This document shows, piece by piece, positions 1 to 64,000 of a stretch of 64,000 nucleotides of DNA (positions within the stretch are counted from its first letter, which is position 1; each line of letters opens with the position of its first letter). Location: assembly GCF_900107455.1 (NCBI RefSeq), contig NZ_FNQB01000001.1, forward strand, positions 186,001 through 250,000, in the 5' to 3' direction. Source of the DNA: Asanoa ishikariensis. Lineage in GTDB: Bacteria; Actinomycetota; Actinomycetes; Mycobacteriales; Micromonosporaceae. A model generated the notes under the pieces. That model was not told the DNA's origin, did no database searches, and was given only the letters and a program-made list of their open reading frames with translations. Position numbers and translations under genes: made by a program.

Positions 1-2
1 AC

Positions 3-542
3 CGGCGGTCAGGCACCGTGGTGGTGGTCGGGCCGGACGGCCGGCCGGTCGGCACGGTCGACACCGACAACGGTGGCGAGGAAGACCCCGGCCGCCAGAT
101 CGAGCAGCCGGCCAAGGTCATGCGGATCGGCAGCATGATCAAGCAGTTGCTGGAAGAGGTCCGGGCGGCGCCCCTCGACGAGGCCAGCCGCGTGCGCCTG
201 CGCGACATACACCAGCGCTCGATCATCGAGCTCGAAGACGGGCTGTCGCCGGAGCTGCGCGACGAGCTGGAGCGGCTCTCACTGCCGTTCAGCGAGACGT
301 CGACGCCGAGCGAGGGCGAGCTGCGGGTGGCCCAGGCCCAGCTCGTCGGCTGGCTGGAAGGGCTGTTCCACGGCATCCAGGCGGCCCTGGTGGCCCAGCA
401 GATGGCCGCCCGCATGCAGTTGGAGCAGATGCGTGGTGGCCGCCCCGCGCTGCCGCCCGGCGCCGTACCCGGCGTGATCCCGGGCATGCCCGGCACCAAC
501 CCGCCGCAAGAGGGCGGGAAGGGCACCGGCCAATATCTCTAA
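3..542 (+). CDS. bpa: Bacterial proteasome activator Bpa/PafE, 5'-truncated by the window edge
   Basis: The reading frame is open to the first base of the window, so the true start is probably upstream; the first in-window start is a GTG at 18. The family (Mycobacterium Rv3780) forms a dodecameric ring that opens the 20S proteasome core independently of ATP and ubiquitin-like Pup. The sequence shows the helical-bundle core (roughly residues 25-130 counted from the GTG), a low-complexity Pro/Gly tail and the C-terminal GQYL motif, the HbYX-like plug that docks in proteasome alpha-ring pockets. Its stop overlaps the stop of the convergent HAD gene by 4 nt. Family call is firm; the start is not determinable here. 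Confidence 0.93.
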   Translation, partial: RRSGTVVVVGPDGRPVGTVDTDNGGEEDPGRQIEQPAKVMRIGSMIKQLLEEVRAAPLDEASRVRLRDIHQRSIIELEDGLSPELRDELERLSLPFSETSTPSEGELRVAQAQLVGWLEGLFHGIQAALVAQQMAARMQLEQMRGGRPALPPGAVPGVIPGMPGTNPPQEGGKGTGQYL

Positions 543-1333
543 GGGAGCAACTGCTCCAGGTAGGTCGCGACGCCGTCGTCTTCGTTGCTCGCGACCACCT
601 CGTCGGCGATCTCCTTCACCGCCGGGTGCGCGTTGCCCACGGCGACCGCATGCCCGGCCCAGGCCAGCATCGGCACGTCGTTCGGCATGTCGCCGAACGC
701 GGTCACCTCGGCGGCCGGCACGCCGAGCCGGGCGCAGTACCAGGCCAGCCCGGCCGCCTTGGTGACGCCCGACGCGGACACCTCGACCAGCCCGGACGTC
801 GACGAATGGGTTGCCTCGCCCACCCCGGCCAGGGCCTTGGCGATCTGGTCGGCGAACTCGTCCGGGTCCCGGTCGCCGGCCCGCACCAGCAGTTTGACCG
901 CGGGCTCGGTGAGCAGTTCGGCGATCGCCCGCACGGCCTGGACGCCGCCGTGCTCGCTGTCCCAGCGCATCGGGTAGTCGATGTGATGCCGCATCTCCCG
1001 GCCGTCCATGATCTCGACCGCGAGCACCGCCTCGGGCACCTCTTCGGCCAGCCGGCGGGCGATCTCCTCGAGCGCCTCGGGTGCCAGGGGGTCGGCCCGC
1101 AGCACCTGGTCGCGCATCGGGTCGTAGACCACGGCGCCGTTGGCGCACACGGCCGGCAGCGGGATGGCCAACTGCGCGTAGACCGTACGGAGCCAGCGGA
1201 TCGGGCGCCCGGTCACCAGCACCACCGGCACGTCCGCGGCGGCGGCCCGCTCGAGTGCCTCGGTCGTCCGGGCGCTGATTGTCTTGTCGGCGCGCAGCAG
1301 GGTTCCGTCGAGGTCGGTGGCGATCAACATCAT
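539..1333 (-). CDS. Cof-type HAD-superfamily phosphatase (first of a pair)
   Basis: 264 residues, the normal length for class IIB (Cof) HAD hydrolases, cytoplasmic phosphatases of sugar phosphates or similar small metabolites. Motif I (DLDGTLL, residues 7-13) carries the nucleophilic Asp and the DxD partner; motif IV appears as GDMPNDVPML near residue 216, where the Asp residues bind magnesium. The start codon overlaps the stop of the upstream HAD gene in an ATGA arrangement, so the two are translationally coupled. Substrate cannot be inferred. The two proteins share the GDMPND motif and SNEDDGVA tail, pointing to a tandem duplication. Confidence 0.88.
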   Translation of the reverse strand: MMLIATDLDGTLLRADKTISARTTEALERAAAADVPVVLVTGRPIRWLRTVYAQLAIPLPAVCANGAVVYDPMRDQVLRADPLAPEALEEIARRLAEEVPEAVLAVEIMDGREMRHHIDYPMRWDSEHGGVQAVRAIAELLTEPAVKLLVRAGDRDPDEFADQIAKALAGVGEATHSSTSGLVEVSASGVTKAAGLAWYCARLGVPAAEVTAFGDMPNDVPMLAWAGHAVAVGNAHPAVKEIADEVVASNEDDGVATYLEQLLP

Positions 1334-2151
1334 CTAGACAGTAGCCGGTCTAGATATACGGCCACGCCGTCGTCCTCGTTGCTCGAGGTGATCTCGTCGG
1401 CGGCGGCCTGGACCAGCGGGTGCGCGTTGGCCACAGCCACCCGGCCCCAGCCGGCCCACGCGAACATCGGCAGGTCGTTGGGCATGTCACCGAAGACCAG
1501 CACGTCGCCGGGGTCGACGCCGATGGCCTCCGCGACGACCGCGAGGCCGGTGGCCTTGTCGACGCCGGGCGGGAGGATCTCGATGAAGCCGAGCCCGGCC
1601 TGCGTCACCGTGGCGATGGCGGGGTCGACGATCCGGGCGGCCGCGGCGAGGAGCTCGTCGACGTCGTGACCCGGCGCGCGGGCGAAGGCCTTGATGACGT
1701 CGCCGGTGAAGCAGTCCGCGCGGGCGCGCGGCTCCAAACGGTCGGGGTAGCGCCACGCCGGGTCGGGGTCGCCCCAGAGGGGGTCGTCGTGTCCGTCGAG
1801 CGCCTCGACCATCACGGTCAGCGGCCCGACCGCGGCCTCCAACTCGGCGATCACGGGGGCGAGCACCCGGCCGGACAGGCGCGCGTCGCGCAGCACGATC
1901 GGGTCCACCGGGTCGGTCTGGTCGACCACGCGGCCGCCGTTGGCCATCACCAGGAAGTCGGCGTCGCGGATGTCGTTGCGGGTGAGCTCGGTGAGGCGGG
2001 GGCCGCGCCCGGTGGCGCCGACGATCGGGATGCCGGCCGCGCGCACCCGGTCGAGGACCTCATGGGTGTAAGCGGAGACCGTGTCGTCGTTCCGCACGAT
2101 CGTGCCGTCGAGGTCTGTGGCGACCAGTTTTGGCAGGCCCGGTCGGGGCAT
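1330..2151 (-). CDS. Cof-type HAD-superfamily phosphatase (second of a pair)
   Basis: 273 residues from the ATG at 2151, chosen because a GAGGAG Shine-Dalgarno sits 6 nt upstream and the protein then begins just before motif I (DLDGTIV); a longer frame to 2214 exists but adds only an Arg/Gly-rich non-conserved stretch. Motif IV is GDMPNDLPMF followed by a SNEDDGVAVYLDRL tail similar to its downstream neighbour. Predicted cytoplasmic Mg-dependent phosphatase of unknown substrate. It is the promoter-proximal gene of a two-gene operon with the HAD gene that follows and overlaps it by 4 nt. Confidence 0.87.
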   Translation of the reverse strand: MPRPGLPKLVATDLDGTIVRNDDTVSAYTHEVLDRVRAAGIPIVGATGRGPRLTELTRNDIRDADFLVMANGGRVVDQTDPVDPIVLRDARLSGRVLAPVIAELEAAVGPLTVMVEALDGHDDPLWGDPDPAWRYPDRLEPRARADCFTGDVIKAFARAPGHDVDELLAAAARIVDPAIATVTQAGLGFIEILPPGVDKATGLAVVAEAIGVDPGDVLVFGDMPNDLPMFAWAGWGRVAVANAHPLVQAAADEITSSNEDDGVAVYLDRLLSR

Positions 2152-2315
2152 GGCTCCTCCTCGCCCCGACCGGTGACGACCGCCGGGAGGAAGCCGCGAG
2201 CGGCCGGGCAGCAACCGTACCTCGCACTCGGTAGCCCAGCCATGACGTTTGGGAGAAATCGTCGCAGCCGGGCAGCGGCCACTCAGCGGTGGCCGCGCCG
2301 GCCGAAAACACCAGG

Positions 2316-3581
2316 TCAGGACCGCTTGACCGGCTCCAGAACCTCGCGACCGCCCAGATAGGGCCGCAACGCCTTGGGTACGACGACCGACCCGTCGGGC
2401 TGCTGGTGGTTCTCCAGGATCGGCACGATCCAGCGGGTGGTGGCCAGCGTGCCGTTGAGCGTCGCGGCGATCTGCGGCCGACCGGCCTCGTCGCGGTAGC
2501 GGATGTTGAGCCGGCGGGCCTGGAACGTCGTGCAGTTGGACGTCGAGGTCACTTCGCGGTAGCGACCCTGCGACGGCACCCAGGCCTCGCAGTCGTACTT
2601 GCGGGCCGCGCTGCTGCCGAGGTCGCCGGCGGCCGTGTCGATCACCCGATAAGGCACCTCGACCTTGGCCAGCATCTCCTCTTCCCAGGCGAGCAGCCGC
2701 ACGTGCTCGTCGTGTGCCTGCTCCGGCCGGCAGTACGAGAACATCTCGACCTTGTCGAACTGGTGCACGCGGATGATGCCCCGCGTGTCCCGGCCGTACG
2801 AGCCGGCCTCTCGGCGGAAGCAGCTCGACCAGCCCGCGTAGCGGACCGGCTCGCCGAGGTCGAGGATCTCGTTGCTGTGGTAGGCAGCCAGTGGCACCTC
2901 GCTGGTGCCGACGAGGTAGAGGTCGTCGGCCTCGAGCCGGTAGACCTCGCTGGCGTGCGCACCGAGGAAGCCGGTGCCCTCCATGGCCTCCGGCTTTACC
3001 AGCGCCGGCACGATCGCCGGGGTCAGCCCGTATTCGACGGCCTGCGCGATCGCCATCTGGAGCAGGCCGAGCTGGAGCAGGGCGCCGACGCCGGTCAGGT
3101 AGTAGAACCGGCTGCCCGACACCTTGGCGCCGCGCTCGACGTCGATCGCGCCCAGCAGCTCACCGAGCTCCAAGTGGTCGCGGGGCGAGTCCAGCTCGGG
3201 CTTGGTGCCGACCTCGCGCAGCACGACGTAGTCGTCCTCGCCGCCCGCCGGTGCGCCGGCTTCGACCACGTTGGAGATCCGCAACTGCGCCTGGCGCAGC
3301 GCCGCCTCGGACTCGGTGACGGCCGCCTCGGCCGCCTTGACCTCGCCCGAGAGCTCCTTGGTGCGCACGAGCAGGGTGTCCCGCTCGGCGCCGGTCGCCT
3401 TGGGCATGAGCTTGCCGAGCTGCTTCTGCTCGCCGCGCAGCGCCTCGAAGCGCTGCACGGTGGCCCGCCGGGTCTCGTCGGCCGTGAGGAGGTCGTCGAC
3501 GGCGGACTCGGACTCACCCCTGGCCCGCTGGCTGGCGCGCACAACATCGGGATCGTCACGAAGCAGTCGAAGGTCAATCAC
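2316..3581 (-). CDS. serS: Seryl-tRNA synthetase
   Basis: 421 residues, the usual bacterial SerRS length. The N-terminal third (about 25-105) is a charged, heptad-rich coiled-coil arm that grips the long variable arm of tRNA-Ser; the rest is the class II catalytic core. Motif 2 is visible around [14 protein letters not shown] and motif 3 around [18 protein letters not shown], with the TSTSNC signature between them. Charges tRNA-Ser with serine. Starts with GTG at 3581; no Shine-Dalgarno, but a TAGTCT hexamer lies 8 nt upstream, consistent with a leaderless mRNA. A tRNA-Ser gene lies elsewhere in the window (61881). Confidence 0.98.
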
Positions 3582-3589
3582 GGTAAATC

Positions 3590-3595
3590 AGACTA
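3590..3595 (-). promoter_or_regulatory. Candidate -10 box of a leaderless serS promoter
   Basis: TAGTCT on the minus strand, 8 nt before the GTG start, with no Shine-Dalgarno in between. This matches the actinobacterial TANNNT -10 consensus at leaderless spacing. Confidence 0.5.
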
Positions 3596-3626
3596 CCGGG
3601 GCCGCCGGACGGCGGTCGCGCGGATA

Positions 3627-4355
3627 TCAGCGGTCGCGGTCGTCGTCGCTGTCGGGGAGGGCGAACGGCCGGGCCGGCTGGACGGTGAGGTCGAGCGGCG
3701 CCGCGGCGGCGAGCGCCGTGGCCGTCTCGTCGCGCACCGGGCGGGGCGGTTGCCAGCCCAACGCCGGACCGCCGGTGGCCTGTGCCGCCGAGCCGCGGCC
3801 GCTCAGGAACAGCGCCACGGCTGCGAGGAGGACGGCGACGAAGGCGGCGGTGAGGCCACCGCGCCGCTCGATCTCGATGTCTTCCTGGAAGAGAAAGAAG
3901 AAGGAGCGCATGATCGAGTTCTGGATGTTGGCCATGAGCGACACCAGCACCGCGAGCGATGCCCCGGCGAGGGTCAGCCCCGTCAGCCGTGCGACCGAGC
4001 GGGCGGCCGGGGGACCCGCGAGCGCGAGGACGCACGCGACGGCCACGACCAGCAGGCACACCAGGTAGACGGTGGCCAGCGTGCCGAGGTCGTCCAGGTG
4101 GAACTCGGTGGGCCGGTCGCTCTGGACACCGGTGTTCGGGTCGGGCTCGCCCAACGCCAACATGGCCGAGAACCACGGCGCGATCAGCGCCACGAATCCC
4201 GCGACCGCGGCCGCGAGCATCGTGCCGGCGAGGATCAGCCTCCGTGGGTCGACGATGCCCCGGCGCAGCCGATCCACAAACGGCCAGGACCGGTCGGGTA
4301 CGGCCTCGCCGGCACCGAACGCCACGACGGCCGGGCCGGACGGCTCTGCGGACAT
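3627..4355 (-). CDS. Four-helix integral membrane protein, unknown function
   Basis: 242 residues from the ATG at 4355 (M-S-A-E); a slightly longer start at 4367 is possible. Four hydrophobic segments are visible, near residues 38-62, 90-115, 125-150 and 165-185, with a Pro/Ala-rich cytoplasmic tail ending in a DSDDDRDR acidic patch. No catalytic motif is seen and I do not recognise the family. It lies upstream of serS on the same strand with a 45-nt gap, so it may be co-transcribed with it or not. A CATGCT hexamer 7 nt before the start is a weak -10 candidate. Confidence 0.75.
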   Translation of the reverse strand: MSAEPSGPAVVAFGAGEAVPDRSWPFVDRLRRGIVDPRRLILAGTMLAAAVAGFVALIAPWFSAMLALGEPDPNTGVQSDRPTEFHLDDLGTLATVYLVCLLVVAVACVLALAGPPAARSVARLTGLTLAGASLAVLVSLMANIQNSIMRSFFFLFQEDIEIERRGGLTAAFVAVLLAAVALFLSGRGSAAQATGGPALGWQPPRPVRDETATALAAAAPLDLTVQPARPFALPDSDDDRDR

Positions 4356-4402
4356 GCACATCAGCATGCCACGATGCGGCCAGGACCGGGGCGTTCAGTT
4401 GA

Positions 4403-5995
4403 TCAGGGCCGGCGGCGGCGGTCCCGCATGATCTGCTTGACCACGTTGCGGCCCGGGATGCCGGTCACGCCACCGCCGCCGTGGGTCGCGCTGCCCGCCT
4501 GATAAAGACCCCTGATCGGCGTACGCAGGTCGGCGTACCCCGCGGCCGGCCGGCCGTGGAACATCTGGCCCGGCGTCAGCTCGCCGTGGAAGATGTTGCC
4601 GCCGACCAGGCCGTACTCCTGCTCCATCGTGTGTGGACCGATGACCTGGCGGCCGATGACCGAGTCGGTGAACCCGGGCGCGACCGTCTCCAGGCGGGCC
4701 ACCAGCCGGTCGGCGTACGCCTCCAACTCGGCGGTGTGTGGCGCGCCGGCGTAGGTGTGTGGCACCCACTGGGTGAACGCGCTGACCACGTGCTTGCCCT
4801 CGGGCGCCAGCGTCGGGTCGAGGACCGACGGGATGCAGACGTCGGCGAACGGCAGCGTGGCCGGGCTGCCGGCGGCCGCTTCAGTGAACGAACGCTCGAT
4901 TTCTTCCAGCGAGTCGGCGAGCACGATCGTGCCTCCGTGCACCTCCGGGGCGTACGCCGGATGGCTCGTGAAGGTTGGCAAACGGTCGATCGCGAAGTTC
5001 ACCTTCACGGTGCCCGAACGGCTGCGCCACGCCTCGATGTCGGTGACGAACTCGGCCGGCAGCTCGGCCCGGTCGAGCAGTTCGAGGAACGAGATCCGCG
5101 GGTGGGCGGTGGTGATCACGGTCGGCGCGCGCAGCTCCGTACCGTCGGCCAGGGTGACGCCGAGCACCGCGCCGCCGCGGGTGTCGATCCGGGCGACCGG
5201 CGACCCGGTCCGGATCTCCGTGCCGAAGGCACGCGCGGCCGCCGCCATCGCCTGCGTCACGCCGCCCATCCCGCCGCGCGGGAACCCCCAGCCGGCCTGC
5301 TGACCGCCGGTCTGGTCGAGATGGTGGTGCAGGGTCACGAAGCCGGTGCCGGGGCTGCGTGGGCCGGCCCAGGTGCCGATCACTCCGGAGACGCTGAGCA
5401 GGCCGCGCATCGCGTCGGACTCGAAGCGGTCCTCGACCAGGTCGGCGATGCTCGCGGTGAACAGCCGGGTCAGGTCGACGGCGGCACGCACGTCGACGTG
5501 GCGCAGCCGGCTGGCCAGCCCGGCCTGCGCGGCCAGGTCCAACGGTCGCTTCGAGCCCAGCTTCGGCGGTATCTCGTGCAGCAGCGGGCCGACCAGCCGG
5601 CCGAGGTGGGAGAGCCAGGTGTCCCAGCGCTCGTACGCGTCGGCGTCCCTGGCGGAGAACCGGCTGATCTCGCGATGCCGCTCCGCGGGGTCGTCGGGCA
5701 GCGCCAGGTAGCGGCCGTCCGCGCGCGGCGCGAAGTACGGACCCTGCGGATAGACGTGGTAGCCGTGCTCGACCAGCCGCAGGTCACGCACCATATCCGC
5801 GGGCAGCAGGCTGACCACATAGGACAGGCTGGTGACCGTGAAGTCCGGCCCGAACGGGTGCTCGGAGACCGCCGCGCCGCCGACGGTGTCACGCCGTTCG
5901 AGCACCAGCACCCGGCGCCCGGCCCGGGCCAGATAGGCGGCCGCCACCAGACCGTTGTGACCACCGCCGATGACGATGACGTCGTACGCCGACAT
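4403..5995 (-). CDS. Phytoene-desaturase-like FAD-dependent oxidoreductase
   Basis: 530 residues with an N-terminal Rossmann FAD site (IVIGGGHNGLVAAAYLARAG, residues 7-26, then an E-R-R-D-x-V-G-G-A continuation) and the CrtI/PYROXD2-type C-terminal signature GLYQAGSATHGGGGVTGIPG that closes the FAD pocket. Such proteins desaturate or isomerise hydrophobic polyenes or related substrates; no phytoene synthase or other carotenoid gene is nearby, so carotenoid biosynthesis is not supported. Its start codon shares one base with the stop of the upstream reductase gene (TGATG), so the two are translationally coupled. Confidence 0.85.
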   Translation of the reverse strand: MSAYDVIVIGGGHNGLVAAAYLARAGRRVLVLERRDTVGGAAVSEHPFGPDFTVTSLSYVVSLLPADMVRDLRLVEHGYHVYPQGPYFAPRADGRYLALPDDPAERHREISRFSARDADAYERWDTWLSHLGRLVGPLLHEIPPKLGSKRPLDLAAQAGLASRLRHVDVRAAVDLTRLFTASIADLVEDRFESDAMRGLLSVSGVIGTWAGPRSPGTGFVTLHHHLDQTGGQQAGWGFPRGGMGGVTQAMAAAARAFGTEIRTGSPVARIDTRGGAVLGVTLADGTELRAPTVITTAHPRISFLELLDRAELPAEFVTDIEAWRSRSGTVKVNFAIDRLPTFTSHPAYAPEVHGGTIVLADSLEEIERSFTEAAAGSPATLPFADVCIPSVLDPTLAPEGKHVVSAFTQWVPHTYAGAPHTAELEAYADRLVARLETVAPGFTDSVIGRQVIGPHTMEQEYGLVGGNIFHGELTPGQMFHGRPAAGYADLRTPIRGLYQAGSATHGGGGVTGIPGRNVVKQIMRDRRRRP

Positions 5996-6645
5996 CAGCC
6001 CTGGATGACGTTGATGTTGAAGGCCAGGTTGCCGTCGAGGGCGCGCAGGATCGACACCCAGAGCGGCATATACATCTCCATGCCCCGCGACGCTTCGATG
6101 CCCCCGAGGTCGAGCACGTTGGCGGCGGCCCAGCCGAACTCGCCGAGCAGCACCGTCACGGCGCGCTTGGCGTCGGCGTCGTTCCCGGCGACGAAGATCG
6201 TGTGCTGGCCGGGCACCAGGGTCGGCTCGACCATCACGCTGCCGTTGACGGTGTTGAGGCTCTTGACGATCCGGGCGTCGGGGAAGCTGCGCTGAAGCTG
6301 CTCGCCGACGCTGTCGGTGTTGCAGACGCTCAGCCGTAGCTCGCCGGTGGAGAAGTCGAGCGGGTTGCTGACGTCGAGCACTACCTTGCCGGCGAGGGCC
6401 GAGTTGCCGCCGGCCATTTCCAGCGCGTTGACCGCGTGCTGGCCGGCGGTGGCGTTGATCACCAGGTCGGCGTCAGCGACCGCCTCGGCGAAGGTGCCGC
6501 ATCGGGCCGCGTGTGCTTCGGCCCACTCCAGCGCGCGTGGATTGCCCGTTTCGCGGGCACCCAGCGTGACGTCATGGTCAAGGTTGTGCAGGCGGGTACC
6601 GAACGTCTGGCCAACCGCGCCGGTGCCGAGGATGCCGATCCGCAT
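5995..6645 (-). CDS. F420/NADP oxidoreductase-like NAD(P)-binding protein
   Basis: 216 residues, the usual length for the coenzyme F420-dependent NADP oxidoreductase (Fno)/NADPH-dinucleotide-binding family. The N-terminal GILGTGAVGQTFG fingerprint (residues 3-15) is the dinucleotide-binding turn and SNPLDF at about 91 is the conserved family segment. It could shuttle hydride between NADPH and F420 or be a relative acting on another cofactor; sequence alone does not decide. It precedes and is coupled by TGATG to the phytoene-desaturase-like flavoprotein, suggesting a redox partnership. It is divergent from osmC over only 37 bp. Confidence 0.8.
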   Translation of the reverse strand: MRIGILGTGAVGQTFGTRLHNLDHDVTLGARETGNPRALEWAEAHAARCGTFAEAVADADLVINATAGQHAVNALEMAGGNSALAGKVVLDVSNPLDFSTGELRLSVCNTDSVGEQLQRSFPDARIVKSLNTVNGSVMVEPTLVPGQHTIFVAGNDADAKRAVTVLLGEFGWAAANVLDLGGIEASRGMEMYMPLWVSILRALDGNLAFNINVIQG

Positions 6646-6670
6646 CCAGCAATCATGCCCGACAGTGGAC

Positions 6671-6676
6671 TAGCGT
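6671..6676 (+). promoter_or_regulatory. Candidate -10 box of a leaderless osmC promoter
   Basis: TAGCGT lies 6 nt before the ATG at 6683 in a 37-bp divergent intergenic space; the weak GAGGT just before the ATG is too close to act as a normal Shine-Dalgarno. Confidence 0.45.
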
Positions 6677-6682
6677 CGAGGT

Positions 6683-7111
6683 ATGCCAATCCGCACTTCT
6701 TCCGCCCGCTGGTCGGGCAACCTGACCGAAGGTTCCGGCACGATCCGCACCGGCAAGGGCGGCTTCGAGGGGAACTACAGCTTCAAGTCGCGCTTCGAGG
6801 AGGGTGAGGGCACCAACCCTGAGGAGCTGATCGCCGCCGCGCACTCCGGGTGCTTCTCGATGGCCTTCTCGAAGGGCCTCGCCGACGCCGGCCACATCCC
6901 GACCTCGGTCGAGACGACCGCGAAGGTGCACCTCGACAAGACCGACGCCGGCATGACCATCACCCGGATCGACCTGGAGAGCGTCGGCGACGTCCCCGGC
7001 ATCGACGACGCCGATTTCCAGAAGATCGCCCAGGGTGCCAAGGAGAACTGCCCGATCTCGCGCCTGCTTTCCCCCGGCGCCGAGATCACCCTGACCGCCC
7101 GGCTCGCCTGA
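6683..7111 (+). CDS. osmC: OsmC-family peroxiredoxin
   Basis: 142 residues, full OsmC length. The two redox cysteines of the family are present, in AAHSGCFSM (about residue 54) and KENCPISRL (about residue 119). OsmC/Ohr proteins reduce organic hydroperoxides in the cytoplasm, using a thiol or dihydrolipoyl system for recycling. The TRIDLESVGDVPGID segment and the NPEELIAAAHSGCFSMAF context favour OsmC (YhfA/OsmC subgroup) rather than Ohr. No OhrR regulator adjoins it; it is transcribed divergently from the F420/NADP-reductase-like gene. Confidence 0.9.
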   Translation: MPIRTSSARWSGNLTEGSGTIRTGKGGFEGNYSFKSRFEEGEGTNPEELIAAAHSGCFSMAFSKGLADAGHIPTSVETTAKVHLDKTDAGMTITRIDLESVGDVPGIDDADFQKIAQGAKENCPISRLLSPGAEITLTARLA

Positions 7112-7151
7112 GTAGGTCTTCCGTCGCGACCGGCACGGCACAATAGGAGCC

Positions 7152-7502
7152 GTGCCGGTCGAGATGAGTCGCGAACGCTTCGAGGAACTCGTCGCCGATG
7201 CGCTCGACGAAGTCCCCGAAGAACTGCTCGGCCTGATGAACAACGTGGTGATCCTGGTCGAGGACCGGTCGCCGCCGGGCACCCGGCTGTTGGGCCTCTA
7301 CGAGGGGCACGCGCTGACCGACCGCGGCTGGAACTACGCCGGCGTGCTTCCGGACCGGATCACCATCTACCGGCTGCCGATCCTGTCGATCTGTGAGACC
7401 GACGAGGACGTGGTCGACGAGGTCGCGGTCACCGTCGTGCACGAGATCGCCCACCATTTCGGCATCGACGACGCCCGCCTGCACGAGCTCGGCTGGGGTT
7501 GA
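7152..7502 (+). CDS. Small zincin-type metallopeptidase (DUF1025 family)
   Basis: 116 residues with the HEIAHHFGIDD zinc-binding motif near the C terminus (residues 98-108), where the two His and the downstream Asp are the metal ligands and the Glu is the general base. The family is small, cytosolic and poorly characterised; the mycobacterial counterpart lies close to serS and pheA, as here. GTG start at 7152 with AGGAG four nucleotides upstream; a CACAAT hexamer also lies 7 nt upstream. Probably an independent unit after osmC (40-nt gap). Confidence 0.85.
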   Translation: MPVEMSRERFEELVADALDEVPEELLGLMNNVVILVEDRSPPGTRLLGLYEGHALTDRGWNYAGVLPDRITIYRLPILSICETDEDVVDEVAVTVVHEIAHHFGIDDARLHELGWG

Positions 7503-7617
7503 TCCGCACCGCGCCGGTGTTAAGTCAAGGTCGGTTTGGCGACAGTCGGCATATCGCGTTTGCGCAGGCTACCTACGCTCTTGGGCAGCACTCACCACTC
7601 GATGGAGGAACGCTCAG

Positions 7618-8352
7618 ATGCGTAGCGCGCTGTTTTCCGCGGAGAACCTGGAGAAAGAGTCGGATCAGCCGGGCATGCGGCTGCAGAACTCCAAGATGCT
7701 CAAGATCGAGCTTAACGGTGAGTGCATGGCGCGCACCGGGTCGATGGTCGCCTATCAGGGCCAGGTACAGTTCGCGGCGCTGGGTTCGGGCGGCATCGGC
7801 AAGTTCCTCAAGCAGAAGCTGACCGGCGAGGGTGTGCCGCTGATGAAGGTCAGCGGACGCGGCGACGTGTTCCTCGGGGACCGGGCCGCCGACATCCACC
7901 TGGTCGACCTCGAGCACGGTGACGCGCTCTCGATCAACGGCGCCAACGTGCTGGCCTTCGACTCGACGCTCCAGTACGACATCAAGATGGTCCAAGGCAT
8001 GGGCATGATGTCCTCCGCCGGCCTGTTCAACTGCGTGTTCAGCGGCCAGGGCCGGATCGCCATCACCACCAAGGGCACCCCGGTCGTGCTCAACGTCGAC
8101 CAGCCCACCTACGTCGACCCCCAGGCGGCGATCTGCTGGTCGCACAACCTCCAGACCGGCTACCACCGGGCCGACCAGCTCGGCATCGGCACGCTGCTCG
8201 GCCGCAGCACCGGTGAGGCCTTCACGATGAGCTTCGCCGGCCAGGGCTTCGTCGTCGTGCAGCCCTCCGAGGAGCCCCCGGGCGGCATCGCCGGCGCGGC
8301 CGGCGGCCAGCAGCAGAGCGGCGGCGTACTCGGTGGCCTGCTCGGCAATTGA
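7618..8352 (+). CDS. AIM24-family protein
   Basis: 244 residues from the ATG at 7618, supported by GGAGGA 9 nt upstream; the longer in-frame extension to 7393 overlaps the metallopeptidase and has no start signal. The core (about 1-220) is the AIM24/DUF124 beta-sandwich, recognisable by the CMARTGSMVAYQG and GLFNCVFSGQGRIAITTKG segments. A Gly/Gln-rich tail (GGQQQSGGVLGGLLGN) follows. In fungi AIM24 is mitochondrial; the bacterial role is unknown and often linked to tellurite or stress genes, none of which are adjacent. A rho-independent hairpin follows directly. Confidence 0.85.
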   Translation: MRSALFSAENLEKESDQPGMRLQNSKMLKIELNGECMARTGSMVAYQGQVQFAALGSGGIGKFLKQKLTGEGVPLMKVSGRGDVFLGDRAADIHLVDLEHGDALSINGANVLAFDSTLQYDIKMVQGMGMMSSAGLFNCVFSGQGRIAITTKGTPVVLNVDQPTYVDPQAAICWSHNLQTGYHRADQLGIGTLLGRSTGEAFTMSFAGQGFVVVQPSEEPPGGIAGAAGGQQQSGGVLGGLLGN

Positions 8353-8365
8353 TCTTTCGTAAGCG

Positions 8366-8395
8366 AACGGCCCGCCCCACAAGGGGTGGGCCGTT
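8366..8395 (+). terminator. Intrinsic terminator after the AIM24 gene
   Basis: An almost perfect inverted repeat, AACGGCCC-G-CCCC / GGGG-T-GGGCCGTT, with a 3-4 nt loop, located 13 nt after the AIM24 stop and before the pheA promoter. A short T-containing tract follows. Confidence 0.8.
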
Positions 8396-8406
8396 TGTCC
8401 GTTCCG

Positions 8407-8412
8407 TAGGCT
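8407..8412 (+). promoter_or_regulatory. Candidate -10 box of a leaderless pheA promoter
   Basis: TAGGCT, 7 nt before the pheA ATG, immediately downstream of the AIM24 terminator; no Shine-Dalgarno. The same hexamer at the same spacing precedes arcA. Confidence 0.55.
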
Positions 8413-8419
8413 GGGTCTC

Positions 8420-9367
8420 ATGCCGGGAACGCCGCCCACCAGGTACGTCTTCCTCGGGCCCGAGGGGACCTTCGCCGAGCAGGCGCTGCGCACGATTCCG
8501 GCCGCCGAGCGCGGTCAGCGCACGCCGGCCCGGAGCGTGGGTGAGGCACTCGACGCGGTGCGCTCGGGCGACGCCGACGCGGCGCTGGTTCCGCTGGAGA
8601 ACTCGATCGGCGGTGGCGTGGGCGTCACCCTCGACGAGATGGTCGCCGGCTCGCCGCTGGTGATCACCCGCGAGGTGGTGCTGCCGGTCGAGTTCGTGCT
8701 GGCCGCTCGCGCCGGTGTCACCCTCGCCGACATCCGTTCGGTCGCCGCCCACCCGCAGGCGTCCACCCAGTGCCGGGGCTGGTTGCGCGACAACCTGCCG
8801 GACGCGGTCGTCGTCGACGTGCTGTCCAACGGCGCCGCCGCGCGCAGTGCCGCGACCGGCGAGCACGACGCGGCGATCTGCGCGGCGATCGGGGCCGCGC
8901 AGCAGCGACTGACCGTGCTCGCCGAGAAGATCGCCGACCACGGCGACGCGGTGACCCGGTTCGTGCTGGTCTCCCGCCCGGGCACCCCGCCGCCACCGAC
9001 CGGCGACGACCGCACCTCGCTGGCCGTGTACATCGCGCACGACCGAGTCGGTGTGCTGCTCGCGGTGCTGATGGAGCTCGCGGTGCGCGGGGTCAACCTG
9101 ACCCGCATCGAGTCCCGCCCGACCGGCGAGGCGCTCGGCCGCTACGCGTTCTTCCTCGACTGCACCGGGCACGTGGCCGACGACCGGATGGGCGAGGCGC
9201 TGCGCGGTCTGCGCCGGGTCAGCGCGGAGGTGCGCTTCCTGGGCTCGTACCCGCGGCACCGGTGGACCGGGTCTGAGAGCGACGGTCCGGTGCAGGCGCC
9301 GCCCGGCCAGTCTGATGTGGACTACGCGGACGCCGCGGCCTGGCTGGCCCGCATCCGCCAGGGCTAG
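8420..9367 (+). CDS. pheA: Prephenate dehydratase
   Basis: 315 residues, typical of monofunctional actinobacterial prephenate dehydratases, which convert prephenate to phenylpyruvate in phenylalanine biosynthesis. The catalytic domain (residues 5-185) opens with FLGPEGTFAEQAL and ends with the TRF motif (AVTRFVLVS, about 177). A regulatory ACT domain follows (about 197-275) with the ESRPTG phenylalanine-binding motif, so feedback inhibition by Phe is expected. A 40-residue non-conserved tail ends it. Converges on the lipoprotein gene with only 3 nt between stop codons. Confidence 0.96.
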   Translation: MPGTPPTRYVFLGPEGTFAEQALRTIPAAERGQRTPARSVGEALDAVRSGDADAALVPLENSIGGGVGVTLDEMVAGSPLVITREVVLPVEFVLAARAGVTLADIRSVAAHPQASTQCRGWLRDNLPDAVVVDVLSNGAAARSAATGEHDAAICAAIGAAQQRLTVLAEKIADHGDAVTRFVLVSRPGTPPPPTGDDRTSLAVYIAHDRVGVLLAVLMELAVRGVNLTRIESRPTGEALGRYAFFLDCTGHVADDRMGEALRGLRRVSAEVRFLGSYPRHRWTGSESDGPVQAPPGQSDVDYADAAAWLARIRQG

Positions 9368-9370
9368 TCC

Positions 9371-9886
9371 CTAGAGCGACGGCGGCAGCGCGTCGCAGGC
9401 GGCCGAGCGGATGCCGGCCGGTGCGCCGGCGCGCACCTCGATGCTGCACACGTCGGTGCCGGCGGTGATCAGCCGCAGTGTGTTGCCTCTGATCTCGCTG
9501 ACCGCCTGGAGCGGGCCGTTGTTGGTGTCCAGCACGCTCCACTGCCAGGTGCCGGCGCACATCGGGCCGACGGTCACCCGGCCGTTGTACGACGACGCGA
9601 GCATCCCGCGCCGCTTGAGCAGCGTGATCACCTGGGCAGCGGAGGGGCGGCCGCCGCACGCGACCGCAGGGCTGTCCGGGAAACCGGTCGTCGCGGTCGG
9701 GCTCGATGGCGGCGGCGGCAGTGGTGGCTGGGGCGGCAGCGTGCTCGCGCTGGGGCTGGCGGTCGCCGAGGGACGGGGGACCGTCGTGCCGGGCGGGTTC
9801 AGCTCCGGTGGGGTGCCGCAACCGGCCGCGAGCAGGGTGACCGTCGCGGAGACGGCAAGCATGCCAAGGGGGATGGGGCGGCGCAC
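9371..9886 (-). CDS. Putative secreted lipoprotein, unknown function
   Basis: 171 residues starting with GTG. An N-terminal hydrophobic stretch ends in the lipobox LAAGC (Cys about residue 23), so a lipid-anchored exported protein is predicted. A Pro/Ser/Thr-rich linker (about 26-68) leads to a compact domain of about 100 residues containing four cysteines (AVACGG, GPMCAG, DVCSI, SAACD), probably two disulfides. I do not recognise the fold. It is convergent with pheA and downstream of the ACT-domain gene, with a 55-nt gap. Confidence 0.75.
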   Translation of the reverse strand: MRRPIPLGMLAVSATVTLLAAGCGTPPELNPPGTTVPRPSATASPSASTLPPQPPLPPPPSSPTATTGFPDSPAVACGGRPSAAQVITLLKRRGMLASSYNGRVTVGPMCAGTWQWSVLDTNNGPLQAVSEIRGNTLRLITAGTDVCSIEVRAGAPAGIRSAACDALPPSL

Positions 9887-9941
9887 GGTACCTCGGGGTG
9901 GGGCATCGGCTGGGGTGAGGGCCAGATCATCGTATGCCCGG

Positions 9942-10334
9942 TCAGACAGTCACCGGATGGCCGGCCTGGCCGAGCGTGGCGACCGCTTCCGCCAGGCGCA
10001 CGCTGGGCACGAGGAGGTAGTCGGTGTCGTAGGTGGAGAACGCCATGATGTTGACGCGGGCCGCGGCCAGCGGGGCGACCATCGAGGCCAGGATGCCGGT
10101 CAGCGCGAAGTCCAGCGGGCCGACGACTCGCAGGCAGCGCCAGGGTGCCTCCGCGGTCGCGCCGTCGGGCACGCGGTCGGCCCGGCAGATCACCGAGACC
10201 TCGTCGGCCGTCCAGGTCACCGACACCACGGCGTCCTTGGCGGCGCTGCCGTCGACCAGGGCCGGCGGGAGCGCCGAGCCGGCCGGCAGCCGGCACACCG
10301 CGTAGTCCTCCGGCAAAAGATCAAGGGCAGGCAT
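9942..10334 (-). CDS. ACT-domain-containing protein
   Basis: 130 residues containing two tandem small alpha/beta units; the second (about 66-125) has the DFALTGILASMVAPLAAARVNIMAFSTYDTDYLLV pattern (split here by description: G-I-L-A, N-I-M-A-F, T-D-Y-L-L-V) of ACT/CASTOR-like amino-acid sensors. No enzyme domain is fused, so it is probably a stand-alone amino-acid-binding or allosteric protein. It lies near pheA, but on the opposite strand and beyond the lipoprotein gene, so a functional link is only suggestive. No Shine-Dalgarno is evident. Confidence 0.8.
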   Translation of the reverse strand: MPALDLLPEDYAVCRLPAGSALPPALVDGSAAKDAVVSVTWTADEVSVICRADRVPDGATAEAPWRCLRVVGPLDFALTGILASMVAPLAAARVNIMAFSTYDTDYLLVPSVRLAEAVATLGQAGHPVTV

Positions 10335-10451
10335 GAGAGGAAGAGTACGACCAGACTGCCTCCCGGAAGAACTTTTTCCCGGTCGGTAGTGGGCGGGCCA
10401 ACCCGTTCGTCGTAGTGGTGGAAGCTGACGCCAAGTGGAAAGGAACTAGAG

Positions 10452-10802
10452 ATGAAGTACTTGTTTCTGATCTGCGTCGAGGCACCCGGCAACGAACCGG
10501 GAGCGGAGTCCGTCGATGCGGCCGGTGGGCCGATGCCGGTCGAGGACTGGGTCACGGAGATGGACACGCGGGGCGCGCGGCTGGACGGCAACCGCGTCCG
10601 GCCGGGCTCGGACGCCACCACGGTGCGGGTGCGCAACGGGGAGGTGGTGGTGCTCGACGGGCCGTACGCGGAGACCAAGGAGCAGATCGCCGGCTTCGAC
10701 ATCATCGAGGCGGCGAATCTCGACGAGGCCATCGAAATCGCCGCGAAGCACCCGATGGCCTGGGCCGGCATGGTCGACGTCCGGCCGTACTGGACCGAAT
10801 GA
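10452..10802 (+). CDS. YCII-related (DGPF) domain protein
   Basis: 116 residues with the [19 protein letters not shown] segment (residues 74-92) that defines the DGPF/YCII ferredoxin-like fold. These proteins regularly precede ECF sigma factors of the SigJ-like type with a C-terminal extension, exactly as here; the start codon of the sigma factor overlaps this stop (ATGA). Role unknown, possibly a small-molecule-binding modulator of the sigma factor. AGGA lies 9 nt before the ATG. Expressed from the 117-bp intergenic space divergent to the ACT gene. Confidence 0.9.
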
Positions 10803-12028
10803 CCGGCATAGACATCGACGCCGAGGTCGCCGCCGTCTACCGCGCGGAGTGGGGTCGCGTGGTGGCGGCGGTGATCCGGCTGACGGGTGACTGGGACCTC
10901 GCGGAGGAGTGCGCCCAGGACGCGTTCGCGAAGGCGCTGGAGCGCTGGCGGCACGAGGGTGTGCCGTCGCGCCCCGGCGGCTGGCTGGTGGTGACGGCGC
11001 GAAACAGGGCGCTCGACCGGGTACGCCGGGCCGCCGTCGAGGCCGAGAAGCTGCGGGAGGTGGTCCGGATGACCCAACCGGAGCCACTGGTGCCGCACAG
11101 CATCCCGGACGACCGGCTAGAGCTGATCTTCACCTGCTGCCACCCGGCCCTCGACCAGGAGGCGCAGGTCGCGCTGACCCTGCGCACCCTGGCGGGGCTT
11201 TCGACGGCGGAGATCGCCCGGGCGTTCTTGCTGCCGGAGAAGACGATGGCCCAGCGACTCTTCCGGGCTAAGAGCAAGATCCGCAATGCGGCGATCCCGT
11301 TCCGGGTGCCGCCCGACCACCTGCTGCCGGACCGCCTGGCGGCCGTGCTCGCGGTGGTCTATCTGCTTTTCAACGAGGGGTACGCGGCGACGGCCGGCAC
11401 CGACCTCGTCCGGGTCGACCTGACGGCCGAGGCGATCCGGCTGGCCGAGGTGCTGGTCGCGCTGATGCCCGACGAGCCGGAAGCGGCGGGCCTGCTCGCG
11501 TTGCTGACCCTGCACGACGCCCGCCGGGCGGCCCGGCTCGATGCCGCCGGCGATCTCGTGCCACTGGAGGACCAGGACCGGGGGCGCTGGGACACCACCC
11601 GGATCGCGTGGGCGGATGCTCTGTTGCACCGCGCGTTGCGGCGTGGCCGCCCGGGTCCGTACCAGATCCAGGCCGCCATCGCCGCCGTCCACGCGACCGC
11701 ACCGACAGCCGCCGACACGGACTGGACAGAGATCGCCGGCCTCTACCGAGAACTGGCCAAGCTGATCCCGTCCCCAGTGGTCGAGCTCAACCGCGCGGTC
11801 GCGGTGGCAATGGCCGACGGTCCGCAGGCCGGCCTGGCCCTGGTAGACCGACTGGCCGCGACGGGAGCCCTGCAGGGCTACTACCTGCTTCCAGCCACCC
11901 GGGCCGACCTACTGCGCCGCCTGAACCGCCGTGCGGACGCGATCGCCGCCTACGACGAGGCCCTAACCCTGACCACGTCGGATCCCGAACGCCGCTACCT
12001 GCTCCGCCGCCGAGCGGAAATGGCGTAG
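10799..12028 (+). CDS. ECF sigma factor with C-terminal TPR-like extension (DUF6596 type)
   Basis: 409 residues from the ATG at 10799, which overlaps the preceding stop by 4 nt; the longer in-frame extension to 10415 is the shadow of the YCII gene. Region 2 spans about 12-80 ([20 protein letters not shown]) and region 4 about 110-165 ([27 protein letters not shown] split by description: [11 protein letters not shown]). The C-terminal 230 residues are the helical extension of the family, thought to control the factor in place of an anti-sigma. No anti-sigma gene adjoins. The last 20 codons are duplicated just downstream (see repeat). Confidence 0.92.
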
Positions 12029-12106
12029 CTGCGAGGGCTTGACCACGTCGGACCCCGGACGCCGCTATCCGCTGGGCCGCCGCGCGGAAATGGCAAAGCC
12101 GTGAGG
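11971..12106 (+). repeat. Imperfect tandem duplication of the sigma-factor gene 3' end
   Basis: Two copies at an exact 70-nt offset: 11971-12036 (sigma-gene tail, stop and 8 nt beyond) and 12041-12106. I count 55 identical positions of 66. Copy 2 still encodes the same frame (T-T-S-D-P-G-R-R-Y-P) but sits after the stop codon, so it is a non-coding remnant, not a gene. Confidence 0.85.
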
Positions 12107-12206
12107 CCCGGCCTCGCGGACCTGGCAAGCGACGCGAAGCGAGCGGTCCCCGGCGGGAGCGACGGTCGGAACCACCGCGAACCCGGGAACGGATCTAAAT
12201 GTTGTT

Positions 12207-12695
12207 CTAGACCGTTGCGAAGAAGGTCAGGCTGCCTACGGTTTCGCCGTCGCGTTGTAGCGGTGTGGCGATCGCGTCGACCGTTGCGTCGGAATTGTCG
12301 TGGTTGACGCGCAACAGCCCCCTCGCCTGGCGGCCGGAGGTGACCGCGAGCAGTGGCGGGATCTTGTCGACCTCGGTCTCGGTGAGCTCGCTGCGGGCGG
12401 CCGTGAAGTCGACCAGGCGCAGACCGGCGTCGAGCAGCGGGAGGCCGACCGCGGTGCGCGGGTCGGCGAGACCCAGCAGGGTGCAACACGCGGCGGATGC
12501 GGCGACGATGGTCATCGAACTGTCGATGACCAGGCAGGGCTCGTCAGCCGCGAACACCGTCTCGGCCCAGCGGTCGAAGCTGGTCGACCACGGTCCAGCG
12601 GACCAGGCGGCACCCGCGGGTGGGCCAGTGGTCGGCTCCACGCCATCGGAGTCGCCAGGTGCCAAGACCTCAAGCTCGAGTTCTACGTGCGCCAC
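12207..12695 (-). CDS. PAS-domain protein
   Basis: 162 residues, GTG start with AGGAGG 4 nt upstream. After an acidic, Pro/Gly-rich leader (1-45), residues 50-160 form a PAS fold: CLVIDSSMTIVAASAACCTLLGL then the G-L-P-L-L-D and R-D-G-E-T-V-G-S-L-T-F-F pattern of the terminal beta-strands. No output domain is attached, so it probably senses a ligand or redox state and signals by protein contact. Similar stand-alone PAS proteins are common in Micromonosporaceae. The 178 bp before it on the left hold only the sigma-tail duplication. Confidence 0.8.
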   Translation of the reverse strand: MAHVELELEVLAPGDSDGVEPTTGPPAGAAWSAGPWSTSFDRWAETVFAADEPCLVIDSSMTIVAASAACCTLLGLADPRTAVGLPLLDAGLRLVDFTAARSELTETEVDKIPPLLAVTSGRQARGLLRVNHDNSDATVDAIATPLQRDGETVGSLTFFATV

Positions 12696-12804
12696 CGCGC
12701 CTCCTGTGCATCGCCGGCAGTTGCCCCACCGTCACGCTAACCGGTGATTCGCGTGCCGACGACCCTCCAGTCGGCCAGTGCTGCGGATGGTAGCGCCGCA
12801 GCGG

Positions 12805-13530
12805 TCAACGGCGGGTGGCCAGTTTGGTCGAAGCGGTTCGGCCGTCCTCGTACCACCGGTAGCCGCCGCCGCTGTGTCCCATGTTGAGCCACGTGCTGGG
12901 CTGGCTCGCAACGTGAGACAGTTTTTCGGCGGTGGCCGAGCTGATCCGGTCGCCTCCGGCCACGAGCAGGCGGTCGAGCTCGCGGTGGGTCGCGACCAGG
13001 CAGTCCTTGGGTAGCCCGTAGACGCTGATGACGCCAGAACCGACGAACGTCAACACTGGCGTCACCGGAATGCTGTGACCCGTAGCGCCGCTGAGCGCCT
13101 TGGAGGCGCGCTTGGCGTCACGGATGGCCTCCGAGACATAGGGCGGGCGCTTGCCGCTGATCTGGACCACGTCACCGGCCACCATCACGCGGGCCCGGCC
13201 GTGGTCGGCGATCGTCACGGCGAACAGGCCGCTGGGCCCGATCACCAAGAAACCGGCCTGGTCGTCGGCGCCGGTGAACAGCGCGTCGAACGAGTCGGTG
13301 CGGGGCCACTCCACCACGTGCCACGAGGGGCCGAGGTGCTCGATGCGGTTGAGGGCACGTGCGCCGGCCGCTTCGATGCGGCGGGCGTCTCGTTCGGCCC
13401 GCCGACGGCGGGCCCAGTCCATCGGTCGTGGACGTGCGGCTTCGAGTAGGTCGGGGTGGTTGGATTCTGCGCTCGGCAGAGCTCGTCGGGGGGTGAGGGG
13501 GACGGCTCGACGCGCAGGAAATACGGTCAT
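12805..13530 (-). CDS. NERD-like (nuclease-related) domain protein
   Basis: 241 residues from the ATG at 13530 with GGAGG 5-6 nt upstream; an extra in-frame start at 13545 exists. An N-terminal Arg-rich helix (about 35-65, WARRRRAERDARRIEAAGAR) is followed by a domain resembling NERD: HVVEWPRTDSFDALFTGADDQAGFLVIGPSGLFAVTIADHG, in which the D-x-L-x-x-G and G-P-S-G-L-F-x-V segments are typical. The usual catalytic lysine context (V-D-x-K) is not evident, so nuclease activity is doubtful. Monocistronic by context. Confidence 0.65.
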   Translation of the reverse strand: MTVFPARRAVPLTPRRALPSAESNHPDLLEAARPRPMDWARRRRAERDARRIEAAGARALNRIEHLGPSWHVVEWPRTDSFDALFTGADDQAGFLVIGPSGLFAVTIADHGRARVMVAGDVVQISGKRPPYVSEAIRDAKRASKALSGATGHSIPVTPVLTFVGSGVISVYGLPKDCLVATHRELDRLLVAGGDRISSATAEKLSHVASQPSTWLNMGHSGGGYRWYEDGRTASTKLATRR

Positions 13531-13624
13531 CGCTGCCTCCGGCAAGGGCGAGCTTTGGCTGTCTAACTACCGTACGTGGTGACACCAGTACTCTTGCAAG
13601 ACGTACCGGGGGAATGAGTGCGGA

Positions 13625-13639
13625 TGAATGCCGCATTCA
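13625..13639. promoter_or_regulatory. ARG-box-like inverted repeat upstream of arcA
   Basis: TGAAT-GCCGC-ATTCA, 51 nt before the arcA start codon. The half-sites equal those of the classical ArgR box (TGAAT/ATTCA) but the spacer is 5 rather than 4 nt, so ArgR binding is only a hypothesis. Confidence 0.35.
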
Positions 13640-13677
13640 CGGTACGGCTCTTTTCCCGGATGGTGACAACCACGGCC

Positions 13678-13683
13678 TAGGCT
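13678..13683 (+). promoter_or_regulatory. Candidate -10 box of a leaderless arcA promoter
   Basis: TAGGCT, 7 nt before the arcA GTG, no Shine-Dalgarno; same hexamer and spacing as at pheA. Confidence 0.55.
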
Positions 13684-13690
13684 CGGGCCC

Positions 13691-14896
13691 GTGACGAACT
13701 ACGTCGGAAGCGAAGTAGGCCGGTTGGCGACTGTGCTCCTGCACCGGCCCGGGCGGGAGTTAGCGCGTCTGACCCCGCGAAACAACGATTCGCTGCTGTT
13801 CGACGGCATCCCGTGGGTGGGCCGGGCCCAAGAGGAACACGATACCTTCGCCGCGGCCCTCCGCGCACGTGGTGTCGAGGTCCTCTACGTGTCCCAGTTG
13901 CTCGCCGAGACGCTGTCGGTGCCGGAGGCGCGAGCGGAAATCACCGCGAGCGTCGTCGACGATCCCCGGCTCGGTGACACCCTGCGCCGCCGGGTCGCCG
14001 ACCATCTGACCTACCTGGACCCGTCGGGCCTCGCCGGGGTGCTGATCGGCGGGTTGGCCCACGACGAGCTGCGCACCAGCGTCGACCGGCCCGGTGGCCT
14101 GGTCTACTCGCTGATGGCGAGCAACGAGTTCGTCATCGACCCGCTGCCCAACCTGCTGTTCACCCGGGACTCGTCGGTCTGGGTGCGCGACCGGGTCGCG
14201 GTCACGAGCCTGGCCATGCCGGCGCGGCGCCGGGAGACCACGCTGACGGACGCGATCTACCGGTTCCATCCGAGGTTCGTCGGCACCCAGTTCGTCTACG
14301 ACGCGAGTCTGGAGCCGGTCGAGGGCGGCGACGTGCTGCTGCTGGCCGAGGGCGTGATCGCGATCGGGGTGGGTGAGCGGACCACGCCGGCGGGCGCGGA
14401 GCGGCTGGCCCGTCGGGTGTTCGAGGCGGAGCTAGCGCACACGATCCTGGTCGTGCCGATCACGCAGGAGCGGGCGACCATGCACCTGGACACCATCGTG
14501 ACGATGGTCGACGCGGACGCCGTCATCATGTATCCGAAATATGCGGACACGCTCCAGGCGTACACCGTGATCGCCGGCGCCGACGGTGAGCCACAGGTCG
14601 ACGGGCCGGCGCCGTTCCTGCGCGCGGCGGCCGACGCCATGGACATCGGCATGCTGCGCGTCATCGACACCGGCCTGGACCCGGTCACCGCCGAACGCGA
14701 GCAGTGGGACGACGGCAACAACACGCTGGCCATCGCGCCTCGGCTGTGCGTCGCCTACGAGCGCAACGTGGAGACCAACGCGCAGCTCGAACGGGCCGGC
14801 ATCGAGGTGATCCGGATCCCCGGCTCCGAGCTTGGCTCGGGCCGGGGCGGACCACGCTGTATGTCGTGCCCGATGCTCCGGAACGGAGTCGGCTAG
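13691..14896 (+). CDS. arcA: Arginine deiminase
   Basis: 401 residues, full length for ADI, which hydrolyses L-arginine to citrulline and ammonia. The guanidine-modifying-enzyme residues are visible: FTRDSSVWVRD with the substrate-binding Asp (about 160), the ATMHLDTIVTMVD segment with the catalytic His (about 265) and the C-terminal GPRCMSCP with nucleophile Cys390. No arcB, arcC or arginine/ornithine antiporter gene adjoins, so this is a solitary ADI rather than an ATP-yielding pathway operon; a role in arginine turnover, pH or ammonia generation is possible. Its stop overlaps that of the convergent DUF5926 gene by 4 nt. Confidence 0.95.
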   Translation: MTNYVGSEVGRLATVLLHRPGRELARLTPRNNDSLLFDGIPWVGRAQEEHDTFAAALRARGVEVLYVSQLLAETLSVPEARAEITASVVDDPRLGDTLRRRVADHLTYLDPSGLAGVLIGGLAHDELRTSVDRPGGLVYSLMASNEFVIDPLPNLLFTRDSSVWVRDRVAVTSLAMPARRRETTLTDAIYRFHPRFVGTQFVYDASLEPVEGGDVLLLAEGVIAIGVGERTTPAGAERLARRVFEAELAHTILVVPITQERATMHLDTIVTMVDADAVIMYPKYADTLQAYTVIAGADGEPQVDGPAPFLRAAADAMDIGMLRVIDTGLDPVTAEREQWDDGNNTLAIAPRLCVAYERNVETNAQLERAGIEVIRIPGSELGSGRGGPRCMSCPMLRNGVG

Positions 14897-15771
14897 CGCA
14901 GGGTGAGCTGGCGGCCGACCAGGCCCTGGCGCGAGCGGCGGGCGGCGGCGTCGAGCGGCGACGTGTCGGCGAGGGCGTCCGCGTAGCGCTTGGCGAACGA
15001 CTCCAACGGCGCCTCCCAGTCGGCCGGGTCCGGGTCGCGGGGAATGTCCCAGACCGGAACCAGTCGACCGTGCGCCCGGAACATGCCGGCGAACTTGGTG
15101 CCGTCGCCGAGCAGCAGGTCGCCGCTGGCCGCGAGTCGGGCCAGCGCGGCCAGCGCGGCGTCCTCGTCGTCGGGCAGCACCCAGCGGACGTGGCCGCGGT
15201 CGGGGACCCGGCACCAGTACGCGGCCTTGGCCGCGGCCAGCCGCACGGTGGGGTAGATCGAGGCATTCGCCCGTTCGAGTGACGCCTTCACGTTGGCGTC
15301 GTCGCCCGCGTCGTCGTCGAGCCAGAAATCGAACCCGTCGTGCAGGGTGACCTCGAGCGGCCCGTCGACGACCAGGTCCTGGAGCACCGGGCCGACGCCG
15401 GCGTGGGCCGGGACGGAGACCGGGCTGCCCGGCGAGGTCTGGAGGGCCCGGATCAGCGCCACCGCGAGGTCGCGTGAGGCGTGCCCGGACTGCACGTGCC
15501 GCTGGAGGCCCAGGAAGATCCGGCCGTCCGGCTTGGTCATCGCCGGCCAGGCCATCGGCAGCACCGTGGCCACGGTGACCGGGCGGTCGCCGAACTCCTC
15601 GATCAGCGCCGGCGTGAGGGTGAGCGGCGCGGAGGCCGCCGGGACCAGCTCACGCAGGGCGATCCACTCGACCTCGTCGACGAAACCCTCGAACGGGCGC
15701 GCCGAGAACATGTCGGGGAGCTTCTCCCGCTTCGGGGTGCCGTCGTTCCTGATCCGGCGCTTCTTACTCAT
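14893..15771 (-). CDS. DUF5926 family protein
   Basis: 292 residues from the ATG at 15771 (M-S-K-K-R-R), the start typical of this actinobacterial family; an extra start 21 nt upstream adds seven non-conserved residues. The Lys/Arg-rich N terminus and following KREKLPDMFSARPFEGF segment are the family hallmark. Some database entries label relatives SecA-like because of the basic N terminus, but no SEC-C or ATPase domain is seen. Function unknown. It lies downstream of the HATPase gene on the same strand with a 54-nt gap. Confidence 0.85.
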   Translation of the reverse strand: MSKKRRIRNDGTPKREKLPDMFSARPFEGFVDEVEWIALRELVPAASAPLTLTPALIEEFGDRPVTVATVLPMAWPAMTKPDGRIFLGLQRHVQSGHASRDLAVALIRALQTSPGSPVSVPAHAGVGPVLQDLVVDGPLEVTLHDGFDFWLDDDAGDDANVKASLERANASIYPTVRLAAAKAAYWCRVPDRGHVRWVLPDDEDAALAALARLAASGDLLLGDGTKFAGMFRAHGRLVPVWDIPRDPDPADWEAPLESFAKRYADALADTSPLDAAARRSRQGLVGRQLTLR

Positions 15772-15825
15772 GGGGAGACAGCCTATTGCCATTGCCGGCG
15801 GGGCACCCGGTCGCGGGGTGGCGTT

Positions 15826-16248
15826 TCACGCCAGCGAGTGTGCGCGTTCCCCGAGCTCCGCCCAGACGCTTTGCCCCTGGCCACCCTGGTCGACGCCCCA
15901 CCGGTCGGCCAGCGCCGAGACGATCTGAAGGCCGCGGCCGTCGAGCGCCTGCGGGCCCGCGGGCCGGGGGCTCGGGCGCACCTGGCCGCCGCCGTCGGTG
16001 ACCCGCACCTCGACCACCCCGGACGTGCTGACACCCCAGTCGACCCGGATCACGCCACCGGGCAGCGGGCGGGCGTGCCGCACGGCGTTGACGACCAACT
16101 CGCCGACCACCGCGACGACGTCGTCGAGCAGGTCCGCCGGCACCGTGCCGGCCAGCTCGGTGGTCAGCCGGTGACGCGCGGCGCGCGCGCCGCGGGCGTG
16201 GTGCGGCACGACCACGTGCCAGGACCGCTCGGCCACCGCCGTCGTCAC
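15826..16248 (-). CDS. HATPase_c-domain anti-sigma-kinase-like protein
   Basis: 140 residues from the GTG at 16248, chosen because GGGAGG lies 6 nt upstream; a longer ATG start at 16266 or 16344 would lack any ribosome site and overlap the kinase gene. The N box (ELVVNAVRHA, about 51-60), the VTDGGG G1 segment and the GRGLQIVSALADRWG G2 box form a GHKL ATP site as in RsbW/SpoIIAB-like anti-sigma factors and the many solo Streptomyces ATP-binding regulators. No anti-anti-sigma or sigma gene is adjacent. It follows the histidine-kinase gene by 52 nt. Confidence 0.85.
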   Translation of the reverse strand: MTTAVAERSWHVVVPHHARGARAARHRLTTELAGTVPADLLDDVVAVVGELVVNAVRHARPLPGGVIRVDWGVSTSGVVEVRVTDGGGQVRPSPRPAGPQALDGRGLQIVSALADRWGVDQGGQGQSVWAELGERAHSLA

Positions 16249-16300
16249 TCCCCGCCTCCCGATCATCGTTACGCGCCGCGACCGTCGCCCACCGCGACCG

Positions 16301-17761
16301 TCAGCCGCGGGGGAGTCGGACCTCCGCGACCGTGCCGCCGCCATCTCGCGGGCGGAGCGACACCCATCCGTTCTGTCGCTCTATGACCCTTCGTACCAGG
16401 TAAAGCCCTAATCCGGCGCCCGGATACCGGCGCCGGTCACCCGATTCGGCCTGCCAGAACCGGTCGAACGCGCGCTCCACATGTTCGGGTCGTACCCCGA
16501 TGCCTCGATCGGAAACGCGGAACACAACGGTCCGTTCGTCACTCTGCGCAGTCAGCTCGATCGCGGTGCCGTCGATGCTGTACTTGTCGGCGTTCGTCAC
16601 GAGCTCGGTCAGGATCGTGGTGATCGTGCTCCGGTCGCCGATCGCCTTGGGCAGGTCGACCGGCAGTCGGACCAGCAACCGTCGGCGCAGCGCGGTGGGC
16701 AGGTCCCGCTCGGCGACCCGCAGCGACTCGACGAGGTCGAAGGGCGTGGGTGGCGAGCCGGCGGTCGGGCCGCTCTGGTCGGCCGCGGAGAGCAGTCGGT
16801 CGACCAGCTTGGCCAGCTCGCCGGCGCGCTGGCCGATGACGTCGGTGGCGTGGCGGCGCTCGTACTCGGGTAGCTCGTCCCAGTGGCTGTTCAGGGTGTC
16901 CGCGTACCCCTTGATCACCGTGACCGGGGTGCGCAGCTCATGGCTGGTCAGGGCGACGAAGAGGTCGCGGTCGCCCTCGCGGCGGTGCTGGTCGCTGATG
17001 TCGCGGAAGGTGACGACCACCGAGTCGACGGTGCCGGTCAGCTCGCCTGCGGTGATCTTGAGCCAGCGGCCGTCGGCGAGCCGGTGGTCGAGCGTCTGGC
17101 CGAGCACCGGGATCGGGAACGGCAGCGTCGCGTTGAGCACGTCGGCCGTGCTGAGCCCGGTGACCGCCTCGGCGGCTGGGTTCCACAGCCGGACCTTGCG
17201 GTCGTAGTCGATGATCGCCAGGCCGTCGGCGAGGGCGGCGACCACCGGCCCGTCGCCGTGCACCGGGAGGCCGGCCTGGTGCCCGTACATGTGGGCCAGG
17301 TTGATGGCCACGAACTCGATCAACGTGTGGTGCTCGATGGTGGGCAGGTCCTCGACCTCGCGGTAGAACGCCTGGAGGCTGCCGATCACCAGCCCGCCCA
17401 GGATCACCCGGGTGACCAGCATGGTGTGCAGGCCGTGGCCGGTCGCCTGGTCCGGGAACTTCCCCGAAATCCGGTCGAGCGAGATCACCTGGGTGCGCAG
17501 GCCGGTGAGCAGCCGCTTGGTGGTCGGCGACTCCTTGTCGACCGGGCGGCCCAGCGCCCACTCGGCCTCGCCGGTCGCGGCGACGATCCGGCCGCCCGAC
17601 GGACCGTATTCCGCGAAGGTCATTCCCGCCGAGCTGAGGGCCTCCTGCGCGAGCCGCAGCAGGACGCCCAGGATCGGCAGACCCGCCTCGCCCGAGTTGA
17701 TCCGTTCGACCACCTCGGCGTGGCGGGCGATGAACGTCGCATAGTCCGGGCGCGCAGGCAC
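16301..17761 (-). CDS. PAS sensor histidine kinase (orphan)
   Basis: 486 residues without membrane segments, so cytoplasmic. Order: N-terminal GAF-like sensory region (about 20-165), a PAS domain (about 170-265, GLAIIDYDRKVRLWNPAAEAV), a HisKA dimerisation domain with phosphoacceptor His274 in the SHELRTP motif, and a HATPase with N box (ELVTNADKYS), DRGIGV and GAGLGLYLV G boxes. No response regulator gene adjoins; the next gene downstream is a solo HATPase protein. GTG start; CACACT 6 nt upstream is a weak -10. It probably signals to an unlinked regulator. Confidence 0.93.
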   Translation of the reverse strand: MPARPDYATFIARHAEVVERINSGEAGLPILGVLLRLAQEALSSAGMTFAEYGPSGGRIVAATGEAEWALGRPVDKESPTTKRLLTGLRTQVISLDRISGKFPDQATGHGLHTMLVTRVILGGLVIGSLQAFYREVEDLPTIEHHTLIEFVAINLAHMYGHQAGLPVHGDGPVVAALADGLAIIDYDRKVRLWNPAAEAVTGLSTADVLNATLPFPIPVLGQTLDHRLADGRWLKITAGELTGTVDSVVVTFRDISDQHRREGDRDLFVALTSHELRTPVTVIKGYADTLNSHWDELPEYERRHATDVIGQRAGELAKLVDRLLSAADQSGPTAGSPPTPFDLVESLRVAERDLPTALRRRLLVRLPVDLPKAIGDRSTITTILTELVTNADKYSIDGTAIELTAQSDERTVVFRVSDRGIGVRPEHVERAFDRFWQAESGDRRRYPGAGLGLYLVRRVIERQNGWVSLRPRDGGGTVAEVRLPRG

Positions 17762-17803
17762 GTCCCGAGTGTGCCCAACCCGAGCGCTGGGGAAAAGCCC
17801 TGG

Positions 17804-18586
17804 CTAACGCCCGATGTGCTTGAGAACGAACGCGGGGCGGTCGGTGATGATGCCGTCGACGCCCAGATCGATCAGCATGTCGATCTCGTCAGGGTCGTTG
17901 ACGGTCCAGACGAAGACCCGGTTTCCGGCGGCCTGGAGGGTACGGACGAGCCGTGGCCGGGCCTTGACCAGGTGGATGCCGGGGCCGGCGATCCGGGCGC
18001 CGAACGGCAGGGTGCCGCGCAGGGCCGAGGGGAGCAGCTCCATCAGCAGGGCGGTGGGCAGACCGGGTGCCAGCTCTCGCATCCGGCGCACGGCGAGTGC
18101 CGAGAACGACATCACGGTCACCGCCACCCGCTCGCTGTCCCGAGGCTGGTCCAGGCCGTAGCGGCGCAGGGCCGTCGCGAGCGCCCGCTCGACGTCGCCG
18201 CCGTGATGGGTCGGGTGCTTGGTCTCGATCAGCACCTGGACCTCACGCCCGGCGTCGCGGACGGCGCCGAGCAGCCGGTCGAGCGTGAGCAGCCGGGCCC
18301 GGTCAGGGTCCGGCGGGTCGTCGGTGCCGGACCGGTCACCCCAGTTGCCGAACTCGAGCGCGTCGAGCTCGGCCAGCGTGTGCCGGCTGACCCGGCCCTT
18401 GCCGTTGCTGGTGCGGTCCAACCGCCGGTCGTGTACGCAGACCAGGTGACCGTCCTTGGTCAAGCGGACATCGCACTCGACCCCGTCGGCGCCCTCGTCG
18501 AGCGCCTTGAGATAAGCCGGCAGCGTGTGCTCCGGCAGGACCGCGGAGGAACCGCGGTGCGCGAAGATCAACGGCGACTCGCCCAC
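17804..18586 (-). CDS. glpQ: Glycerophosphodiester phosphodiesterase
   Basis: 260 residues of a TIM-barrel GDPD, hydrolysing glycerophosphodiesters to sn-glycerol 3-phosphate plus alcohol. The N-terminal FAHRGSSAVLPEHTLPAY (residues 8-25) carries the catalytic His and Arg; the usual PENT reads PEHT here. The GVECDVRLTKDGHLVCVHD segment supplies the metal-binding Glu/Asp and second catalytic His. No signal peptide, so cytoplasmic. Seven nucleotides separate it from the upstream rhodanese gene, making a two-gene operon. Mycobacterial GlpQ1 is similarly found in the oriC-proximal region. Confidence 0.92.
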   Translation of the reverse strand: MGESPLIFAHRGSSAVLPEHTLPAYLKALDEGADGVECDVRLTKDGHLVCVHDRRLDRTSNGKGRVSRHTLAELDALEFGNWGDRSGTDDPPDPDRARLLTLDRLLGAVRDAGREVQVLIETKHPTHHGGDVERALATALRRYGLDQPRDSERVAVTVMSFSALAVRRMRELAPGLPTALLMELLPSALRGTLPFGARIAGPGIHLVKARPRLVRTLQAAGNRVFVWTVNDPDEIDMLIDLGVDGIITDRPAFVLKHIGR

Positions 18587-18593
18587 AGGTGGC

Positions 18594-18932
18594 TCAGACG
18601 ACGCGGGCCGGTTGGCCGTTTTCGCTGACCATCGGGCGGCCGGCCGACTGCCAGGCCTCCATGCCGCCGTCGAGGTTGCGCACGTTGTCCCAGCCCTGCT
18701 TGGCCAGATAGGTCACGACCTGGGCCGAGCGGCCCCCCATCCGGCACACGACCACCACGTCCGCGTCGGTCGGCACGTCGGCCAGCCGCGCGGGCACCTC
18801 CATCATCGGCACATGGTGCGCGTCAGGCGCGTGCCCGGCCGCCCACTCGTCGTCTTCGCGGACGTCGAGCAGGTAGGCGTCCTCAGGCACATCTTCCGCG
18901 TTCACCCACGGAACCGGTTGCGGTCTCCACAC
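18594..18932 (-). CDS. Single-domain rhodanese
   Basis: 112 residues forming one rhodanese domain; the active-site loop is CRMGGRS with Cys63, the residue that carries the persulfide. Such small proteins transfer sulfur or act as thiol carriers in the cytoplasm. GTG start at 18932 with no Shine-Dalgarno; a TACTCT hexamer lies 7 nt upstream. First gene of a tight operon with the GDPD gene, although no metabolic link between the two is evident. Confidence 0.92.
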   Translation of the reverse strand: MWRPQPVPWVNAEDVPEDAYLLDVREDDEWAAGHAPDAHHVPMMEVPARLADVPTDADVVVVCRMGGRSAQVVTYLAKQGWDNVRNLDGGMEAWQSAGRPMVSENGQPARVV

Positions 18933-18939
18933 GACACCC

Positions 18940-18945
18940 AGAGTA
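18940..18945 (-). promoter_or_regulatory. Candidate -10 box of a leaderless rhodanese-GDPD promoter
   Basis: TACTCT on the minus strand, 7 nt before the GTG start at 18932; no Shine-Dalgarno. Confidence 0.5.
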
Positions 18946-18992
18946 GGCCCTGCTCTTTGACCCCACTCCGGGGCCGGGTCTCCGCCATGGGC

Positions 18993-20063
18993 CTAGATGT
19001 GGTTGACCCATTTCGGGTTGGCTGCGGCCCAGCCGGCCACGTCGCCCTCCCGGATCGCCTTGAACAGGCCGTCGGCGTCCGAGGTGAGGACGTTGTAGGA
19101 GGTGCCGTCGATGCGGGCGCCGGTGGAGGGCATGCGGATGCCGTAGACGTTGTCGGCACGGATGTGGCGCAGGGCGAGGACCAGGTCATTGAGGGGTACG
19201 CCGTTGGTGTCGACGGTCATCGTGCCGCCGATGGCCCGGATCGTCTGGTCCAGCTTGAGCGGGTTGGCCAGCACGGTCGGGTCGGTGAGCTTCTGGGCGA
19301 TCGCCTTGAGGATCTGTTGCTGGTGCCGCTGCCGGTCGTAGTCGCCGCGGGGGAGTCCGTAGCGCTGCCGCGCGTAGTCGAGGGACTGCGCCCCGTCCAT
19401 CCGGTAGCAACCCATGGGGAAGATGTGGCCGGTGTGAATCGATTTGACCTGTCGGTCGACGCAGACGTCGACGCCGCCGAGCAGGTCGACCACCCGTTGG
19501 AAGCCGGTGAAGTCCACGATCGCGGCCCCGTCGAAGCGCACGCCGGTGAGGTTCGTGACGGTGGCCGAGAGCAGTTTGGCGCCGTCGGACTGGCCGTACT
19601 GGAACGCCGCATTGATCTTGTCCTGGCCGCCCTTGTACTGCCCTTGCGGGTACGGCGGGATGGTCACCCGCAGGTCGCGGGGTATCGAGATCAGGTATGC
19701 CCGGTCGAGCCCGGCCGGTATGTGCACGATCACGATCGAGTCGGCCCGGTGACTGTTCGGGCTCGTCGGCCGTTGGTCCGAGCCGATCAACAGATAGTTG
19801 AGCGGTCCGGTCAGCTCGCCGCTGCCGGTCCGGGCGCCCGAGTCGAGCAGGTCGGCCTTGTGCAGCGCGTCCTCAAGGCGGGCGGAGAGGAACTTGAGCC
19901 CGCCGAGGCTGAGGCCGGCGAGGACGGCGAGTGCGATGCCGACGACGATGAAGATCTTGGCCCAGCGTGGCCGCGCGGCCCGTGCACCGTCTGGTGCACG
20001 GGGACGCTTGTCCCGCTTGCGATCCGCGCTGGGAATGGCCCCTCCCGACCCCGCTGCCGCCAC
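18993..20063 (-). CDS. LytR-CpsA-Psr (LCP) family cell-wall ligase 1
   Basis: 356 residues. A basic cytoplasmic N terminus is followed by one transmembrane helix (about 38-58, FIVVGIALAVLAGLSLGGL) and an extracellular LCP domain (about 92-300). Family landmarks include LLIGSDQRP, the S-I-P-R-D-L loop and YARQRYGLPRGDYDRQRHQQ with the Arg residues that bind the polyprenyl pyrophosphate head. LCP enzymes attach undecaprenyl-linked glycopolymers (teichoic acid, arabinogalactan, capsule) to peptidoglycan. GTG start. The paralogue directly upstream suggests duplication with different acceptor or donor preferences. Confidence 0.93.
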   Translation of the reverse strand: MAAAGSGGAIPSADRKRDKRPRAPDGARAARPRWAKIFIVVGIALAVLAGLSLGGLKFLSARLEDALHKADLLDSGARTGSGELTGPLNYLLIGSDQRPTSPNSHRADSIVIVHIPAGLDRAYLISIPRDLRVTIPPYPQGQYKGGQDKINAAFQYGQSDGAKLLSATVTNLTGVRFDGAAIVDFTGFQRVVDLLGGVDVCVDRQVKSIHTGHIFPMGCYRMDGAQSLDYARQRYGLPRGDYDRQRHQQQILKAIAQKLTDPTVLANPLKLDQTIRAIGGTMTVDTNGVPLNDLVLALRHIRADNVYGIRMPSTGARIDGTSYNVLTSDADGLFKAIREGDVAGWAAANPKWVNHI

Positions 20064-20136
20064 GATCTAGCGTCAGCTTAAGTCGGATATGTCGGGCCAG
20101 GGCCACCCTAGTCATTCGTCCGGAACGGGGTATTTG

Positions 20137-21378
20137 TCACTTCTTGTTGGCTGTCGCCCACTCTGCCATCTTGTCGTCGGACATCGCCTTGTACATCGCC
20201 AGCGCCTTGTTCTTGTCCGAGACCACCACCGACTCGCCGCCGATGGTCTGGCTGCCGCTGTATGGACTCGTAAGGAACTTCAGGTTGTCGCCGCGCAGGC
20301 TGCGGAACTGGAGCGCCATGTCGACCAGCGAGAAGCTCTCGTCGACGGTGACCGCGTTCGTGACCGCCTTGAGGAAGCTGTTGAGCTTGCCCGGGTTGGT
20401 CAGCGTGCCGGAGCTGGCCGCCTTGTCCATCAGCGCGCGCATGAAGTCCTGCTGGTGCCGCATCCGGGCGAAGTCGCCATCGGGGAACTGCTTGCGCTGG
20501 CGGACCCAGTCGAGCGCCTCGTCGCCGTTCATGTGGTTGACGCCCTTCTGGAAGGTGCGGAAGGGCTTGTGGATCGACTTGACGGTCCGCTCCACGTTGA
20601 GGTCGACGCCGCCGAGCGCGTCGGTGACTTCCTTGAAGCCTGCGAAGTCGACGGCCATCACGTGATCCATCCGGACGTCGGTGAAGCACTCGACCGTACG
20701 CACGGCCAGGGGGAGCCCGCCGAAGGCGAACGCGGCGTTGACCTTGTGTCGTTCGGAGTCGGCGCACTCGGCCTTGGCCGACTTGGGCACCGGCACGTAG
20801 AGGTCACGCGGGATGGAGACCAGGTAGGCCTTGTCCTGCGAGGCGGGGATGTGCATCACGATGATCGTGTCGGCCCGCCACTTGCCGGCCTTGTCGAGCG
20901 CGGCGTCGGGGTCGCGGGAGTCGGTGCCGACCATCAGGATGTTGAGCGCGCCGCTGGCCGTCTTGGCCGGCCGGCCGTTGGTGATCTCCGAGAACGGGTC
21001 GGTCCGTCCGATGTTGCCGTTGAGCGCCCGCACGTAGATCCACGTGCCGCCGGCGCCGAGCAGGCCGAGCAGCGTGAGGGCGGCGACCGCGACCAGGGCG
21101 ATCCGGCCCCACTTGGGCTGTGGGCCCTTGCGGTAGGGAGTGCCGGGGCGGCGCGGACCGCGAGGGCCGCCGGGGCCACCCGGACCGCCACCCACTCGCC
21201 CGACACCACGGGGCGGGCCGGACTCACCGCGGGCACCGGGCACGTGTGCCCGACCGCTGATCCGGGTGCCCGATGGTGCCCCCGAAACCGGGACCCCGGA
21301 CACCGGCGCGCTGGACGAACCGCCAGGCACCGCGGCGCGGCCGTAGGTGCCACCGGAGGATGACGTGGTCGCAGACAT
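20137..21378 (-). CDS. LytR-CpsA-Psr (LCP) family cell-wall ligase 2
   Basis: 413 residues from the ATG at 21378; a TTG start at 21450 would add 24 residues and cannot be excluded because no clear Shine-Dalgarno precedes either. The first 95 residues are a low-complexity Gly/Pro/Arg/Ser-rich cytoplasmic leader, then one membrane helix (about 105-128), then the LCP domain with LMVGTDSRDP, VSIPRDLYVPVP and DWVRQRKQFPDGDFARMRHQQ. Role as for the neighbouring paralogue: transfer of polyprenyl-linked glycopolymer to the wall. It follows the epimerase gene by about 100 nt on the same strand. Confidence 0.92.
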   Translation of the reverse strand: MSATTSSSGGTYGRAAVPGGSSSAPVSGVPVSGAPSGTRISGRAHVPGARGESGPPRGVGRVGGGPGGPGGPRGPRRPGTPYRKGPQPKWGRIALVAVAALTLLGLLGAGGTWIYVRALNGNIGRTDPFSEITNGRPAKTASGALNILMVGTDSRDPDAALDKAGKWRADTIIVMHIPASQDKAYLVSIPRDLYVPVPKSAKAECADSERHKVNAAFAFGGLPLAVRTVECFTDVRMDHVMAVDFAGFKEVTDALGGVDLNVERTVKSIHKPFRTFQKGVNHMNGDEALDWVRQRKQFPDGDFARMRHQQDFMRALMDKAASSGTLTNPGKLNSFLKAVTNAVTVDESFSLVDMALQFRSLRGDNLKFLTSPYSGSQTIGGESVVVSDKNKALAMYKAMSDDKMAEWATANKK

Positions 21379-21478
21379 GTCACTCAGGGTACGAAGCAAA
21401 CCTGGGTCTGGCTCACAACCAACGCCGGCACGGCACGAAGTTGGTAGCAAAAATTTCGGGTCTGACCTGGGGATTTAG

Positions 21479-22456
21479 CTAGATCGCGCGGCGGCGGAAG
21501 TCATCGATGGTGCGCCGCAGCCCCTCCTCGGGAGGGGTCGTCGGCTCGAAGCCCAGTTGGGTGCGGGCCAGCGTCAGGTCCGGCCGGCGCATCTCGGGGT
21601 CGTCGGCGGTGCGTGACATGAAGGTCACTGTGGAGGAGCTGCCGGTCAGCCGCACGATCGTCTCGGCGAGGTCGCGCATGGACATCTCGTGCTCGTCGCC
21701 GCAGTTGATCGGGCCCGCCTCGGTCGAGTCGAGCAGCAGCAGGATGCCGCGCACGAGGTCGTCGACGTAGCAGATGGACCGGGTCTGCTCTCCGTTGCCG
21801 TGCACGGTGATCGACTCGCCGCGCAGCGCCTGCGCGATGAACGTCGGGATCGCCCGGCCGTCGTCGGGGCGCATCCGGGGGCCGTACGTGTTGAAGATCC
21901 GCACGATCGCGGTGTCGAGCCCGCGGTAGCGGTGATAGGCCATGGTGGACGCCTCGGAGAAGCGCTTGGCCTCGTCGTAGACGCTGCGGATGCCGACCGG
22001 GTTGACGTTGCCCCAGTAGGTCTCGACCTGCGGGTGCACCAGCGGGTCGCCGTATGCCTCGGAGGTGGACGCCATCAGGAACCGGGCACCGTCGGCGACC
22101 GCGCGCTCGAGCAGGTGCAGCGTCGCGATCGACCCGACCCGGAGGATCTCGATCGGGAGCGTGGTGAAGTCCTTGGGGCTCGCCGGCGACGCCATGTGCA
22201 GGATCGCGTCGAACCGGCCCGCGACCGCCGGGTGGTGCGTCGGCAGCCCGTCGGCGACGTCGCCCTCGACCAGCGTGAACAGCGGGTTGTCGATGAGGTG
22301 GGTGACGTTTTCCTTGGATCCGGTGACGAAGTTGTCCACCGCGACCACCGTGCAACCCCGGGCGATCAGGGCATCGATCAGGTGGGACGGGACGAAACCG
22401 GCGCCTCCTGTGACGAGGACGCGATGACCGGCTCCGAAACGTTGGGCAACCACCAT
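21479..22456 (-). CDS. UDP-glucuronate-decarboxylase-like NAD-dependent epimerase/dehydratase
   Basis: 325 residues of an extended short-chain dehydrogenase. NAD site VTGGAGFVPSHL (residues 14-25, GxxGxxx type), catalytic region MASTSEAYGDP and the Y-D-E-A-K catalytic Tyr/Lys. The order and the RIFNTYGPRMRPDDGRAIP and GEQTRSICYVDDL segments are characteristic of UDP-xylose synthase (UXS) and close relatives acting on nucleotide sugars. It probably supplies an activated pentose or similar donor for the wall polymers that the two neighbouring LCP ligases handle; that link is inference. Confidence 0.85.
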   Translation of the reverse strand: MVVAQRFGAGHRVLVTGGAGFVPSHLIDALIARGCTVVAVDNFVTGSKENVTHLIDNPLFTLVEGDVADGLPTHHPAVAGRFDAILHMASPASPKDFTTLPIEILRVGSIATLHLLERAVADGARFLMASTSEAYGDPLVHPQVETYWGNVNPVGIRSVYDEAKRFSEASTMAYHRYRGLDTAIVRIFNTYGPRMRPDDGRAIPTFIAQALRGESITVHGNGEQTRSICYVDDLVRGILLLLDSTEAGPINCGDEHEMSMRDLAETIVRLTGSSSTVTFMSRTADDPEMRRPDLTLARTQLGFEPTTPPEEGLRRTIDDFRRRAI

Positions 22457-22462
22457 ATGCCC

Positions 22463-22468
22463 AGCCTA
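22463..22468 (-). promoter_or_regulatory. Candidate -10 box of a leaderless epimerase promoter
   Basis: TAGGCT on the minus strand, 6 nt before the ATG at 22456; no Shine-Dalgarno. Confidence 0.5.
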
Positions 22469-22520
22469 CCGAGCCTGCGGATCACCGGCTGGGGCCGGGC
22501 ACCCCATTGGGTGCGGAACA

Positions 22521-22549
22521 GGCCCCGGCGGTGTGCCGCCGCCGGGGCC
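22521..22549 (-). terminator. Hairpin after the actP-type symporter gene
   Basis: An 11-bp perfect GC-rich inverted repeat (GGCCCCGGCGG / CCGCCGGGGCC) with a 7-nt loop, 9 nt beyond the symporter stop on the minus strand. No T-tract is visible, so it may be a weak or GC-type terminator. Confidence 0.6.
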
Positions 22550-22557
22550 CGCGTGAC

Positions 22558-24231
22558 CTAGTGGGCGCCCGAGCCGGTGAGGGATCGGACTTCCAACTCC
22601 GCGTATTTCGCGTCGTCACGCTCCTTGGAGATGATCGTGCCGAGCCAGCCGCAGAAGAAGCCGAACGGGATCGAGATCAGGCCCGGGTTGTTCAGCGGGA
22701 ACCACTGCCAGTCCGACTTCGAGAACATCGCGGTGGCGGAGCCGGAGACGACCGGAGAGAAGAACACCAGCACCACTGCTGAGATCAACCCACCGTAGAT
22801 CGCCCAGGTCGCACCGGACGTGTTGAACCGCTTCCAGAACAGGCTGTAAAGGATCGCCGGCAGGTTGCCGGACGCGGCCACGGCGAACGCCAGCGCGACC
22901 AGGAAGGCCACGTTGAGGTTCTGCGCGAAGATCGACAGCAGGATCGCGATCGCGCCGATCGCCAGTGCGGAGATCCGGGCGACGTTGACCTCCTGCCGCT
23001 CCGAGGCCTTACCGTCCTTGACCACATTGGCGTAGAAGTCGTGCGCGAGGCTCGACGACGACGCCAGGGTCAGGCCGGCGACCACGGCGAGGATGGTCGC
23101 GAACGCCACCGCCGCGATGATCGCCAACAGCGTCGCCCCGCCGGTCTCGCCGCCGAGGAACCGGCGGCCGAGCTCCTGCGCGAGCTGTGGAGCGGCCGTG
23201 TTGCCGGCCTTGTCCTGTGCGGTGATCGCCTCGCTGCCGACCAGCGCCGCGGCACCGAAGCCGAGGGCCAGCGTGAACAGGTAGAACGTGCCGATGATGC
23301 CGATCGCCCAGAGCACGCTCTTGCGGGCCGCCCGCGCCGTCGGCACGGTGTAGAAGCGGATCAGGATGTGCGGCAGGCCGGCGGTGCCGAGCACGAGCGC
23401 GATGCCGAGCGACAGCAGGTCCATCTTGTTGTAGAAGGTCTGTGTCGCGTTGTTGGCCACCTCGACGCCGTATCTGAGCCCGGGTTCGAGGAACGCCTCG
23501 CCCTTGCCGGACGACTGCGCCGCGTCGCCGAGCAGCGACGAGAGGTTGAACTTGAAGACCGACAGCACGAGGATCGTCATGACCAGCGCGCCGGTCATCA
23601 GCAGGAACGCCTTGACGATCTGGACGTACGTGGTGCCCTTCATGCCGCCGATGGTCACGTAGATGATCATCAGCGCGCCGACCAGCACGATGGTCGCGAT
23701 CTTCGCCGCGCCGGCGTCCATGCCCATGAACGTGGTGCCTGGCTTGATGCCGAGCAGCAGCGCGACCAGCGCGCCGGCGCCCACCATCTGGGCCAGCAGG
23801 TAGAAGATCGACACGGTGATCGTGGAGACCGCCGCCGCGGTGCGGACCGGCTTCTGCCGCATCCGGAACGCGAGTACGTCCGCCATCGTGTAGCGGCCCG
23901 AGTTACGCAGTAGCTCGGCGACCAGCAGCAGGGCGACCAGCCAGGCCACCAGGAAGCCGATCGAGTACAGGAAGCCGTCGTAGCCGTTGAGCGCGATGAT
24001 GCCGGCGATGCCGAGGAACGACGCCGCCGACATGTAGTCGCCGCCGATCGCCATGCCGTTCTGGAAGCCCGAGAACGACCGGCCGCCGGCGTAGAAGTCG
24101 GTCGCCGTCTTGGTCTGCCGGCTCGCCCAGACCGTGATCGCCAGCGTGACAGCCACGAAGACCAGGAACAGGATGATCGTCAGCGTACGAGCGGTGCTGC
24201 TCGTCGCCTCAGCCGCGAGGACCGTCGGCAC
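22558..24231 (-). CDS. actP: Cation/acetate symporter (ActP type)
   Basis: 557 residues from the GTG at 24231, supported by GGAGG 6 nt upstream; it overlaps the preceding gene by 23 nt. About thirteen transmembrane helices, the sodium:solute symporter fold. DFYAGGRSFSGFQNGMAIGGDYMSAASFLGI (described as D-F-Y-A-G-G-R and G-D-Y-M-S-A-A-S-F-L-G) is the family signature in helices 1-2 and GTAGLPHILIRFYTVP the helix-8 region. Imports acetate and similar short monocarboxylates with sodium. The small DUF485 partner is encoded immediately upstream. Confidence 0.93.
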   Translation of the reverse strand: MPTVLAAEATSSTARTLTIILFLVFVAVTLAITVWASRQTKTATDFYAGGRSFSGFQNGMAIGGDYMSAASFLGIAGIIALNGYDGFLYSIGFLVAWLVALLLVAELLRNSGRYTMADVLAFRMRQKPVRTAAAVSTITVSIFYLLAQMVGAGALVALLLGIKPGTTFMGMDAGAAKIATIVLVGALMIIYVTIGGMKGTTYVQIVKAFLLMTGALVMTILVLSVFKFNLSSLLGDAAQSSGKGEAFLEPGLRYGVEVANNATQTFYNKMDLLSLGIALVLGTAGLPHILIRFYTVPTARAARKSVLWAIGIIGTFYLFTLALGFGAAALVGSEAITAQDKAGNTAAPQLAQELGRRFLGGETGGATLLAIIAAVAFATILAVVAGLTLASSSSLAHDFYANVVKDGKASERQEVNVARISALAIGAIAILLSIFAQNLNVAFLVALAFAVAASGNLPAILYSLFWKRFNTSGATWAIYGGLISAVVLVFFSPVVSGSATAMFSKSDWQWFPLNNPGLISIPFGFFCGWLGTIISKERDDAKYAELEVRSLTGSGAH

Positions 24232-24580
24232 TCGGCACCTCCCCAAGCTCTTCGTGGATCTTGTCGGCCAGCGGGTCTACCCGGCGGCTGGCGTACCGCG
24301 CGTAGAGCCAGGCGATCAGGAAGGTCGTGACGAACTGGAGCAGACCGAAGATCAGGGCCACGTTGATGTGGCTGTCACCGATCCGGATGCTCATGAAGTC
24401 ACGGGCGTACGCGGACAGGATCACGTAGAGCGCGTACCAGACGAAGAACGCCACGGTCATCGGGAACACGAAGCCGCGGAGCGCCTTGCGTAGCTGGGCG
24501 AACTCCGGCGAACGCTGCACGGCCAGATACCGGTCCTCGGGTGTCTCCGTGGGAGCGGTGTCTCTCGCCTCCGTACTCAT
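24209..24580 (-). CDS. DUF485 small membrane partner of ActP (YjcH type)
   Basis: 123 residues from the ATG at 24580; the longer frame to 24727 has no support. Two membrane helices (about 45-66 and 78-102) with FVFPMTVAFFVWYALYVIL and the SIRIGDSHINVALIFGLLQF loop typical of DUF485/YjcH, which almost always precede ActP symporters. Presumed accessory or regulatory subunit in the cytoplasmic membrane. Overlaps actP by 23 nt, implying coupled translation. Confidence 0.9.
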   Translation of the reverse strand: MSTEARDTAPTETPEDRYLAVQRSPEFAQLRKALRGFVFPMTVAFFVWYALYVILSAYARDFMSIRIGDSHINVALIFGLLQFVTTFLIAWLYARYASRRVDPLADKIHEELGEVPSADGPRG

Positions 24581-24748
24581 GTGGTCACCACCTTCACGGG
24601 GGGCGTAGGGACAGGGCTGAACAGGCGCACCGTAGGTACGGCCCGACGAACCCCGGAACCCCCAGGCAGGCGAGCGCAGCCACCTGCGCCGAACGGACAA
24701 GTGGCTGCGCCGAGTGACCCCGGTCACGCCGTTGAACGGCTGGCCCGG

Positions 24749-25270
24749 TCAGCCCGCCAGGTATCGACCGCGGTAGTGGATCAGTGGTGGCCCGTCGCCG
24801 AGGATCTCCACCTGCTCGATGGTGGCCTCGACCAGCAGCCCCCAGCCGAACTCGCGTGCGCTGTCGAGACGGCAGCCGGCCCACGCGCCGGCGTCGGCGG
24901 GAACCGGGCCGAACGGCGTCTGCGTCCACTGTCCAGTCCGGAAGAGTCCGCCGGGCGCGGGCATCAGCCCGGCGAACCGGTCGGCGAGCTGGCCCTGCCC
25001 GGCGGCGAGCGGGGTGACCGCGAACCGGCCCGCCGCCGACACCGCCGTCCACAGGTCGGCCTCGTCGTCGAGGTGGCCGATCAGCCGGCCGGGGTCGCCG
25101 TCGATGACGAGGGTGGACGAGACGGTGAACCCGGCAGGCCCGGGCGCGGTCCAGAGGGTCACCGGCGACGCCAGCCGGCCGCGGAACCGCCGGATCGGCG
25201 AGCGCGCCTCCTCGGGGGTCGCGAACGGGTCGGTGCCGTGGATCTGCGCGCCGGGCTCGATCGGGTCCAC
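24749..25270 (-). CDS. Flavin-reductase-like FMN-binding split-barrel protein
   Basis: 173 residues. The split-barrel flavin reductase fold is indicated by SPVTLWTAPGPAGFTVSSTLVIDGDPGRLIGHLDDEADLW (segments SPVTL, F-T-V-S-S, D-x-D-L) and the terminal GDGPPLIHYRGRY strand that is typical of flavin reductase-domain proteins. Likely binds FMN and either reduces free flavin or serves a monooxygenase; no partner oxygenase is adjacent. It follows the ABC permease gene by 4 nt on the same strand, so it is probably co-transcribed with the ABC genes. Confidence 0.75.
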   Translation of the reverse strand: MDPIEPGAQIHGTDPFATPEEARSPIRRFRGRLASPVTLWTAPGPAGFTVSSTLVIDGDPGRLIGHLDDEADLWTAVSAAGRFAVTPLAAGQGQLADRFAGLMPAPGGLFRTGQWTQTPFGPVPADAGAWAGCRLDSAREFGWGLLVEATIEQVEILGDGPPLIHYRGRYLAG

Positions 25271-25274
25271 GGCG

Positions 25275-26939
25275 CTACCGCCGCGGGGTGATGGTCAGCA
25301 GGAGCTCCGGAGCGCGCCGTTCGAGCACGTCGCCGACGATCACGCTGCCCAGCCAGGCGGCGCCGACGCCGTAGACCAGGCCGATCGGCATGGCCAGCCA
25401 GAGCCAGGCGTCGCCGGCGAACAGCGCGCCGAGCAGCATCGGGATCGCCAGCACGAGGCTGGCCAGCATCGCGACCACGCTGAGCAGGCCGCGGGCCATG
25501 CCCGCGCCGGTGTTCAGCGCGAACGGGTTGGAGGTCTCCGGCAGGGCGTAGGCGCCGACCACCGAGAGCATCGAGTTGGCGGCCAGCCCGCAGCCGAAGG
25601 TGGCGACCAACGTGCCGACTGCCATCGGGATCCAGCCCGGCTCCCCGATGAGGAAGCCGACGATCACACCGATGACCAGGACCAGGGGGAGCACGTAGAC
25701 CGCGAACGCGCCGGCCCGGGCGGCGATCTCGACCCGGCCCGGCACCCCGGCCACGATGTCGGCGGCGTACGCGGTGCCGTCGAAGCCGAACTGGTTGGCC
25801 AGCGTCAACGCGCCGAGCGTCCCGATGAAGATCATCGACAGCGCGAAGGTGACCGGAGAGGCGGACACGTCGCTGGTCGGCTCCGTGCCCCAGATGACGT
25901 CGCCGAAGTTGACCATCGCGGACACGAACAACGCGGCGACCGCGAACGTGATCAAGTTGGCCCGGCGGCGGGCGTCCCGCCACCAGTAGCGCACCTCGCG
26001 GGCCAGCACGGCGCCGAACTGGTCCCGCCGCACCCAGCCCAGGGCCTTCGGGAAGAGCAGCGCGACCGGAGCGCCGGGTGTCGTCCGCTGGACGGTCTTG
26101 CGCACGCTGGCCGTGCCGACCATCGCGGACTCCAGCGTGCGCGACCACCACCACAGCAACGCGACGATCGCCGCCGCGGAGATGACGAGCTTCGCGGGTG
26201 CCGCCCAGTAGCGGCCGCTGACCACCTCGAGCCCGGCCGTGTAGGGCGCGCCGAACGGCGTCCAGCCGACGATCTCGGCCAGCGAAAGGAACCGTCGCCA
26301 GTCGGTGTCGGTGCTCGCCCGGTTCAGCGCGATCTGCAGCGGACCGATCAGGGCGGCCGCCACCGCCAGCAGCACCGCGGCCAGGTCGCGGGTGCGCCGC
26401 GACCGCAGCAGCGTGGCGAACGCGCTGGTCACCGCCCGGCTCACCGCGACGCAGAAGAGCAGGCCGAGCAGCACGCCGACGGCCTGGACCAGCGCGGCGC
26501 CGGGGCCGCCGAGAGCACCGGCGGAGAACACCAGCCCGGCGGTCGCGATCAGCGTGGCGGCCGCGGGAACACCGATCAGCGCGGCGGTCAGCAGCCCGAT
26601 GACCAGGGTGCTGCGGCGCAGCGGGAGGAGGGCGAAGCGGGACGGGTCGACGGTCTCGTCGACACCGAAGAACACCAGCGGGAGGAGCGTCCAGCTCAGC
26701 GCCAGCACTCCGCCGCCGAGGGCGGCCACCAGCAGCGCGGCGTCAGCGTTGTCGGCCAGGCCGGGCAGGGCACTGCCGAGGAATCCGGCGACCGCGTAGA
26801 ACAGCCCGCCCAGCACGCCGGCCACGAACAGCAGCACCCGCGCGGTCTGGCCGCGGAACCCGTTGCCGAGAATGCGGAGCTTGAGGCGGACGAAGTGGCG
26901 TGGTGAGACCGGGCGGGGCGCGGTCACCGCGGCGGTCAC
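25275..26939 (-). CDS. ABC transporter permease (large, ABC-2 like)
   Basis: 554 residues from the GTG at 26939, which overlaps the ATPase stop as GTGA; the much longer open frame to 27725 is a shadow of the ATPase gene. About twelve membrane helices in two groups separated by a cytoplasmic segment near residues 275-330. No known substrate motif. Paired with the upstream ATPase it forms an exporter-type ABC system whose substrate cannot be deduced; similar large permeases in actinobacteria belong to drug or lipid exporters. Confidence 0.85.
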   Translation of the reverse strand: MTAAVTAPRPVSPRHFVRLKLRILGNGFRGQTARVLLFVAGVLGGLFYAVAGFLGSALPGLADNADAALLVAALGGGVLALSWTLLPLVFFGVDETVDPSRFALLPLRRSTLVIGLLTAALIGVPAAATLIATAGLVFSAGALGGPGAALVQAVGVLLGLLFCVAVSRAVTSAFATLLRSRRTRDLAAVLLAVAAALIGPLQIALNRASTDTDWRRFLSLAEIVGWTPFGAPYTAGLEVVSGRYWAAPAKLVISAAAIVALLWWWSRTLESAMVGTASVRKTVQRTTPGAPVALLFPKALGWVRRDQFGAVLAREVRYWWRDARRRANLITFAVAALFVSAMVNFGDVIWGTEPTSDVSASPVTFALSMIFIGTLGALTLANQFGFDGTAYAADIVAGVPGRVEIAARAGAFAVYVLPLVLVIGVIVGFLIGEPGWIPMAVGTLVATFGCGLAANSMLSVVGAYALPETSNPFALNTGAGMARGLLSVVAMLASLVLAIPMLLGALFAGDAWLWLAMPIGLVYGVGAAWLGSVIVGDVLERRAPELLLTITPRR

Positions 26940-27703
26940 AGCCACGCCAGCTCCTCGCCGGTCGCCGTGCGCCCGCCGACGACCTCGACGAACACGTCTT
27001 CGAGCGAGCGTTCGCCGCGTACGTCGGCCAGAGTGCCGACCCGCTTGATGACGCCGCCGGCCAGGATCGCGACGTGGCTGCAGAGCCGCTCGACGACCTC
27101 CATCACGTGGCTGGAGAAGATCACCGTGCCACCGCCGACCACGTACCGCTGGAGGATGTCGCGGATCAACGCCGCCGCCACGGGGTCGACGGCCTCGAAC
27201 GGCTCGTCGAGCACGAGCAGCCGCGGCGCGTGCAGCAGCGCGCAGGCCAGCCCGATCTTCTTCTTCATGCCGGCCGAGTAGTCGACGACGAGGGTCTGGC
27301 CGGCGTCGGCGAGGGCGAGCACGTCGAGCAACTCCTGGGCGCGCTGGTCGACCACCGCCGGGTCCATGCCCCGCAACAGACCGTGGTACGCCAGCAGCTC
27401 GGCGCCGCTGAGCCGGTCGAAGAGGCGCACGCCGTCGGGCAGCACCCCGAAGAGCCGCTTCGCCTGGATCGGGTCGGCCCAGATGTCGTGACCGAGCACC
27501 CACGCCTGGCCGTGGTCGGGCCGCAGCAGGCCGACCGCCATGGACAGCGTGGTCGTCTTGCCCGCGCCGTTGGGGCCGAGCAGGCCGTAGAACGAGCCGG
27601 CCGGCACGTCGAGGTCGACGCCACCGACCGCGACCTTGCCGTCGAAGCTCTTCGCCAGTCCCCGTAGCACCAGGGCGAACCGATCGTCCTTCACCGTCGT
27701 CAC
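26936..27703 (-). CDS. ABC transporter ATP-binding protein
   Basis: 255 residues. Walker A GPNGAGKTT (about 39-47), Q-loop region, signature DYSAGMKKKIGLACALLHAPRL (core SAGMKKKIGLA), Walker B LLVLDEPFEAVDP and the H-loop in IFSSHVMEVVERL. The signature reads SAGMK rather than the canonical LSGGQ, as in many ABC-2/Nod-type ATPases. GTG start at 27703, 4-nt GTGA overlap with the permease. Energises export by the neighbouring permease. Confidence 0.95.
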   Translation of the reverse strand: MTTVKDDRFALVLRGLAKSFDGKVAVGGVDLDVPAGSFYGLLGPNGAGKTTTLSMAVGLLRPDHGQAWVLGHDIWADPIQAKRLFGVLPDGVRLFDRLSGAELLAYHGLLRGMDPAVVDQRAQELLDVLALADAGQTLVVDYSAGMKKKIGLACALLHAPRLLVLDEPFEAVDPVAAALIRDILQRYVVGGGTVIFSSHVMEVVERLCSHVAILAGGVIKRVGTLADVRGERSLEDVFVEVVGGRTATGEELAWL

Positions 27704-27709
27704 CCCCTG

Positions 27710-27715
27710 ACGGTA
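27710..27715 (-). promoter_or_regulatory. Candidate -10 box before the ABC ATPase
   Basis: TACCGT on the minus strand, 6 nt before the GTG at 27703; the only purine run in between is GGGG. It lies in the 22-nt gap after the second symporter gene. Confidence 0.4.
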
Positions 27716-27725
27716 TCGGTCGCAA

Positions 27726-29375
27726 TCACCTCCGTGGTGAACCGGCGAGCGCGCTTTCCGGCGCGTGCAGGCGGAGCATCACCTCGCTGACGTCCGCGGG
27801 CACGCGGCCCCGGCTGGCCAACGACACGATCACCATCACGGCGAAGGCCAGCGGAACCGTCCACGCGGCCGGCTGACCGACCAACGCGGCCGGCCAACCC
27901 GACAGCGGCGGTCCGAGCACGGTGAGCAGCACGGCGCCAGCGGCCGCGCCGCCACCGGCGAGCACCCCGGCGGCGGCGCCGCGCGCGGTCAGCCCGCGCC
28001 ACCAGATGCCCAGCACCAGCAGCGGACAGAAGCTCGACGCGGCGACGGCGAACGCGAGCCCGACCACCTGTGACACGTCCAGGGTCGAGATGGTCAGCGA
28101 CAGCACGATCGGCACCACCCCGGCGATGACCGTGGCCAACCGGAAGTCGCGCACCGAACCGTGCCCGGTCACGTCGGTGGAGATGACACCGGCGACGCTC
28201 GTCAGCAGACCCGACGAGCTCGACAGGAACGCGGCGAACGCGCCGGCCGCGACGAGGGCGGCGAGCAGTTGGCCGGTCAGGCCGCCGCCGAGAGCGGCTC
28301 CGGGCAGCAGGACCACGACCGCGTCGGTGCGGCCGGTCATCAGCAACTGCGGTGTGTAGACCCGGCCGAGCACGCCGTACAGCGTCGGCAGCAGATAGAA
28401 GAGTCCGACCAGACCCAGCACCACCAAGGTCGTACGCCGGGCGGCGTTGCCGTCAGGGTTGGTGTAGAAGCGGACCAGCACGTGCGGCAGGCCCATCGTG
28501 CCGAGGAACGTGGCCAGGATCAGCGAGTAGGTGGCGAACAGCCCTTGGTCGCTGTCGCCGGGCAGCAACCAGTCGGGACCGCGGGTGTCGTCGACGGTGG
28601 ACACCTGCGGCACCGGCTCGCCCGCGGCGAAGTCGAGCTTCTCGCCCGCCCGCACCGTCATGGTCGAGCCGTCGGCCATGGTCAGCGTGGCGTGGTCCTC
28701 GATCACGACGGTGGTGGAGGTGTGGAACACCGGCCCGTCGGGTGCGGCCACCGCCGGCCGGCCGTCGGCCTGCCACTGCAACAGCAGGAAGACGGCGGGC
28801 ACCAGCAGGGCGGTCAGCTTCAGCCAATATTGAAAAGCCTGCACGAAGGTGATCGCCCGCATCCCACCGAGCGCGACGTTGCAGGTGACCACCGCACCGA
28901 CCAACAGGGCGCCGAGGGCGTACGGCTGGCCGGTGACCGTGGTCATCGTCAGCCCGGCGCCCTGTAGCTGCGGCACCAGGTAGAGCCAGCCGATGAACAC
29001 CACGAACGCCGTGGCCAGCTTGCGCAGCCGGCGCGAGCCGAGCCGGAGCTGGCAGAAGTCGGGCAGGGTGAACGCACCCGAGCGGCGCAGCGGCGCGGCC
29101 ACGAACAGCAGCAGCGCGAGATAGCCGGCCGCGAAACCGACCGGATACCAGAGGACGTCGACGCCGTACTTGAGGATCAGGCCGGCGACGCCGAGGAACG
29201 ATGCGGCCGAGAGATATTCGCCGCCGATCGCGGCCGCGTTCCAGGTCGGGCTGACGCTGCGGGACGCGACGAGGAAGTCCGAGGTGGTGCGGGCCAGCTT
29301 GAGGCCGTAGAAACCGATCGCGACGGTCACCAGCGTGACCAGCAGGATCGCCGGAATGATGTACGGGTTGTCCAC
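27726..29375 (-). CDS. Second sodium/solute symporter, with a large soluble insert
   Basis: 549 residues, GTG start. Sodium:solute symporter family with helix-1/2 signature DFLVASRSVSPTWNAAAIGGEYLSAASFLG (core G-E-Y-L-S-A-A-S-F-L-G) and a GTMGLPHVLVRFYTNP region as in ActP. Between helices 6 and 7 (about 205-272) it carries a non-membrane insert rich in T, D and V (VVIEDHATLTMADGSTMTVR) that ActP lacks. Its start codon follows the stop of a small membrane-partner gene without a gap (TGAGTG). A monocarboxylate or related substrate is likely. Confidence 0.88.
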   Translation of the reverse strand: MDNPYIIPAILLVTLVTVAIGFYGLKLARTTSDFLVASRSVSPTWNAAAIGGEYLSAASFLGVAGLILKYGVDVLWYPVGFAAGYLALLLFVAAPLRRSGAFTLPDFCQLRLGSRRLRKLATAFVVFIGWLYLVPQLQGAGLTMTTVTGQPYALGALLVGAVVTCNVALGGMRAITFVQAFQYWLKLTALLVPAVFLLLQWQADGRPAVAAPDGPVFHTSTTVVIEDHATLTMADGSTMTVRAGEKLDFAAGEPVPQVSTVDDTRGPDWLLPGDSDQGLFATYSLILATFLGTMGLPHVLVRFYTNPDGNAARRTTLVVLGLVGLFYLLPTLYGVLGRVYTPQLLMTGRTDAVVVLLPGAALGGGLTGQLLAALVAAGAFAAFLSSSSGLLTSVAGVISTDVTGHGSVRDFRLATVIAGVVPIVLSLTISTLDVSQVVGLAFAVAASSFCPLLVLGIWWRGLTARGAAAGVLAGGGAAAGAVLLTVLGPPLSGWPAALVGQPAAWTVPLAFAVMVIVSLASRGRVPADVSEVMLRLHAPESALAGSPRR

Positions 29376-29750
29376 TCAGCGCTCCGGCCGCCGGACCACC
29401 GCGACGAAGTCCTGCTCGTTGCGTTCGGCGAGGCGCACGTAGGCCCAGCCCACGACGAACAGGAACGGGAACGCGGCCACGCCGAGCAGCAGCCAGGGCA
29501 GGTCGACGCCGGCCAGGCGCGCGTTGCTGACCTCGGGCGCCACGGCGAACAGCAGCGGCAACCCGCCTAGCCCGATCGCCACGACCAGGGCCAGCCGCAG
29601 CGCGAGCGCGAGCTGGGCCCGCACCAGCCCCTGGACCAGCGCCTCGCCGACCTGGGTCTGCTCGGCGAGCTCCGTGCGGGTGCGGTCGTGGTCGTGCGTG
29701 CGCGGGTGCACGTCGGCGAGCACCACTCGGGTACGCCGCCCTTCCGTCAT
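29376..29750 (-). CDS. Small membrane partner of the second symporter (DUF485-like)
   Basis: 124 residues from the ATG at 29750 (M-T-E-G-R-R); a start 21 nt upstream is possible. A charged cytoplasmic N-terminal half (about 1-45) precedes two hydrophobic helices (about 50-72 and 82-103, WLLLGVAAFPFLFVVGWAYV) and a short basic tail, the architecture of DUF485 proteins. It directly abuts the symporter gene, paralleling the actP module 5 kb away. Function presumed accessory. Confidence 0.8.
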   Translation of the reverse strand: MTEGRRTRVVLADVHPRTHDHDRTRTELAEQTQVGEALVQGLVRAQLALALRLALVVAIGLGGLPLLFAVAPEVSNARLAGVDLPWLLLGVAAFPFLFVVGWAYVRLAERNEQDFVAVVRRPER

Positions 29751-29774
29751 GCCGGCAGTGTCCCCGATCACACG

Positions 29775-31316
29775 CTATCGGCGGTAGACCCCGCAGTCGT
29801 CGGCCGGACGCTCGGCGAGCGACTGGCGGGCTTCGTGCCGGGCGAGGTTGAACGATCGCCAGTCGTCGGGGGACGAGTCGAGGCCGTTCGCGATGCGCCA
29901 GATCACGCACGCCCGTTCGTGGTCCGGCAGTCGGTTGAGCGCCGGCGCCGCGTCGGCGGACAGCGAGCTCAGGTAGATCAGATCGATCCGGCCCGTGGCG
30001 AGGAACCGGTCGACGTTGCGGTCGGCGATGAACCGGTCGGGGTTGACCACCGCGAGGGCGAGCAGTCCGCCGGTCGCGATGGCCAGCACCGCGCGGGGCA
30101 GCCAGCCGCCGCGCAACCGCACTCCGGCGACCAGGATCGCGACGAAGACGGCGCCGAGGCCGAGCTCGACGGCGGAGACGAAGACCCGCAGCCGGGTGTA
30201 GCCGTAAGCCTGCTCGTAGACGTTCATCCGGTAGGTCGCGCTGGCCACCACCACGAGGGTGAGCAGGGCCAGCGCGCCGAGCAGCACCCGGACGGCGATC
30301 CGGTCCGCGCGGTCGGCCCGGGGTGCCCAGCGGCCGGCGACCGCGACGACGACGAGCGTCAGGCCGGTGATCGCGAGCAGTTGCCAGAAGCCGCCGCGGG
30401 CGTAGTCGGCGAACGTCGGGCCGCCGGGGCCGAGCACGTGCCGGGTGCCGCCGAAAAGGACCGTGGCCTGCACCGCGACGAACGCGAGGAACAGCAGGTC
30501 GAGCAGGGCGACCGGGATCGCCCAGTCGGCGCGGCGGAAGGCGAAGCGGGCCGGGCGGTCGGTCTGGTCCAGTGTGGGCGGGCCGGCCAGGGTGAAGGCG
30601 GCGCCGGCCAGCACCGCGAAGAGGACCGGGAAGAGCAGCAGCGCGCGGGCGAGCGCACCCCCGTTGACGGTCGGGGTCGCCCGGTCGAGCAACTCGGCGA
30701 AGGCCTCGTCGGCGGAGGCGAAGAGCGCGCCGAACACGAGCAGGAGGACCAGCGAGACGGCGCCGACGACGGCGACCCGGGCGGGTACGCCGGAACGGCC
30801 GGCGAGCCGGTCCCGCATGCTGTCGCCGACCCAGGGCAGCGCGCGTACCGCCCCGGCCACCGGAACGACCAGGGCGGCGAGGATGGCCCGGACCGTGCGC
30901 GGGTCGATCAGGGCGAGCGTCCCGGTCACCGCGGCCGTGAGCACGCACAGGGCGAACAGCCAGTCGGCGGAGCGGAACGTGCCGACGCCGAGCAGGGCGA
31001 CGGTGGCGGCGGCCCAGGCGGCCTGCCGCCAAGAGACCTTACTTCGCGTGACTGCCAGGGCAACAATGCTTGCGATGCCCCCGAGCAGCCAGCCGATCCC
31101 GGGCCGGTCGAGCGGGAGGGCGGCGGCGGAGAGGGCGGCGGCCAGCATCAGGGCCACCAGCGCCGGTCCGCCGGGCCGGCGGGTCGGGCCGGGCCAGGAC
31201 CAGCCGGCCGGCGGGCTGGGCGGCTTCGGCGGCGCGGTGGGCGGGTTGGGCGGCTTCGGGGGCGCGTCGGGCGTCGGGCTGACGACCAGCGCGTTGGCCG
31301 GGGTCGATGTCGTCAT
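29775..31316 (-). CDS. DUF4173 (DUF4153-like) polytopic membrane protein
   Basis: 513 residues from the ATG at 31316, which overlaps the kinase stop as ATGA; the longer open frame to 32240 is a kinase-gene shadow. A Pro/Lys-rich leader (about 15-45) precedes roughly ten to twelve membrane helices and a C-terminal soluble tail with the NPDRFIADRNVDRF segment that marks the family, and a D-H-E-R-A-C-V-I tail domain. Function unknown. Its translational coupling to an OmpR/HK pair suggests it is a sensory partner or an effector of that system. Confidence 0.82.
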   Translation of the reverse strand: MTTSTPANALVVSPTPDAPPKPPNPPTAPPKPPSPPAGWSWPGPTRRPGGPALVALMLAAALSAAALPLDRPGIGWLLGGIASIVALAVTRSKVSWRQAAWAAATVALLGVGTFRSADWLFALCVLTAAVTGTLALIDPRTVRAILAALVVPVAGAVRALPWVGDSMRDRLAGRSGVPARVAVVGAVSLVLLLVFGALFASADEAFAELLDRATPTVNGGALARALLLFPVLFAVLAGAAFTLAGPPTLDQTDRPARFAFRRADWAIPVALLDLLFLAFVAVQATVLFGGTRHVLGPGGPTFADYARGGFWQLLAITGLTLVVVAVAGRWAPRADRADRIAVRVLLGALALLTLVVVASATYRMNVYEQAYGYTRLRVFVSAVELGLGAVFVAILVAGVRLRGGWLPRAVLAIATGGLLALAVVNPDRFIADRNVDRFLATGRIDLIYLSSLSADAAPALNRLPDHERACVIWRIANGLDSSPDDWRSFNLARHEARQSLAERPADDCGVYRR

Positions 31317-32377
31317 GCCGCCACCGTCGCGGGTGCCGCCGGTGTCGTCAAGCGGGGCAGCGACACCCGCACCAGGCAGCCAATTCCGGACGGTGGGTCG
31401 ACCACCCGGATGGTCCCGCCGTGTAGCTGCACCACCCACTGGGCGATCGCCAGGCCGAGCCCGGTGCCGCCGCCGGCCGCGCGGTCGCCCCGGGTGAACC
31501 GGTCGAAGACCGCTTCCCGCTGCGCCGGTGGGATGCCGGCGCCCTCGTCGCCGACCTCGAACACCACGTGGTCGCCGTCGAGTCGCCCGGCGAGCGAGAC
31601 CGTGCCGCCCGGTGGGCTGTGCCGGGCCGCGTTGTCGAGCAGATTGGCCAGCACCTGGTGCAGGCGGGCCGGGTCGGCGTGCACTGTCATTGGTACCTCC
31701 GGCGGGCGTACCGCCAACGTGATGTCGTGGCCGGCGCCGCTCGCCGTGACCGTGGCCTCTTCGGCCACCTCGTCGAGGAAGTCGGCGACGTCGAACCGGA
31801 CCGGGTGCATCGGTTGCACGCCGGCGTCGAGGCGGGACAGGTCGAGCAACTCGGCGACCAGCCGGCCGAGTCGCTCGGTCTGGTGCAGCGCGGTGCGCAG
31901 GGTGGCGGGGTGCGGGTCGGCCACGCCGTCGACGATGTTCTCGAGCACACCCCGAAGAGCGGTGATGGGTGTACGCAGCTCGTGCGAGACGTTCGCGATC
32001 AGCTCGCGCCGCTGTCGGTCGGCGGCGGCCAGTTCGGTGGCCATCTGGTTGAACGCCTGCGCCAGTTCGCCGACCTCGTCGCGCGAGGTGGCCCGGACCC
32101 GCTGGGTGTAGTCGCCACGGCGCATCGCGCGGACGGCGGCGGTCATCTCGCGCAGCGGCGAGGTCATGCCGTGTGCCAGCACCTGCGAGGTGAGCAGGCC
32201 GACGAGCAGGGCGGTGGCCGAGGTGACGTAGGGGATCCACTGGGTCGCGTACCAGAAGTAGGCGAGCCCGGCGAGGGCCGAGGCGAACAGCAGGAGGGCG
32301 AGCTTGAGCTTGATCGACCGGACGGGGTCGAGCGGGCGGGGCAGCAGGTCCAGGCCGCGGGTGAGCAGGTCCTTCAC
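31313..32377 (-). CDS. Sensor histidine kinase (HAMP type) of an OmpR-type system
   Basis: 354 residues from the GTG at 32377, overlapping the regulator stop (GTGA). Two membrane helices close together near 25-45 and 48-70 with almost no periplasmic loop, then HAMP (about 72-125), HisKA with the SHELRTP phosphoacceptor (about residue 135) and HATPase with N box (NLLDNAARHS), GDEGAGI and GTGLGLAI. The missing extracellular domain implies intramembrane or partner-dependent sensing; the DUF4173 protein encoded next, with an ATGA overlap, is a candidate sensor. Confidence 0.93.
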   Translation of the reverse strand: MKDLLTRGLDLLPRPLDPVRSIKLKLALLLFASALAGLAYFWYATQWIPYVTSATALLVGLLTSQVLAHGMTSPLREMTAAVRAMRRGDYTQRVRATSRDEVGELAQAFNQMATELAAADRQRRELIANVSHELRTPITALRGVLENIVDGVADPHPATLRTALHQTERLGRLVAELLDLSRLDAGVQPMHPVRFDVADFLDEVAEEATVTASGAGHDITLAVRPPEVPMTVHADPARLHQVLANLLDNAARHSPPGGTVSLAGRLDGDHVVFEVGDEGAGIPPAQREAVFDRFTRGDRAAGGGTGLGLAIAQWVVQLHGGTIRVVDPPSGIGCLVRVSLPRLTTPAAPATVAA

Positions 32378-33054
32378 GGCTGCTGCACCTCCAGCGCGTA
32401 GCCGACGCCGTGGACGGTGCGGATCAGGTCGGCGCCGAGCTTGCGGCGCAACGCCTTGATGTGGCTGTCGACGGTGCGAGTGCCGGCGCCGTCGCCCCAG
32501 CCCCAGACCTCCGCCAGGAGCCGTTCCCGGGGCAGCACCGTGCGCGGCCGGCCGGCGAGGTGCACCAGCAGGTCGAACTCGGTCGGTGTCAGGTGCGCCT
32601 CGACGCCCGCCCGACTGACCCGACGTTCGGCCTGGTTGATCTCCAGGTCGCCGATCCGGATCGGGGCCGGCCCGGCCGAGTGGGACCGCTGCACCCGGCG
32701 CAGCAGCGCGTGCACCCGGGCGGCTAGCTCGCGCATCGAGAACGGCTTGGTGAGGTAGTCGTCGGCGCCGACCGCGAGGCCGACGAGCATGTCGTTCTCG
32801 TCGTCGCGGGCGGTGAGCATGAGCACGGGCACCGGCCGGTCGGCCTGGATGCGCCGGCACACCTCCAGGCCGTCGAAGCCCGGCAGCATGATGTCGAGCA
32901 CGACCAGGTCGGGCGGTTCGCGCCGGGCGGTCTCGACCGCGGCCGGGCCGTCGCCGGCCAGGCTCACCGCGAAACCTTCCGCACGCAGCCGCACGGCGAT
33001 CGAGTCGGCGATCGTCCGCTCGTCCTCCACGACCAGGATTCGGCGCTCTCTCAT
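32374..33054 (-). CDS. OmpR-family response regulator
   Basis: 226 residues: receiver domain (1-120) with phosphoacceptor Asp54 in VVLDIMLPGFDG, the acidic pair E10-D11 and Lys in LTKPF; then a winged-helix DNA-binding domain (about 130-225, LTPTEFDLLVHLAGRPRTVL core). First gene of a three-gene unit with the kinase and the DUF4173 membrane protein, all joined by 4-nt overlaps. Autoregulation from the 68-bp space upstream (33055-33122) is plausible but no operator was recognised. Confidence 0.95.
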   Translation of the reverse strand: MRERRILVVEDERTIADSIAVRLRAEGFAVSLAGDGPAAVETARREPPDLVVLDIMLPGFDGLEVCRRIQADRPVPVLMLTARDDENDMLVGLAVGADDYLTKPFSMRELAARVHALLRRVQRSHSAGPAPIRIGDLEINQAERRVSRAGVEAHLTPTEFDLLVHLAGRPRTVLPRERLLAEVWGWGDGAGTRTVDSHIKALRRKLGADLIRTVHGVGYALEVQQP

Positions 33055-33122
33055 GCCGGCGACTGTAGTGAGCGCCCGTGGGGATACCGGTCCGGCGATG
33101 TGAACAAGCTGTGGAGATGCGA

Positions 33123-33154
33123 AAAGGCCCGCACCGTCGCCGGTGCGGGCCTTT
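33123..33154. terminator. Strong hairpin terminator between the seven-repeat protein and the response regulator
   Basis: Perfect 14-bp stem AAAGGCCCGCACCG / CGGTGCGGGCCTTT with a 4-nt loop; on the minus strand it follows the stop of the secreted seven-repeat protein by 16 nt and ends in TTTTC. Confidence 0.9.
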
Positions 33155-33170
33155 CGGTGTCGCCGATGGT

Positions 33171-35267
33171 TCAGTTGACCAGGATGTCGACGTCCAGGCC
33201 GCCGGCCGGCACGGTCACCGAGTAGCGGACCGGACCGCCCGGGGTGGCCGGAGCCAGCTTGGCCTTGTCCGAGCTGACGTAGTCACCGTCGACCTGAACG
33301 TCGTACACGTAGCGGATCTCCTGGCCGGGCAGCACGTGCAGCTCGTACGTGGTGCTGTCTTCGAAGTCGCTGGTGTCCACGTAGTCGCCGGTCACCGTAT
33401 TCAGGACGCTGACCCGCGCCCAGCCGCTGATCGTGCCCTTGCTGATCACGAGGTCACCCGTCACCGTCACCCCGTGCGTCAGCGCGAGGTCGGCGGTGGC
33501 CACCGCGCCGACGGTCACCTGGGTGCCCGTGGCGGTGTAGCGGTTGACAGCGCCGCCGGTCCACGCGGTCGCGTAGCCGAAGGAGCTGTACTTGAGCGGC
33601 CAGCGATACGGGCCGAGGCCGTCGATCTGGAACCGACCGTCGGCGTCGGTTTCCGCCTCCGGGGAACCCAGGCCAGGGTTGGCGGTGAACGGGGCGACGC
33701 GGGCGTGCAGCGGCGCGCCGGTGGCGCCGTCGGTCACCCGACCGCGGATCGACCCGGCGCGGTCCATCTTCACCTGCGGGGCGGCCGCGGCCTTGCCCGT
33801 CGCGATCTTGATCGTCGCCGCCTGCCGCTCGTCACCAGCGCCGCCGTTCGTGGTCACCCACTGCTTCCCGTAGGTGGTGTTCTCCAGATCGCCGGACTGG
33901 GCGAAGAGCCGGTAGTCGCCGGCGGCGAGCCGGTTGATCGTCACCTTGCCCGCCGCGTCGCTGCACATGTCGCCACCCCAGTTGTCCGGGATGCGGACCT
34001 GGCCCAGCTTGTAGGCGAACACGCAGACATCGGCCAGCGGCTGGCCGGTGGCCTTGTCGACGACCGTGGTGGTGATCTTGCCGCCGGGCAGGAGCCGGAC
34101 GAGGACCTCGGTCGTCTGGTTGGCCTTCACGGTGGCGGTGGCCGAGCGGCCGATGTAGTTGCCGTCCGTGTTGACGTCGATCGTGTGCGTGCCGACGGTC
34201 TGGTCGGTCATCAGCGCCACGCCGGTGCCGTCGTCGCAGACGTCGTACGCGCAGAAGCCCCGGATCGTGGCGCCGGTCAGCGCGTCGACGGCGCGGACGC
34301 GGATGCTCCCCGTCGGCAGCATGCTGTCGGTGACGCGGGTGTTGGTGCCCGCGGTGACGACGACCGGGTCGGCGTCTTCCAACTCGAGCGCGCCGTCGAA
34401 GTATTGGTGCCGGATGCCGGTATAGAACTCGACCGAGTACGTGCCGACCAGCACCTGCGGGATCGAGAACTCGCCGTTGGCGTTGGTCGGCACGTCGCCG
34501 AGGTAGCCGTTGGCCTGAAACGGCGTGGCGTAGACCGAGGCGTCCGCCACCGGCGTGCCGTTGTCGTTCGTGAGCCGCCCGCTCAGGCTGCCGACCGCGA
34601 GCGCGGTGTCATCCGCCCGGGTCTCCTGGTCGGCCGTCACCGTGAACAGCGTGGCGTCGTCGACGCTGATCTTCCGAGGGATGAACTGCTCCTGGTAGCT
34701 GCCCTCGAGCGGCGAGAACGAGACGCGGTAGGAGCCGACCGGCACCGGGACCCGGTAATTGCCGTTGTCGTCGGTGGACGCGCCACCGACCGAGCTGCCG
34801 AACTCGTTGACGGCGTTGACCCAGGTCCACGCGAGCGGCTCGCCGTTGGCCTGGAGGATCCGGCCGGCCAGGAAGCCGGTGGGGATCAGCGCCTGGTTGA
34901 TCGTCGTGGTCTGGCCGTTGGTGACGCGGACCTCGTCGGCTTGCCAGATCTCGGTCTTGCTGTCGAAGTACTGCGTCGGGTGGTCGGTGCCGGACATCGA
35001 CACGACGTAGCTGTCGGTGGCGAGACCCTGGATGCGGTAGGTGCCGTCGGCCGCGGTCGTGGTGTAGCCGACCGGCTCGCCCAACTCCTCGAAGTCCATG
35101 GCGGCCACCCAGATGTCGGCCGCCGGGGCGCCGTCGCTGGTCGTGATCCGGCCGGTGATGACGCCGGTGCCGGCCGCCTGCGCGGGCGTCGCCCACACGG
35201 CCAGGGTCCCGGCCATGACGGCCGTCGCGACGGCGGCTGTCGCACGGCGTCTGACGCTGAGTCTCAT
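33171..35267 (-). CDS. Secreted protein of seven tandem carboxypeptidase-regulatory/Cna-B-like repeats
   Basis: 698 residues from the ATG at 35267, with GGAGG 8 nt upstream. A basic N terminus and hydrophobic core ending in TPAQAA give a Sec or Tat-type signal peptide (MRLSVRRR start, about 31 residues). The mature part is about seven beta-sandwich repeats of about 95 residues, each opening with a G-x-x-x-G-R core and containing a D-G-x-Y or N-G-x-Y turn. A Q-Y-F-D motif recurs in repeats 1 and 3. No LPxTG, no C-terminal membrane helix, no enzyme domain, so probably a secreted adhesive or scaffold protein. Confidence 0.85.
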   Translation of the reverse strand: MRLSVRRRATAAVATAVMAGTLAVWATPAQAAGTGVITGRITTSDGAPAADIWVAAMDFEELGEPVGYTTTAADGTYRIQGLATDSYVVSMSGTDHPTQYFDSKTEIWQADEVRVTNGQTTTINQALIPTGFLAGRILQANGEPLAWTWVNAVNEFGSSVGGASTDDNGNYRVPVPVGSYRVSFSPLEGSYQEQFIPRKISVDDATLFTVTADQETRADDTALAVGSLSGRLTNDNGTPVADASVYATPFQANGYLGDVPTNANGEFSIPQVLVGTYSVEFYTGIRHQYFDGALELEDADPVVVTAGTNTRVTDSMLPTGSIRVRAVDALTGATIRGFCAYDVCDDGTGVALMTDQTVGTHTIDVNTDGNYIGRSATATVKANQTTEVLVRLLPGGKITTTVVDKATGQPLADVCVFAYKLGQVRIPDNWGGDMCSDAAGKVTINRLAAGDYRLFAQSGDLENTTYGKQWVTTNGGAGDERQAATIKIATGKAAAAPQVKMDRAGSIRGRVTDGATGAPLHARVAPFTANPGLGSPEAETDADGRFQIDGLGPYRWPLKYSSFGYATAWTGGAVNRYTATGTQVTVGAVATADLALTHGVTVTGDLVISKGTISGWARVSVLNTVTGDYVDTSDFEDSTTYELHVLPGQEIRYVYDVQVDGDYVSSDKAKLAPATPGGPVRYSVTVPAGGLDVDILVN

Positions 35268-35409
35268 TGCGTTCCTCCCCGTTGCTTCGTCCACATCGGA
35301 CATGGGGGAAGGCAGAACGGTTCCCCCGTGTTCGCCGGCGCTAAGGCGCGGGCGTACGAAGGATAGAGGCTCTTCGCTTTCGTGTCGTCGGCCGTTCGAC
35401 TGAAAGGAT

Positions 35410-36171
35410 CTAGCGGCTCCAGTCCTGTTTGGCCGCGCGGACGAGCTTGTCTTTCAGCTCGCGGGTGTGGCGCCGGGAGACCGGCAACTCGGCGTCGTCG
35501 ACGACCACCACGTAACCGGAGTTGGCCAACCGAAGCTCGGCGATCAGCCGTAGCTGCACCAGATACGACCGATGGATGCGCACGAAGCCGGCGTCGGCCC
35601 AGCGGTCGGCGAGCGTGGCCAACGGAACCCGCACCAGGTGCGAGCCGTCGGCGGTGTGCAAGCGGGCGTAGTCGCCCTGCGCCTCCACCCAGCGGACCGC
35701 CGAGCGCGGCAGCATCCGGGTGGTGCCGGCGAGCTCGACCGGGATCGTCGGGTCCTCTTCGGCGCGGGCCAACGCGGCCGGATGGCTGGCCACGACCCGG
35801 GCGCTGACCACGCGGCGGATCGATTCGCTCAACCGCTCTACCTGTACGGGTTTGCGGACGTAGTCGGCCACGCCGAGGTCGAAGGCGTCGACGGCGCCGT
35901 CGTCGTACGCGGTGACGAAGACGATCGCCGGTGGCCGGGCGAACCGGCGCAGCACGCGGGCCAGTTCCATGCCGTCGAGGCCGGGCATCCGGATGTCGAG
36001 GAAGACCACGTCGACGTCGGTGTCACGGAGCACCCGCAGCGCCTCGGTCGCGTCGGCCGCGGTGTGCAGCCGGGCCACCCGGGGGTCCGCGCGCAGAAGA
36101 TAAGCGAGCTCGTCGAGGGCCGGCGGCTCGTCGTCGACCGCGAGCACACGCAGAAAACCGCGATCATTCAC
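35410..36171 (-). CDS. LytTR-family response regulator
   Basis: 253 residues: receiver domain with Asp59 in VVFLDIRMPGLDG and acidic pair D13-D14, then a LytTR DNA-binding domain (about 145-250; TTRMLPRSAVRWVEAQGDYARL start and IHRSYLVQLRLIAEL segment). Its ATGA overlap with the LytS-type kinase makes a coupled pair. LytTR regulators in actinobacteria often sit next to symporter genes; here the two symporter modules lie 6-12 kb away, so targets are not obvious from position. Confidence 0.94.
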   Translation of the reverse strand: MNDRGFLRVLAVDDEPPALDELAYLLRADPRVARLHTAADATEALRVLRDTDVDVVFLDIRMPGLDGMELARVLRRFARPPAIVFVTAYDDGAVDAFDLGVADYVRKPVQVERLSESIRRVVSARVVASHPAALARAEEDPTIPVELAGTTRMLPRSAVRWVEAQGDYARLHTADGSHLVRVPLATLADRWADAGFVRIHRSYLVQLRLIAELRLANSGYVVVVDDAELPVSRRHTRELKDKLVRAAKQDWSR

Positions 36172-37382
36172 GACGCACCGCCCGCGTGTACGCCGGGGTG
36201 GAACTTCGGCACTCGAATGCTCACCCTGGTTCCCGCCCCGATTCCTGTCTCGACGACCAGACCGAACTTGTCGCCGAACACCGAACGCAATCGCTCATCC
36301 ACATTGGACAGGCCCACGTGGGCGCCGGCGTCGTCGACACCGGCCATGCCCGCCTCGGCCACTCCGGCGACGAGCGCCGCCGGATCCATGCCGACGCCGT
36401 CGTCTTCGACGGTGATGTGGCACTCGGCGCCAGCGTCACGGGCCTGGATGCTCACCATACCCAGGCCCGGCTTGCGCGACAGGCCATGTCGCACCGCGTT
36501 CTCCACCAACGGCTGTAGACACAGGAAGGGCAGGCTGACCGGCAGCACCTCGGGCGCGATCTGGAGGCGCACCTGGAGCCGCTCGCCGAACCTGGCGCGC
36601 TCGATGGTCAGGTAGCGGTCGATCGAGCGCAGCTCCTCGGCGAGCGTGGTGAACTCGCCGTGCGCCCGGAACGAGTAGCGGGTGAACTCGGCGAACTCGA
36701 GGATCAGCTCGCGGGCGCGCTCCGGGTCGGTGCGGACGAACGAGGCGATCGCGGTGAGCGCGTTGTAGATGAAGTGCGGGCTGATCTGCGCGCGCAGCGC
36801 GCGCACCTCGGCGCGGGCCAACCGCTCACGGGACGAGTCGAGCTCGGCCAGGGCAAGTTGCGCGGCGGCCCAGCGGGCCGTCTCCAGAGTGGCCTGCACG
36901 AGCCCGGGCGCCGGCTGGTCGTCCGCGACGGCGACCAGCGCGACCGGCGTCGCGCCGCGGATCGGTGCGACGACCGCGCCGCGGATCTCACAGTCGACCC
37001 GGTCGCACGGCAGCTCGGCCTGCCGGAGCACGGTCGACCGCCCGGAGGCGAGCGCCTTCTTGGCGGCGGCCTCCAACTGGTGGGAGTGGTGCCCACCGCG
37101 CCCGTCCAGGGCGAGCACCCCGTTGTCGTCAGCCAACGCCAGCCCGGGCGCACCGACCAGCACCCGCAGATGGCGGGCCGCCTTCGCCGCGGTCGCCGCG
37201 GTCAGCCCGGAACGCAGCGGCTCCGCGGCGAGCCCGGCGGTGTGCAGCACTTCGTACGTCGCCCGCTGTGTCGCGGTCGCGATCCCCCGCCGAGCCCGCA
37301 ACCGCACGACGGCGTAAACCGCGGCCGCGAGCGCACTGATGAGCGCCAACACGGCCAGTGCCGTCGACAGGTCCGCACTCAT
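36168..37382 (-). CDS. LytS/YehU-type sensor histidine kinase
   Basis: 404 residues. One N-terminal membrane helix (about 8-27), a GAF-like sensory region (about 45-170, with C126 and C131 in a C-D-R-V-D-C motif that could bind metal or form a disulfide), then the His_kinase domain with phosphoacceptor His203 in SPHFIYNAL and a HATPase (about 285-395, N box PLVENAVRHGL). Pairs with the LytTR regulator encoded next with a 4-nt overlap. Confidence 0.94.
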   Translation of the reverse strand: MSADLSTALAVLALISALAAAVYAVVRLRARRGIATATQRATYEVLHTAGLAAEPLRSGLTAATAAKAARHLRVLVGAPGLALADDNGVLALDGRGGHHSHQLEAAAKKALASGRSTVLRQAELPCDRVDCEIRGAVVAPIRGATPVALVAVADDQPAPGLVQATLETARWAAAQLALAELDSSRERLARAEVRALRAQISPHFIYNALTAIASFVRTDPERARELILEFAEFTRYSFRAHGEFTTLAEELRSIDRYLTIERARFGERLQVRLQIAPEVLPVSLPFLCLQPLVENAVRHGLSRKPGLGMVSIQARDAGAECHITVEDDGVGMDPAALVAGVAEAGMAGVDDAGAHVGLSNVDERLRSVFGDKFGLVVETGIGAGTRVSIRVPKFHPGVHAGGAS

Positions 37383-37471
37383 GCGCGGAATCTTCGCCCG
37401 GCGTCTCCGATTACGGAACCCCTGTCCGGGTGGGTTACCCGGGCGAGTCCGGGACCAGAGCTTGATCTTGT

Positions 37472-39109
37472 TTAGTAGGCGCCCTTGCGGGCTAGGACTA
37501 CGCCGATGGTGCGCCAGAGGATGCTGAGGTCATATGCCAGCGACCAGTTGTCGACGTAGTAGAGGTCCAGGCGGACCGCCTCGTCCCAGGAGAGGTCGGA
37601 GCGGCCCGAGACCTGCCACAGGCCGGTGATGCCCGGGCGGACCAGCAGCCGGCGCCGGACGTCGCCGAGGAAGTCGCCGTCGTCGGCGGGCAACGGGCGG
37701 GGGCCGACCAGCGACATCTCGCCCTTGAGCACGTTGATCAACTGGGGCAGTTCGTCGACCGAGCTCGCCCGCAGGAACCGGCCGAACGGGAAGACCCGCG
37801 GGTCCTGACGGATCTTGAAGAGCATGCCGTCGGTCTCGTTCTGGTCGACCAGGGCGGCGAGGCGGTCCTCGGCGTCGATGTACATGGTGCGGAACTTCCA
37901 CACCCGGAAGGTGCGGCCCTCGTGGCCGACCCGCGGCTGGCGGAAGAAGACCGGACCCTTGTCGGAGATCTTGATGCCGATGGCGATGCCCGCGAGCACC
38001 GGAAGCAGCACGATCAGCCCGACGGCGGCGGCCACCCGGTCCAGGATGTTCTTGGCCAGCAGCGCCGGGCCGGACAGCGTCGGCTCTTCGACGTGCAGCA
38101 GCGGCAGGCCCTCGATGGGGCGGATGTGCACCCGGGGGCCGGCGATGTCGGTGAGCTGCGGTGCCACGACGAGGTCGACGCCGCTGCCCTCGAGCTGCCA
38201 GGCGAGCCGGCGCAACTCGCCGGGCTCCGCGCTGGCCGAGCCGCAGACCGCGATGGTGTCGGCGCCGAGCTCGCGGACCAGGCCGAGCACGTCGCGGCCG
38301 GCGTAGACGGGCACCGGGGTCTCCATGCCGCGTGCGGCGGCGTACCCGTCGGTGATGTGGATGCCGACCGGCACCAGGCCGGCGGACGGGTTGCGAGTGA
38401 CCGCCGTGTAGACCTCGAGCGCTTCGGGCAGCGTGCCGATCAGGATCATCCGGTGCCCGGCGATGCCGGCGCGGCGGCGGACCAGGTGCAGCACCTGGCG
38501 GGCGAGGTAGCGGGTGAACCAGATCAGCAGCAAAGCGCCCAACAGGACGCCGCCGACCGTCATGCGGGACAAATCGGTCTTCGTGGCGAAGACGAGGAAC
38601 GACACGCTGGCGGCGACCACGAGCGACGCGCGCGTCACGCGCTTGAACTCGTCGGTGCCGAGCCCGAGGTAGCGCCGGTCGTAGGCGCCGTTGGCCCAGA
38701 GCGTGAACAGCCAGCCGCACGGCAGGAAGACGTAGGCGATCAGGTTGAACAGCGTCGGGCGGTCCTGGAAGCCGGCGCGGGCGGTCTCGAACTCGGTGAC
38801 CGCGAAGTAGCTCGCGAGCACGGCCGCGGCGAAGTCGAGCACGAGCAGGATCAGGATGAAGGGGCGGTGCCAGCGGGAGACGCGGCGGCGGGCTCGGGCC
38901 CAGGCGGAACGCGGCACGCCGTTGGGGGGCGGCGGCGAAGGCACCTGGATCTCGAAGCTGTCGACGTGGCGCACGACGCCACCGCGGCCGTTGCTGGTTA
39001 CCGGGCGCTCGAGGCTTGTCGTCACCTCACGCACGTCCTCCCGGGTAACGCGTGCCGCCCACTCGCCGTACGGGCTCGGGTCGCCCACCGCATCAGTCTC
39101 CCATGTCAA
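37472..39109 (-). CDS. Polyprenyl-phosphate sugar transferase (WbaP/CpsE-like)
   Basis: 545 residues. A charged N-terminal leader (about 1-75) precedes about four membrane helices (about 80-205), a Rossmann-like CoA-binding-type domain (about 215-335) and the C-terminal bacterial sugar-transferase domain (about 345-545). The latter shows FRQPRVGHEGRTFRVWKFRT, SLVGPRP and RPGITGLWQVSGRS, with the terminal membrane-re-entrant end. Enzymes of this class load a sugar 1-phosphate on undecaprenyl phosphate to start exopolysaccharide or O-unit synthesis. No other polysaccharide genes adjoin except the GT4 beyond fpg. Confidence 0.95.
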   Translation of the reverse strand: MTWETDAVGDPSPYGEWAARVTREDVREVTTSLERPVTSNGRGGVVRHVDSFEIQVPSPPPPNGVPRSAWARARRRVSRWHRPFILILLVLDFAAAVLASYFAVTEFETARAGFQDRPTLFNLIAYVFLPCGWLFTLWANGAYDRRYLGLGTDEFKRVTRASLVVAASVSFLVFATKTDLSRMTVGGVLLGALLLIWFTRYLARQVLHLVRRRAGIAGHRMILIGTLPEALEVYTAVTRNPSAGLVPVGIHITDGYAAARGMETPVPVYAGRDVLGLVRELGADTIAVCGSASAEPGELRRLAWQLEGSGVDLVVAPQLTDIAGPRVHIRPIEGLPLLHVEEPTLSGPALLAKNILDRVAAAVGLIVLLPVLAGIAIGIKISDKGPVFFRQPRVGHEGRTFRVWKFRTMYIDAEDRLAALVDQNETDGMLFKIRQDPRVFPFGRFLRASSVDELPQLINVLKGEMSLVGPRPLPADDGDFLGDVRRRLLVRPGITGLWQVSGRSDLSWDEAVRLDLYYVDNWSLAYDLSILWRTIGVVLARKGAY

Positions 39110-39168
39110 CGGTTGTGAACCGTGGACAGAAGGCAGACATTACGCCCGCACCCGTCGGAGGGGTCGTC

Positions 39169-39187
39169 CCCGCGCCGTCGGCGCGGG
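39169..39187 (-). terminator. Candidate hairpin downstream of fpg
   Basis: An 8-bp GC-rich stem (CCCGCGCC / GGCGCGGG) with a 3-nt loop, about 90 nt after the fpg stop on the minus strand in the 167-bp space before the sugar-transferase gene. No clear T-tract. Confidence 0.35.
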
Positions 39188-39276
39188 ACCGGGTCACTAT
39201 ACCGATAGACGAGCGCTTCGGAAGAAGACAGTTGTGCGTCGAAAAAGGTTCGTACGCAGGGCTTCCGGCCGCTCAC

Positions 39277-40137
39277 TCAGCGCACCAACCTGGACAGCCG
39301 TCGATCCGCCAGGGGCTTGCCGCCGGTCTGGCAGGTCGGGCAGTACTGCAGGCTCGAGTCCGCGAACGAGACCTCGCGCACGGTGTCGCCGCAGACCGGG
39401 CAGGGCAGCCCCGTGCGGGCGTGCACCTTCATGCCGGATCGCTTCTCGCCCTTGAGCTCCGCGGCCTTCTGTCCCACGGAACGCCCGACCGCGTCGTTGA
39501 GCACCGTCCGCGTGGCTTCGTACAGGGTGGCCATTTGTGCGTCCGTGACGCGGTCGCTCATCGCGAACGGCGAGAGCTTGGCCGCGTGCAGGATCTCGTC
39601 GGAGTACGCGTTGCCGATGCCGGCCAGCACCGACTGGTCCTTGAGCACACCCTTGAGCTGGCCGCGTCTGCGGCGCACGGCGGCCGCGAAGGTCGCCTCG
39701 TCGGCCGTGAACGCGTCGGGGCCGAGCTTGGCGATGCCGGGCACCAGGGCCGGATCGGTCACCAGGTAGGCGGCGAGGCGTTTCTGCGTGCCGGCCTCGG
39801 TGAGGTCGAAACCGGACCCGTCGTCGAGGCGTACGCGCACCGCGATCGGGCCCTTGCCGGGCTTGAGTGGCGTGGCGCTCGGGAACGCGTCGCGGTAGTG
39901 CAGCCAACCGGCGCGGGACAGGTGCACGACCAGGTGCACGCCACCTTCGAAGGTCACGTCCAGGAATTTGCCGTGGCGGCCGGCGTCGACGATCTCTTTG
40001 TCGGCGACCGCGGAGGGTGCGGGATCGTAGGTCTTCAGTGCGCTGAAGGAAGCCACCTCGAGCCGCTGCACACGGTGACCCACGGCACGGTCACGCAGGT
40101 ATGCGGCGAGTGCTTCCACCTCGGGCAGTTCGGGCAC
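39277..40137 (-). CDS. Fpg/Nei-family DNA glycosylase (MutM-like)
   Basis: 286 residues. P2-E3 after the start Met are the catalytic N-terminal proline and acid of Fpg/Nei (MPELPEVEAL). The helix-two-turn-helix is followed by a C-terminal zinc finger with Cys pairs CPVC and CPTC 16 residues apart. Excises oxidised bases such as 8-oxoguanine and nicks the abasic site. Whether it prefers FapyG/8-oxoG or pyrimidine lesions is not decided. Starts with GTG; a TACCGT hexamer 7 nt upstream suggests a leaderless mRNA. Divergent from the GT4 gene over 26 bp. Confidence 0.93.
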   Translation of the reverse strand: MPELPEVEALAAYLRDRAVGHRVQRLEVASFSALKTYDPAPSAVADKEIVDAGRHGKFLDVTFEGGVHLVVHLSRAGWLHYRDAFPSATPLKPGKGPIAVRVRLDDGSGFDLTEAGTQKRLAAYLVTDPALVPGIAKLGPDAFTADEATFAAAVRRRRGQLKGVLKDQSVLAGIGNAYSDEILHAAKLSPFAMSDRVTDAQMATLYEATRTVLNDAVGRSVGQKAAELKGEKRSGMKVHARTGLPCPVCGDTVREVSFADSSLQYCPTCQTGGKPLADRRLSRLVR

Positions 40138-40144
40138 GTCGACA

Positions 40145-40150
40145 ACGGTA
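40145..40150 (-). promoter_or_regulatory. Candidate -10 box of leaderless fpg, overlapping the GT4 -10 box
   Basis: TACCGT on the minus strand, 7 nt before the GTG at 40137; overlaps the TAGCCT of the opposite promoter by two bases. Confidence 0.5.
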
Positions 40151-40154
40151 GCCT
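40149..40154 (+). promoter_or_regulatory. Candidate -10 box of the leaderless GT4 gene
   Basis: TAGCCT, 9 nt before the ATG at 40164; no Shine-Dalgarno. Shares bases 40149-40150 with the fpg -10 box. Confidence 0.45.
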
Positions 40155-40163
40155 GACGCCACC

Positions 40164-41333
40164 ATGAAGGTCGTCGTCGCGCACAACCGATATCGCGAGG
40201 CCCAGCCCTCGGGCGAGAACACGATCGTCGATCTGGAGATCGACCAGCTCGCCGCGGCGGGCGTCGAGGTGCTGCCGTTCCTGCGCAGCTCCGACGAGAT
40301 CGCGACCATGTCGCCGGCCGCCAAGGCGCTGCTGCCGGTCTCGCCGATCTACGCGCCGAAGGCGCAACGGGAGCTCGCGGAGCTGATCCGGGCGCATCGG
40401 CCGGACGTGCTGCACCTGCACAATCCGTACCCGCTGATCTCGCCCTGGATCGTGCGGACCGCCCACCGGTTCGGCCTGCCGGTGATCCAGACCGTGCACA
40501 ACTACCGGCAGGTCTGCGCGTCCGGGCTCTACTTCCGTGACGGTGGGATCTGCCACGACTGCCGGGGTCGCACGCTGCCGCTGCCGGCGGTGAAGCACCG
40601 CTGCTACCGGGGTTCGACGGCGCAGAGCGCGCTGATGGCCACGGCGTTGACCGTGCACCGGCCGACCTGGCGCTCGGTCGACGGCTACCTCGCGCTGACC
40701 GACGCGATCAAAGATCATCTGATCGGGTACGGGATCGCGCCGGAGCGGATCACGGTCAAGCCGAACGCGGTCGCTGACCCGGGCCCGCCCGCGCCACTCG
40801 GCACCGGCTTCCTGTTCTTCTCCGGCCGGCTCTCCGAGGAGAAGGGCGTCCGGCTGCTGCTCGACGCCTGGCAGCGGCACCCGGACGGCGCGTACGGGCC
40901 GCTGCGGGTGGCCGGCGACGGCGATCTGCGCCCGCTGGTCGAGTCGGTGGCGGCCCAGCGCGGCGATGTCGAGTTCCTGGGCCGGCTCGACCGTCCGGCG
41001 ATCGACGCGGCGCTCTCGGCGACCGCGGTGGTGCTGGCCACGCCGACCTGGCACGACGTGCTGCCGACCGTGGTGCTCGAGGCGCTGGCCGCCGGGAGGC
41101 CGGTGCTCGGCACGGCGCTGGGCGGGGTGCCCTACGAGGTGGGCGACGCGGGCTGGGTCGTGCCGGCCGAGGTCGACGCGCTTTCCGCGGCCTTCCCGGT
41201 CGCGGCGGCCGAGGCGGCGGCGAAGGCCCCGCTGGCGCGGCTGCGCTACGAGCGCACGTTCCACCCGGACGTCGTCACGAAGCACCTGCTCGACACGTAC
41301 GCGAACCTCGTGAAAGCAAGGGGCCCTTCTTAA
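40164..41333 (+). CDS. GT4-family glycosyltransferase
   Basis: 389 residues, GT-B fold with N- and C-terminal Rossmann halves. The N half begins MKVVVAHNRYREAQPSGENT and has a C-x-x-C-rich segment (ICHDCRGRTLPLPAVKHRC, residues about 129-152) that may bind zinc or be structural. The C half has FFSGRLSEEKGVRLLLDAW, typical of the donor site, and the E-A-L-A-A-G-R-P nucleotide-binding motif. Transfers a sugar from a nucleotide donor; acceptor unknown. The last residues (K-A-R-G-P-S) are encoded by the adjoining repeat. Probably part of the polysaccharide set with the sugar transferase. Confidence 0.92.
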   Translation: MKVVVAHNRYREAQPSGENTIVDLEIDQLAAAGVEVLPFLRSSDEIATMSPAAKALLPVSPIYAPKAQRELAELIRAHRPDVLHLHNPYPLISPWIVRTAHRFGLPVIQTVHNYRQVCASGLYFRDGGICHDCRGRTLPLPAVKHRCYRGSTAQSALMATALTVHRPTWRSVDGYLALTDAIKDHLIGYGIAPERITVKPNAVADPGPPAPLGTGFLFFSGRLSEEKGVRLLLDAWQRHPDGAYGPLRVAGDGDLRPLVESVAAQRGDVEFLGRLDRPAIDAALSATAVVLATPTWHDVLPTVVLEALAAGRPVLGTALGGVPYEVGDAGWVVPAEVDALSAAFPVAAAEAAAKAPLARLRYERTFHPDVVTKHLLDTYANLVKARGPS

Positions 41334-41436
41334 CGAATTTCGCATAGGAAGGGCCCCTTGTTAACGCGGCCGACGTGGCTGGCGTTAACAAGGGGCCCTT
41401 CCTATGCGGAAAGCGATAACAAGGGGCCCTTGCTTA
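41314..41436. repeat. Compound palindromic repeat with four GGGGCCC cores, between convergent genes
   Basis: Four copies of the AAGGGGCCCTT or AAGGGCCCCTT core occur in 123 bp. The middle two form a perfect 26-bp inverted repeat (41341-41366 with 41383-41408; 16-nt loop) reading CGCATAGGAAGGGCCCC in the outer part and TTGTTAACG at the loop. The outer copies, at 41318-41328 and 41421-41431, flank it. The convergent genes' stop codons lie at its edges. It is likely a bidirectional terminator and possibly a dispersed repeat, known only in form here. Confidence 0.85.
41341..41408. terminator. 26-bp stem bidirectional terminator candidate
   Basis: The perfect 26-bp inverted repeat inside the compound repeat could fold as a very stable hairpin on either strand and is positioned to stop both convergent transcripts (GT4 and the CDP-alcohol phosphotransferase gene). 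Confidence 0.65.
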
Positions 41437-42150
41437 GCTTCGTAGGGCGGTGCGGCCGGTGAAGGCGATGCTCGCCAACAGGAAGCCGCCGTTGATGACC
41501 GTGAACGCGGCCAGCAGCCAGATGGTCCATTGTGGAACCAGGAGCAGCACCAGGCCGGCCACGAAGATGACCGCGCCGTAGTCGCGGACCAGCTTGACCA
41601 GCCGCACCGGCAGGGAGGTCGAGGTGACCATGCTGCCGCTGTTGGGGCCGGCCTGCATCACCGAGGTCACCAGGTTGACCATCCACGTGCCGGCGAACAG
41701 CGCGACCACCCACGAGGCGGTCGACGGGCGCTGGTCGACGGCCACCGCGGACAGCGCGGTGACGAGCGAGATCTGCACCGCGATGTCGCACAGCACGTCG
41801 ACCCGGGCGCCGGCCGGGCTGGTCTGCCCCGCCACCCGGGCGAGTTGGCCGTCCGCACAGTCCAGGGCGTAGGCGAGCTGCCAGCCGACCAGCGCGACCA
41901 ACCCGGCGATCCAGGTCGGCACGTCGGTCGACGCCAGCGCGACGACCGCCGCCGAGGTGGCCAGGCCGACCACCAGGTTGCCGGCGGTCAGGATCGTCGG
42001 TGGGACGCCCAGCCGGTAGGCGACCGCGGCGAACACCGCACCGACGCGCTGGCTCAGGCTCTCGCTGAACAGCCCGCCGCCCCGGTTGACGCGGTAGAAC
42101 TCGGCGGCGCCGGGCGGCGTGGGCTCAGCCGACAAGGTCGCGGAGCGCAT
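41434..42150 (-). CDS. CDP-alcohol phosphatidyltransferase-family enzyme
   Basis: 238 residues with about six membrane helices. The catalytic motif D-x2-D-G-x2-A-R-x8-G-x3-D-x3-D is intact as DCADGQLARVAGQTSPAGARVD and a final D (residues about 96-121); the four Asp bind two divalent metals. Displaces CMP from a CDP-linked alcohol or lipid onto an acceptor hydroxyl. The other two genes of the cassette overlap it (26 nt with the dehydrogenase), so its substrate may be the CDP-polyol they make rather than CDP-diacylglycerol. Its stop lies in the palindromic repeat. Confidence 0.88.
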   Translation of the reverse strand: MRSATLSAEPTPPGAAEFYRVNRGGGLFSESLSQRVGAVFAAVAYRLGVPPTILTAGNLVVGLATSAAVVALASTDVPTWIAGLVALVGWQLAYALDCADGQLARVAGQTSPAGARVDVLCDIAVQISLVTALSAVAVDQRPSTASWVVALFAGTWMVNLVTSVMQAGPNSGSMVTSTSLPVRLVKLVRDYGAVIFVAGLVLLLVPQWTIWLLAAFTVINGGFLLASIAFTGRTALRS

Positions 42151-43192
42151 CGGCGTACCCCTCCACCCGGGTTTCGATCTCGGCCGGCGACATCGCCAGG
42201 TGCTCGAGGATCGTGTAGCGGTCCGGCCGGGTCGTCGGCGCGTGCGCGATCGCCAGCCCGAACTGCTGATCGGTCAGGCCCAGGTCGCCCGGCGCGACCG
42301 GCAGCCCGTGACGACGCAGGCAGGCCCCGAGCTGGGCGAACCGCTCCTGGTCGCCGCGCAGGTACGTGCAGAACAGCGCACCCAGGCCGACCTGCTCGCC
42401 GTGCGAGCCGGTGCCGGGGAACAGGTGGTCGATCGCGTGCGAGATCTCGTGGCAGCCACCGCTGGCCGGCCGCGACGACTCCGCGACCGCCATGGAGATG
42501 CCGCCCATGATCAACGCCTCGGCCAGCGTGGTCAGGAACGCGTCGTCGCCGATCTTGCCCGGGTGGTTGACCAGCGCCTCGGCGCCGCTGCGGGACAGTG
42601 CGACGGCCAGGCCGTCGATCGACTCGCCGCGCTCGCGGTGGGCCAGCTCCCAGTCGGCGACGGCGCTCAGGTTGGACAGCGCGTCGCCGATGCCGGCCTG
42701 GGTCTGCCGGTCGGGCCCGTTCTCGACGAAGTCGAGGTCGACCACGATCGCGAGCGGGATCTGGACGCCGTAGGAGCCGCGGCGACCGTCGAGGTCGAGC
42801 GAGGCGACCGGCGAGCAGATGCCGTCGTTGGCCAGGCTGGTGGCCACCGTGACCATCGGGATGCCCAGTCGGGTCGCGGCGTACTTGGTGGTGTCGATGG
42901 TCTTGCCGCCGCCGATGCCGACCACGGCGTCGTAGTTGCGCTGGCGCAGCCCCTGGCTCAGGTCCATGGCCGAGTCGACCGTGCCGCCACAGATGTGGAA
43001 CATGTCCGCGTTGCCCAGCGACGGGCGCACGAGCTCGGCGATCCGCTCGCCCTGGCCGGGACCGACCACGACCGCGACGTCGCCGCCGCCGGAGATCCGC
43101 CGGTCGTGCAGCAGGGTGCCGAGCTCGGCGAGGGCGCCGCGGCGCACCTCGATGGCCAGCGGCGTGGTGACGGTGCGGGCTAGTAGTGGCAT
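42125..43192 (-). CDS. Glycerol-1-phosphate-dehydrogenase-like (AraM/EgsA) iron-containing dehydrogenase
   Basis: 355 residues. The Rossmann-like half has GIGGGKTIDTTKYAA (about 91-105) for the nucleotide, and the metal half has the SGGCHEISHAIDHL and GTGSHGEQVGLGAL segments that in G1PDH/EgsA carry His and Asp zinc ligands. The bacterial AraM and archaeal EgsA branch converts dihydroxyacetone phosphate to sn-glycerol 1-phosphate; other polyol-phosphate dehydrogenases of the same fold exist. Overlaps the cytidylyltransferase gene by 13 nt and the transferase gene by 26 nt, so all three are co-translated. Confidence 0.8.
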   Translation of the reverse strand: MPLLARTVTTPLAIEVRRGALAELGTLLHDRRISGGGDVAVVVGPGQGERIAELVRPSLGNADMFHICGGTVDSAMDLSQGLRQRNYDAVVGIGGGKTIDTTKYAATRLGIPMVTVATSLANDGICSPVASLDLDGRRGSYGVQIPLAIVVDLDFVENGPDRQTQAGIGDALSNLSAVADWELAHRERGESIDGLAVALSRSGAEALVNHPGKIGDDAFLTTLAEALIMGGISMAVAESSRPASGGCHEISHAIDHLFPGTGSHGEQVGLGALFCTYLRGDQERFAQLGACLRRHGLPVAPGDLGLTDQQFGLAIAHAPTTRPDRYTILEHLAMSPAEIETRVEGYADALRDLVG

Positions 43193-43911
43193 GCGATCTC
43201 CCGCGCCCGGGCCAGGTCGGCGTGGTTGTCGACCTCGACCCAGGGGATGTCGCCGATGGTCGCCGCCCGGACCTGCCCGCCGCGCTGCGCGTACTCCTGG
43301 TAGCCGTCCTCGTAGTAGAGGTTCGGGTCCCGTTTCCAGGTCGCTTCCAGCGCCTCCGCGAGGCCGGCGGCGGCCGACGCCTCGATCAGCGTCGCGCCGA
43401 TGTACTCGCCGAACGCCTCGGCCGGGTCCATCAGCTTGGTGATCCGGGTGAGCTGGCCGTCGGCGTCGAAGGTGGTCTTCATCTCCTCGTCGGCGAGCTT
43501 CTTCACGTTGTCGACGGCGAGCAGCACGCCGGGACCGCGGTTGTCGAGCAGCGTCTGCTCGACCGAGACCGGGTGCACGGTGTCGCCGTTGACGAGCAGC
43601 GCCCCGCCCGCGAACTGGTCACGGGCCAGCCACAAGGAGTAGGCGTTGTTCCACTCCTCGGCCTTGTCGTTGTGCACCAGGTTCAGCGTGACGCCGTACC
43701 GTGACTCCAGGTCCGGCCGGCGCTTCTCGACTGTCTCGGCCGCGTAGCCGACCACGACGGCGATGTCGGTGAGCCCGACGGCGGCGAGGTTGCGCAGCGC
43801 GATGTCGAGGATGGTGGTCTCGCCGTCGACCGGCACGAGGGCCTTGGGCAGCGTGTCGGTATAGGGGCGCAGACGCCGGCCAGCGCCGGCTGCGAGCACG
43901 AGACCGATCAT
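43180..43911 (-). CDS. Sugar/alcohol-phosphate nucleotidyltransferase (LicC/IPCT-like)
   Basis: 243 residues from the ATG at 43911 with GGAGG about 10 nt upstream; a start at 43932 is possible. The nucleotidyltransferase core GLVLAAGAGRRLRPYTDTLPKALVPV (G-L-x-A-G-x-G-x-R-L and PKALVPV) opens the protein, and the N-D-K-A-E-E-W-N-N-A-Y-S-L segment resembles the CTP-specific phosphocholine and inositol-1-phosphate cytidylyltransferases. Likely makes a CDP-alcohol from an alcohol phosphate and CTP. Promoter-proximal gene of the cassette. Confidence 0.85.
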   Translation of the reverse strand: MIGLVLAAGAGRRLRPYTDTLPKALVPVDGETTILDIALRNLAAVGLTDIAVVVGYAAETVEKRRPDLESRYGVTLNLVHNDKAEEWNNAYSLWLARDQFAGGALLVNGDTVHPVSVEQTLLDNRGPGVLLAVDNVKKLADEEMKTTFDADGQLTRITKLMDPAEAFGEYIGATLIEASAAAGLAEALEATWKRDPNLYYEDGYQEYAQRGGQVRAATIGDIPWVEVDNHADLARAREIACHY

Positions 43912-43989
43912 CCTGGAGCTTCCTCCACACATGCAGCAGATGTACGGGAAGAAAACTCTTCCCGACAGGGAGGATAGCGGTGCCGGCGG

Positions 43990-44439
43990 CTACAAGCCGA
44001 TCTGGCGCAAAAGGTCGAAACCGCCCTCGACGACTCGGCGGAGTAGACCGCCGTCCATGTCCTGCTGGTCGTCGAACACGTCGAGCTCGTCGCGGGTGAT
44101 CCACCGGAAGGCGGTGTGCTTGCCCGCCTCGAGGCGGGGCCGGGCGAGGTCGCCATCGACCCGGATCAGGAAGTCGGTCTCCAGCCGCTCGAACCCGTCG
44201 TTGCCTCGGTAGCGAAGCTCGGCGATGGTGCCGAGGACGATCGAGACGTGCCAGCCGGTCTCCTCGGTGACCTCGCGATAGAGCGCCTCCTCGACGCTCT
44301 CGCCCGGCTCGAGGTGGCCGCCCACGATGTCCCAGGTGTCCGGGAAGAGCTTGCGGGTCGGTGACCGGCGCTGGATGAACACCCGCCCGTCGTCGTCGAC
44401 GATCACACCTGCCGCGCAGCGCATGGGTTCGACGGACAC
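43990..44439 (-). CDS. Nudix hydrolase
   Basis: 149 residues with a complete Nudix box: G-G-H-L-E-P-G-E-S-V-E-E-A-L-Y-R-E-V-T-E-E-T-G (about 41-63), where the Glu residues bind magnesium. Cleaves nucleoside diphosphates linked to another group. It lies 78 nt upstream of the cytidylyltransferase on the same strand, and a role in CDP-alcohol turnover is conceivable but unsupported. No membrane segment. Confidence 0.92.
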   Translation of the reverse strand: MSVEPMRCAAGVIVDDDGRVFIQRRSPTRKLFPDTWDIVGGHLEPGESVEEALYREVTEETGWHVSIVLGTIAELRYRGNDGFERLETDFLIRVDGDLARPRLEAGKHTAFRWITRDELDVFDDQQDMDGGLLRRVVEGGFDLLRQIGL

Positions 44440-44471
44440 GGATCGAATCTAGCCAGCGCGGCTGGCCGCGG

Positions 44472-44987
44472 CTAGGTCGCGGGGGGTTCGTCGCGCTGGG
44501 TGCGCGGCGTGCCACGGCGTGCCGGGTCGGGGGGTGTCACCTGCTCCAGATGGGCGAGCACCTTGCCGGCGATGGTGGCCAACGCGGCCAGGTCGGTCGG
44601 GTCGAGCAGGTCGATGAAATGCCTCCGGACGGACGCGACGTGCAGCTTGGCGGCCGCCTGGATCGTGGCCCAGCCCTCGTCGGTGAGTACCACGGTGGCG
44701 CTGCGCCCGTCACTCGCGTAGTCGTCGCGGGTGACCAGGCCGCGTTGGTCCATCCGGCTCACGTGGTGCGAGAGCCGGCTGACCGACCATTTGATCTCGG
44801 CGGCGAGCTCACCGAGCCGCATCCGATGGTCGGGTGCGTCGGAGACGGTCGAGAGCACGTCGTAGTCGGCGTCCGAGAGCCCCGAGTCGGCGGCCAGGTC
44901 GCGGGTGATCTGGAGGTCGAGCAGCGTGCGCAGGCGCCGGTAGCCGAGCCACGCCCGCATCTCGTCGTCGGTCAGCCAGCGGGTCAT
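44472..44987 (-). CDS. MarR-family transcriptional regulator
   Basis: 171 residues. A winged helix-turn-helix (about 55-118) with LGELAAEIKWSVSRLSHHVSRMDQRGLVTR (recognition helix SVSRLSHHVSRM) and the D-G-R-S-A-T wing is flanked by dimerisation helices. Divergent from a YczE-type membrane-protein gene across the double palindrome at 45003-45060, its probable operator, so it likely represses both itself and that operon, with release by a ligand. ATG with TACGCT 6 nt upstream and no Shine-Dalgarno, hence a leaderless mRNA. Confidence 0.94.
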   Translation of the reverse strand: MTRWLTDDEMRAWLGYRRLRTLLDLQITRDLAADSGLSDADYDVLSTVSDAPDHRMRLGELAAEIKWSVSRLSHHVSRMDQRGLVTRDDYASDGRSATVVLTDEGWATIQAAAKLHVASVRRHFIDLLDPTDLAALATIAGKVLAHLEQVTPPDPARRGTPRTQRDEPPAT

Positions 44988-44993
44988 GTGTTC

Positions 44994-44999
44994 AGCGTA
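44994..44999 (-). promoter_or_regulatory. marR -10 box
   Basis: TACGCT on the minus strand, 6 nt before the marR ATG. The matching consensus -35 TTGACA is 45021-45016 on the minus strand, 16 bp away, inside the left operator palindrome. Confidence 0.65.
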
Positions 45000-45002
45000 G
45001 AC

Positions 45003-45060
45003 AGTCTGCTTGACATGTCAAACAAGGCGCGCCTACTCTGTTTGACATGTCAAGCAGACT
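45003..45060. promoter_or_regulatory. Double MarR operator: 22-bp perfect inverted repeat containing two identical 12-bp palindromes
   Basis: Arms 45003-45024 and 45039-45060 are exact reverse complements (22 bp), 14 bp apart. Each arm contains the same palindrome TTGACATGTCAA (O1 at 45010-45021, O2 at 45042-45053; centres 32 bp, about three helical turns, apart). O1 supplies consensus TTGACA -35 hexamers for both divergent promoters; O2 contains the ATG of the YczE-like gene at 45047. Binding by the adjacent MarR protein is inferred from symmetry and position. Confidence 0.85.
45010..45039 (+). promoter_or_regulatory. Promoter of the YczE-like gene: consensus -35 TTGACA, -10 TACTCT
   Basis: TTGACA at 45010-45015 and TACTCT at 45034-45039 are 18 bp apart; the ATG follows 7 nt after the -10, so transcription should begin at or next to the start codon (leaderless). 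Confidence 0.75.
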
Positions 45061-45646
45061 GCTCCGGCTCTTCGCCGGCCTGGTGCTCTTCGGGGTCAGC
45101 CTCGGCCTGATGGTGCGGGCTGACCTTGGCCTCGGTCCGTGGGACGTCTTCCACCAGGGCGTCGCCGACCGGATCGGCCTGTCCATCGGCCTGGTCGTCA
45201 ACCTCACCGCCGTCGTCGTGCTGCTGCTGTGGATCCCGCTGCGGCAGCGGCCCGGCATCGGCACGGTCGCCAACGTCGTCGTGGTCGGGCTGGTCACCGA
45301 CGGCACGCTGTGGCTGCTGCCCGACCTCGACGCCCTCGCGCCGCGGATCGCGCTGCTGGTCGCCGGCATCCTCGCCAACGCGGTCGCGACCGGCCTCTAC
45401 GTCGGCGCCGGTCTCGGCCCCGGCCCGCGCGACGGGCTGATGACCGGCCTGGCCGCCCGCGGCCACTCGATCCGGCTGGTCCGCACCGGCATCGAGCTCG
45501 CCGTGCTGGCGATCGGCTTCCTGCTGGGCGGCTCGGTCGGGTTCGGCACCATCGCGTACGCCCTGGCCATCGGTCCGCTCGTCGGGGTCTTCCTGCCGAG
45601 GCTGACCATCGCGCCGCGCACCGCGGCGGAAGGAGAACCCGCATGA
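45047..45646 (+). CDS. YczE/YitT-family membrane protein
   Basis: 199 residues with about five membrane helices (about 5-23, 43-63, 70-90, 99-120, 145-165) and the R-A-D-L-G-L-G-P-W-D-V loop after helix 1 that marks the YczE/YyaS/YitT family. Role unclear; relatives are implicated in resistance or lipopeptide production and possibly transport. The ATG lies inside operator O2. The stop overlaps the LLM oxidoreductase start as ATGA, so the two form an operon predicted to be MarR-controlled. Confidence 0.85.
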   Translation: MSSRLLRLFAGLVLFGVSLGLMVRADLGLGPWDVFHQGVADRIGLSIGLVVNLTAVVVLLLWIPLRQRPGIGTVANVVVVGLVTDGTLWLLPDLDALAPRIALLVAGILANAVATGLYVGAGLGPGPRDGLMTGLAARGHSIRLVRTGIELAVLAIGFLLGGSVGFGTIAYALAIGPLVGVFLPRLTIAPRTAAEGEPA

Positions 45647-46482
45647 TCCACTTTGGGCTGGACGTCCCGGCCACCACTGTCCCCGGCGAGCCTTCGGTCG
45701 ACCCGGTTTCGGCTGCTTGCGCTGCCGAGGCCGCCGGGTTCGACTTCGTCTCGGCGTCCGATCACCCGTGCGGCACGGATCCCAGCTACGAGAACTGGAC
45801 GATGCTGACCTGGATGCTCGCCAGCACCTCCCGGCTGCGGGTGCTGCCCCGGGTGCTGGGCATGCCCTACCGCAACCCGGCGATGGTGGCCAAGATGGCC
45901 GAGACGCTTGACCGGCTCTCCGGGGGCCGGCTGCTGCTCGGCCTGGGCGGCGGCTACTCCGACGACGAGTTCCGCGCGTTCGGGATCGGCGTGCCGTCGC
46001 CCCGGGACAAGGTCGACGGCCTCGACGAGGCGATCCAGGTGATCCGCGGGCTGTGGACGCAGCCGTCCTTCACGTTCGCCGGACGGATACATCGGACCGA
46101 CGCGGCGACCATCGCTCCCCGGCCGGCCTCGCCGATCCCGATCTGGGTCGGCACCTTCGGCCCCCGCGCGCTGGCGGTCACCGGCCGGCTGGCCGACGGG
46201 TGGATCCCGTCGCTCGGCCACGCGCCGCCGGAGACCATCCCGGCGCTGCGCGACCGGATCGCCCGCGCCGCAGACGGCGCCGGACGCTCCATCGAGGAGA
46301 TCACCTGCGGCTATCACCTGGACGTGCCAACCGGTGGTGCGGATGAGGTGGTCGAGACACTCCTGGGTTACGTGCGGCTGGGTTTCACCGCATTCAACTT
46401 CCGTGTCGACGGTGCCGACCGGGACGAGCGGGTCGACTGGCTCGGGACCGAAATCCTCCCGGTCGTACGACAGGCTGGCTGA
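45643..46482 (+). CDS. LLM-class F420-dependent oxidoreductase
   Basis: 279 residues from the ATG at 45643, with GGAGAA 7 nt upstream and a 4-nt ATGA overlap with the membrane gene; the longer open frame from 45139 is a shadow. A luciferase-like TIM barrel with SDHP near residue 45, PYRNPAMVAKMAETLDRLSGGRLLLGLG core (N-P-A-x-x-A-K-x-x-x-T-L-D-x-L-S-x-G-R) typical of F420- or FMN-dependent LLM enzymes, and GTFGPRALAVTGRLADGW. Probably uses F420 to reduce a small organic compound. Its regulation by MarR and coupling to a membrane protein suggests detoxification. Confidence 0.9.
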   Translation: MIHFGLDVPATTVPGEPSVDPVSAACAAEAAGFDFVSASDHPCGTDPSYENWTMLTWMLASTSRLRVLPRVLGMPYRNPAMVAKMAETLDRLSGGRLLLGLGGGYSDDEFRAFGIGVPSPRDKVDGLDEAIQVIRGLWTQPSFTFAGRIHRTDAATIAPRPASPIPIWVGTFGPRALAVTGRLADGWIPSLGHAPPETIPALRDRIARAADGAGRSIEEITCGYHLDVPTGGADEVVETLLGYVRLGFTAFNFRVDGADRDERVDWLGTEILPVVRQAG

Positions 46483-46554
46483 ACGCGCAAGTCTTGTAGT
46501 TCTGTCCCAGCAGGACCACTATGTCCGTACGGTGGCCTTCAAGGGGGATGTGTC

Positions 46555-46941
46555 ATGCAGGTTCGTGATGCCATGTCCAAGCAGGTTCTGTTGGTGGGTC
46601 CCGAACACACGCTCCGGCAGGCCGCCAGCATGATGGCCTCCCGCCGAGTCGGGTCCGCCGTCGTCATCGATCCCGACGCCCAGGGCATCGGCATCATGAC
46701 CGAACGCGACGTGCTCTACGCCATTGGCGCGAACCTCGACCCCGACACGGAAACGGTCGGCGGCCACATCACCTGGGACGTGGTCTACGCCGGTCCTGAT
46801 TGGACCCTCGAGGACGCGGCGCTGGCGATGTCCCGCGGCGGCTTCCGACATCTGGTGGTGCTCGATGGCACCGAGGTGGTCGGGGTGGTCTCGGTCCGCG
46901 ACATCATGCGGGTCTGGGCGGCCGACCGCGAGCGCGTCTAG
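46555..46941 (+). CDS. Two-CBS-domain protein
   Basis: 128 residues consisting of two CBS motifs, about 1-60 (MQVRDAMSKQVLLVGPEHTLRQAASMM and GIGIMTERDVL) and about 68-128 (ISLEDAALAMS-type and GVVSVRDIM). CBS pairs bind adenosine nucleotides and regulate a partner. No catalytic domain is present, so an AMP/ATP-sensing regulatory protein is likely. A purine-rich GGGGG run precedes the ATG by 7 nt. Adjacent genes give no partner. Confidence 0.9.
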   Translation: MQVRDAMSKQVLLVGPEHTLRQAASMMASRRVGSAVVIDPDAQGIGIMTERDVLYAIGANLDPDTETVGGHITWDVVYAGPDWTLEDAALAMSRGGFRHLVVLDGTEVVGVVSVRDIMRVWAADRERV

Positions 46942-46965
46942 CCCGTTCGGGGGCAGACTGGGGGC

Positions 46966-47943
46966 ATGACGGGGCGCACGGTCCACGGCTCGACGACCGA
47001 GATGATCAAGGCGGTCGCGGCCGGCAGGCCTGTGCGCCAGCCGGATGCCGCGGACGACCCGCCCGGTGACCCGCTGTTGATCGACGGCGAGCGCTTCCGG
47101 ATCGAGCGGATCGGGCGGCCCCTCGACTGGGTGATGCGCGCGCTCGGCGACGGCGCCGACGGGAGCCTGCCCTGGACGGTGCGGATGTGGCAGGGCGGGT
47201 TGCTCGACCGCCTGCCGCGCAGCGTCGATCACACGATCATGGGCATCGCCTGGGACCCGGCGACGGAGATCGCCGATCTGTTGGTACGCGACGAGCGGGC
47301 GCCCGTACCCCATGATCTCGATCTGGACGCCCACCGTGCCGTGCTCGACCACATGGCCGCCCTGCACGCGCGGTTCTGGCACTTCACCGACCCGGTCGGG
47401 CTGGCGCCGCCGGGTGCCCGCTACACCGCGCTCGCACCGGCGACGGGCATCCGTGAGGCCGGCGACGGCGCCGACGCGCTCGTGGTGGGTTGGGCCGCGC
47501 TCGCCGCCGACCAACCGGAGGCCCACGAGCTCGCCCTGTCCCTCGCCGTCGAACCGGCGCCGCTGCTGGCCGCCTTCGACGGGCTGCCGACCACCCTGGT
47601 CAACGGCGACTGGCGACTGGGCAACGCGCGGCCGGTCGACGCCGGGCACACCGTCCTGCTCGGCTGGGGCTGGGCGGGCATCGCCGGTAGCTGCGTCGAC
47701 CTGGCCGGCTACCTGGCGCTCAACGCGGGCCGGCTGCCGGAGTCCAAGAACGCCACGATCGAGGCATTCCGCGCGGCGCTGCACCGGCACAAGGTCGATA
47801 CCGCCGACTGGTGGGACCGCCAGCTCGAGCTCGCGCTGCTCGGCGCCTTCGTGCAACTGGGCTGGTCGAAGACCACCGACACGACAGAGCTGGCGTGGTG
47901 GATCGACCGTGTGGTCCCCACCGCCCGCACGCTGCCCACGTAG
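46966..47943 (+). CDS. APH/CHK-like kinase-fold protein with degenerate catalytic motifs
   Basis: 325 residues resembling the aminoglycoside/choline kinase-like family, with the small lobe about 1-110 and a helical large lobe. The catalytic loop, normally H-G-D-x-x-x-x-N, reads N-G-D-W-R-L-G-N (D215, N220), and the metal-binding D-W or D-F-x-x segment appears as L-L-G-W-G-W-A-G around 233, lacking an Asp. D215 and N220 remain, so weak or altered activity is possible, but it may be a pseudokinase. Substrate unknown. Starts 24 nt after the CBS gene, with GGGGG before the ATG. Confidence 0.7.
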   Translation: MTGRTVHGSTTEMIKAVAAGRPVRQPDAADDPPGDPLLIDGERFRIERIGRPLDWVMRALGDGADGSLPWTVRMWQGGLLDRLPRSVDHTIMGIAWDPATEIADLLVRDERAPVPHDLDLDAHRAVLDHMAALHARFWHFTDPVGLAPPGARYTALAPATGIREAGDGADALVVGWAALAADQPEAHELALSLAVEPAPLLAAFDGLPTTLVNGDWRLGNARPVDAGHTVLLGWGWAGIAGSCVDLAGYLALNAGRLPESKNATIEAFRAALHRHKVDTADWWDRQLELALLGAFVQLGWSKTTDTTELAWWIDRVVPTARTLPT

Positions 47944-47953
47944 TGGACGGTCC

Positions 47954-47959
47954 TACGCT
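47954..47959 (+). promoter_or_regulatory. Candidate -10 box of the leaderless aminotransferase gene
   Basis: TACGCT, 8 nt before the ATG at 47968; no Shine-Dalgarno. Confidence 0.5.
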
Positions 47960-47967
47960 ATTTAGTC

Positions 47968-49062
47968 ATGACCGCTGCGCAGCTCATCTCCTTCGCCCGT
48001 GGGGCTCCCTCGCTGGACATCGTCGACATCGAGGGGCTCAAGGCCGCCGCCGTCCGTGCCTTCGACGCCGACCCGGGTGGTGTCACCGCATACGGCACGT
48101 CCGTCGGCTACCTTCCGCTGCGCAAGTGGATCGCCGACAAGCACGGCGTCGCGCCGGAGCAGGTGCTCGTGACCAACGGCTCGCTCCAGGCCGACGCGTT
48201 CCTCTTCGACCACCTGGTCGGCGCCGGTGACGCGGTCGTCGTGGAGCGGCCGACGTACGACCGCACCCTGCTGAACCTGCGCAACCAGGGCGGCGACGTG
48301 CACGCCGTGACCACCGGCGCCGACGGCATCGACGTGGACGAGCTGCGCAAGTTGCTGGAGTCGGGCGTGCGGCCCAAGCTCGCCCACATCATCCCGAACT
48401 ACCAGAACCCGGCCGGCGTCACGCTCTCGCTGGAGAAGCGGCAGGCGCTGATCGGGCTCGCCGTCGAGTACGGCTTCACGATCTTCGAGGACGACCCGTA
48501 CGCCGACATCCGGTTCCGCGGCGACGCGCTGCCGTCGATGCTGTCGCTGGACGACGCGGGCGTCGTCGTGCACGCGTCGAGCTTCACCAAGACGGTCTGC
48601 CCGGGTGTCCGGGTCGGCTACCTGGTCGGGCCGGCGCCGCTGATCGCGGATATCGCCAAGAAGGCCACCAACCTCTACATCTCGCCCAACATGGTCGCGC
48701 AGGGGATCGTCTACCAGTTCTGCGTCTCCGGCGACATCGAGCGGTCCATCGAGACCGTCTGCACCGCGCTCGCCGAGCGGGTGAGGGTGCTGGCCGGCGC
48801 GCTGCGCGAGCACATCCCGGGCGTCTCGTTCACCGAGCCGGAGGGCGGCTACTTCCTCTGGGTCGAGCTGCCCGACGATGTCGACGTCGACAAGCTCCTG
48901 CCGGCGGCGACCGCGCGCGGCGTGGCCGTGGTCAAGGGCAGCGACTTCCTGCTGGAAGGCGGCAAGCACGCACTGCGGCTGGCGTACTCGGCCGTGACCG
49001 TCGACGAGATCGACGAGGGCGTGCGTCGCCTGGCGGCGGCCATCAACGATATCCGCGGCTAA
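47968..49062 (+). CDS. PLP-dependent aminotransferase, class I/II (2-aminoadipate-like)
   Basis: 364 residues of fold-type I. The Schiff-base lysine is K208 in SSFTKTVCPGVRVGYL, preceded by EDDPYADIRF and IIPNYQNPAGVTLS, typical of the LysN/2-aminoadipate transaminase and MocR-related subgroup. Unlike MocR proteins there is no N-terminal GntR domain. Transfers an amino group between an amino acid and a 2-oxoacid; the exact substrate is not deducible. Ends at a strong rho-independent terminator. Confidence 0.92.
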   Translation: MTAAQLISFARGAPSLDIVDIEGLKAAAVRAFDADPGGVTAYGTSVGYLPLRKWIADKHGVAPEQVLVTNGSLQADAFLFDHLVGAGDAVVVERPTYDRTLLNLRNQGGDVHAVTTGADGIDVDELRKLLESGVRPKLAHIIPNYQNPAGVTLSLEKRQALIGLAVEYGFTIFEDDPYADIRFRGDALPSMLSLDDAGVVVHASSFTKTVCPGVRVGYLVGPAPLIADIAKKATNLYISPNMVAQGIVYQFCVSGDIERSIETVCTALAERVRVLAGALREHIPGVSFTEPEGGYFLWVELPDDVDVDKLLPAATARGVAVVKGSDFLLEGGKHALRLAYSAVTVDEIDEGVRRLAAAINDIRG

Positions 49063-49075
49063 TAAGGGCTTGTCA

Positions 49076-49109
49076 GGGGCACTCTGTCGGGTTCCCGACA
49101 GAGTGCCCC
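49076..49109 (+). terminator. Intrinsic terminator after the aminotransferase gene
   Basis: Perfect 15-bp stem GGGGCACTCTGTCGG / CCGACAGAGTGCCCC with a 4-nt GTTC loop, 13 nt after the stop codon. Confidence 0.9.
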
Positions 49110-49394
49110 GTTCGTGTATCGAGGGGCAGCCCGGTCTGGGTCGACCGTGCACAATGCGAGCCACCGGTCGGTCTGTAGGCCAGAACCGACCCTTCAGCAC
49201 TACCCCGCCCCCGATGGCGCCGGGTGGGCCGCTCGCACCCACCCCCCGACGCGGCCGGTCCACCCGGCGCCCTCCTCGGGTCCGCCCGTCCGCGGGCTCC
49301 GGCCCGCCCAGCCGCGATCATGACGTGATCCTGACGGCCTCCGGCCACCTTCCAGGCGTAACCTCCACCTCGGCCCATCCGGGTTGCCGGGTTC
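49110..49394. other. Intergenic space before corA (342 bp counted from the aminotransferase stop)
   Basis: After the terminator, the sequence is C-rich with no supported reading frame or recognised riboswitch. It contains a small palindrome GATCA-TGACG-TGATC at 49316-49330 and leads to the GGAGGG ribosome site of corA. No M-box or known Mg-responsive element was identified by eye. Confidence 0.6.
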
Positions 49395-49404
49395 GGAGGG
49401 AGTC

Positions 49405-50544
49405 GTGTCGATGGCGAGTGACGCCGACAAGGCAAGTCAGGTTCGATCACGGACCAGGTCGTGGAGTGATCCCGTCCGGGCGATGACCCGCATCCTCGGT
49501 CCTGCCGAGCCGAAGCCGGTCCCAACGCCCGGTTTCACTGGCCGCGACAAGATCGTCGACTGCGCGCTGTACGTCGACGGGGTGCGCCAGCCTGGCGAGT
49601 GGACGCCCGAGGACGCGCTGCATGCCGCCCGCGAAGAGGTGGGCAGCGCCTTCGTCTGGGTCGGGCTGCACGAGCCGAGCCTGACCACGATGGCCGGCAT
49701 CGCGGAGACGTTCGAGCTGCACGAGCTCGCCGTCGAAGACGCGGTGGCCGCCGAGCAGCGGCCCAAGCTGGAGCAGTTCGGTGAGATCAACTCGTTGGTG
49801 CTGCGGACCGCCCGTTATATGCGGCACACCGAGCTGACCGAGAACACCGAGGTCGTCGAGACCGGCCAGGTGATGTTGTTCATCGGGCCGGAGTTCGTGA
49901 TCACCGTGCGGCACGGCGACGCGTGCAAGCTGGCGCCGGTGCGCGCCGGCCTCGAGAAGCGCAAGGAGCTGCTGGCGCAGGGCCCGTGGTCGGTCGCCTA
50001 TGCGATCGCCGACCATGTCGTCGACCTCTACCTCGACGTCAGCGACCAGGTGGAGACCGACCTCGACGACCTGGAGAACCAGGTCTTCGCCCGTCAGGTG
50101 CACGGCCGGATCCAGCGGATCTACCAGATGAAGCGCGAGCTGGTCGAGTTCAAGCGGGCGGTGGTCCCGCTGCTGCGGCCGATCATGCAGCTCACCGAGT
50201 CGACCAACCGGCACGTACCCAAGGAGATCCGGCGCTTCTTCCGCGACGTGCAGGACCACCTGATCCGGGTCGCCGAGCAGGTCAACGGCTACGACGACCT
50301 GCTCAACTCGATCCTGCAGGCGCGCCTGGCGCAGGTCACGGTCGAGCAGAACAACGACATGCGCAAGATCGCGTCCTGGGCCGCCATCTTCGCCGTGGAG
50401 ACCTTCATCGCGGGCATCTACGGGATGAACTTCCACAACATGCCCGAGCTCCGCTGGCAGTACGGCTATCCCGGCGCACTGACCCTGATGCTCGTCGCGG
50501 CGATCGTGCTGTACCGCTGGTTCCGCCGATCCGGCTGGCTTTAA
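49405..50544 (+). CDS. corA: CorA-family magnesium/cobalt transporter
   Basis: 379 residues from the GTG at 49405, placed 5 nt after GGAGG (49395-49399); an ATG at 49411 in the same frame is an alternative. Long cytoplasmic N-terminal domain, then two membrane helices at the C terminus (about 325-345 and 355-373) joined by the Y-G-M-N selectivity loop (IYGMNFHNMPEL). A charged coiled stretch (about 215-300) forms the stalk of the CorA pentamer. Mediates divalent cation uptake. Ends at a strong hairpin terminator. Confidence 0.95.
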   Translation: MSMASDADKASQVRSRTRSWSDPVRAMTRILGPAEPKPVPTPGFTGRDKIVDCALYVDGVRQPGEWTPEDALHAAREEVGSAFVWVGLHEPSLTTMAGIAETFELHELAVEDAVAAEQRPKLEQFGEINSLVLRTARYMRHTELTENTEVVETGQVMLFIGPEFVITVRHGDACKLAPVRAGLEKRKELLAQGPWSVAYAIADHVVDLYLDVSDQVETDLDDLENQVFARQVHGRIQRIYQMKRELVEFKRAVVPLLRPIMQLTESTNRHVPKEIRRFFRDVQDHLIRVAEQVNGYDDLLNSILQARLAQVTVEQNNDMRKIASWAAIFAVETFIAGIYGMNFHNMPELRWQYGYPGALTLMLVAAIVLYRWFRRSGWL

Positions 50545-50549
50545 CCGCG

Positions 50550-50583
50550 AAAGAAGGGCCTCCCGAGTGGGAGGCCCTTCTTT
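50550..50583. terminator. Bidirectional intrinsic terminator between corA and a convergent gene
   Basis: 15-bp perfect stem AAAGAAGGGCCTCCC / GGGAGGCCCTTCTTT with a 4-nt loop, ending in TTTT; also suitable for the convergent gene ending at 50593. Confidence 0.95.
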
Positions 50584-50592
50584 TCAGTTCGT

Positions 50593-51312
50593 TCAGTTGC
50601 GGCCGTTGGGCGAGTTCAGGTGGTCGGTGCTGGCCGTCGGGTCGGTCGTCTGCGGGCTCTGGCTCGACGACGACAGGCGCTGACCGGCCTTGGTCTTGGC
50701 GGTCTCCGCCGCACCCTTGGCGGTCGCCGCGGCGCTGCGCACGGACGAGCGGGCCGCGTCGGCCGCGTCACCGAGCCGGCCGTGACTGTGCCCACGACCG
50801 CCACCGCCGGCGCCGGAGCGGGCCGCGTCCAGCGAGCGGCTCGGGTCGTACTCGTCCCACTGCTGCTGCCGACGCTTGCGCATGATCGCGGCGGCACCGA
50901 ACGCGGCGCCGGCGACCAGGATCGCGGCAACGATCGGCCAACGGCGTCCGGACGATGACGACGACTCGACCATCTTGGCGGCGCGCTTGCCGTTGCCGTT
51001 TCCGTTGCGCCGAGAGCGGCGGACGGCCTTCGCGGCGTCTCGCGCGTTGTGGCCTGCCGTCGACGCCAGCGGCCGGAGCGACGAGCGGGTCGTCTCCCAG
51101 GTGCCGCGGGTCGTCTCCCAGCCGGTGCCGGCCATGTCGCGGGCCCGCGTCGCGGACGGAACGACGAAGTCACGGGCGGCGTCGACGCGCGGCCGGACGG
51201 CCGTGGTCACCCCGCCGGCAGCGTGACCCGCGGCCGCCTTGAGATGCTCGAAGCTGTCACCGAGCTCGGTACGGACCAACTCCGCGTGAGTTCTCCGCCG
51301 GATACCAAACAC
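50593..51312 (-). CDS. Actinobacterial single-helix protein, unknown function
   Basis: 239 residues from the GTG at 51312, chosen because an AAGGTGGGG purine run precedes it and the ORF extension to 51414 has no support. The first 120 residues are Ala/Thr/Arg-rich and likely amphipathic; one membrane helix near 140-160 (RRWPIVAAILVAGAAFGAAAI) precedes a basic stretch (MRKRRQQQWDEYDP) and a Ser/Thr/Ala-rich tail. Resembles YtxH-like and DUF proteins of Micromonosporaceae. No enzyme motif; possibly a membrane-associated, DNA- or wall-binding protein. Confidence 0.7.
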   Translation of the reverse strand: MFGIRRRTHAELVRTELGDSFEHLKAAAGHAAGGVTTAVRPRVDAARDFVVPSATRARDMAGTGWETTRGTWETTRSSLRPLASTAGHNARDAAKAVRRSRRNGNGNGKRAAKMVESSSSSGRRWPIVAAILVAGAAFGAAAIMRKRRQQQWDEYDPSRSLDAARSGAGGGGRGHSHGRLGDAADAARSSVRSAAATAKGAAETAKTKAGQRLSSSSQSPQTTDPTASTDHLNSPNGRN

Positions 51313-51433
51313 CAGACCCCCACCTTCCTGGGCGTAGTTCCTCCTGCATCCTCCACCTTTGGACGTGTCCGCATTGCCGGAACGGGCACATGGGAGGATC
51401 GAACTGAAACTCACCGACGATGGAGGAGTACCC

Positions 51434-51964
51434 GTGGCTGAGACCCTTTACGCCACCCTGCACACGAACCGCGGCCCGATCCGTCTGGAGCTGTTCCCGA
51501 ACCACGCGCCGAAGACCGTGCGTAACTTCGTGGAGCTCTCCGAGGGGACCCGCGACTACGTGGACCCGCGTACCGGGCAGAAGGGCAACGGTCCCTACTA
51601 CGACGGCACCATCTCGCACCGGGTGATTTCCGGCTTCATGGTCCAGATGGGCGACCCGACCGGCACCGGTCGCGGCGGCCCGGGCTACGAGTTCGGCGAC
51701 GAGTTCCACCCGGAGCTGCGCTTCGACCGCCCGTACCTGCTGGCCATGGCCAACGCCGGCCCGGGCACCAACGGCTCGCAGTTCTTCATCACCGTTGGCC
51801 CGACCCCGCACCTGAACAACCGCCACACGATCTTCGGCCAGGTCGCCGACCAGGATTCGGCCAAGGTCGTCGACGCGATCGCCAACACCCCGACCAGCCA
51901 CGGCGACAAGCCGCTGGACGACGTGGTGATCGAGCGGGTCGAGATCCAGCGGGTCGACAGCTGA
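51434..51964 (+). CDS. ppiA: Peptidyl-prolyl cis-trans isomerase, cyclophilin type
   Basis: 176 residues from the GTG at 51434, with GGAGGA at 51422-51427, 6 nt upstream; the longer open frame from 51359 is not supported. Cyclophilin fold: the FHRVI equivalent is S-H-R-V-I-S-G-F-M-V-Q-G(M) with the catalytic Arg (about 53), then N-G-S-Q-F-F-I-T-V (about 113-121) and H-T-I-F-G-Q-V (about 136). No signal peptide, so cytoplasmic proline isomerase. Followed at 27 nt by the rhomboid gene; ppiA lies beside the PH-domain gene near oriC in mycobacteria. Confidence 0.97.
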   Translation: MAETLYATLHTNRGPIRLELFPNHAPKTVRNFVELSEGTRDYVDPRTGQKGNGPYYDGTISHRVISGFMVQMGDPTGTGRGGPGYEFGDEFHPELRFDRPYLLAMANAGPGTNGSQFFITVGPTPHLNNRHTIFGQVADQDSAKVVDAIANTPTSHGDKPLDDVVIERVEIQRVDS

Positions 51965-51978
51965 TAGACGAAGCCAGG

Positions 51979-51984
51979 TACCTT
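51979..51984 (+). promoter_or_regulatory. Candidate -10 box of the leaderless rhomboid gene
   Basis: TACCTT, 7 nt before the ATG at 51992; no Shine-Dalgarno. Confidence 0.4.
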
Positions 51985-51991
51985 TCTTGGC

Positions 51992-52897
51992 ATGAATGAA
52001 TCGCCCCCGACGGCGGCGCCAGTCTGCTATCGCCACCCGTCGCGGGAGACGTGGGTGCGTTGCACGCGATGTGAGCGCCCGATATGCCCAGATTGCATGC
52101 GCGAGGCCTCGGTCGGGCATCAGTGCCCGGAGTGCGTCGCGGAAGGTCGCCGGACTCAGCGGTCGGCGCGCACCGCCTTCGGAGGCAGTGCCGCCGGCCG
52201 TCACGGCTATGTGACCATCGCGCTGATCAGCCTCAACCTGCTGGCCGCGCTCATCGGCCTGGCCTTCTACGGCCTGGACACGCTGATCCCCCGCGGCGGC
52301 CTGTTCACCGGCACGACCCAGCTACAGGCGTTCGGCGGGGTCATCGGGCCGTCGTTCCAGTTCCCGACGAACGGGGGCTGGGTCAACTACACCGGCGTGT
52401 ACGACGGCGGCTACTACCGCTTGATCACCGGGGTCTTCCTGCACTACGGGATCATCCACCTGCTCTTCAACATGTGGGCCCTGTGGGCGGTCGGTCGTTC
52501 GCTGGAGGCCGCCCTCGGCCCCATCCGCTACGGGGCCCTCTACCTGCTCGCCGGCATCGGCGGCAGCGTCGCGGCACTGCTGGCCGACCCCAACTCGCTC
52601 ACGGCGGGCGCCTCGGGCGCGCTGTGGGGCCTGTTCGTGGCGTTCTTCGTCGTCCTACGCAAGCTCGGACGCAGCACGTCCTCGATCGTCGGCCTGTTGG
52701 TGATCAACCTGTTCATCACCTTCACGCTGCCCGGCATCTCCTGGGCGGGCCACCTCGGCGGCGGCCTGGCCGGCGGCGTGGTGGCCGCTGTCCTGGTCTA
52801 CGCCCCACGCGCGAACCGCACGCTCATCCAGGTGTCCGGCTGCATCCTCATCTTCGTGGCGCTGGTGGGGCTGACCCTGAGCGCCAGTTCGTTCTAG
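51992..52897 (+). CDS. Rhomboid-family intramembrane serine protease with N-terminal zinc finger
   Basis: 301 residues. The N terminus has a B-box-like cluster (C-Y-R-H, C-T-R-C, C-P-D-C, C-P-E-C, residues about 12-48) that probably binds zinc. Six to seven helices follow; the catalytic Ser lies in TAGASGALWGL (about 208) and the catalytic His in WAGHLGGGLAGG (about 251), and the H-x-x-H-L-L-F-N-M-W segment begins helix 2. Cleaves membrane-spanning substrates within the bilayer. Converges on the PH-domain gene. Confidence 0.93.
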   Translation: MNESPPTAAPVCYRHPSRETWVRCTRCERPICPDCMREASVGHQCPECVAEGRRTQRSARTAFGGSAAGRHGYVTIALISLNLLAALIGLAFYGLDTLIPRGGLFTGTTQLQAFGGVIGPSFQFPTNGGWVNYTGVYDGGYYRLITGVFLHYGIIHLLFNMWALWAVGRSLEAALGPIRYGALYLLAGIGGSVAALLADPNSLTAGASGALWGLFVAFFVVLRKLGRSTSSIVGLLVINLFITFTLPGISWAGHLGGGLAGGVVAAVLVYAPRANRTLIQVSGCILIFVALVGLTLSASSF

Positions 52898-53298
52898 ACC
52901 CGCACGGCTTCCAGGGCCTCGGCGACCTCTTCCACGGGGGCGCCGAGGTCGTTGCGGCTGAAGATGTGCACCGAGTCGCCGGCGTCGATCTCCAGCGTCT
53001 CGTTGCGTACCCCCGCGTGCCCGCGCCGATCCACGGAGATCTTCTCCACCGCCGACCAGGGGATGTGCCGCCGCCGGGCGAAGCCGGTGAGCACCGTGAG
53101 CCCGGTCGGGTCGGCGGCCAGCCGCTCGGGCGCCAGCAGGTCCCGGAATCCCCAGATGGCCAGCCCGGCCCCGGCCACGCTGGCCACGGCCACCGCCACG
53201 GCGTCGGTGGCGAACACCGCCGCCAGCACCACCAGCAACACGGCGCCCGTGAGCTTGAGGGTCGGCAGGGCGGGCCGAACGCGCCAGCGAGTCGTCAC
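52894..53298 (-). CDS. PH-domain-like membrane protein (bPH_6)
   Basis: 134 residues from the GTG at 53298, preferred over the ATG at 53358 because the family begins at this position (T-T-R-W-R-V-R-P); a weak GGGATG precedes it. Two membrane helices (about 18-55) then a bacterial PH domain (about 60-134, GLTVLTGFARRRHIPWSAVEKISVD core). The counterpart next to ppiA in mycobacteria is a PH-domain membrane protein. Convergent with the rhomboid and divergent from the thiolase gene. Confidence 0.75.
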   Translation of the reverse strand: MTTRWRVRPALPTLKLTGAVLLVVLAAVFATDAVAVAVASVAGAGLAIWGFRDLLAPERLAADPTGLTVLTGFARRRHIPWSAVEKISVDRRGHAGVRNETLEIDAGDSVHIFSRNDLGAPVEEVAEALEAVRV

Positions 53299-53375
53299 CG
53301 CACAAGCATCCCAGCCAGGGTGGGCCCGAGCACGACGTAGGATTCGGGCAAGGCTCACGTTACCGGGGAGTAATC

Positions 53376-54548
53376 ATGCGGGACGCGGTCATCGTCGGTG
53401 CGGTCAGGACGCCGGTCGGACGCCGAAAGGGCGGTCTGTCGGGCGTACACCCGGTGGATCTTTCGGCCCATGCCCTTCGTGCCCTGGCCGAGCGGCTCGC
53501 CCTGGACCCGGCTGAGGTCGACGACGTGGTCTGGGGCTGTGTCTCGCAGGTCGGTGACCAGTCCTGGAACGTGGCCCGCGGCGCGGTCCTCGCGGCCGGC
53601 TGGCCCGAGTCGGTGCCGGGCACGACGCTCGACCGGCAGTGCGGCTCCAGCCAGCAGGCGATCCACTTCGCGGCGGCGGCGGTAATCGCCGGCCAGAGCG
53701 ACCTGGTGGTCGCCGGCGGCGTCGAGTCGATGAGCCGGGTGCCGATGGGCTCGAGCATCGGTGCCGGCAACGCGTTCGGCGACCTGGTGCGCGCCCGCTA
53801 CCGCGACCACGAGGGCTTCGCCGCCGACGACCCGGTGCCGTTCAGCCAGGGTGTCGGCGCGGAGACGATGGCCGCCCGGTGGGGCTTCGACCGTGCGCGG
53901 CTCGACGGCTACGCCCTGGCCAGCCACGAGAAGGCGGCCGCCGCGCAGGACGCCGGCCTGTTCGACGCCGAGATCGCGCCTGTGGCCACCGCCGACGGCG
54001 GCAAGGTCGCGGCCGACGAGGGTGTGCGGCGCGACACCTCCCTGGCCAAGCTGGGCGAGCTCAAGACCCCGTTCAAGGCCGACGGCGTGGTGACCGCGGG
54101 TTCCGCGTCACAGATTTCCGACGGTGCCGCGGCGCTGGCGGTGACGACGAGCGAGTGGGCGGCCCGGCACGGCCTGCGGCCGCTGGCCCGGATCCACACC
54201 GCGGTGGTCGCCGCGGACGACCCGGTGGTGATGTTGACCGCGCCGATCCCGGCCACCGCCAAGGCGCTGCGCCGCGCCGGGTTGGGCATCGAGGAGATCG
54301 GCGTGTACGAGGTCAACGAGGCGTTCGCCCCGGTGCCGCTGGCGTGGCTGGCCGAGACCGAGGCCGACCCGGCCCGCCTCAACCCGCGTGGCGGCGCGAT
54401 CGCGATCGGCCACCCGTTGGGCGGCTCCGGCGCGCGGATCATGACGACGATGCTGCATCACATGCGGGACAACGGAATCCGCTACGGCCTGCAGACCATG
54501 TGCGAGGGCGGCGGCATGGCGAACGCGACGATTGTCGAGGCACTATAA
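53376..54548 (+). CDS. Acetyl-CoA acetyltransferase (thiolase)
   Basis: 390 residues. The acyl-accepting Cys is C89 in LDRQCGSSQQA; NEAFAPVPLAWL carries the conserved Asn-Glu of the active site, G-H-P-L-G-G-S-G the His loop (about 349) and MCEGGG (about 379) the second catalytic Cys. Degradative thiolases cleave 3-ketoacyl-CoA; biosynthetic ones condense two acetyl-CoA. No partner beta-oxidation gene adjoins. An ATG with GGGGAG 6 nt upstream. Confidence 0.95.
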   Translation: MRDAVIVGAVRTPVGRRKGGLSGVHPVDLSAHALRALAERLALDPAEVDDVVWGCVSQVGDQSWNVARGAVLAAGWPESVPGTTLDRQCGSSQQAIHFAAAAVIAGQSDLVVAGGVESMSRVPMGSSIGAGNAFGDLVRARYRDHEGFAADDPVPFSQGVGAETMAARWGFDRARLDGYALASHEKAAAAQDAGLFDAEIAPVATADGGKVAADEGVRRDTSLAKLGELKTPFKADGVVTAGSASQISDGAAALAVTTSEWAARHGLRPLARIHTAVVAADDPVVMLTAPIPATAKALRRAGLGIEEIGVYEVNEAFAPVPLAWLAETEADPARLNPRGGAIAIGHPLGGSGARIMTTMLHHMRDNGIRYGLQTMCEGGGMANATIVEAL

Positions 54549-54649
54549 GGGTTACTGTCCACTTTTAGGGCAATGATCCTAATGGAGGTTTAAGGAAGTC
54601 GGCATAGGGAAGCCGCGACCCTCCAGCGAGCAGCGTCGTTGTGACTGGC

Positions 54650-55201
54650 ATGGACGTCTTCTCCCGTACGTTCCTGCCAGCCGCCGCGGAAGCCGGTGTG
54701 GCTATCCCCACCGTCAGCCGCCACATGCCGGTCTTCCGGCGCTGTGTAGCCGCCGACGATGCCGCCGCGCTGGTGGCCCGGTGCACCCGCGCCGACCGCC
54801 CCGCGCAGGGCGAGTACCTGATGCTTTTGACCTACCGTCGCCTGGTCGTGACCCACGAGTCGCGGATGCTGCACCGCCTCCGGCTGCATCTGAACACGGA
54901 ACTGGGTCACCTGGGCAACGTGACGTGGAACCCCGATCCGCGGCTGTCCGCGGTTGAGTTGGCGGCCACGGCCGTCGACGGGGTTCGGGAGCGATTCTGG
55001 ATCCGGGTCGGTCACGCCAAGCAGGTGTGGCACCTGGACGCGCTGCTGAGCCACGTCTTCCGCCCGCGCACTGCCCGCGCGGGAGTCGGGACGGCGGCCG
55101 GGGCTGGTGCCCCGGCCGCCACCCGCGATGCGCTGCGCCGCGACACCGGGGCGTGGGAAACGCTGGGCCGCTCGCGGCACGCCGTCGCGGTGGCTTTCTA
55201 A
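54650..55201 (+). CDS. Uncharacterised protein, PH-like
   Basis: 183 residues from the ATG at 54650; a GTG at 54641 (nine bases earlier) could add three residues and neither has a clear Shine-Dalgarno. The sequence F-P-V-F-R-R-C-V-A-A-D-D and YLMLLTYRRLVVTHESRMLHRLRLHLNTELGHLGNVTWNPD resembles bacterial PH-like or GRAM folds (strand-turn-strand with an L-x-x-T-x-R-R). The C-terminal 35 residues are low-complexity Ala/Gly/Arg-rich. I do not recognise a family. It lies between a thiolase and an OmpR/HK operon, with 47 nt to the regulator. Confidence 0.6.
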   Translation: MDVFSRTFLPAAAEAGVAIPTVSRHMPVFRRCVAADDAAALVARCTRADRPAQGEYLMLLTYRRLVVTHESRMLHRLRLHLNTELGHLGNVTWNPDPRLSAVELAATAVDGVRERFWIRVGHAKQVWHLDALLSHVFRPRTARAGVGTAAGAGAPAATRDALRRDTGAWETLGRSRHAVAVAF

Positions 55202-55247
55202 CCTTCCTCTTACATCGCCTGGTACGCCGGTCGGCCATGATGGGCCG

Positions 55248-55931
55248 GTGGCAGATGGCCTGGTGCTCGTCGTCGAAGACGAACGGGCGATCGCGGACCT
55301 GATCCGGCTCTACCTGAGCCGGGACGGGTTCGGCGTGCACGTCGAGCACGACGGCGAGGCCGGTCTGGCAGCGGCCCGCCGGGTGCGCCCGGTGGCCTGC
55401 GTGCTCGACATCGCCCTGCCGGGCCTGTCCGGCACCGAAATCTGCCGGCGCCTGCGCGAGGGCGGCGACTGGACCCCGGTCATCTTCCTGACCGCCCGCG
55501 ACGACGAGGTCGACCGGATCGTCGGCCTGGAACTCGGCGCCGACGACTACATCACCAAGCCGTTCTCGCCCCGCGAGCTGGTCGCCCGCCTGCGCGCGGT
55601 GCTGCGGCGGGCCTCGGGCGGCGTGGCCGCCGCGGCCGAGCGTCCGCGCACGGTCGGCCCGCTGACCCTGGACCCGGGCCGCCGCAGCGTCACCGTCGCC
55701 GACGTGCCGGTGCAGCTCACCTCCACCGAGTTCGACCTGCTGGCGCACCTGGCCGGGCGACCCGGACGGGTGTTCACCCGCGAGGAGCTGCTCGCCGCCG
55801 TCTGGGGGTACGCCGCGCATTCGGGCACCCGCACCGTCGACGTGCATATCGCCCAGGTGCGCGGCAAGCTCGGCGCTGCCGGCGCGCTGATCCGCACCCA
55901 CCGCGGCGTCGGGTACGCGATCGATGCCTAG
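55248..55931 (+). CDS. OmpR-family response regulator
   Basis: 227 residues from the GTG at 55248, chosen to start near the receiver fold; the open frame from 55107 is an extension without support. Receiver with Asp54 (C-V-L-D-I-A-L-P-G-L) and Lys in ITKPF, then a winged-helix DNA-binding domain (about 130-225, LTSTEFDLLAHLAGRPGRVF). Overlaps the following kinase by 8 nt, so the pair is co-translated. Targets unknown. Confidence 0.93.
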   Translation: MADGLVLVVEDERAIADLIRLYLSRDGFGVHVEHDGEAGLAAARRVRPVACVLDIALPGLSGTEICRRLREGGDWTPVIFLTARDDEVDRIVGLELGADDYITKPFSPRELVARLRAVLRRASGGVAAAAERPRTVGPLTLDPGRRSVTVADVPVQLTSTEFDLLAHLAGRPGRVFTREELLAAVWGYAAHSGTRTVDVHIAQVRGKLGAAGALIRTHRGVGYAIDA

Positions 55932-57270
55932 GACCCTGACTGCCCGCGCCGCTCTGGTCGGCTGTGCCGTCGCTGTCGTGTCCGTGCTGGTGACGGCGCT
56001 GGTCGCGATTCCGTTGGCGGCGCGCACGGTGGAGGCGCGTACGCGCGAGTCACTGGCCGCCGAGGCCACCGTGGTGGCGGCCGCACTGCGGGCCACCCCC
56101 CGCCCGGCCGGCGACCAGAAGCTGCTGGACGCGTTGCGCAACCGGGACATCTCGCTGTTCGTGCTCCGCCGGGGCGTACCGGACCAACCGGGCCTGCCAC
56201 CGGCGGTGCTGGAGCAGGTGACCGACGGCTCGTTCTCCGGCCGCGCGGTCGTCGGCGGCGTCCCGTCCCTTGTGGAGGCGCGCCCGATCAACAACAACGG
56301 CAACGCGGTGGTGCTGACCCACCCGCGGGCCACCGGCATCTGGCGGGCGATCGGCCAGAACCTGTGGCTGGCGCTGCTCGCGGGCCTGGCCGCCGGCGTA
56401 CTGGCCGGGGTCCTACTGGGCAGCCGGCTGGCCCGCCCGATCCGCAACGCCGCTCTGGCCGCGAGGCGCCTCGGCGGTGGCGAACGCGGCGTCCGGGTGC
56501 CGGTCGAGCCTCCGCAGGAGGTGGAGTCGCTGGCACACGCGCTCAACGGGCTGGCCGAAGCACTGTCCACAAGTGAGGGCCGACAACGGGACTTCCTGCT
56601 GTCCGTCTCGCACGAGCTACGTACGCCGCTGACCACGATCCGCGGCTACGCCGAGGCGCTGTCGGACGGCGTGATCGAGGGCGACGGCGCCGCCCGGGCG
56701 GGCCGCACGGTGCTGGCCGAGGCGGAACGCCTGGACCGACTGGTCACCGACCTGCTGGCCCTGGCCCGCCTGGACGCGGTCGACTTCCCGCTGACCCCGC
56801 TGCCGGTCGACCTCACGGCGATCGTGGCCGAAACCGCCAACACCTGGCGCCCTCGTTGCGCGGCGGCCGGCGTCACCCTGGTCGTGGAGGCGCCGGCGTT
56901 CCCGGTGCCGGCCTTCACCGACCCGGGCCGCACCCGCCAGATCCTCGACGGCCTGCTGGAGAACGCCTTGCGGGTGGTCCCGGCCGGCGCCCCGATCGTG
57001 CTGGCCACCCGCCCGGGCTCCTTCCTCGAGGTCCGCGACGGCGGCCCCGGCTTCACCGAGGACGACCTGCCGCTGGTCTTCGAACGCGGTGCCCTACGCC
57101 AGCGCTACGACGGAGTCCGCAAGGGCGGCAGCGGCCTCGGTCTGGCCCTGGTGCACGGCCTGGTCCGCCGCCTGGGCGGCCAGATCGAAGCCGGACATGC
57201 CCCGGAAGGCGGCGCCCGCTTCACGATCACGCTGCCGCCACAGCCTTACGAAGCCCTTACCTTCGCCTGA
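55924..57270 (+). CDS. Sensor histidine kinase, membrane type
   Basis: 448 residues. Helix 1 (about 10-32), a periplasmic loop (about 40-140), helix 2 (about 143-165, LWLALLAGLAAGVLAGVLLG), HAMP (about 168-218), HisKA with His230 in SHELRTP and HATPase with N box (GLLENALRVV), DGGPGF and GGSGLGLALV. N-terminal part is a variant sensor without a known domain. Functions with the upstream regulator. Confidence 0.93.
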   Translation: MPRTLTARAALVGCAVAVVSVLVTALVAIPLAARTVEARTRESLAAEATVVAAALRATPRPAGDQKLLDALRNRDISLFVLRRGVPDQPGLPPAVLEQVTDGSFSGRAVVGGVPSLVEARPINNNGNAVVLTHPRATGIWRAIGQNLWLALLAGLAAGVLAGVLLGSRLARPIRNAALAARRLGGGERGVRVPVEPPQEVESLAHALNGLAEALSTSEGRQRDFLLSVSHELRTPLTTIRGYAEALSDGVIEGDGAARAGRTVLAEAERLDRLVTDLLALARLDAVDFPLTPLPVDLTAIVAETANTWRPRCAAAGVTLVVEAPAFPVPAFTDPGRTRQILDGLLENALRVVPAGAPIVLATRPGSFLEVRDGGPGFTEDDLPLVFERGALRQRYDGVRKGGSGLGLALVHGLVRRLGGQIEAGHAPEGGARFTITLPPQPYEALTFA

Positions 57271-57326
57271 TCGCTCCCTCGTGGTCGTCGCTCATCGTGG
57301 GTGCTGACAGAGCAGAGAGGGAGACC

Positions 57327-57905
57327 ATGAGGCGTTGGCTTGCGGGAATCGGTCTGGTCGCGGTTGTCGGGCTCGGCCTGACGGGCTGTGGGGCCGTGGG
57401 TGGTGCACCGGCCGGCGACGACGCCGGGGTCGAGGTGTCGGCCGGGATGGGTGTCGAGGGGCAGGCGTTGGTCGCGATGGGGTTCGACCCCGACGAGATC
57501 ACGCCGGCTGAGCTCGCGCAGTTGAAGGCCGTGGCGCCCAGTGCCTCGCCTTCGCCCGGGGAAAAGGGCAAGGACCGGGAGCGCGGCAAGCGGCTCAAGG
57601 CGCGGGTGCTGCTGCGGAAGAACACGCTGCACGGCGAGGCGGTCGTCAAGACCAAGGACGGCGGTACGCAGACCGTGCTCGTGCAGCGTGGGCAGGTCAC
57701 GGCCGTCGACGGGGACTCGCTCACCGTCAAGAGCAGCGACGGGTTCACCATCACCTGGTCGTTCGCCGACGATCTGCGCGTCGTCGAACGGCGTAACTCC
57801 ATCCAGGCCGACGAGCTCGCCGTGGGTGACCAGGTCGGGGTGGCCGGCACCAAGGACGGCGACGGCGGCGCCGCGCGGCTGGTCGTCATCCCGCGCGAGA
57901 AATGA
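57327..57905 (+). CDS. Secreted lipoprotein with DUF5666-like domain
   Basis: 192 residues from the ATG at 57327, with GAGAGGGAGA 2-10 nt upstream; the larger open frame from 56856 is a shadow. Signal peptide ends in the lipobox LTGC (Cys about residue 19), so a membrane-anchored exported protein. A Lys/Arg/Glu-rich central linker (about 70-85) leads to a beta-rich C-terminal domain (about 88-192) with the VKTKDGGTQTVLVQRGQVTAVDGDSLTVKSSDGF pattern of DUF5666. Function unknown. It follows the kinase by 56 nt, so it may belong to the same regulon. Confidence 0.75.
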   Translation: MRRWLAGIGLVAVVGLGLTGCGAVGGAPAGDDAGVEVSAGMGVEGQALVAMGFDPDEITPAELAQLKAVAPSASPSPGEKGKDRERGKRLKARVLLRKNTLHGEAVVKTKDGGTQTVLVQRGQVTAVDGDSLTVKSSDGFTITWSFADDLRVVERRNSIQADELAVGDQVGVAGTKDGDGGAARLVVIPREK

Positions 57906-57910
57906 GAGAA

Positions 57911-57941
57911 GTCGGGGCTCCCGAGAACCGGGGGCCCCGAC
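57911..57941. terminator. Bidirectional terminator between the lipoprotein and the esterase-lectin genes
   Basis: 12-bp stem with one G-T type mismatch (GTCGGGGCTCCC / GGGGGCCCCGAC) and a 7-nt loop. It lies 5 nt from either stop codon of two convergent genes. Confidence 0.75.
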
Positions 57942-57946
57942 ACCAC

Positions 57947-59560
57947 TCAGTACACCCGGTCGCCGATGAAGTCGTCGTGGCCGTAGCCGACCGGGTTCGG
58001 GAAGTTGCGGGACTCGAAGGACCACTGCTGCCGGGTGCTCGACCCGCAGTTGGCCAGCCGCAGGCGCGGCGTGCCCAGCAGCGGGCTGTCGAAGGCCAGG
58101 CACAGGGCGCTGTTGCCGGCCGCCTTGATCTGGTTGCCGGCGAACACCCATTTCTGGTTGGCGCCGCCCGTGCAGTTGTAGATGTTGACCGCCGTGTTCG
58201 CGGTCAGCGAGCCGCCCGAGACGTCCAGGCAGCGGTCGTGCGAGAGCTCACTGTGCAGCGACTGCCGCGCCGGGTCGTACCAGAAGCCCTGGTTGCGGCC
58301 GCCGTGGCAGGCGTACGACTGCTGCGCCGTGCTGTTTCGCGAGTCGTAGCCCTTGCCGTCGACGCACTTTCCGGTGCCGGCGTTGCGTAGTTGCTTGAAC
58401 TCCAGCAGCCCGCCGACCAGCGTGCCGTGGCCGGTGCTGGCCTGGTCGACACAGGTGGCCTGCGGCAGCGCGGACGCCACGAACGCGGTCATGCACTCGG
58501 CGAACATGCCGTGGCCGCGGGCGTTGGGGTGGAACGACTGGCGTGCGGCGTTCTCGTTCCAGATCCCGACCTCGATGTACAGGCCGCGGACGCTGGTGTT
58601 GTCGGTGCACACCTCGTGGCCGTGGAACAGCCGGCTGGCGTCGAGGTAGCGGGTGCCGGTGTTGACCGCCGCCTGGCGCAGGCCGCGCTCGAACAGCGGG
58701 ACGGCCTTGTTGCGGGCGAACGCCGCGTCGGCGAGATAGAGCAGGCAACCGCCGGAGTACCAGCCGGGGAAGTTGGGGTTGTCCTCGACGTCGGGGCTGC
58801 CGGGGCTCGGGTAGGACTGCAGGACGAGCTCGTAGTCGGCGGCCAGGTAACCGGCCGCGGTCATCGTGGCGCGGATGCTGCGCAGCGCGTCTTCGACCGC
58901 CGCCCGAGTGCCTTCGACCCGGGTCGTCCACACATCCGTGTACGTCGGGTAGCAGGCGCCCTGGAAGAACACCCGGCGGATCGCGCAGTCGGTGGCCACG
59001 GGGCCGAACTGGATCGTCCCGTCGCCGTTGGCGCCGGCCACCACCCAGATCAGCTTGACGCGGGTGTTCCGCGCTTTGATCGCCAGGTTGTCGCCCTGGT
59101 TGAGCTCGTTCCACTGGGTCGGACCGCCGGCGATCAGGTTCCACGGTGTGGCACCCGAGCAGGCGATGTTGAACTGGGTGTCGGACGCGATGCCGGTGCG
59201 GAACACCGCCTGGTCGTACGACCGGTCGCACCAGTTGCCGTCCTGGTGTGTGCCGGGGACGTAGTTGCCGACGCCTTCGCCGGAGATCTCGCTGTCACCC
59301 ATGGTGACCAGCGCGGTCTTGCGCTCTTCGAGAGGGCGGACGGCGGGGCTGCCGTAAAGCGTGGTCGCTTCGGCGGCGCGGATCGCTTCGAGGTTGGCCG
59401 GCAGCGGCTGGACGGGCGGACGGTCGGCCGCGCCGGCGGTGCTTCCGGTCGCGACGAGGGACGGGAGGACGAGGCCCGCGACGAGCGCCGCGGCGGCGAG
59501 GGTACGCCGCAGTGGCACCCGGAGCGCGTTGCCTGGCAACCCTTTGCGGGAGTCGAGCAT
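57947..59560 (-). CDS. Secreted SGNH/GDSL-hydrolase with C-terminal ricin-B lectin domain
   Basis: 537 residues. A basic N terminus and hydrophobic core ending T-A-G-A-A give a signal peptide (about 1-45). The esterase domain (about 80-400) starts with GDSEISGEG, whose Ser90 is the nucleophile, and has the H-P-N-A-R-G-H-G block with the catalytic His (about 360). A ricin-type beta-trefoil lectin follows (about 395-525, with QGFW, QKW and QQW motifs). Probably binds and deacylates carbohydrate. AGGAG 8 nt before the ATG. A short inverted repeat lies in its 5' leader. Confidence 0.87.
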   Translation of the reverse strand: MLDSRKGLPGNALRVPLRRTLAAAALVAGLVLPSLVATGSTAGAADRPPVQPLPANLEAIRAAEATTLYGSPAVRPLEERKTALVTMGDSEISGEGVGNYVPGTHQDGNWCDRSYDQAVFRTGIASDTQFNIACSGATPWNLIAGGPTQWNELNQGDNLAIKARNTRVKLIWVVAGANGDGTIQFGPVATDCAIRRVFFQGACYPTYTDVWTTRVEGTRAAVEDALRSIRATMTAAGYLAADYELVLQSYPSPGSPDVEDNPNFPGWYSGGCLLYLADAAFARNKAVPLFERGLRQAAVNTGTRYLDASRLFHGHEVCTDNTSVRGLYIEVGIWNENAARQSFHPNARGHGMFAECMTAFVASALPQATCVDQASTGHGTLVGGLLEFKQLRNAGTGKCVDGKGYDSRNSTAQQSYACHGGRNQGFWYDPARQSLHSELSHDRCLDVSGGSLTANTAVNIYNCTGGANQKWVFAGNQIKAAGNSALCLAFDSPLLGTPRLRLANCGSSTRQQWSFESRNFPNPVGYGHDDFIGDRVY

Positions 59561-59577
59561 CGACGCACTCCTTTCGG

Positions 59578-59601
59578 CTCAATCGGAAGGTATCGATTGA
59601 G
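59578..59601. promoter_or_regulatory. Inverted repeat in the esterase-lectin upstream region
   Basis: CTCAATCG-N8-CGATTGAG, 8-bp perfect arms 18 nt upstream of the esterase start (minus strand). Could be a regulator operator; no neighbouring regulator matches. Confidence 0.45.
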
Positions 59602-59714
59602 TTACCGGAGAGTAGCCTGATGAACCCGCATATGTGAATAGTCCTCAGGTGATTGGCCGAGCCCTATCGGGGGAACGGCTGGATGGGCGAAGGACGATCT
59701 TCAAACGGAGCCGG

Positions 59715-59720
59715 TAGGCT
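59715..59720 (+). promoter_or_regulatory. Candidate -10 box of the GT2 gene
   Basis: TAGGCT, 9 nt before an upstream in-frame TTG (59730) and 33 nt before the TTG with a ribosome site (59754). Confidence 0.4.
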
Positions 59721-59753
59721 GGTGCGGATTTGTCGTCCGCCCTGGAGATTCCG

Positions 59754-60443
59754 TTGAAGCTCTCGATCCTCATGCCGGTCTACAACGAGGAAGAACGCAT
59801 CGCGGAGGCGCTCAAGCAGGCGCTCGCGGTCGAGTACCCGTGCGAGATCGAACTGGTCGTGGTCAACGACGGCAGTCGTGACGGCACCGGTGCGATCCTC
59901 GACGGCGCTGCCGATGACGCGCGCCTACGGGTCATCACGCACCCCCGCAACGCGGGCAAGGGTGCGGCGATCAAAACCGCGGTCGACAGCGCGAACGGTG
60001 ACTACATGGTCATCCTCGACGCCGACCTCGAGTACGACCCCCTGGACATCCCGAAGCTGCTCGACCCGGTCCTCGACGGGCGCGCCAAGGTTGTCTACGG
60101 CAATCGGACCTTCGGCAGCCACAGCGCCTACAGCTTCTGGTACGTGATGGGCAACAAGGCCGTCACCACCGCCGCGAACGTCCTCTTCAACTCCTACATC
60201 GGTGACCTGGAGACCTGCTTCAAGCTGCTTCCGGTCTCGCTCTACCGGTCACTGGAGATCAAGTCGCGAGGCTTCGGCATGGAAGCCGAAGTGACCGGCA
60301 AGCTCCTGCGCCGCAAGATCCGGCCCTACGAGGTGCCGATCAGCTACCGGGCTCGTGGTCGTGAAGAGGGCAAGAAGATCACCTGGAAAGACGGCGTCGA
60401 AGCACTGTGGATCCTGGGCCGCGAGCGCGCCCGCAAGCGCTGA
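59754..60443 (+). CDS. GT2-family glycosyltransferase
   Basis: 229 residues from the TTG at 59754: GGAG lies 6 nt upstream and the protein then begins MKLSILMPVYNEEERI, the family N terminus; a leaderless TTG at 59730 would add eight residues. Nucleotide-diphospho-sugar transferase with VNDGSRDGTG (about 37-46) and the D-A-D-L-E-Y-D-P DXD segment (about 85-92). Resembles polyprenyl-phosphate mannose or glucose synthases, acting in the membrane-associated cytosol. Its stop overlaps the next gene's possible start. Neighbours 1.5-3 kb on include a methyltransferase and a polytopic membrane protein, a plausible glycan pathway. Confidence 0.9.
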   Translation: MKLSILMPVYNEEERIAEALKQALAVEYPCEIELVVVNDGSRDGTGAILDGAADDARLRVITHPRNAGKGAAIKTAVDSANGDYMVILDADLEYDPLDIPKLLDPVLDGRAKVVYGNRTFGSHSAYSFWYVMGNKAVTTAANVLFNSYIGDLETCFKLLPVSLYRSLEIKSRGFGMEAEVTGKLLRRKIRPYEVPISYRARGREEGKKITWKDGVEALWILGRERARKR

Positions 60444-60904
60444 CCACCGACGCGCTCACCATCGGTGAGCTGTCCGAGCGCTCCGGCGTCGCACCGTCCG
60501 CGCTGCGCTACTACGAGCGGCTGGGGCTGATCCGCGCCGGCCGCACCAGCGGCAACCAGCGCCGCTACGACCGTGCAGAGCTGCGCCGGGTGGCCTTCAT
60601 CCGGATCGCGCAGCAGGTCGGTGTGACGCTGGACGAGATCGCCGCCGCGCTGGCCGAGCTGCCCGACAACCGCACGCCGACCCGGGCCGACTGGAGCCAC
60701 CTCTCCGCACTCTGGCGCACCCGGTTGGACGAGCGCATCGCGTTGCTCGAGGAGCTGCGCGACGACCTCTCCGAGTGCATCGGCTGCGGCTGCCTGTCCA
60801 TGCAGCGTTGCCAGCTCTACAACGCCGGTGACCGGCTGTCGGCCGACGGCAGCGGCCCGCAACTGTTGCTGCGGCGGGCCGCCCGCCGGGTCACGAAGGA
60901 TTGA
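60407..60904 (+). CDS. soxR: SoxR-type MerR-family redox regulator
   Basis: 165 residues from the only canonical start, a GTG at 60407 overlapping the GT2 gene by 37 nt; an unusual CTG at 60440 (CTGA overlap) would be more natural for the family N terminus and cannot be excluded. MerR helix-turn-helix LTIGELSERSGVAPSALRYYERLGLI, a dimerisation helix, then the [2Fe-2S] motif C-I-G-C-G-C-L-S-x-x-x-C with C124, C127, C129 and C135. Redox-cycling drugs oxidise the cluster and activate transcription. No palindromic SoxR box was seen in this window. Confidence 0.93.
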   Translation: MDPGPRARPQALTTDALTIGELSERSGVAPSALRYYERLGLIRAGRTSGNQRRYDRAELRRVAFIRIAQQVGVTLDEIAAALAELPDNRTPTRADWSHLSALWRTRLDERIALLEELRDDLSECIGCGCLSMQRCQLYNAGDRLSADGSGPQLLLRRAARRVTKD

Positions 60905-61829
60905 CCAGCAGCACCTTGCCGATGTGCTCGTTCTCCTCGACCACCCGGTGCGCGTCGGCGGCGCGCGCCATCGGGAGCCGCCGGTCGATCACGGGACGGA
61001 TCCGGCCGGCTTCGATCAACGGCCACACCGTCTCGCGTACGCCGGCGATGATCGCGGTCTTCTCCGCCGCCGGACGGGCCCGCAGCGTGGTCGCGGAGAT
61101 CGAGCCGCGCTTGGCCATCAGCTTGCGGAAGTCGAGCTCGGCCCGCCGGCCACCCTGGGTGCCGATGGTCGCGATCCGCCCGTTGCTGGCCAGCGCCGCG
61201 ATGTTTCGGTCCAGATAGGACGCGGCGATGATGTCGAGGATTACGTCGGCGCCACCGAGGCCCTGGGTGACCTCGACGAAATCCTCGGTGGAGTAGTCGA
61301 TGACGTGGTCGGCACCGAGCGCCAGCAACGCCTCGTGCTTCACCTTGCGTGCCGTGGTGATCACGCGGGCGCCGAGCGCCTTGCCGAGCTGGATGGCGAA
61401 CGTGCCGATCCCGCTGGATCCACCATGGACCAACAACGTCTCGCCCTCGGCCAGCCGCGCACCGCGCACCACATTGGACCAGACCGTGCAGGCCACCTCG
61501 GGCAGCCCGGCGGCCTCGTCGAGCGCCACGCCGGCGGGCACCGGCAGCAGATGGTCGGCGGGCACGGCGACCCGCTGCGCGTAGCCGCCCCCGGACAGCA
61601 GCGCACACACGGGTTCGCCGTCGAGCAGCCCGGCGCACTCCAGCCCCGGATAGGGCGAGGAGCCGGGCGGCGGGTTGTAGTGCCCTTGGCGTTGCAGCAG
61701 GTCAGCCCGGTTGACCGCGGACGCGACGACCTCTACCAGGACCTCGCCCGGCCCCGCCGTCGGATCCGGCACCTCCGCCCAGGTGAGCACCTCGGGTCCG
61801 CCCGGCTCGTGGATCGTTATCGCGCGCAT
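60891..61829 (-). CDS. Quinone/zinc-type alcohol dehydrogenase (NADPH:quinone oxidoreductase-like, PIG3 type)
   Basis: 312 residues from the ATG at 61829, with a purine run AAGAAAGGG 1 nt upstream; the longer open frame to 61961 runs into the tRNA. MDR fold with NADP site V-H-G-G-S-S-G-I-G-T-F-A-I-Q (about 141-153) and the N-R-A-D-L-L-Q-R-Q-G-x-Y signature of the quinone oxidoreductase branch, lacking zinc ligands. Reduces quinones or enones with NADPH. It is convergent with the SoxR gene (14-bp overlap of the 3' ends) and is a plausible SoxR-regulon type enzyme. Confidence 0.88.
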   Translation of the reverse strand: MRAITIHEPGGPEVLTWAEVPDPTAGPGEVLVEVVASAVNRADLLQRQGHYNPPPGSSPYPGLECAGLLDGEPVCALLSGGGYAQRVAVPADHLLPVPAGVALDEAAGLPEVACTVWSNVVRGARLAEGETLLVHGGSSGIGTFAIQLGKALGARVITTARKVKHEALLALGADHVIDYSTEDFVEVTQGLGGADVILDIIAASYLDRNIAALASNGRIATIGTQGGRRAELDFRKLMAKRGSISATTLRARPAAEKTAIIAGVRETVWPLIEAGRIRPVIDRRLPMARAADAHRVVEENEHIGKVLLVNPS

Positions 61830-61880
61830 GCCCTTTCTTACCCTGTCCTGGGGCGCATGGCAGACTTGACCCCGCGTCCA

Positions 61881-61967
61881 GGAGGGTTCGCCTAGTGGCC
61901 GATGGCGCTGGTCTTGAAAACCGGTAAGGCAGCGATGTCTTCGTGGGTTCGAATCCCACACCCTCCG
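61881..61967 (+). tRNA. tRNA-Ser (anticodon UGA)
   Basis: A complete cloverleaf: 7-bp acceptor GGAGGGT / ACCCTCC, anticodon stem CTGGT / ACCGG with loop CTTGAAA (anticodon UGA, DNA 61915-61917), a long variable arm, and a T arm GTGGG-TTCGAAT-CCCAC. Discriminator G; the CCA is not encoded. Reads UCA serine codons. The long variable arm is the identity element for SerRS. Confidence 0.97.
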
Positions 61968-61977
61968 CTCCGGCTCC

Positions 61978-62688
61978 TCAGCGTGGCCTGCGCGCCACCG
62001 CGAAGACCGACTGGCCGAACGGTGGCCGGACCCGTTGCTCGACCGCCTTGGTCGCGGGCAGCACCAGCTTGTCGTAGAACTTGACCATCGCGCCTTCCTT
62101 CGGCGTGAGCCGGAAGACGCTCGTGGCCATGTAGTAGCCGATGAGCCCGAGCGCGTTCGTGTAGTTGATCCGTTCGACCCGCAGGTCGGCGCGCTGCATG
62201 ACCCGGGCCAGCGACCTGATCGTGTAGCGCCGGACGTGGCCGGTGGCGATGTCCACCGGGCTCATCGCGAACGGGAACGCCGGCACGATGATGACCACCG
62301 CGCCGCCCGGCCGGACCAGCCGGCCCATGCTCTGCAGCGCGCGGCGGTCGTCCTCGATGTGTTCGAGCACGTTGTACGAGACCGCCGCCGTGTACGCCCC
62401 GTCGACCTCGCTGGGCAGCAGCATCTGGCGCACTTCGATGTCGGTGTGGCCGGCCAGCCGATCCTTGAGCGCGATCAGCCGGTCCGGATCGGCCTCGGTC
62501 GCCGTGAACCGGGCAGTGTGTGGTGCCCACTCGAGCGCGTAGTCGCCGAGTCCACTCCCGATCTCGATCGGGTTGCTGCCCAGATAGGGCTGTGCCAGTT
62601 CGGCGAACCAGCGCCGGTGGTTGACCGCTGTGGCCAAGCCTTCGAGTACCTCGGACTGGACTTGTTGATCCCCGGTGATCTCGGCCAT
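61978..62688 (-). CDS. SAM-dependent methyltransferase, class I
   Basis: 236 residues. The SAM site is PIEIGSGLGDYALEW (about 41-55), with motif II E-A-D-P-D-R-L and the S-Y-N-V-L-E-H-I-E-D-D motif (about 105-115). The C-terminal half has hydrophobic stretches (NALGLIGYYMATSVFRL) suggesting membrane association, as in UbiE or glycosyltransferase-linked methyltransferases. AGGAGG-like GGGAGG lies 6 nt before the ATG. Divergent from the membrane protein. Substrate unknown; a role in lipid or glycan modification is inferred from its neighbours. Confidence 0.86.
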   Translation of the reverse strand: MAEITGDQQVQSEVLEGLATAVNHRRWFAELAQPYLGSNPIEIGSGLGDYALEWAPHTARFTATEADPDRLIALKDRLAGHTDIEVRQMLLPSEVDGAYTAAVSYNVLEHIEDDRRALQSMGRLVRPGGAVVIIVPAFPFAMSPVDIATGHVRRYTIRSLARVMQRADLRVERINYTNALGLIGYYMATSVFRLTPKEGAMVKFYDKLVLPATKAVEQRVRPPFGQSVFAVARRPR

Positions 62689-62839
62689 CTGTCGCCTCCC
62701 CCGGTAGGGACAGTTACCTCGATGGAACGTGAGAGCCCTTCCCTATTGGTTACGGTATGAAAACCTAGGTCGGATGTGTCAGAGATCCGGTGATTTGCCG
62801 GTCTGCCACGGAAACCCCTGACAGGCGGTGGAGGAGCCG

Positions 62840-64000
62840 ATGGCGGTGGGTGGGATAGGCGAGACCGACACGTCGGATCTGCCTCGGGTGGCCGATGTGG
62901 CGCCTGTGACCGACCGCCGGTCGCGCTGGCTGCGGCTCATGCGGCGCGGGCCGGCCCAAGATCTGGCCGCCGTGGCCACCTATGTCCTACTTGCCTTCTG
63001 GGCGACCTACCGGATCTGGCTGCACCCCACCTGGGGCCTCGCCGCCAACCGCGCCGACCAGGCCTTCTTCGAGTGGATGCTCGGGCACGGCGCCCTGGTC
63101 GCCACCGGCCAGGCGTCACCGTTCTTCTCGGACCAGATGAACGCGCCGGTCGGCATCAACCTGATGGCCAACACCTCGGTGCTCGGCATCTCGATTCCGC
63201 TGACCCCGGTGACCCTGCTGTTCGGCCCGCACGTCGCCTTCAACGTCTTCCTCACCGGCGCGCTGATCCTCACGGCGGTGGCCTGGTACCTGGTGCTGTC
63301 CCGCTACCTGCTCAAGCGCCGGTTCGCGGCCTGGATCGGCGCCGGGTTCTGCGCGTTCGCGCCCGGGATGATCTCCCAGGCCAACGGCCATCCCAACCTG
63401 GTCGCCCAGTTCCTCGTGCCGGTGCTGATCTGGCGCACGCTGGAGCTGCGCCGCCCGCGCTGGCTCCGCAACGGCGTCCTGCTCGGCGTCGTGGTCATCT
63501 GGCAGGCGTTCATCAACCTGGAGATCCTGTTCATGACCGCCGTCGGCCTGGTGATCTTCCTGGCCGTAGCCGCGGCGATCCGCTGGCGGGAGGCCCGGGC
63601 CACCTGGCGACCCTTCCTGTTCGGGTCGCTGGTCGCGGTCGGCGTCGCCCTGGCGGCCCTCTGGTATCCGATCGCCATGCTGCTCACGGGACCCCAGTCC
63701 TACAGCGGCCTGCCGTACGAGGTCCGTGGCTACGGCGCCGACCTCGCGGCGTACGTCGGCCTGTCCCGCGAGTCCCTGCTGGGCTCCATGGACTCCGCCC
63801 GGGGGCTGGCGCAGAACGCCGCGGAGGAGAACTCCTTCTTCGGCTGGCCGCTGGTCGTGCTCACGGTCGTGGTGGTGGTCGCGTTGCGGCGCAGCGCGGC
63901 GGCGATCGGGCTGTTCGTGGTCGGCGTCGTCTTCGCCTACCTCTCGCTCGGCCCGGTGGTGCGGCTGCACGGCTCGCCGACGGGTCTGCCGTCGCTGTGG
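62840..64000 (+). CDS. Polytopic membrane protein, GT-C glycosyltransferase-like, truncated by the window end
   Basis: At least 387 codons from the ATG at 62840, with GGAGGA 5 nt upstream, and still open at the last base, which is why the frame has no stop here. After a charged 50-residue leader there are ten or more membrane helices. The first periplasmic loop region has N-R-A-D-Q-A-F-F-E-W-M-L-G-H-G, which resembles the acidic first loop of GT-C or PMT-type enzymes, but no defining D-D/D-E motif is secure. With the methyltransferase and GT2 nearby, a polyprenyl-linked glycan step is plausible. The family is uncertain. Confidence 0.7.
   Translation, partial: MAVGGIGETDTSDLPRVADVAPVTDRRSRWLRLMRRGPAQDLAAVATYVLLAFWATYRIWLHPTWGLAANRADQAFFEWMLGHGALVATGQASPFFSDQMNAPVGINLMANTSVLGISIPLTPVTLLFGPHVAFNVFLTGALILTAVAWYLVLSRYLLKRRFAAWIGAGFCAFAPGMISQANGHPNLVAQFLVPVLIWRTLELRRPRWLRNGVLLGVVVIWQAFINLEILFMTAVGLVIFLAVAAAIRWREARATWRPFLFGSLVAVGVALAALWYPIAMLLTGPQSYSGLPYEVRGYGADLAAYVGLSRESLLGSMDSARGLAQNAAEENSFFGWPLVVLTVVVVVALRRSAAAIGLFVVGVVFAYLSLGPVVRLHGSPTGLPSLW

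Follow-up and report, generated by a model that had tools for sequence, protein, structure and literature searches.

A twin palindrome between divergent marR and yczE-like genes of Asanoa ishikariensis as the very probable operator region of an AbsC/SCO3205-like regulator

Between a marR gene and a divergently oriented yczE-like gene in a 64,000-nucleotide stretch of the Asanoa ishikariensis genome (the window; contig NZ_FNQB01000001.1, positions 186,001 to 250,000) lies a perfect inverted repeat, each arm of which contains the palindrome TTGACATGTCAA. The twin palindrome element is confirmed as a real feature of this DNA, and it is very likely the operator region of the adjacent AbsC/SCO3205-like MarR repressor, from which both marR and the yczE operon would be silenced. 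On the evidence of the DNA and of the regulator's residues, the protein very probably switches off its own gene together with its neighbour. A divergent, autoregulated MarR with two operators is a kind of system that is known already, and the present case is an ordinary but well supported one; with its operator closely overlapping a start codon predicted to be leaderless, it is a readable example of this known type of switch.

The positions of the features are given in Table 1. By direct reading, and in a repeat search, the two palindromes, O1 and O2, are both exactly TTGACATGTCAA with their centres 32 bp apart, as the preliminary description had it in stating that each arm holds the same 12-bp palindrome. 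The repeat itself had been taken as a 58-bp element with 22-bp arms (45003-45060); it is indeed perfect, but extends one base further at either end. The coordinates and spacers of the two promoters to which O1 was said to supply a TTGACA −35 box, 18 nt in one direction and 16 nt in the other, are right on reading. That the palindromes cover both −35 boxes and a start codon holds in that O1 lies over both −35 boxes, while O2 lies only over the start of yczE. Similarly, O2 is over the start point of the yczE promoter alone; with respect to the marR promoter it is upstream of the −35 box.

Table 1. Positions of the features of the marR-yczE intergenic region, its flanking genes and the related paralog sites (window coordinates unless another sequence is named).
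Feature	Position	Strand	Description	Support
Perfect inverted repeat	45002..45061	.	Arms 45002-45024 and 45039-45061, 23 nt each; 14 nt between	Repeat search
O1, palindrome TTGACATGTCAA	45010..45021	.	Contains the −35 box of both predicted promoters	
O2, palindrome TTGACATGTCAA	45042..45053	.	Spans the yczE ATG and the predicted start of transcription	
yczE promoter −35 box TTGACA, predicted	45010..45015	+	Within O1	
yczE promoter −10 box TACTCT (TAnnnT), predicted	45034..45039	+	18-nt spacer; ATG 45047 is 7 nt on	
marR promoter −35 box TTGACA, predicted	45016..45021	-	Within O1, opposite strand	
marR promoter −10 box TACGCT, predicted	44994..44999	-	16-nt spacer; ATG 44987 is 6 nt on	
marR gene	44472..44987	-	AbsC/SCO3205-like regulator, 171 aa, no cysteine	Pfam MarR_2, 36.5 bits
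yczE-like membrane protein gene	45047..45646	+	ATG inside O2	NF052291, 248.1 bits (cut-off 205)
LLM-class F420-dependent oxidoreductase gene	45643..46482	+		TIGR03619, 169.8 bits (cut-off 166.9); PF00296
Paralog site pair TTGACATGTCAC/GTGACATGTCAA	L006 2813-2854 = G000:C6:529312-529353		Two of the three one-mismatch sites of the genome	

Neither the marR frame (ATG 44987) nor the yczE frame (ATG 45047) contains an in-frame ATG, GTG or TTG back to the upstream stop, and both frames begin at these codons. The yczE-like protein has no Pfam match. Its stop codon overlaps the ATG of the following LLM oxidoreductase gene (ATGA), so that the two genes probably belong to one operon. Elsewhere in the window, on the minus strand at 41434-43932, genes for a nucleotidyltransferase, an iron-containing alcohol dehydrogenase (Fe-ADH_2 type) and a CDP-alcohol phosphatidyltransferase adjoin, and look like a small lipid or polyol-phosphate pathway.

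Both palindromes are exact, and flanked by marR and yczE, in all five other Asanoa genomes compared. Poor conservation in close relatives, which had been named at the outset as the outcome that would speak against an operator, is therefore not what is seen. When the six Asanoa genomes are aligned all 12 columns of O1 and all 12 of O2 are invariant, compared with 9 of 20 in the spacer, 10 of 22 on the marR side (44988-45009) and 50 of 99 third codon positions of yczE. The second codon of yczE, which is inside O2, is TCA (serine) in 6/6 genomes. This codon is rare, accounting for only 3 of the 125 serine codons across 11 genes of the window, the yczE one included, and its retention points to selection acting on the operator rather than on the protein.

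The exact 12-mer is found only twice in the whole 9,085,759-base genome, both times at the element, and a reversed control pattern has no match in the same 9,085,759 bases. Three further TTGACATGTCAA-like sites carry one mismatch. One of these, at C4:392208, is a single site that overlaps the stop of a short WhiB-like open frame; no MarR was found within the 6-kb stretch around it. With up to two mismatches allowed O1 and O2 are the only matches in the window, where shuffling gave a mean of 0.40, and two or more matches occurred in 6 of 100 shuffles, so this loose window test is weak alone. Those six shuffles, equal to the real sequence in this respect, are the argument for regarding the twin palindrome as a product of chance or base composition. 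With the element accounting for every exact copy (two) in 9.09 Mb, and with its conservation in 5/5 other Asanoa genomes, a degree of conservation that already refutes an artefact, the probability of this explanation is practically nil.

The 23-bp arms are perfectly complementary, as they would also be if the repeat acted as an RNA hairpin or a cruciform and not as a protein operator. Were yczE transcription to start at the predicted 45046-45047, however, the left arm would be outside the transcript, and the first 100 nt of the predicted yczE RNA fold barely better than shuffled sequences (z −1.21; 22 of 200 as good); on these two grounds a hairpin or attenuation mechanism was rejected. In addition, the arms outside the palindromes are incompletely conserved in Asanoa and no terminator-like site was found in 44900-45150. 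A structural role for the repeat in place of an operator is accordingly highly improbable, and the binding of a regulator to the palindromes is the reading pursued below.

The protein encoded by the adjacent gene belongs to the MarR family, scoring 36.5 bits against PF12802 (MarR_2; cut-off 27) and 24.2 bits, just below the cut-off of 24.6, against PF01047. Its closest solved structures are AbsC (3zmd; E 5.2e-30, residues 2-147) and SCO3205 (3zpl; E 5.3e-24, residues 3-141); the next best match has an E-value of 2.4e-11, and 2fbk (HucR) is a more distant match at 3.2e-11. Ser73 and His77, which contact the bases in SCO3205, correspond to S70 and H74 of the window MarR, and Arg74, Ser76, Arg81 and Arg98 to R71, S73, R78 and R95; Arg60, Arg90, Arg32 and Asp96 are also conserved. 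In the same residue comparison Arg72, Tyr44, Thr62, Lys97 and Gln100 of SCO3205 are not conserved, Arg72, the recognition-helix arginine that is oriented there by the C-terminal tail, being V69 in the window MarR. W13 and H116 match the Trp/His pair of the salicylate pocket, Trp18/His120 in AbsC, a pair that is also shared with SCO3205. There is no redox-active cysteine among the 171 residues, which sets the protein apart from the cysteine-sensing MarRs of the OhrR/MosR type.

SCO3205 of Streptomyces coelicolor (PDB 3ZPL), a member of the same MarR subgroup, provides the nearest parallel. As described in PMC3737563, it binds two operators, O3204 and O3205, in its own divergent intergenic region with KD values of 1.3 and 2.4 nM and 24-bp footprints, the operator consensus is TTnAAnnnTCAA and the crystal structure was obtained with DNA. 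The window element likewise has a pair of putative operators, with TT(G)A/TCAA half-sites, in a divergent intergenic region. Its sites, on the other hand, are perfect and identical whereas those of SCO3205 are imperfect palindromes, and at one fixed position of the published consensus O1 and O2 each have C in place of A. The sections of that paper considered do not describe an operator fused with −35 boxes and a start codon, and the term 'start codon' is absent from its text (PMC3737563). For absC itself the paper predicts only one upstream site. The best match among solved structures, AbsC (SCO5405 of S. coelicolor, PDB 3ZMD), differs in being linked to zinc-dependent antibiotic production. 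In the HucR-uricase system of Deinococcus radiodurans the regulator is also divergent from its target with the operator in the shared intergenic region, but uses a single site rather than two; HucR and other divergent ligand-responsive MarR pairs are described as being released on ligand binding (PMC5487221). The 12-mer TTGACATGTCAA is in no paper of the literature searched. Among the matches listed for other queries, TTGACATG with MarR returned no such operator and yczE with MarR no such pair, judged by titles and the starts of abstracts, and the 10-mer TTGACATGTC nothing on MarR, judged by title.

The link to a MarR gene extends well beyond Asanoa. Among the 354 genomes of the family, 26 carry the exact twin site, once in each, and in all 26 a diverging MarR gene lies beside it; taken together with the SCO3205 DNA-contact residues, this bears out the proposal of a marR-linked operator. 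In samples that partly overlap the family set the exact twin site was found in 7 of 397 genomes of the order and 3 of 394 of the class, adding two loci, L195 and L196, both with a diverging MarR. The reversed control pattern did not occur among the matches listed in the family, order and class searches (354, 397 and 394 genomes, partly the same). A looser-pattern scan of named genome contigs gave at least 119 loci, and among those listed a diverging MarR gene is present within 250 bp at 68 and absent at 51. Two exact palindromes are present in 24 of the loci listed, 19 with a MarR and five (L050, L052, L096, L116 and L121) with none found; the sequence of L050, from Asanoa, ends 122 nt beyond the site. 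At L100, L113, L116 and L120 (three Bacteroidota, one unassigned) the twin palindrome is repeated two to three times in a row, 84-126 bp apart, with no MarR found nearby, and this is probably a different, repeated element. Removal of those sharing the same element and 60-nt flanks reduced 96 regulator-linked loci to 83 unique ones.

Among the matches listed, these 83 loci divide according to their regulators. The motif S70-R71-L72-S73-H74 and the W13/H116 pair are kept in all 37 MarRs of three groups, namely the six Asanoa, seven others with the leaderless layout described below and a clade of 24 taken from a tree of the MarRs, in which 23 have an open frame in the LLM cluster and L149 does not. 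The three groups are nearly all actinobacterial, with one member from Thermomicrobiota. In the other 46 MarRs among the matches listed, S70 is found in 15, H74 in 11, W13 in 11 and H116 in 4; despite the changed residues they adjoin similar sites of the looser pattern and, by the tree, they are largely from Bacteroidota and Bacillota. The leaderless-layout loci fall in two starred clades plus L157, the placement of which is unsure, and may have a single origin. L133 is a short fragment (13% of columns) and its placement in the tree is meaningless; for L130-L168 the organism names are those given in this tree.

In the 68 regulator-linked named loci among the matches listed the centres of the two sites are 26-38 bp apart, most often 30 bp (23 loci), followed by 26 (10), 28 (8), 31 (7) and 32 (6). 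The suggestion that the sites are separated by three helical turns, with both dimers on the same face, holds for the Asanoa-type clade (30-32 bp) but not for the motif in general, and the range rules out a fixed three-turn spacing as a general rule. In the 12 leaderless loci with a −10 box a distance of 30 bp goes with a 16-nt −35/−10 spacer (two loci) and one of 31-32 bp with an 18-nt spacer (ten loci). The distance thus tracks the spacer, which makes promoter geometry a possible cause, and it may be this geometry that sets the O1-O2 distance.

A variable distance also means that a fixed-face contact between dimers is not general and, since O1 alone covers both −35 boxes, it could be argued that only O1 matters for repression, O2 being a weaker or accessory site kept for reasons such as cooperative binding or the context of the start codon. 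However, O2 is conserved just as strictly as O1 within Asanoa, twin sites are found with targets that are not related to one another, and both sites of SCO3205 bind with nanomolar KD (PMC3737563). An operator with O1 as its only working site seems unlikely, and repression from both palindromes remains the preferred reading.

Start-site mapping in Actinoplanes, which belongs to the same family, placed TAnnnT ahead of 98% of the sites that were examined and gave nTGACn as the −35 motif; leaderless starts made up 1179 of the 4228 mapped (PMC7682106). Both marR and yczE have a TAnnnT box 6-7 nt before the start codon, and the transcripts of both are predicted to be leaderless. A generic E. coli-type sigma-70 scan of 44900-45150 detected no promoter, since the −10 boxes have just three positions in common with TATAAT; its consensus is that of E. 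coli, while the boxes fit the actinobacterial TAnnnT.

A similar layout, in which the reading frame of the target includes the ATG in O2 and the family match starts shortly after it, is seen at 13 loci: six Asanoa and one Rugosimonospora with yczE, two Dactylosporangium with an LLM oxidoreductase and four with an FMN reductase-GNAT fusion (Aeromicrobium, Kribbella, Saccharothrix and one further relative). As the loci were grouped by this ATG it is itself no evidence, whereas the position of the −10 box is. TAnnnT is found 6-7 nt before the O2 ATG in 12 of the 13 loci, across three target families, as against a mean of 0.19 and a maximum of 3 in 5000 trials in which the spacers were shuffled; the one exception is L087, where the box is absent. 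With a single Asanoa retained the box is present in 7 of 8 loci (shuffle mean 0.12). The clade of 24 has it at the same place in 9 (shuffle mean 0.9), making 21/37 when pooled with the 13 (shuffle mean 1.1), while in the other 46 regulator-linked loci among the matches listed it is found in only one, fewer than the shuffle mean of 5.8. The difference between 1/46 outside and 21/37 within indicates that the layout belongs to the actinobacterial-type groups. A general promoter layout for all twin sites was rejected, the box being present 6-7 nt ahead of the centre of O2 in only 22 of the 83 unique loci listed, 21 of them within these three groups.

The 13 do not include nine loci of the clade of 24 where the O2 ATG likewise shares its frame with an open frame from the LLM cluster. 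Their O2 ATG was judged not to be the start because a homologous start lies further on in several: at L088, L140, L176, L188 and L193 the start that is homologous to other members is 10-22 codons beyond it, and at L102, L114, L137 and L191 the frame from the O2 ATG does not read as an LLM start. In the same clade L081, L124 and L188-L194 have TAnnnT 6-7 nt before an O2 ATG that is mostly not an evident LLM start. On the marR side a TAnnnT box is positioned 15-16 nt from O1 in 9/9 of the yczE and LLM loci and in 0/4 of the FMN reductase loci, so the use of one palindrome for both −35 boxes is a feature of the yczE/LLM subgroup.

The genes opposite the regulators vary. LLM oxidoreductases form one cluster of 27 open frames, drawn from 23 loci, with the two Dactylosporangium loci in another, and the other divergent targets, from ten representatives scanned, include the FMN reductase-GNAT fusion and NmrA-like, FAD-binding monooxygenase-like, alpha/beta hydrolase-like and aldo/keto reductase proteins. 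Many other loci, chiefly from Bacteroidota, have no clustered target. The targets scanned are mostly redox enzymes, the actinobacterial ones mostly using flavin, F420 or NAD(P)H. A regulator responding to a small compound, aromatic or reactive, would be in keeping with this, the ligand being guessed from the conserved pocket.

Of 12 MarR-type genes examined in the A. ishikariensis genome, 5 are preceded by some form of twin palindrome, the second copy at L010 being poor. Three paralogs with the SRLSH motif (L009, L010 and L011) carry TTGA-type sites. Two paralogs without it have other sites, TTCAAGCTTGAA twice, 33 bp apart, at L013 (SRLSN) and the GCTTCGA-type pair GCTTCGAAGTCGAAGC/GCTTCGACTTCGAAGC, 46 bp apart, at L015 (SGLTY), and in both the recognition-helix residues are changed. 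A code in which the SRLSH recognition motif goes with TTGA half-sites is suggested, though with so few paralogs the pairing is a lead and not proof.

The closest MarR paralog (55% identical, C6:529384) has a second pair of sites upstream, TTGACATGTCAC and GTGACATGTCAA, 30 bp apart, and a TAGTCT box that ends 7 nt before a likely leaderless ATG. Given these near-identical sites and the same SRLSH motif, O1 and O2 might be shared with this paralog or even be used mainly by it. Each of the paralog's sites is one base off O1/O2, however, and the window MarR adjoins its own sites just as the MarRs beside twin sites do in 26/26 loci of the family. Cross-regulation of this kind is quite improbable, and the adjacent MarR is retained as the protein expected to act at the element.

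It would seem likely, then, that one MarR dimer binds to each copy of TTGACATGTCAA. A dimer on O1 would cover the −35 boxes of both promoters and, as these are the two strands of one palindrome, could silence marR along with yczE. With O2 also occupied, the start point and start codon of the yczE operon would be covered and repression there strengthened; the ATG would be inside O2 because transcription of a leaderless gene, as yczE is predicted to be, begins at the ATG. The preliminary description held that a dimer at O2 would block initiation itself, which would be correct for transcription but not for ribosomes, the dimer being bound to DNA. A small, probably aromatic-acid-like ligand filling the Trp13/His116 pocket would cause the dimers to leave, after which polymerase could enter in either direction, though not in both together, since the two −35 boxes occupy a single 12-bp stretch.

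More broadly, there is about an even chance that TTGACATGTCAA is a compact actinobacterial module in which one copy is both repressor site and −35 box and the second provides the transcription start, the start codon and the first codons, the operator constraining the protein, and that MarRs of at least two clades use this layout to control at least three target families. The −35 role on both strands would be limited to the yczE and LLM loci. Dictation of the N-terminus by the operator would account for YczE, the LLM oxidoreductase and the FMN reductase-GNAT protein all beginning Met-Ser-(Ser/Asn/Lys/Thr), with the serine encoded by TCA. If true, the sequence of an operator constrains that of a protein and, in leaderless genes, an operator can also fix the protein's first codons. 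The element provides a readable operator for a type of regulator with few characterised members, and could serve as a clean two-way reporter for asking if polymerases at a shared −35 box are mutually exclusive.
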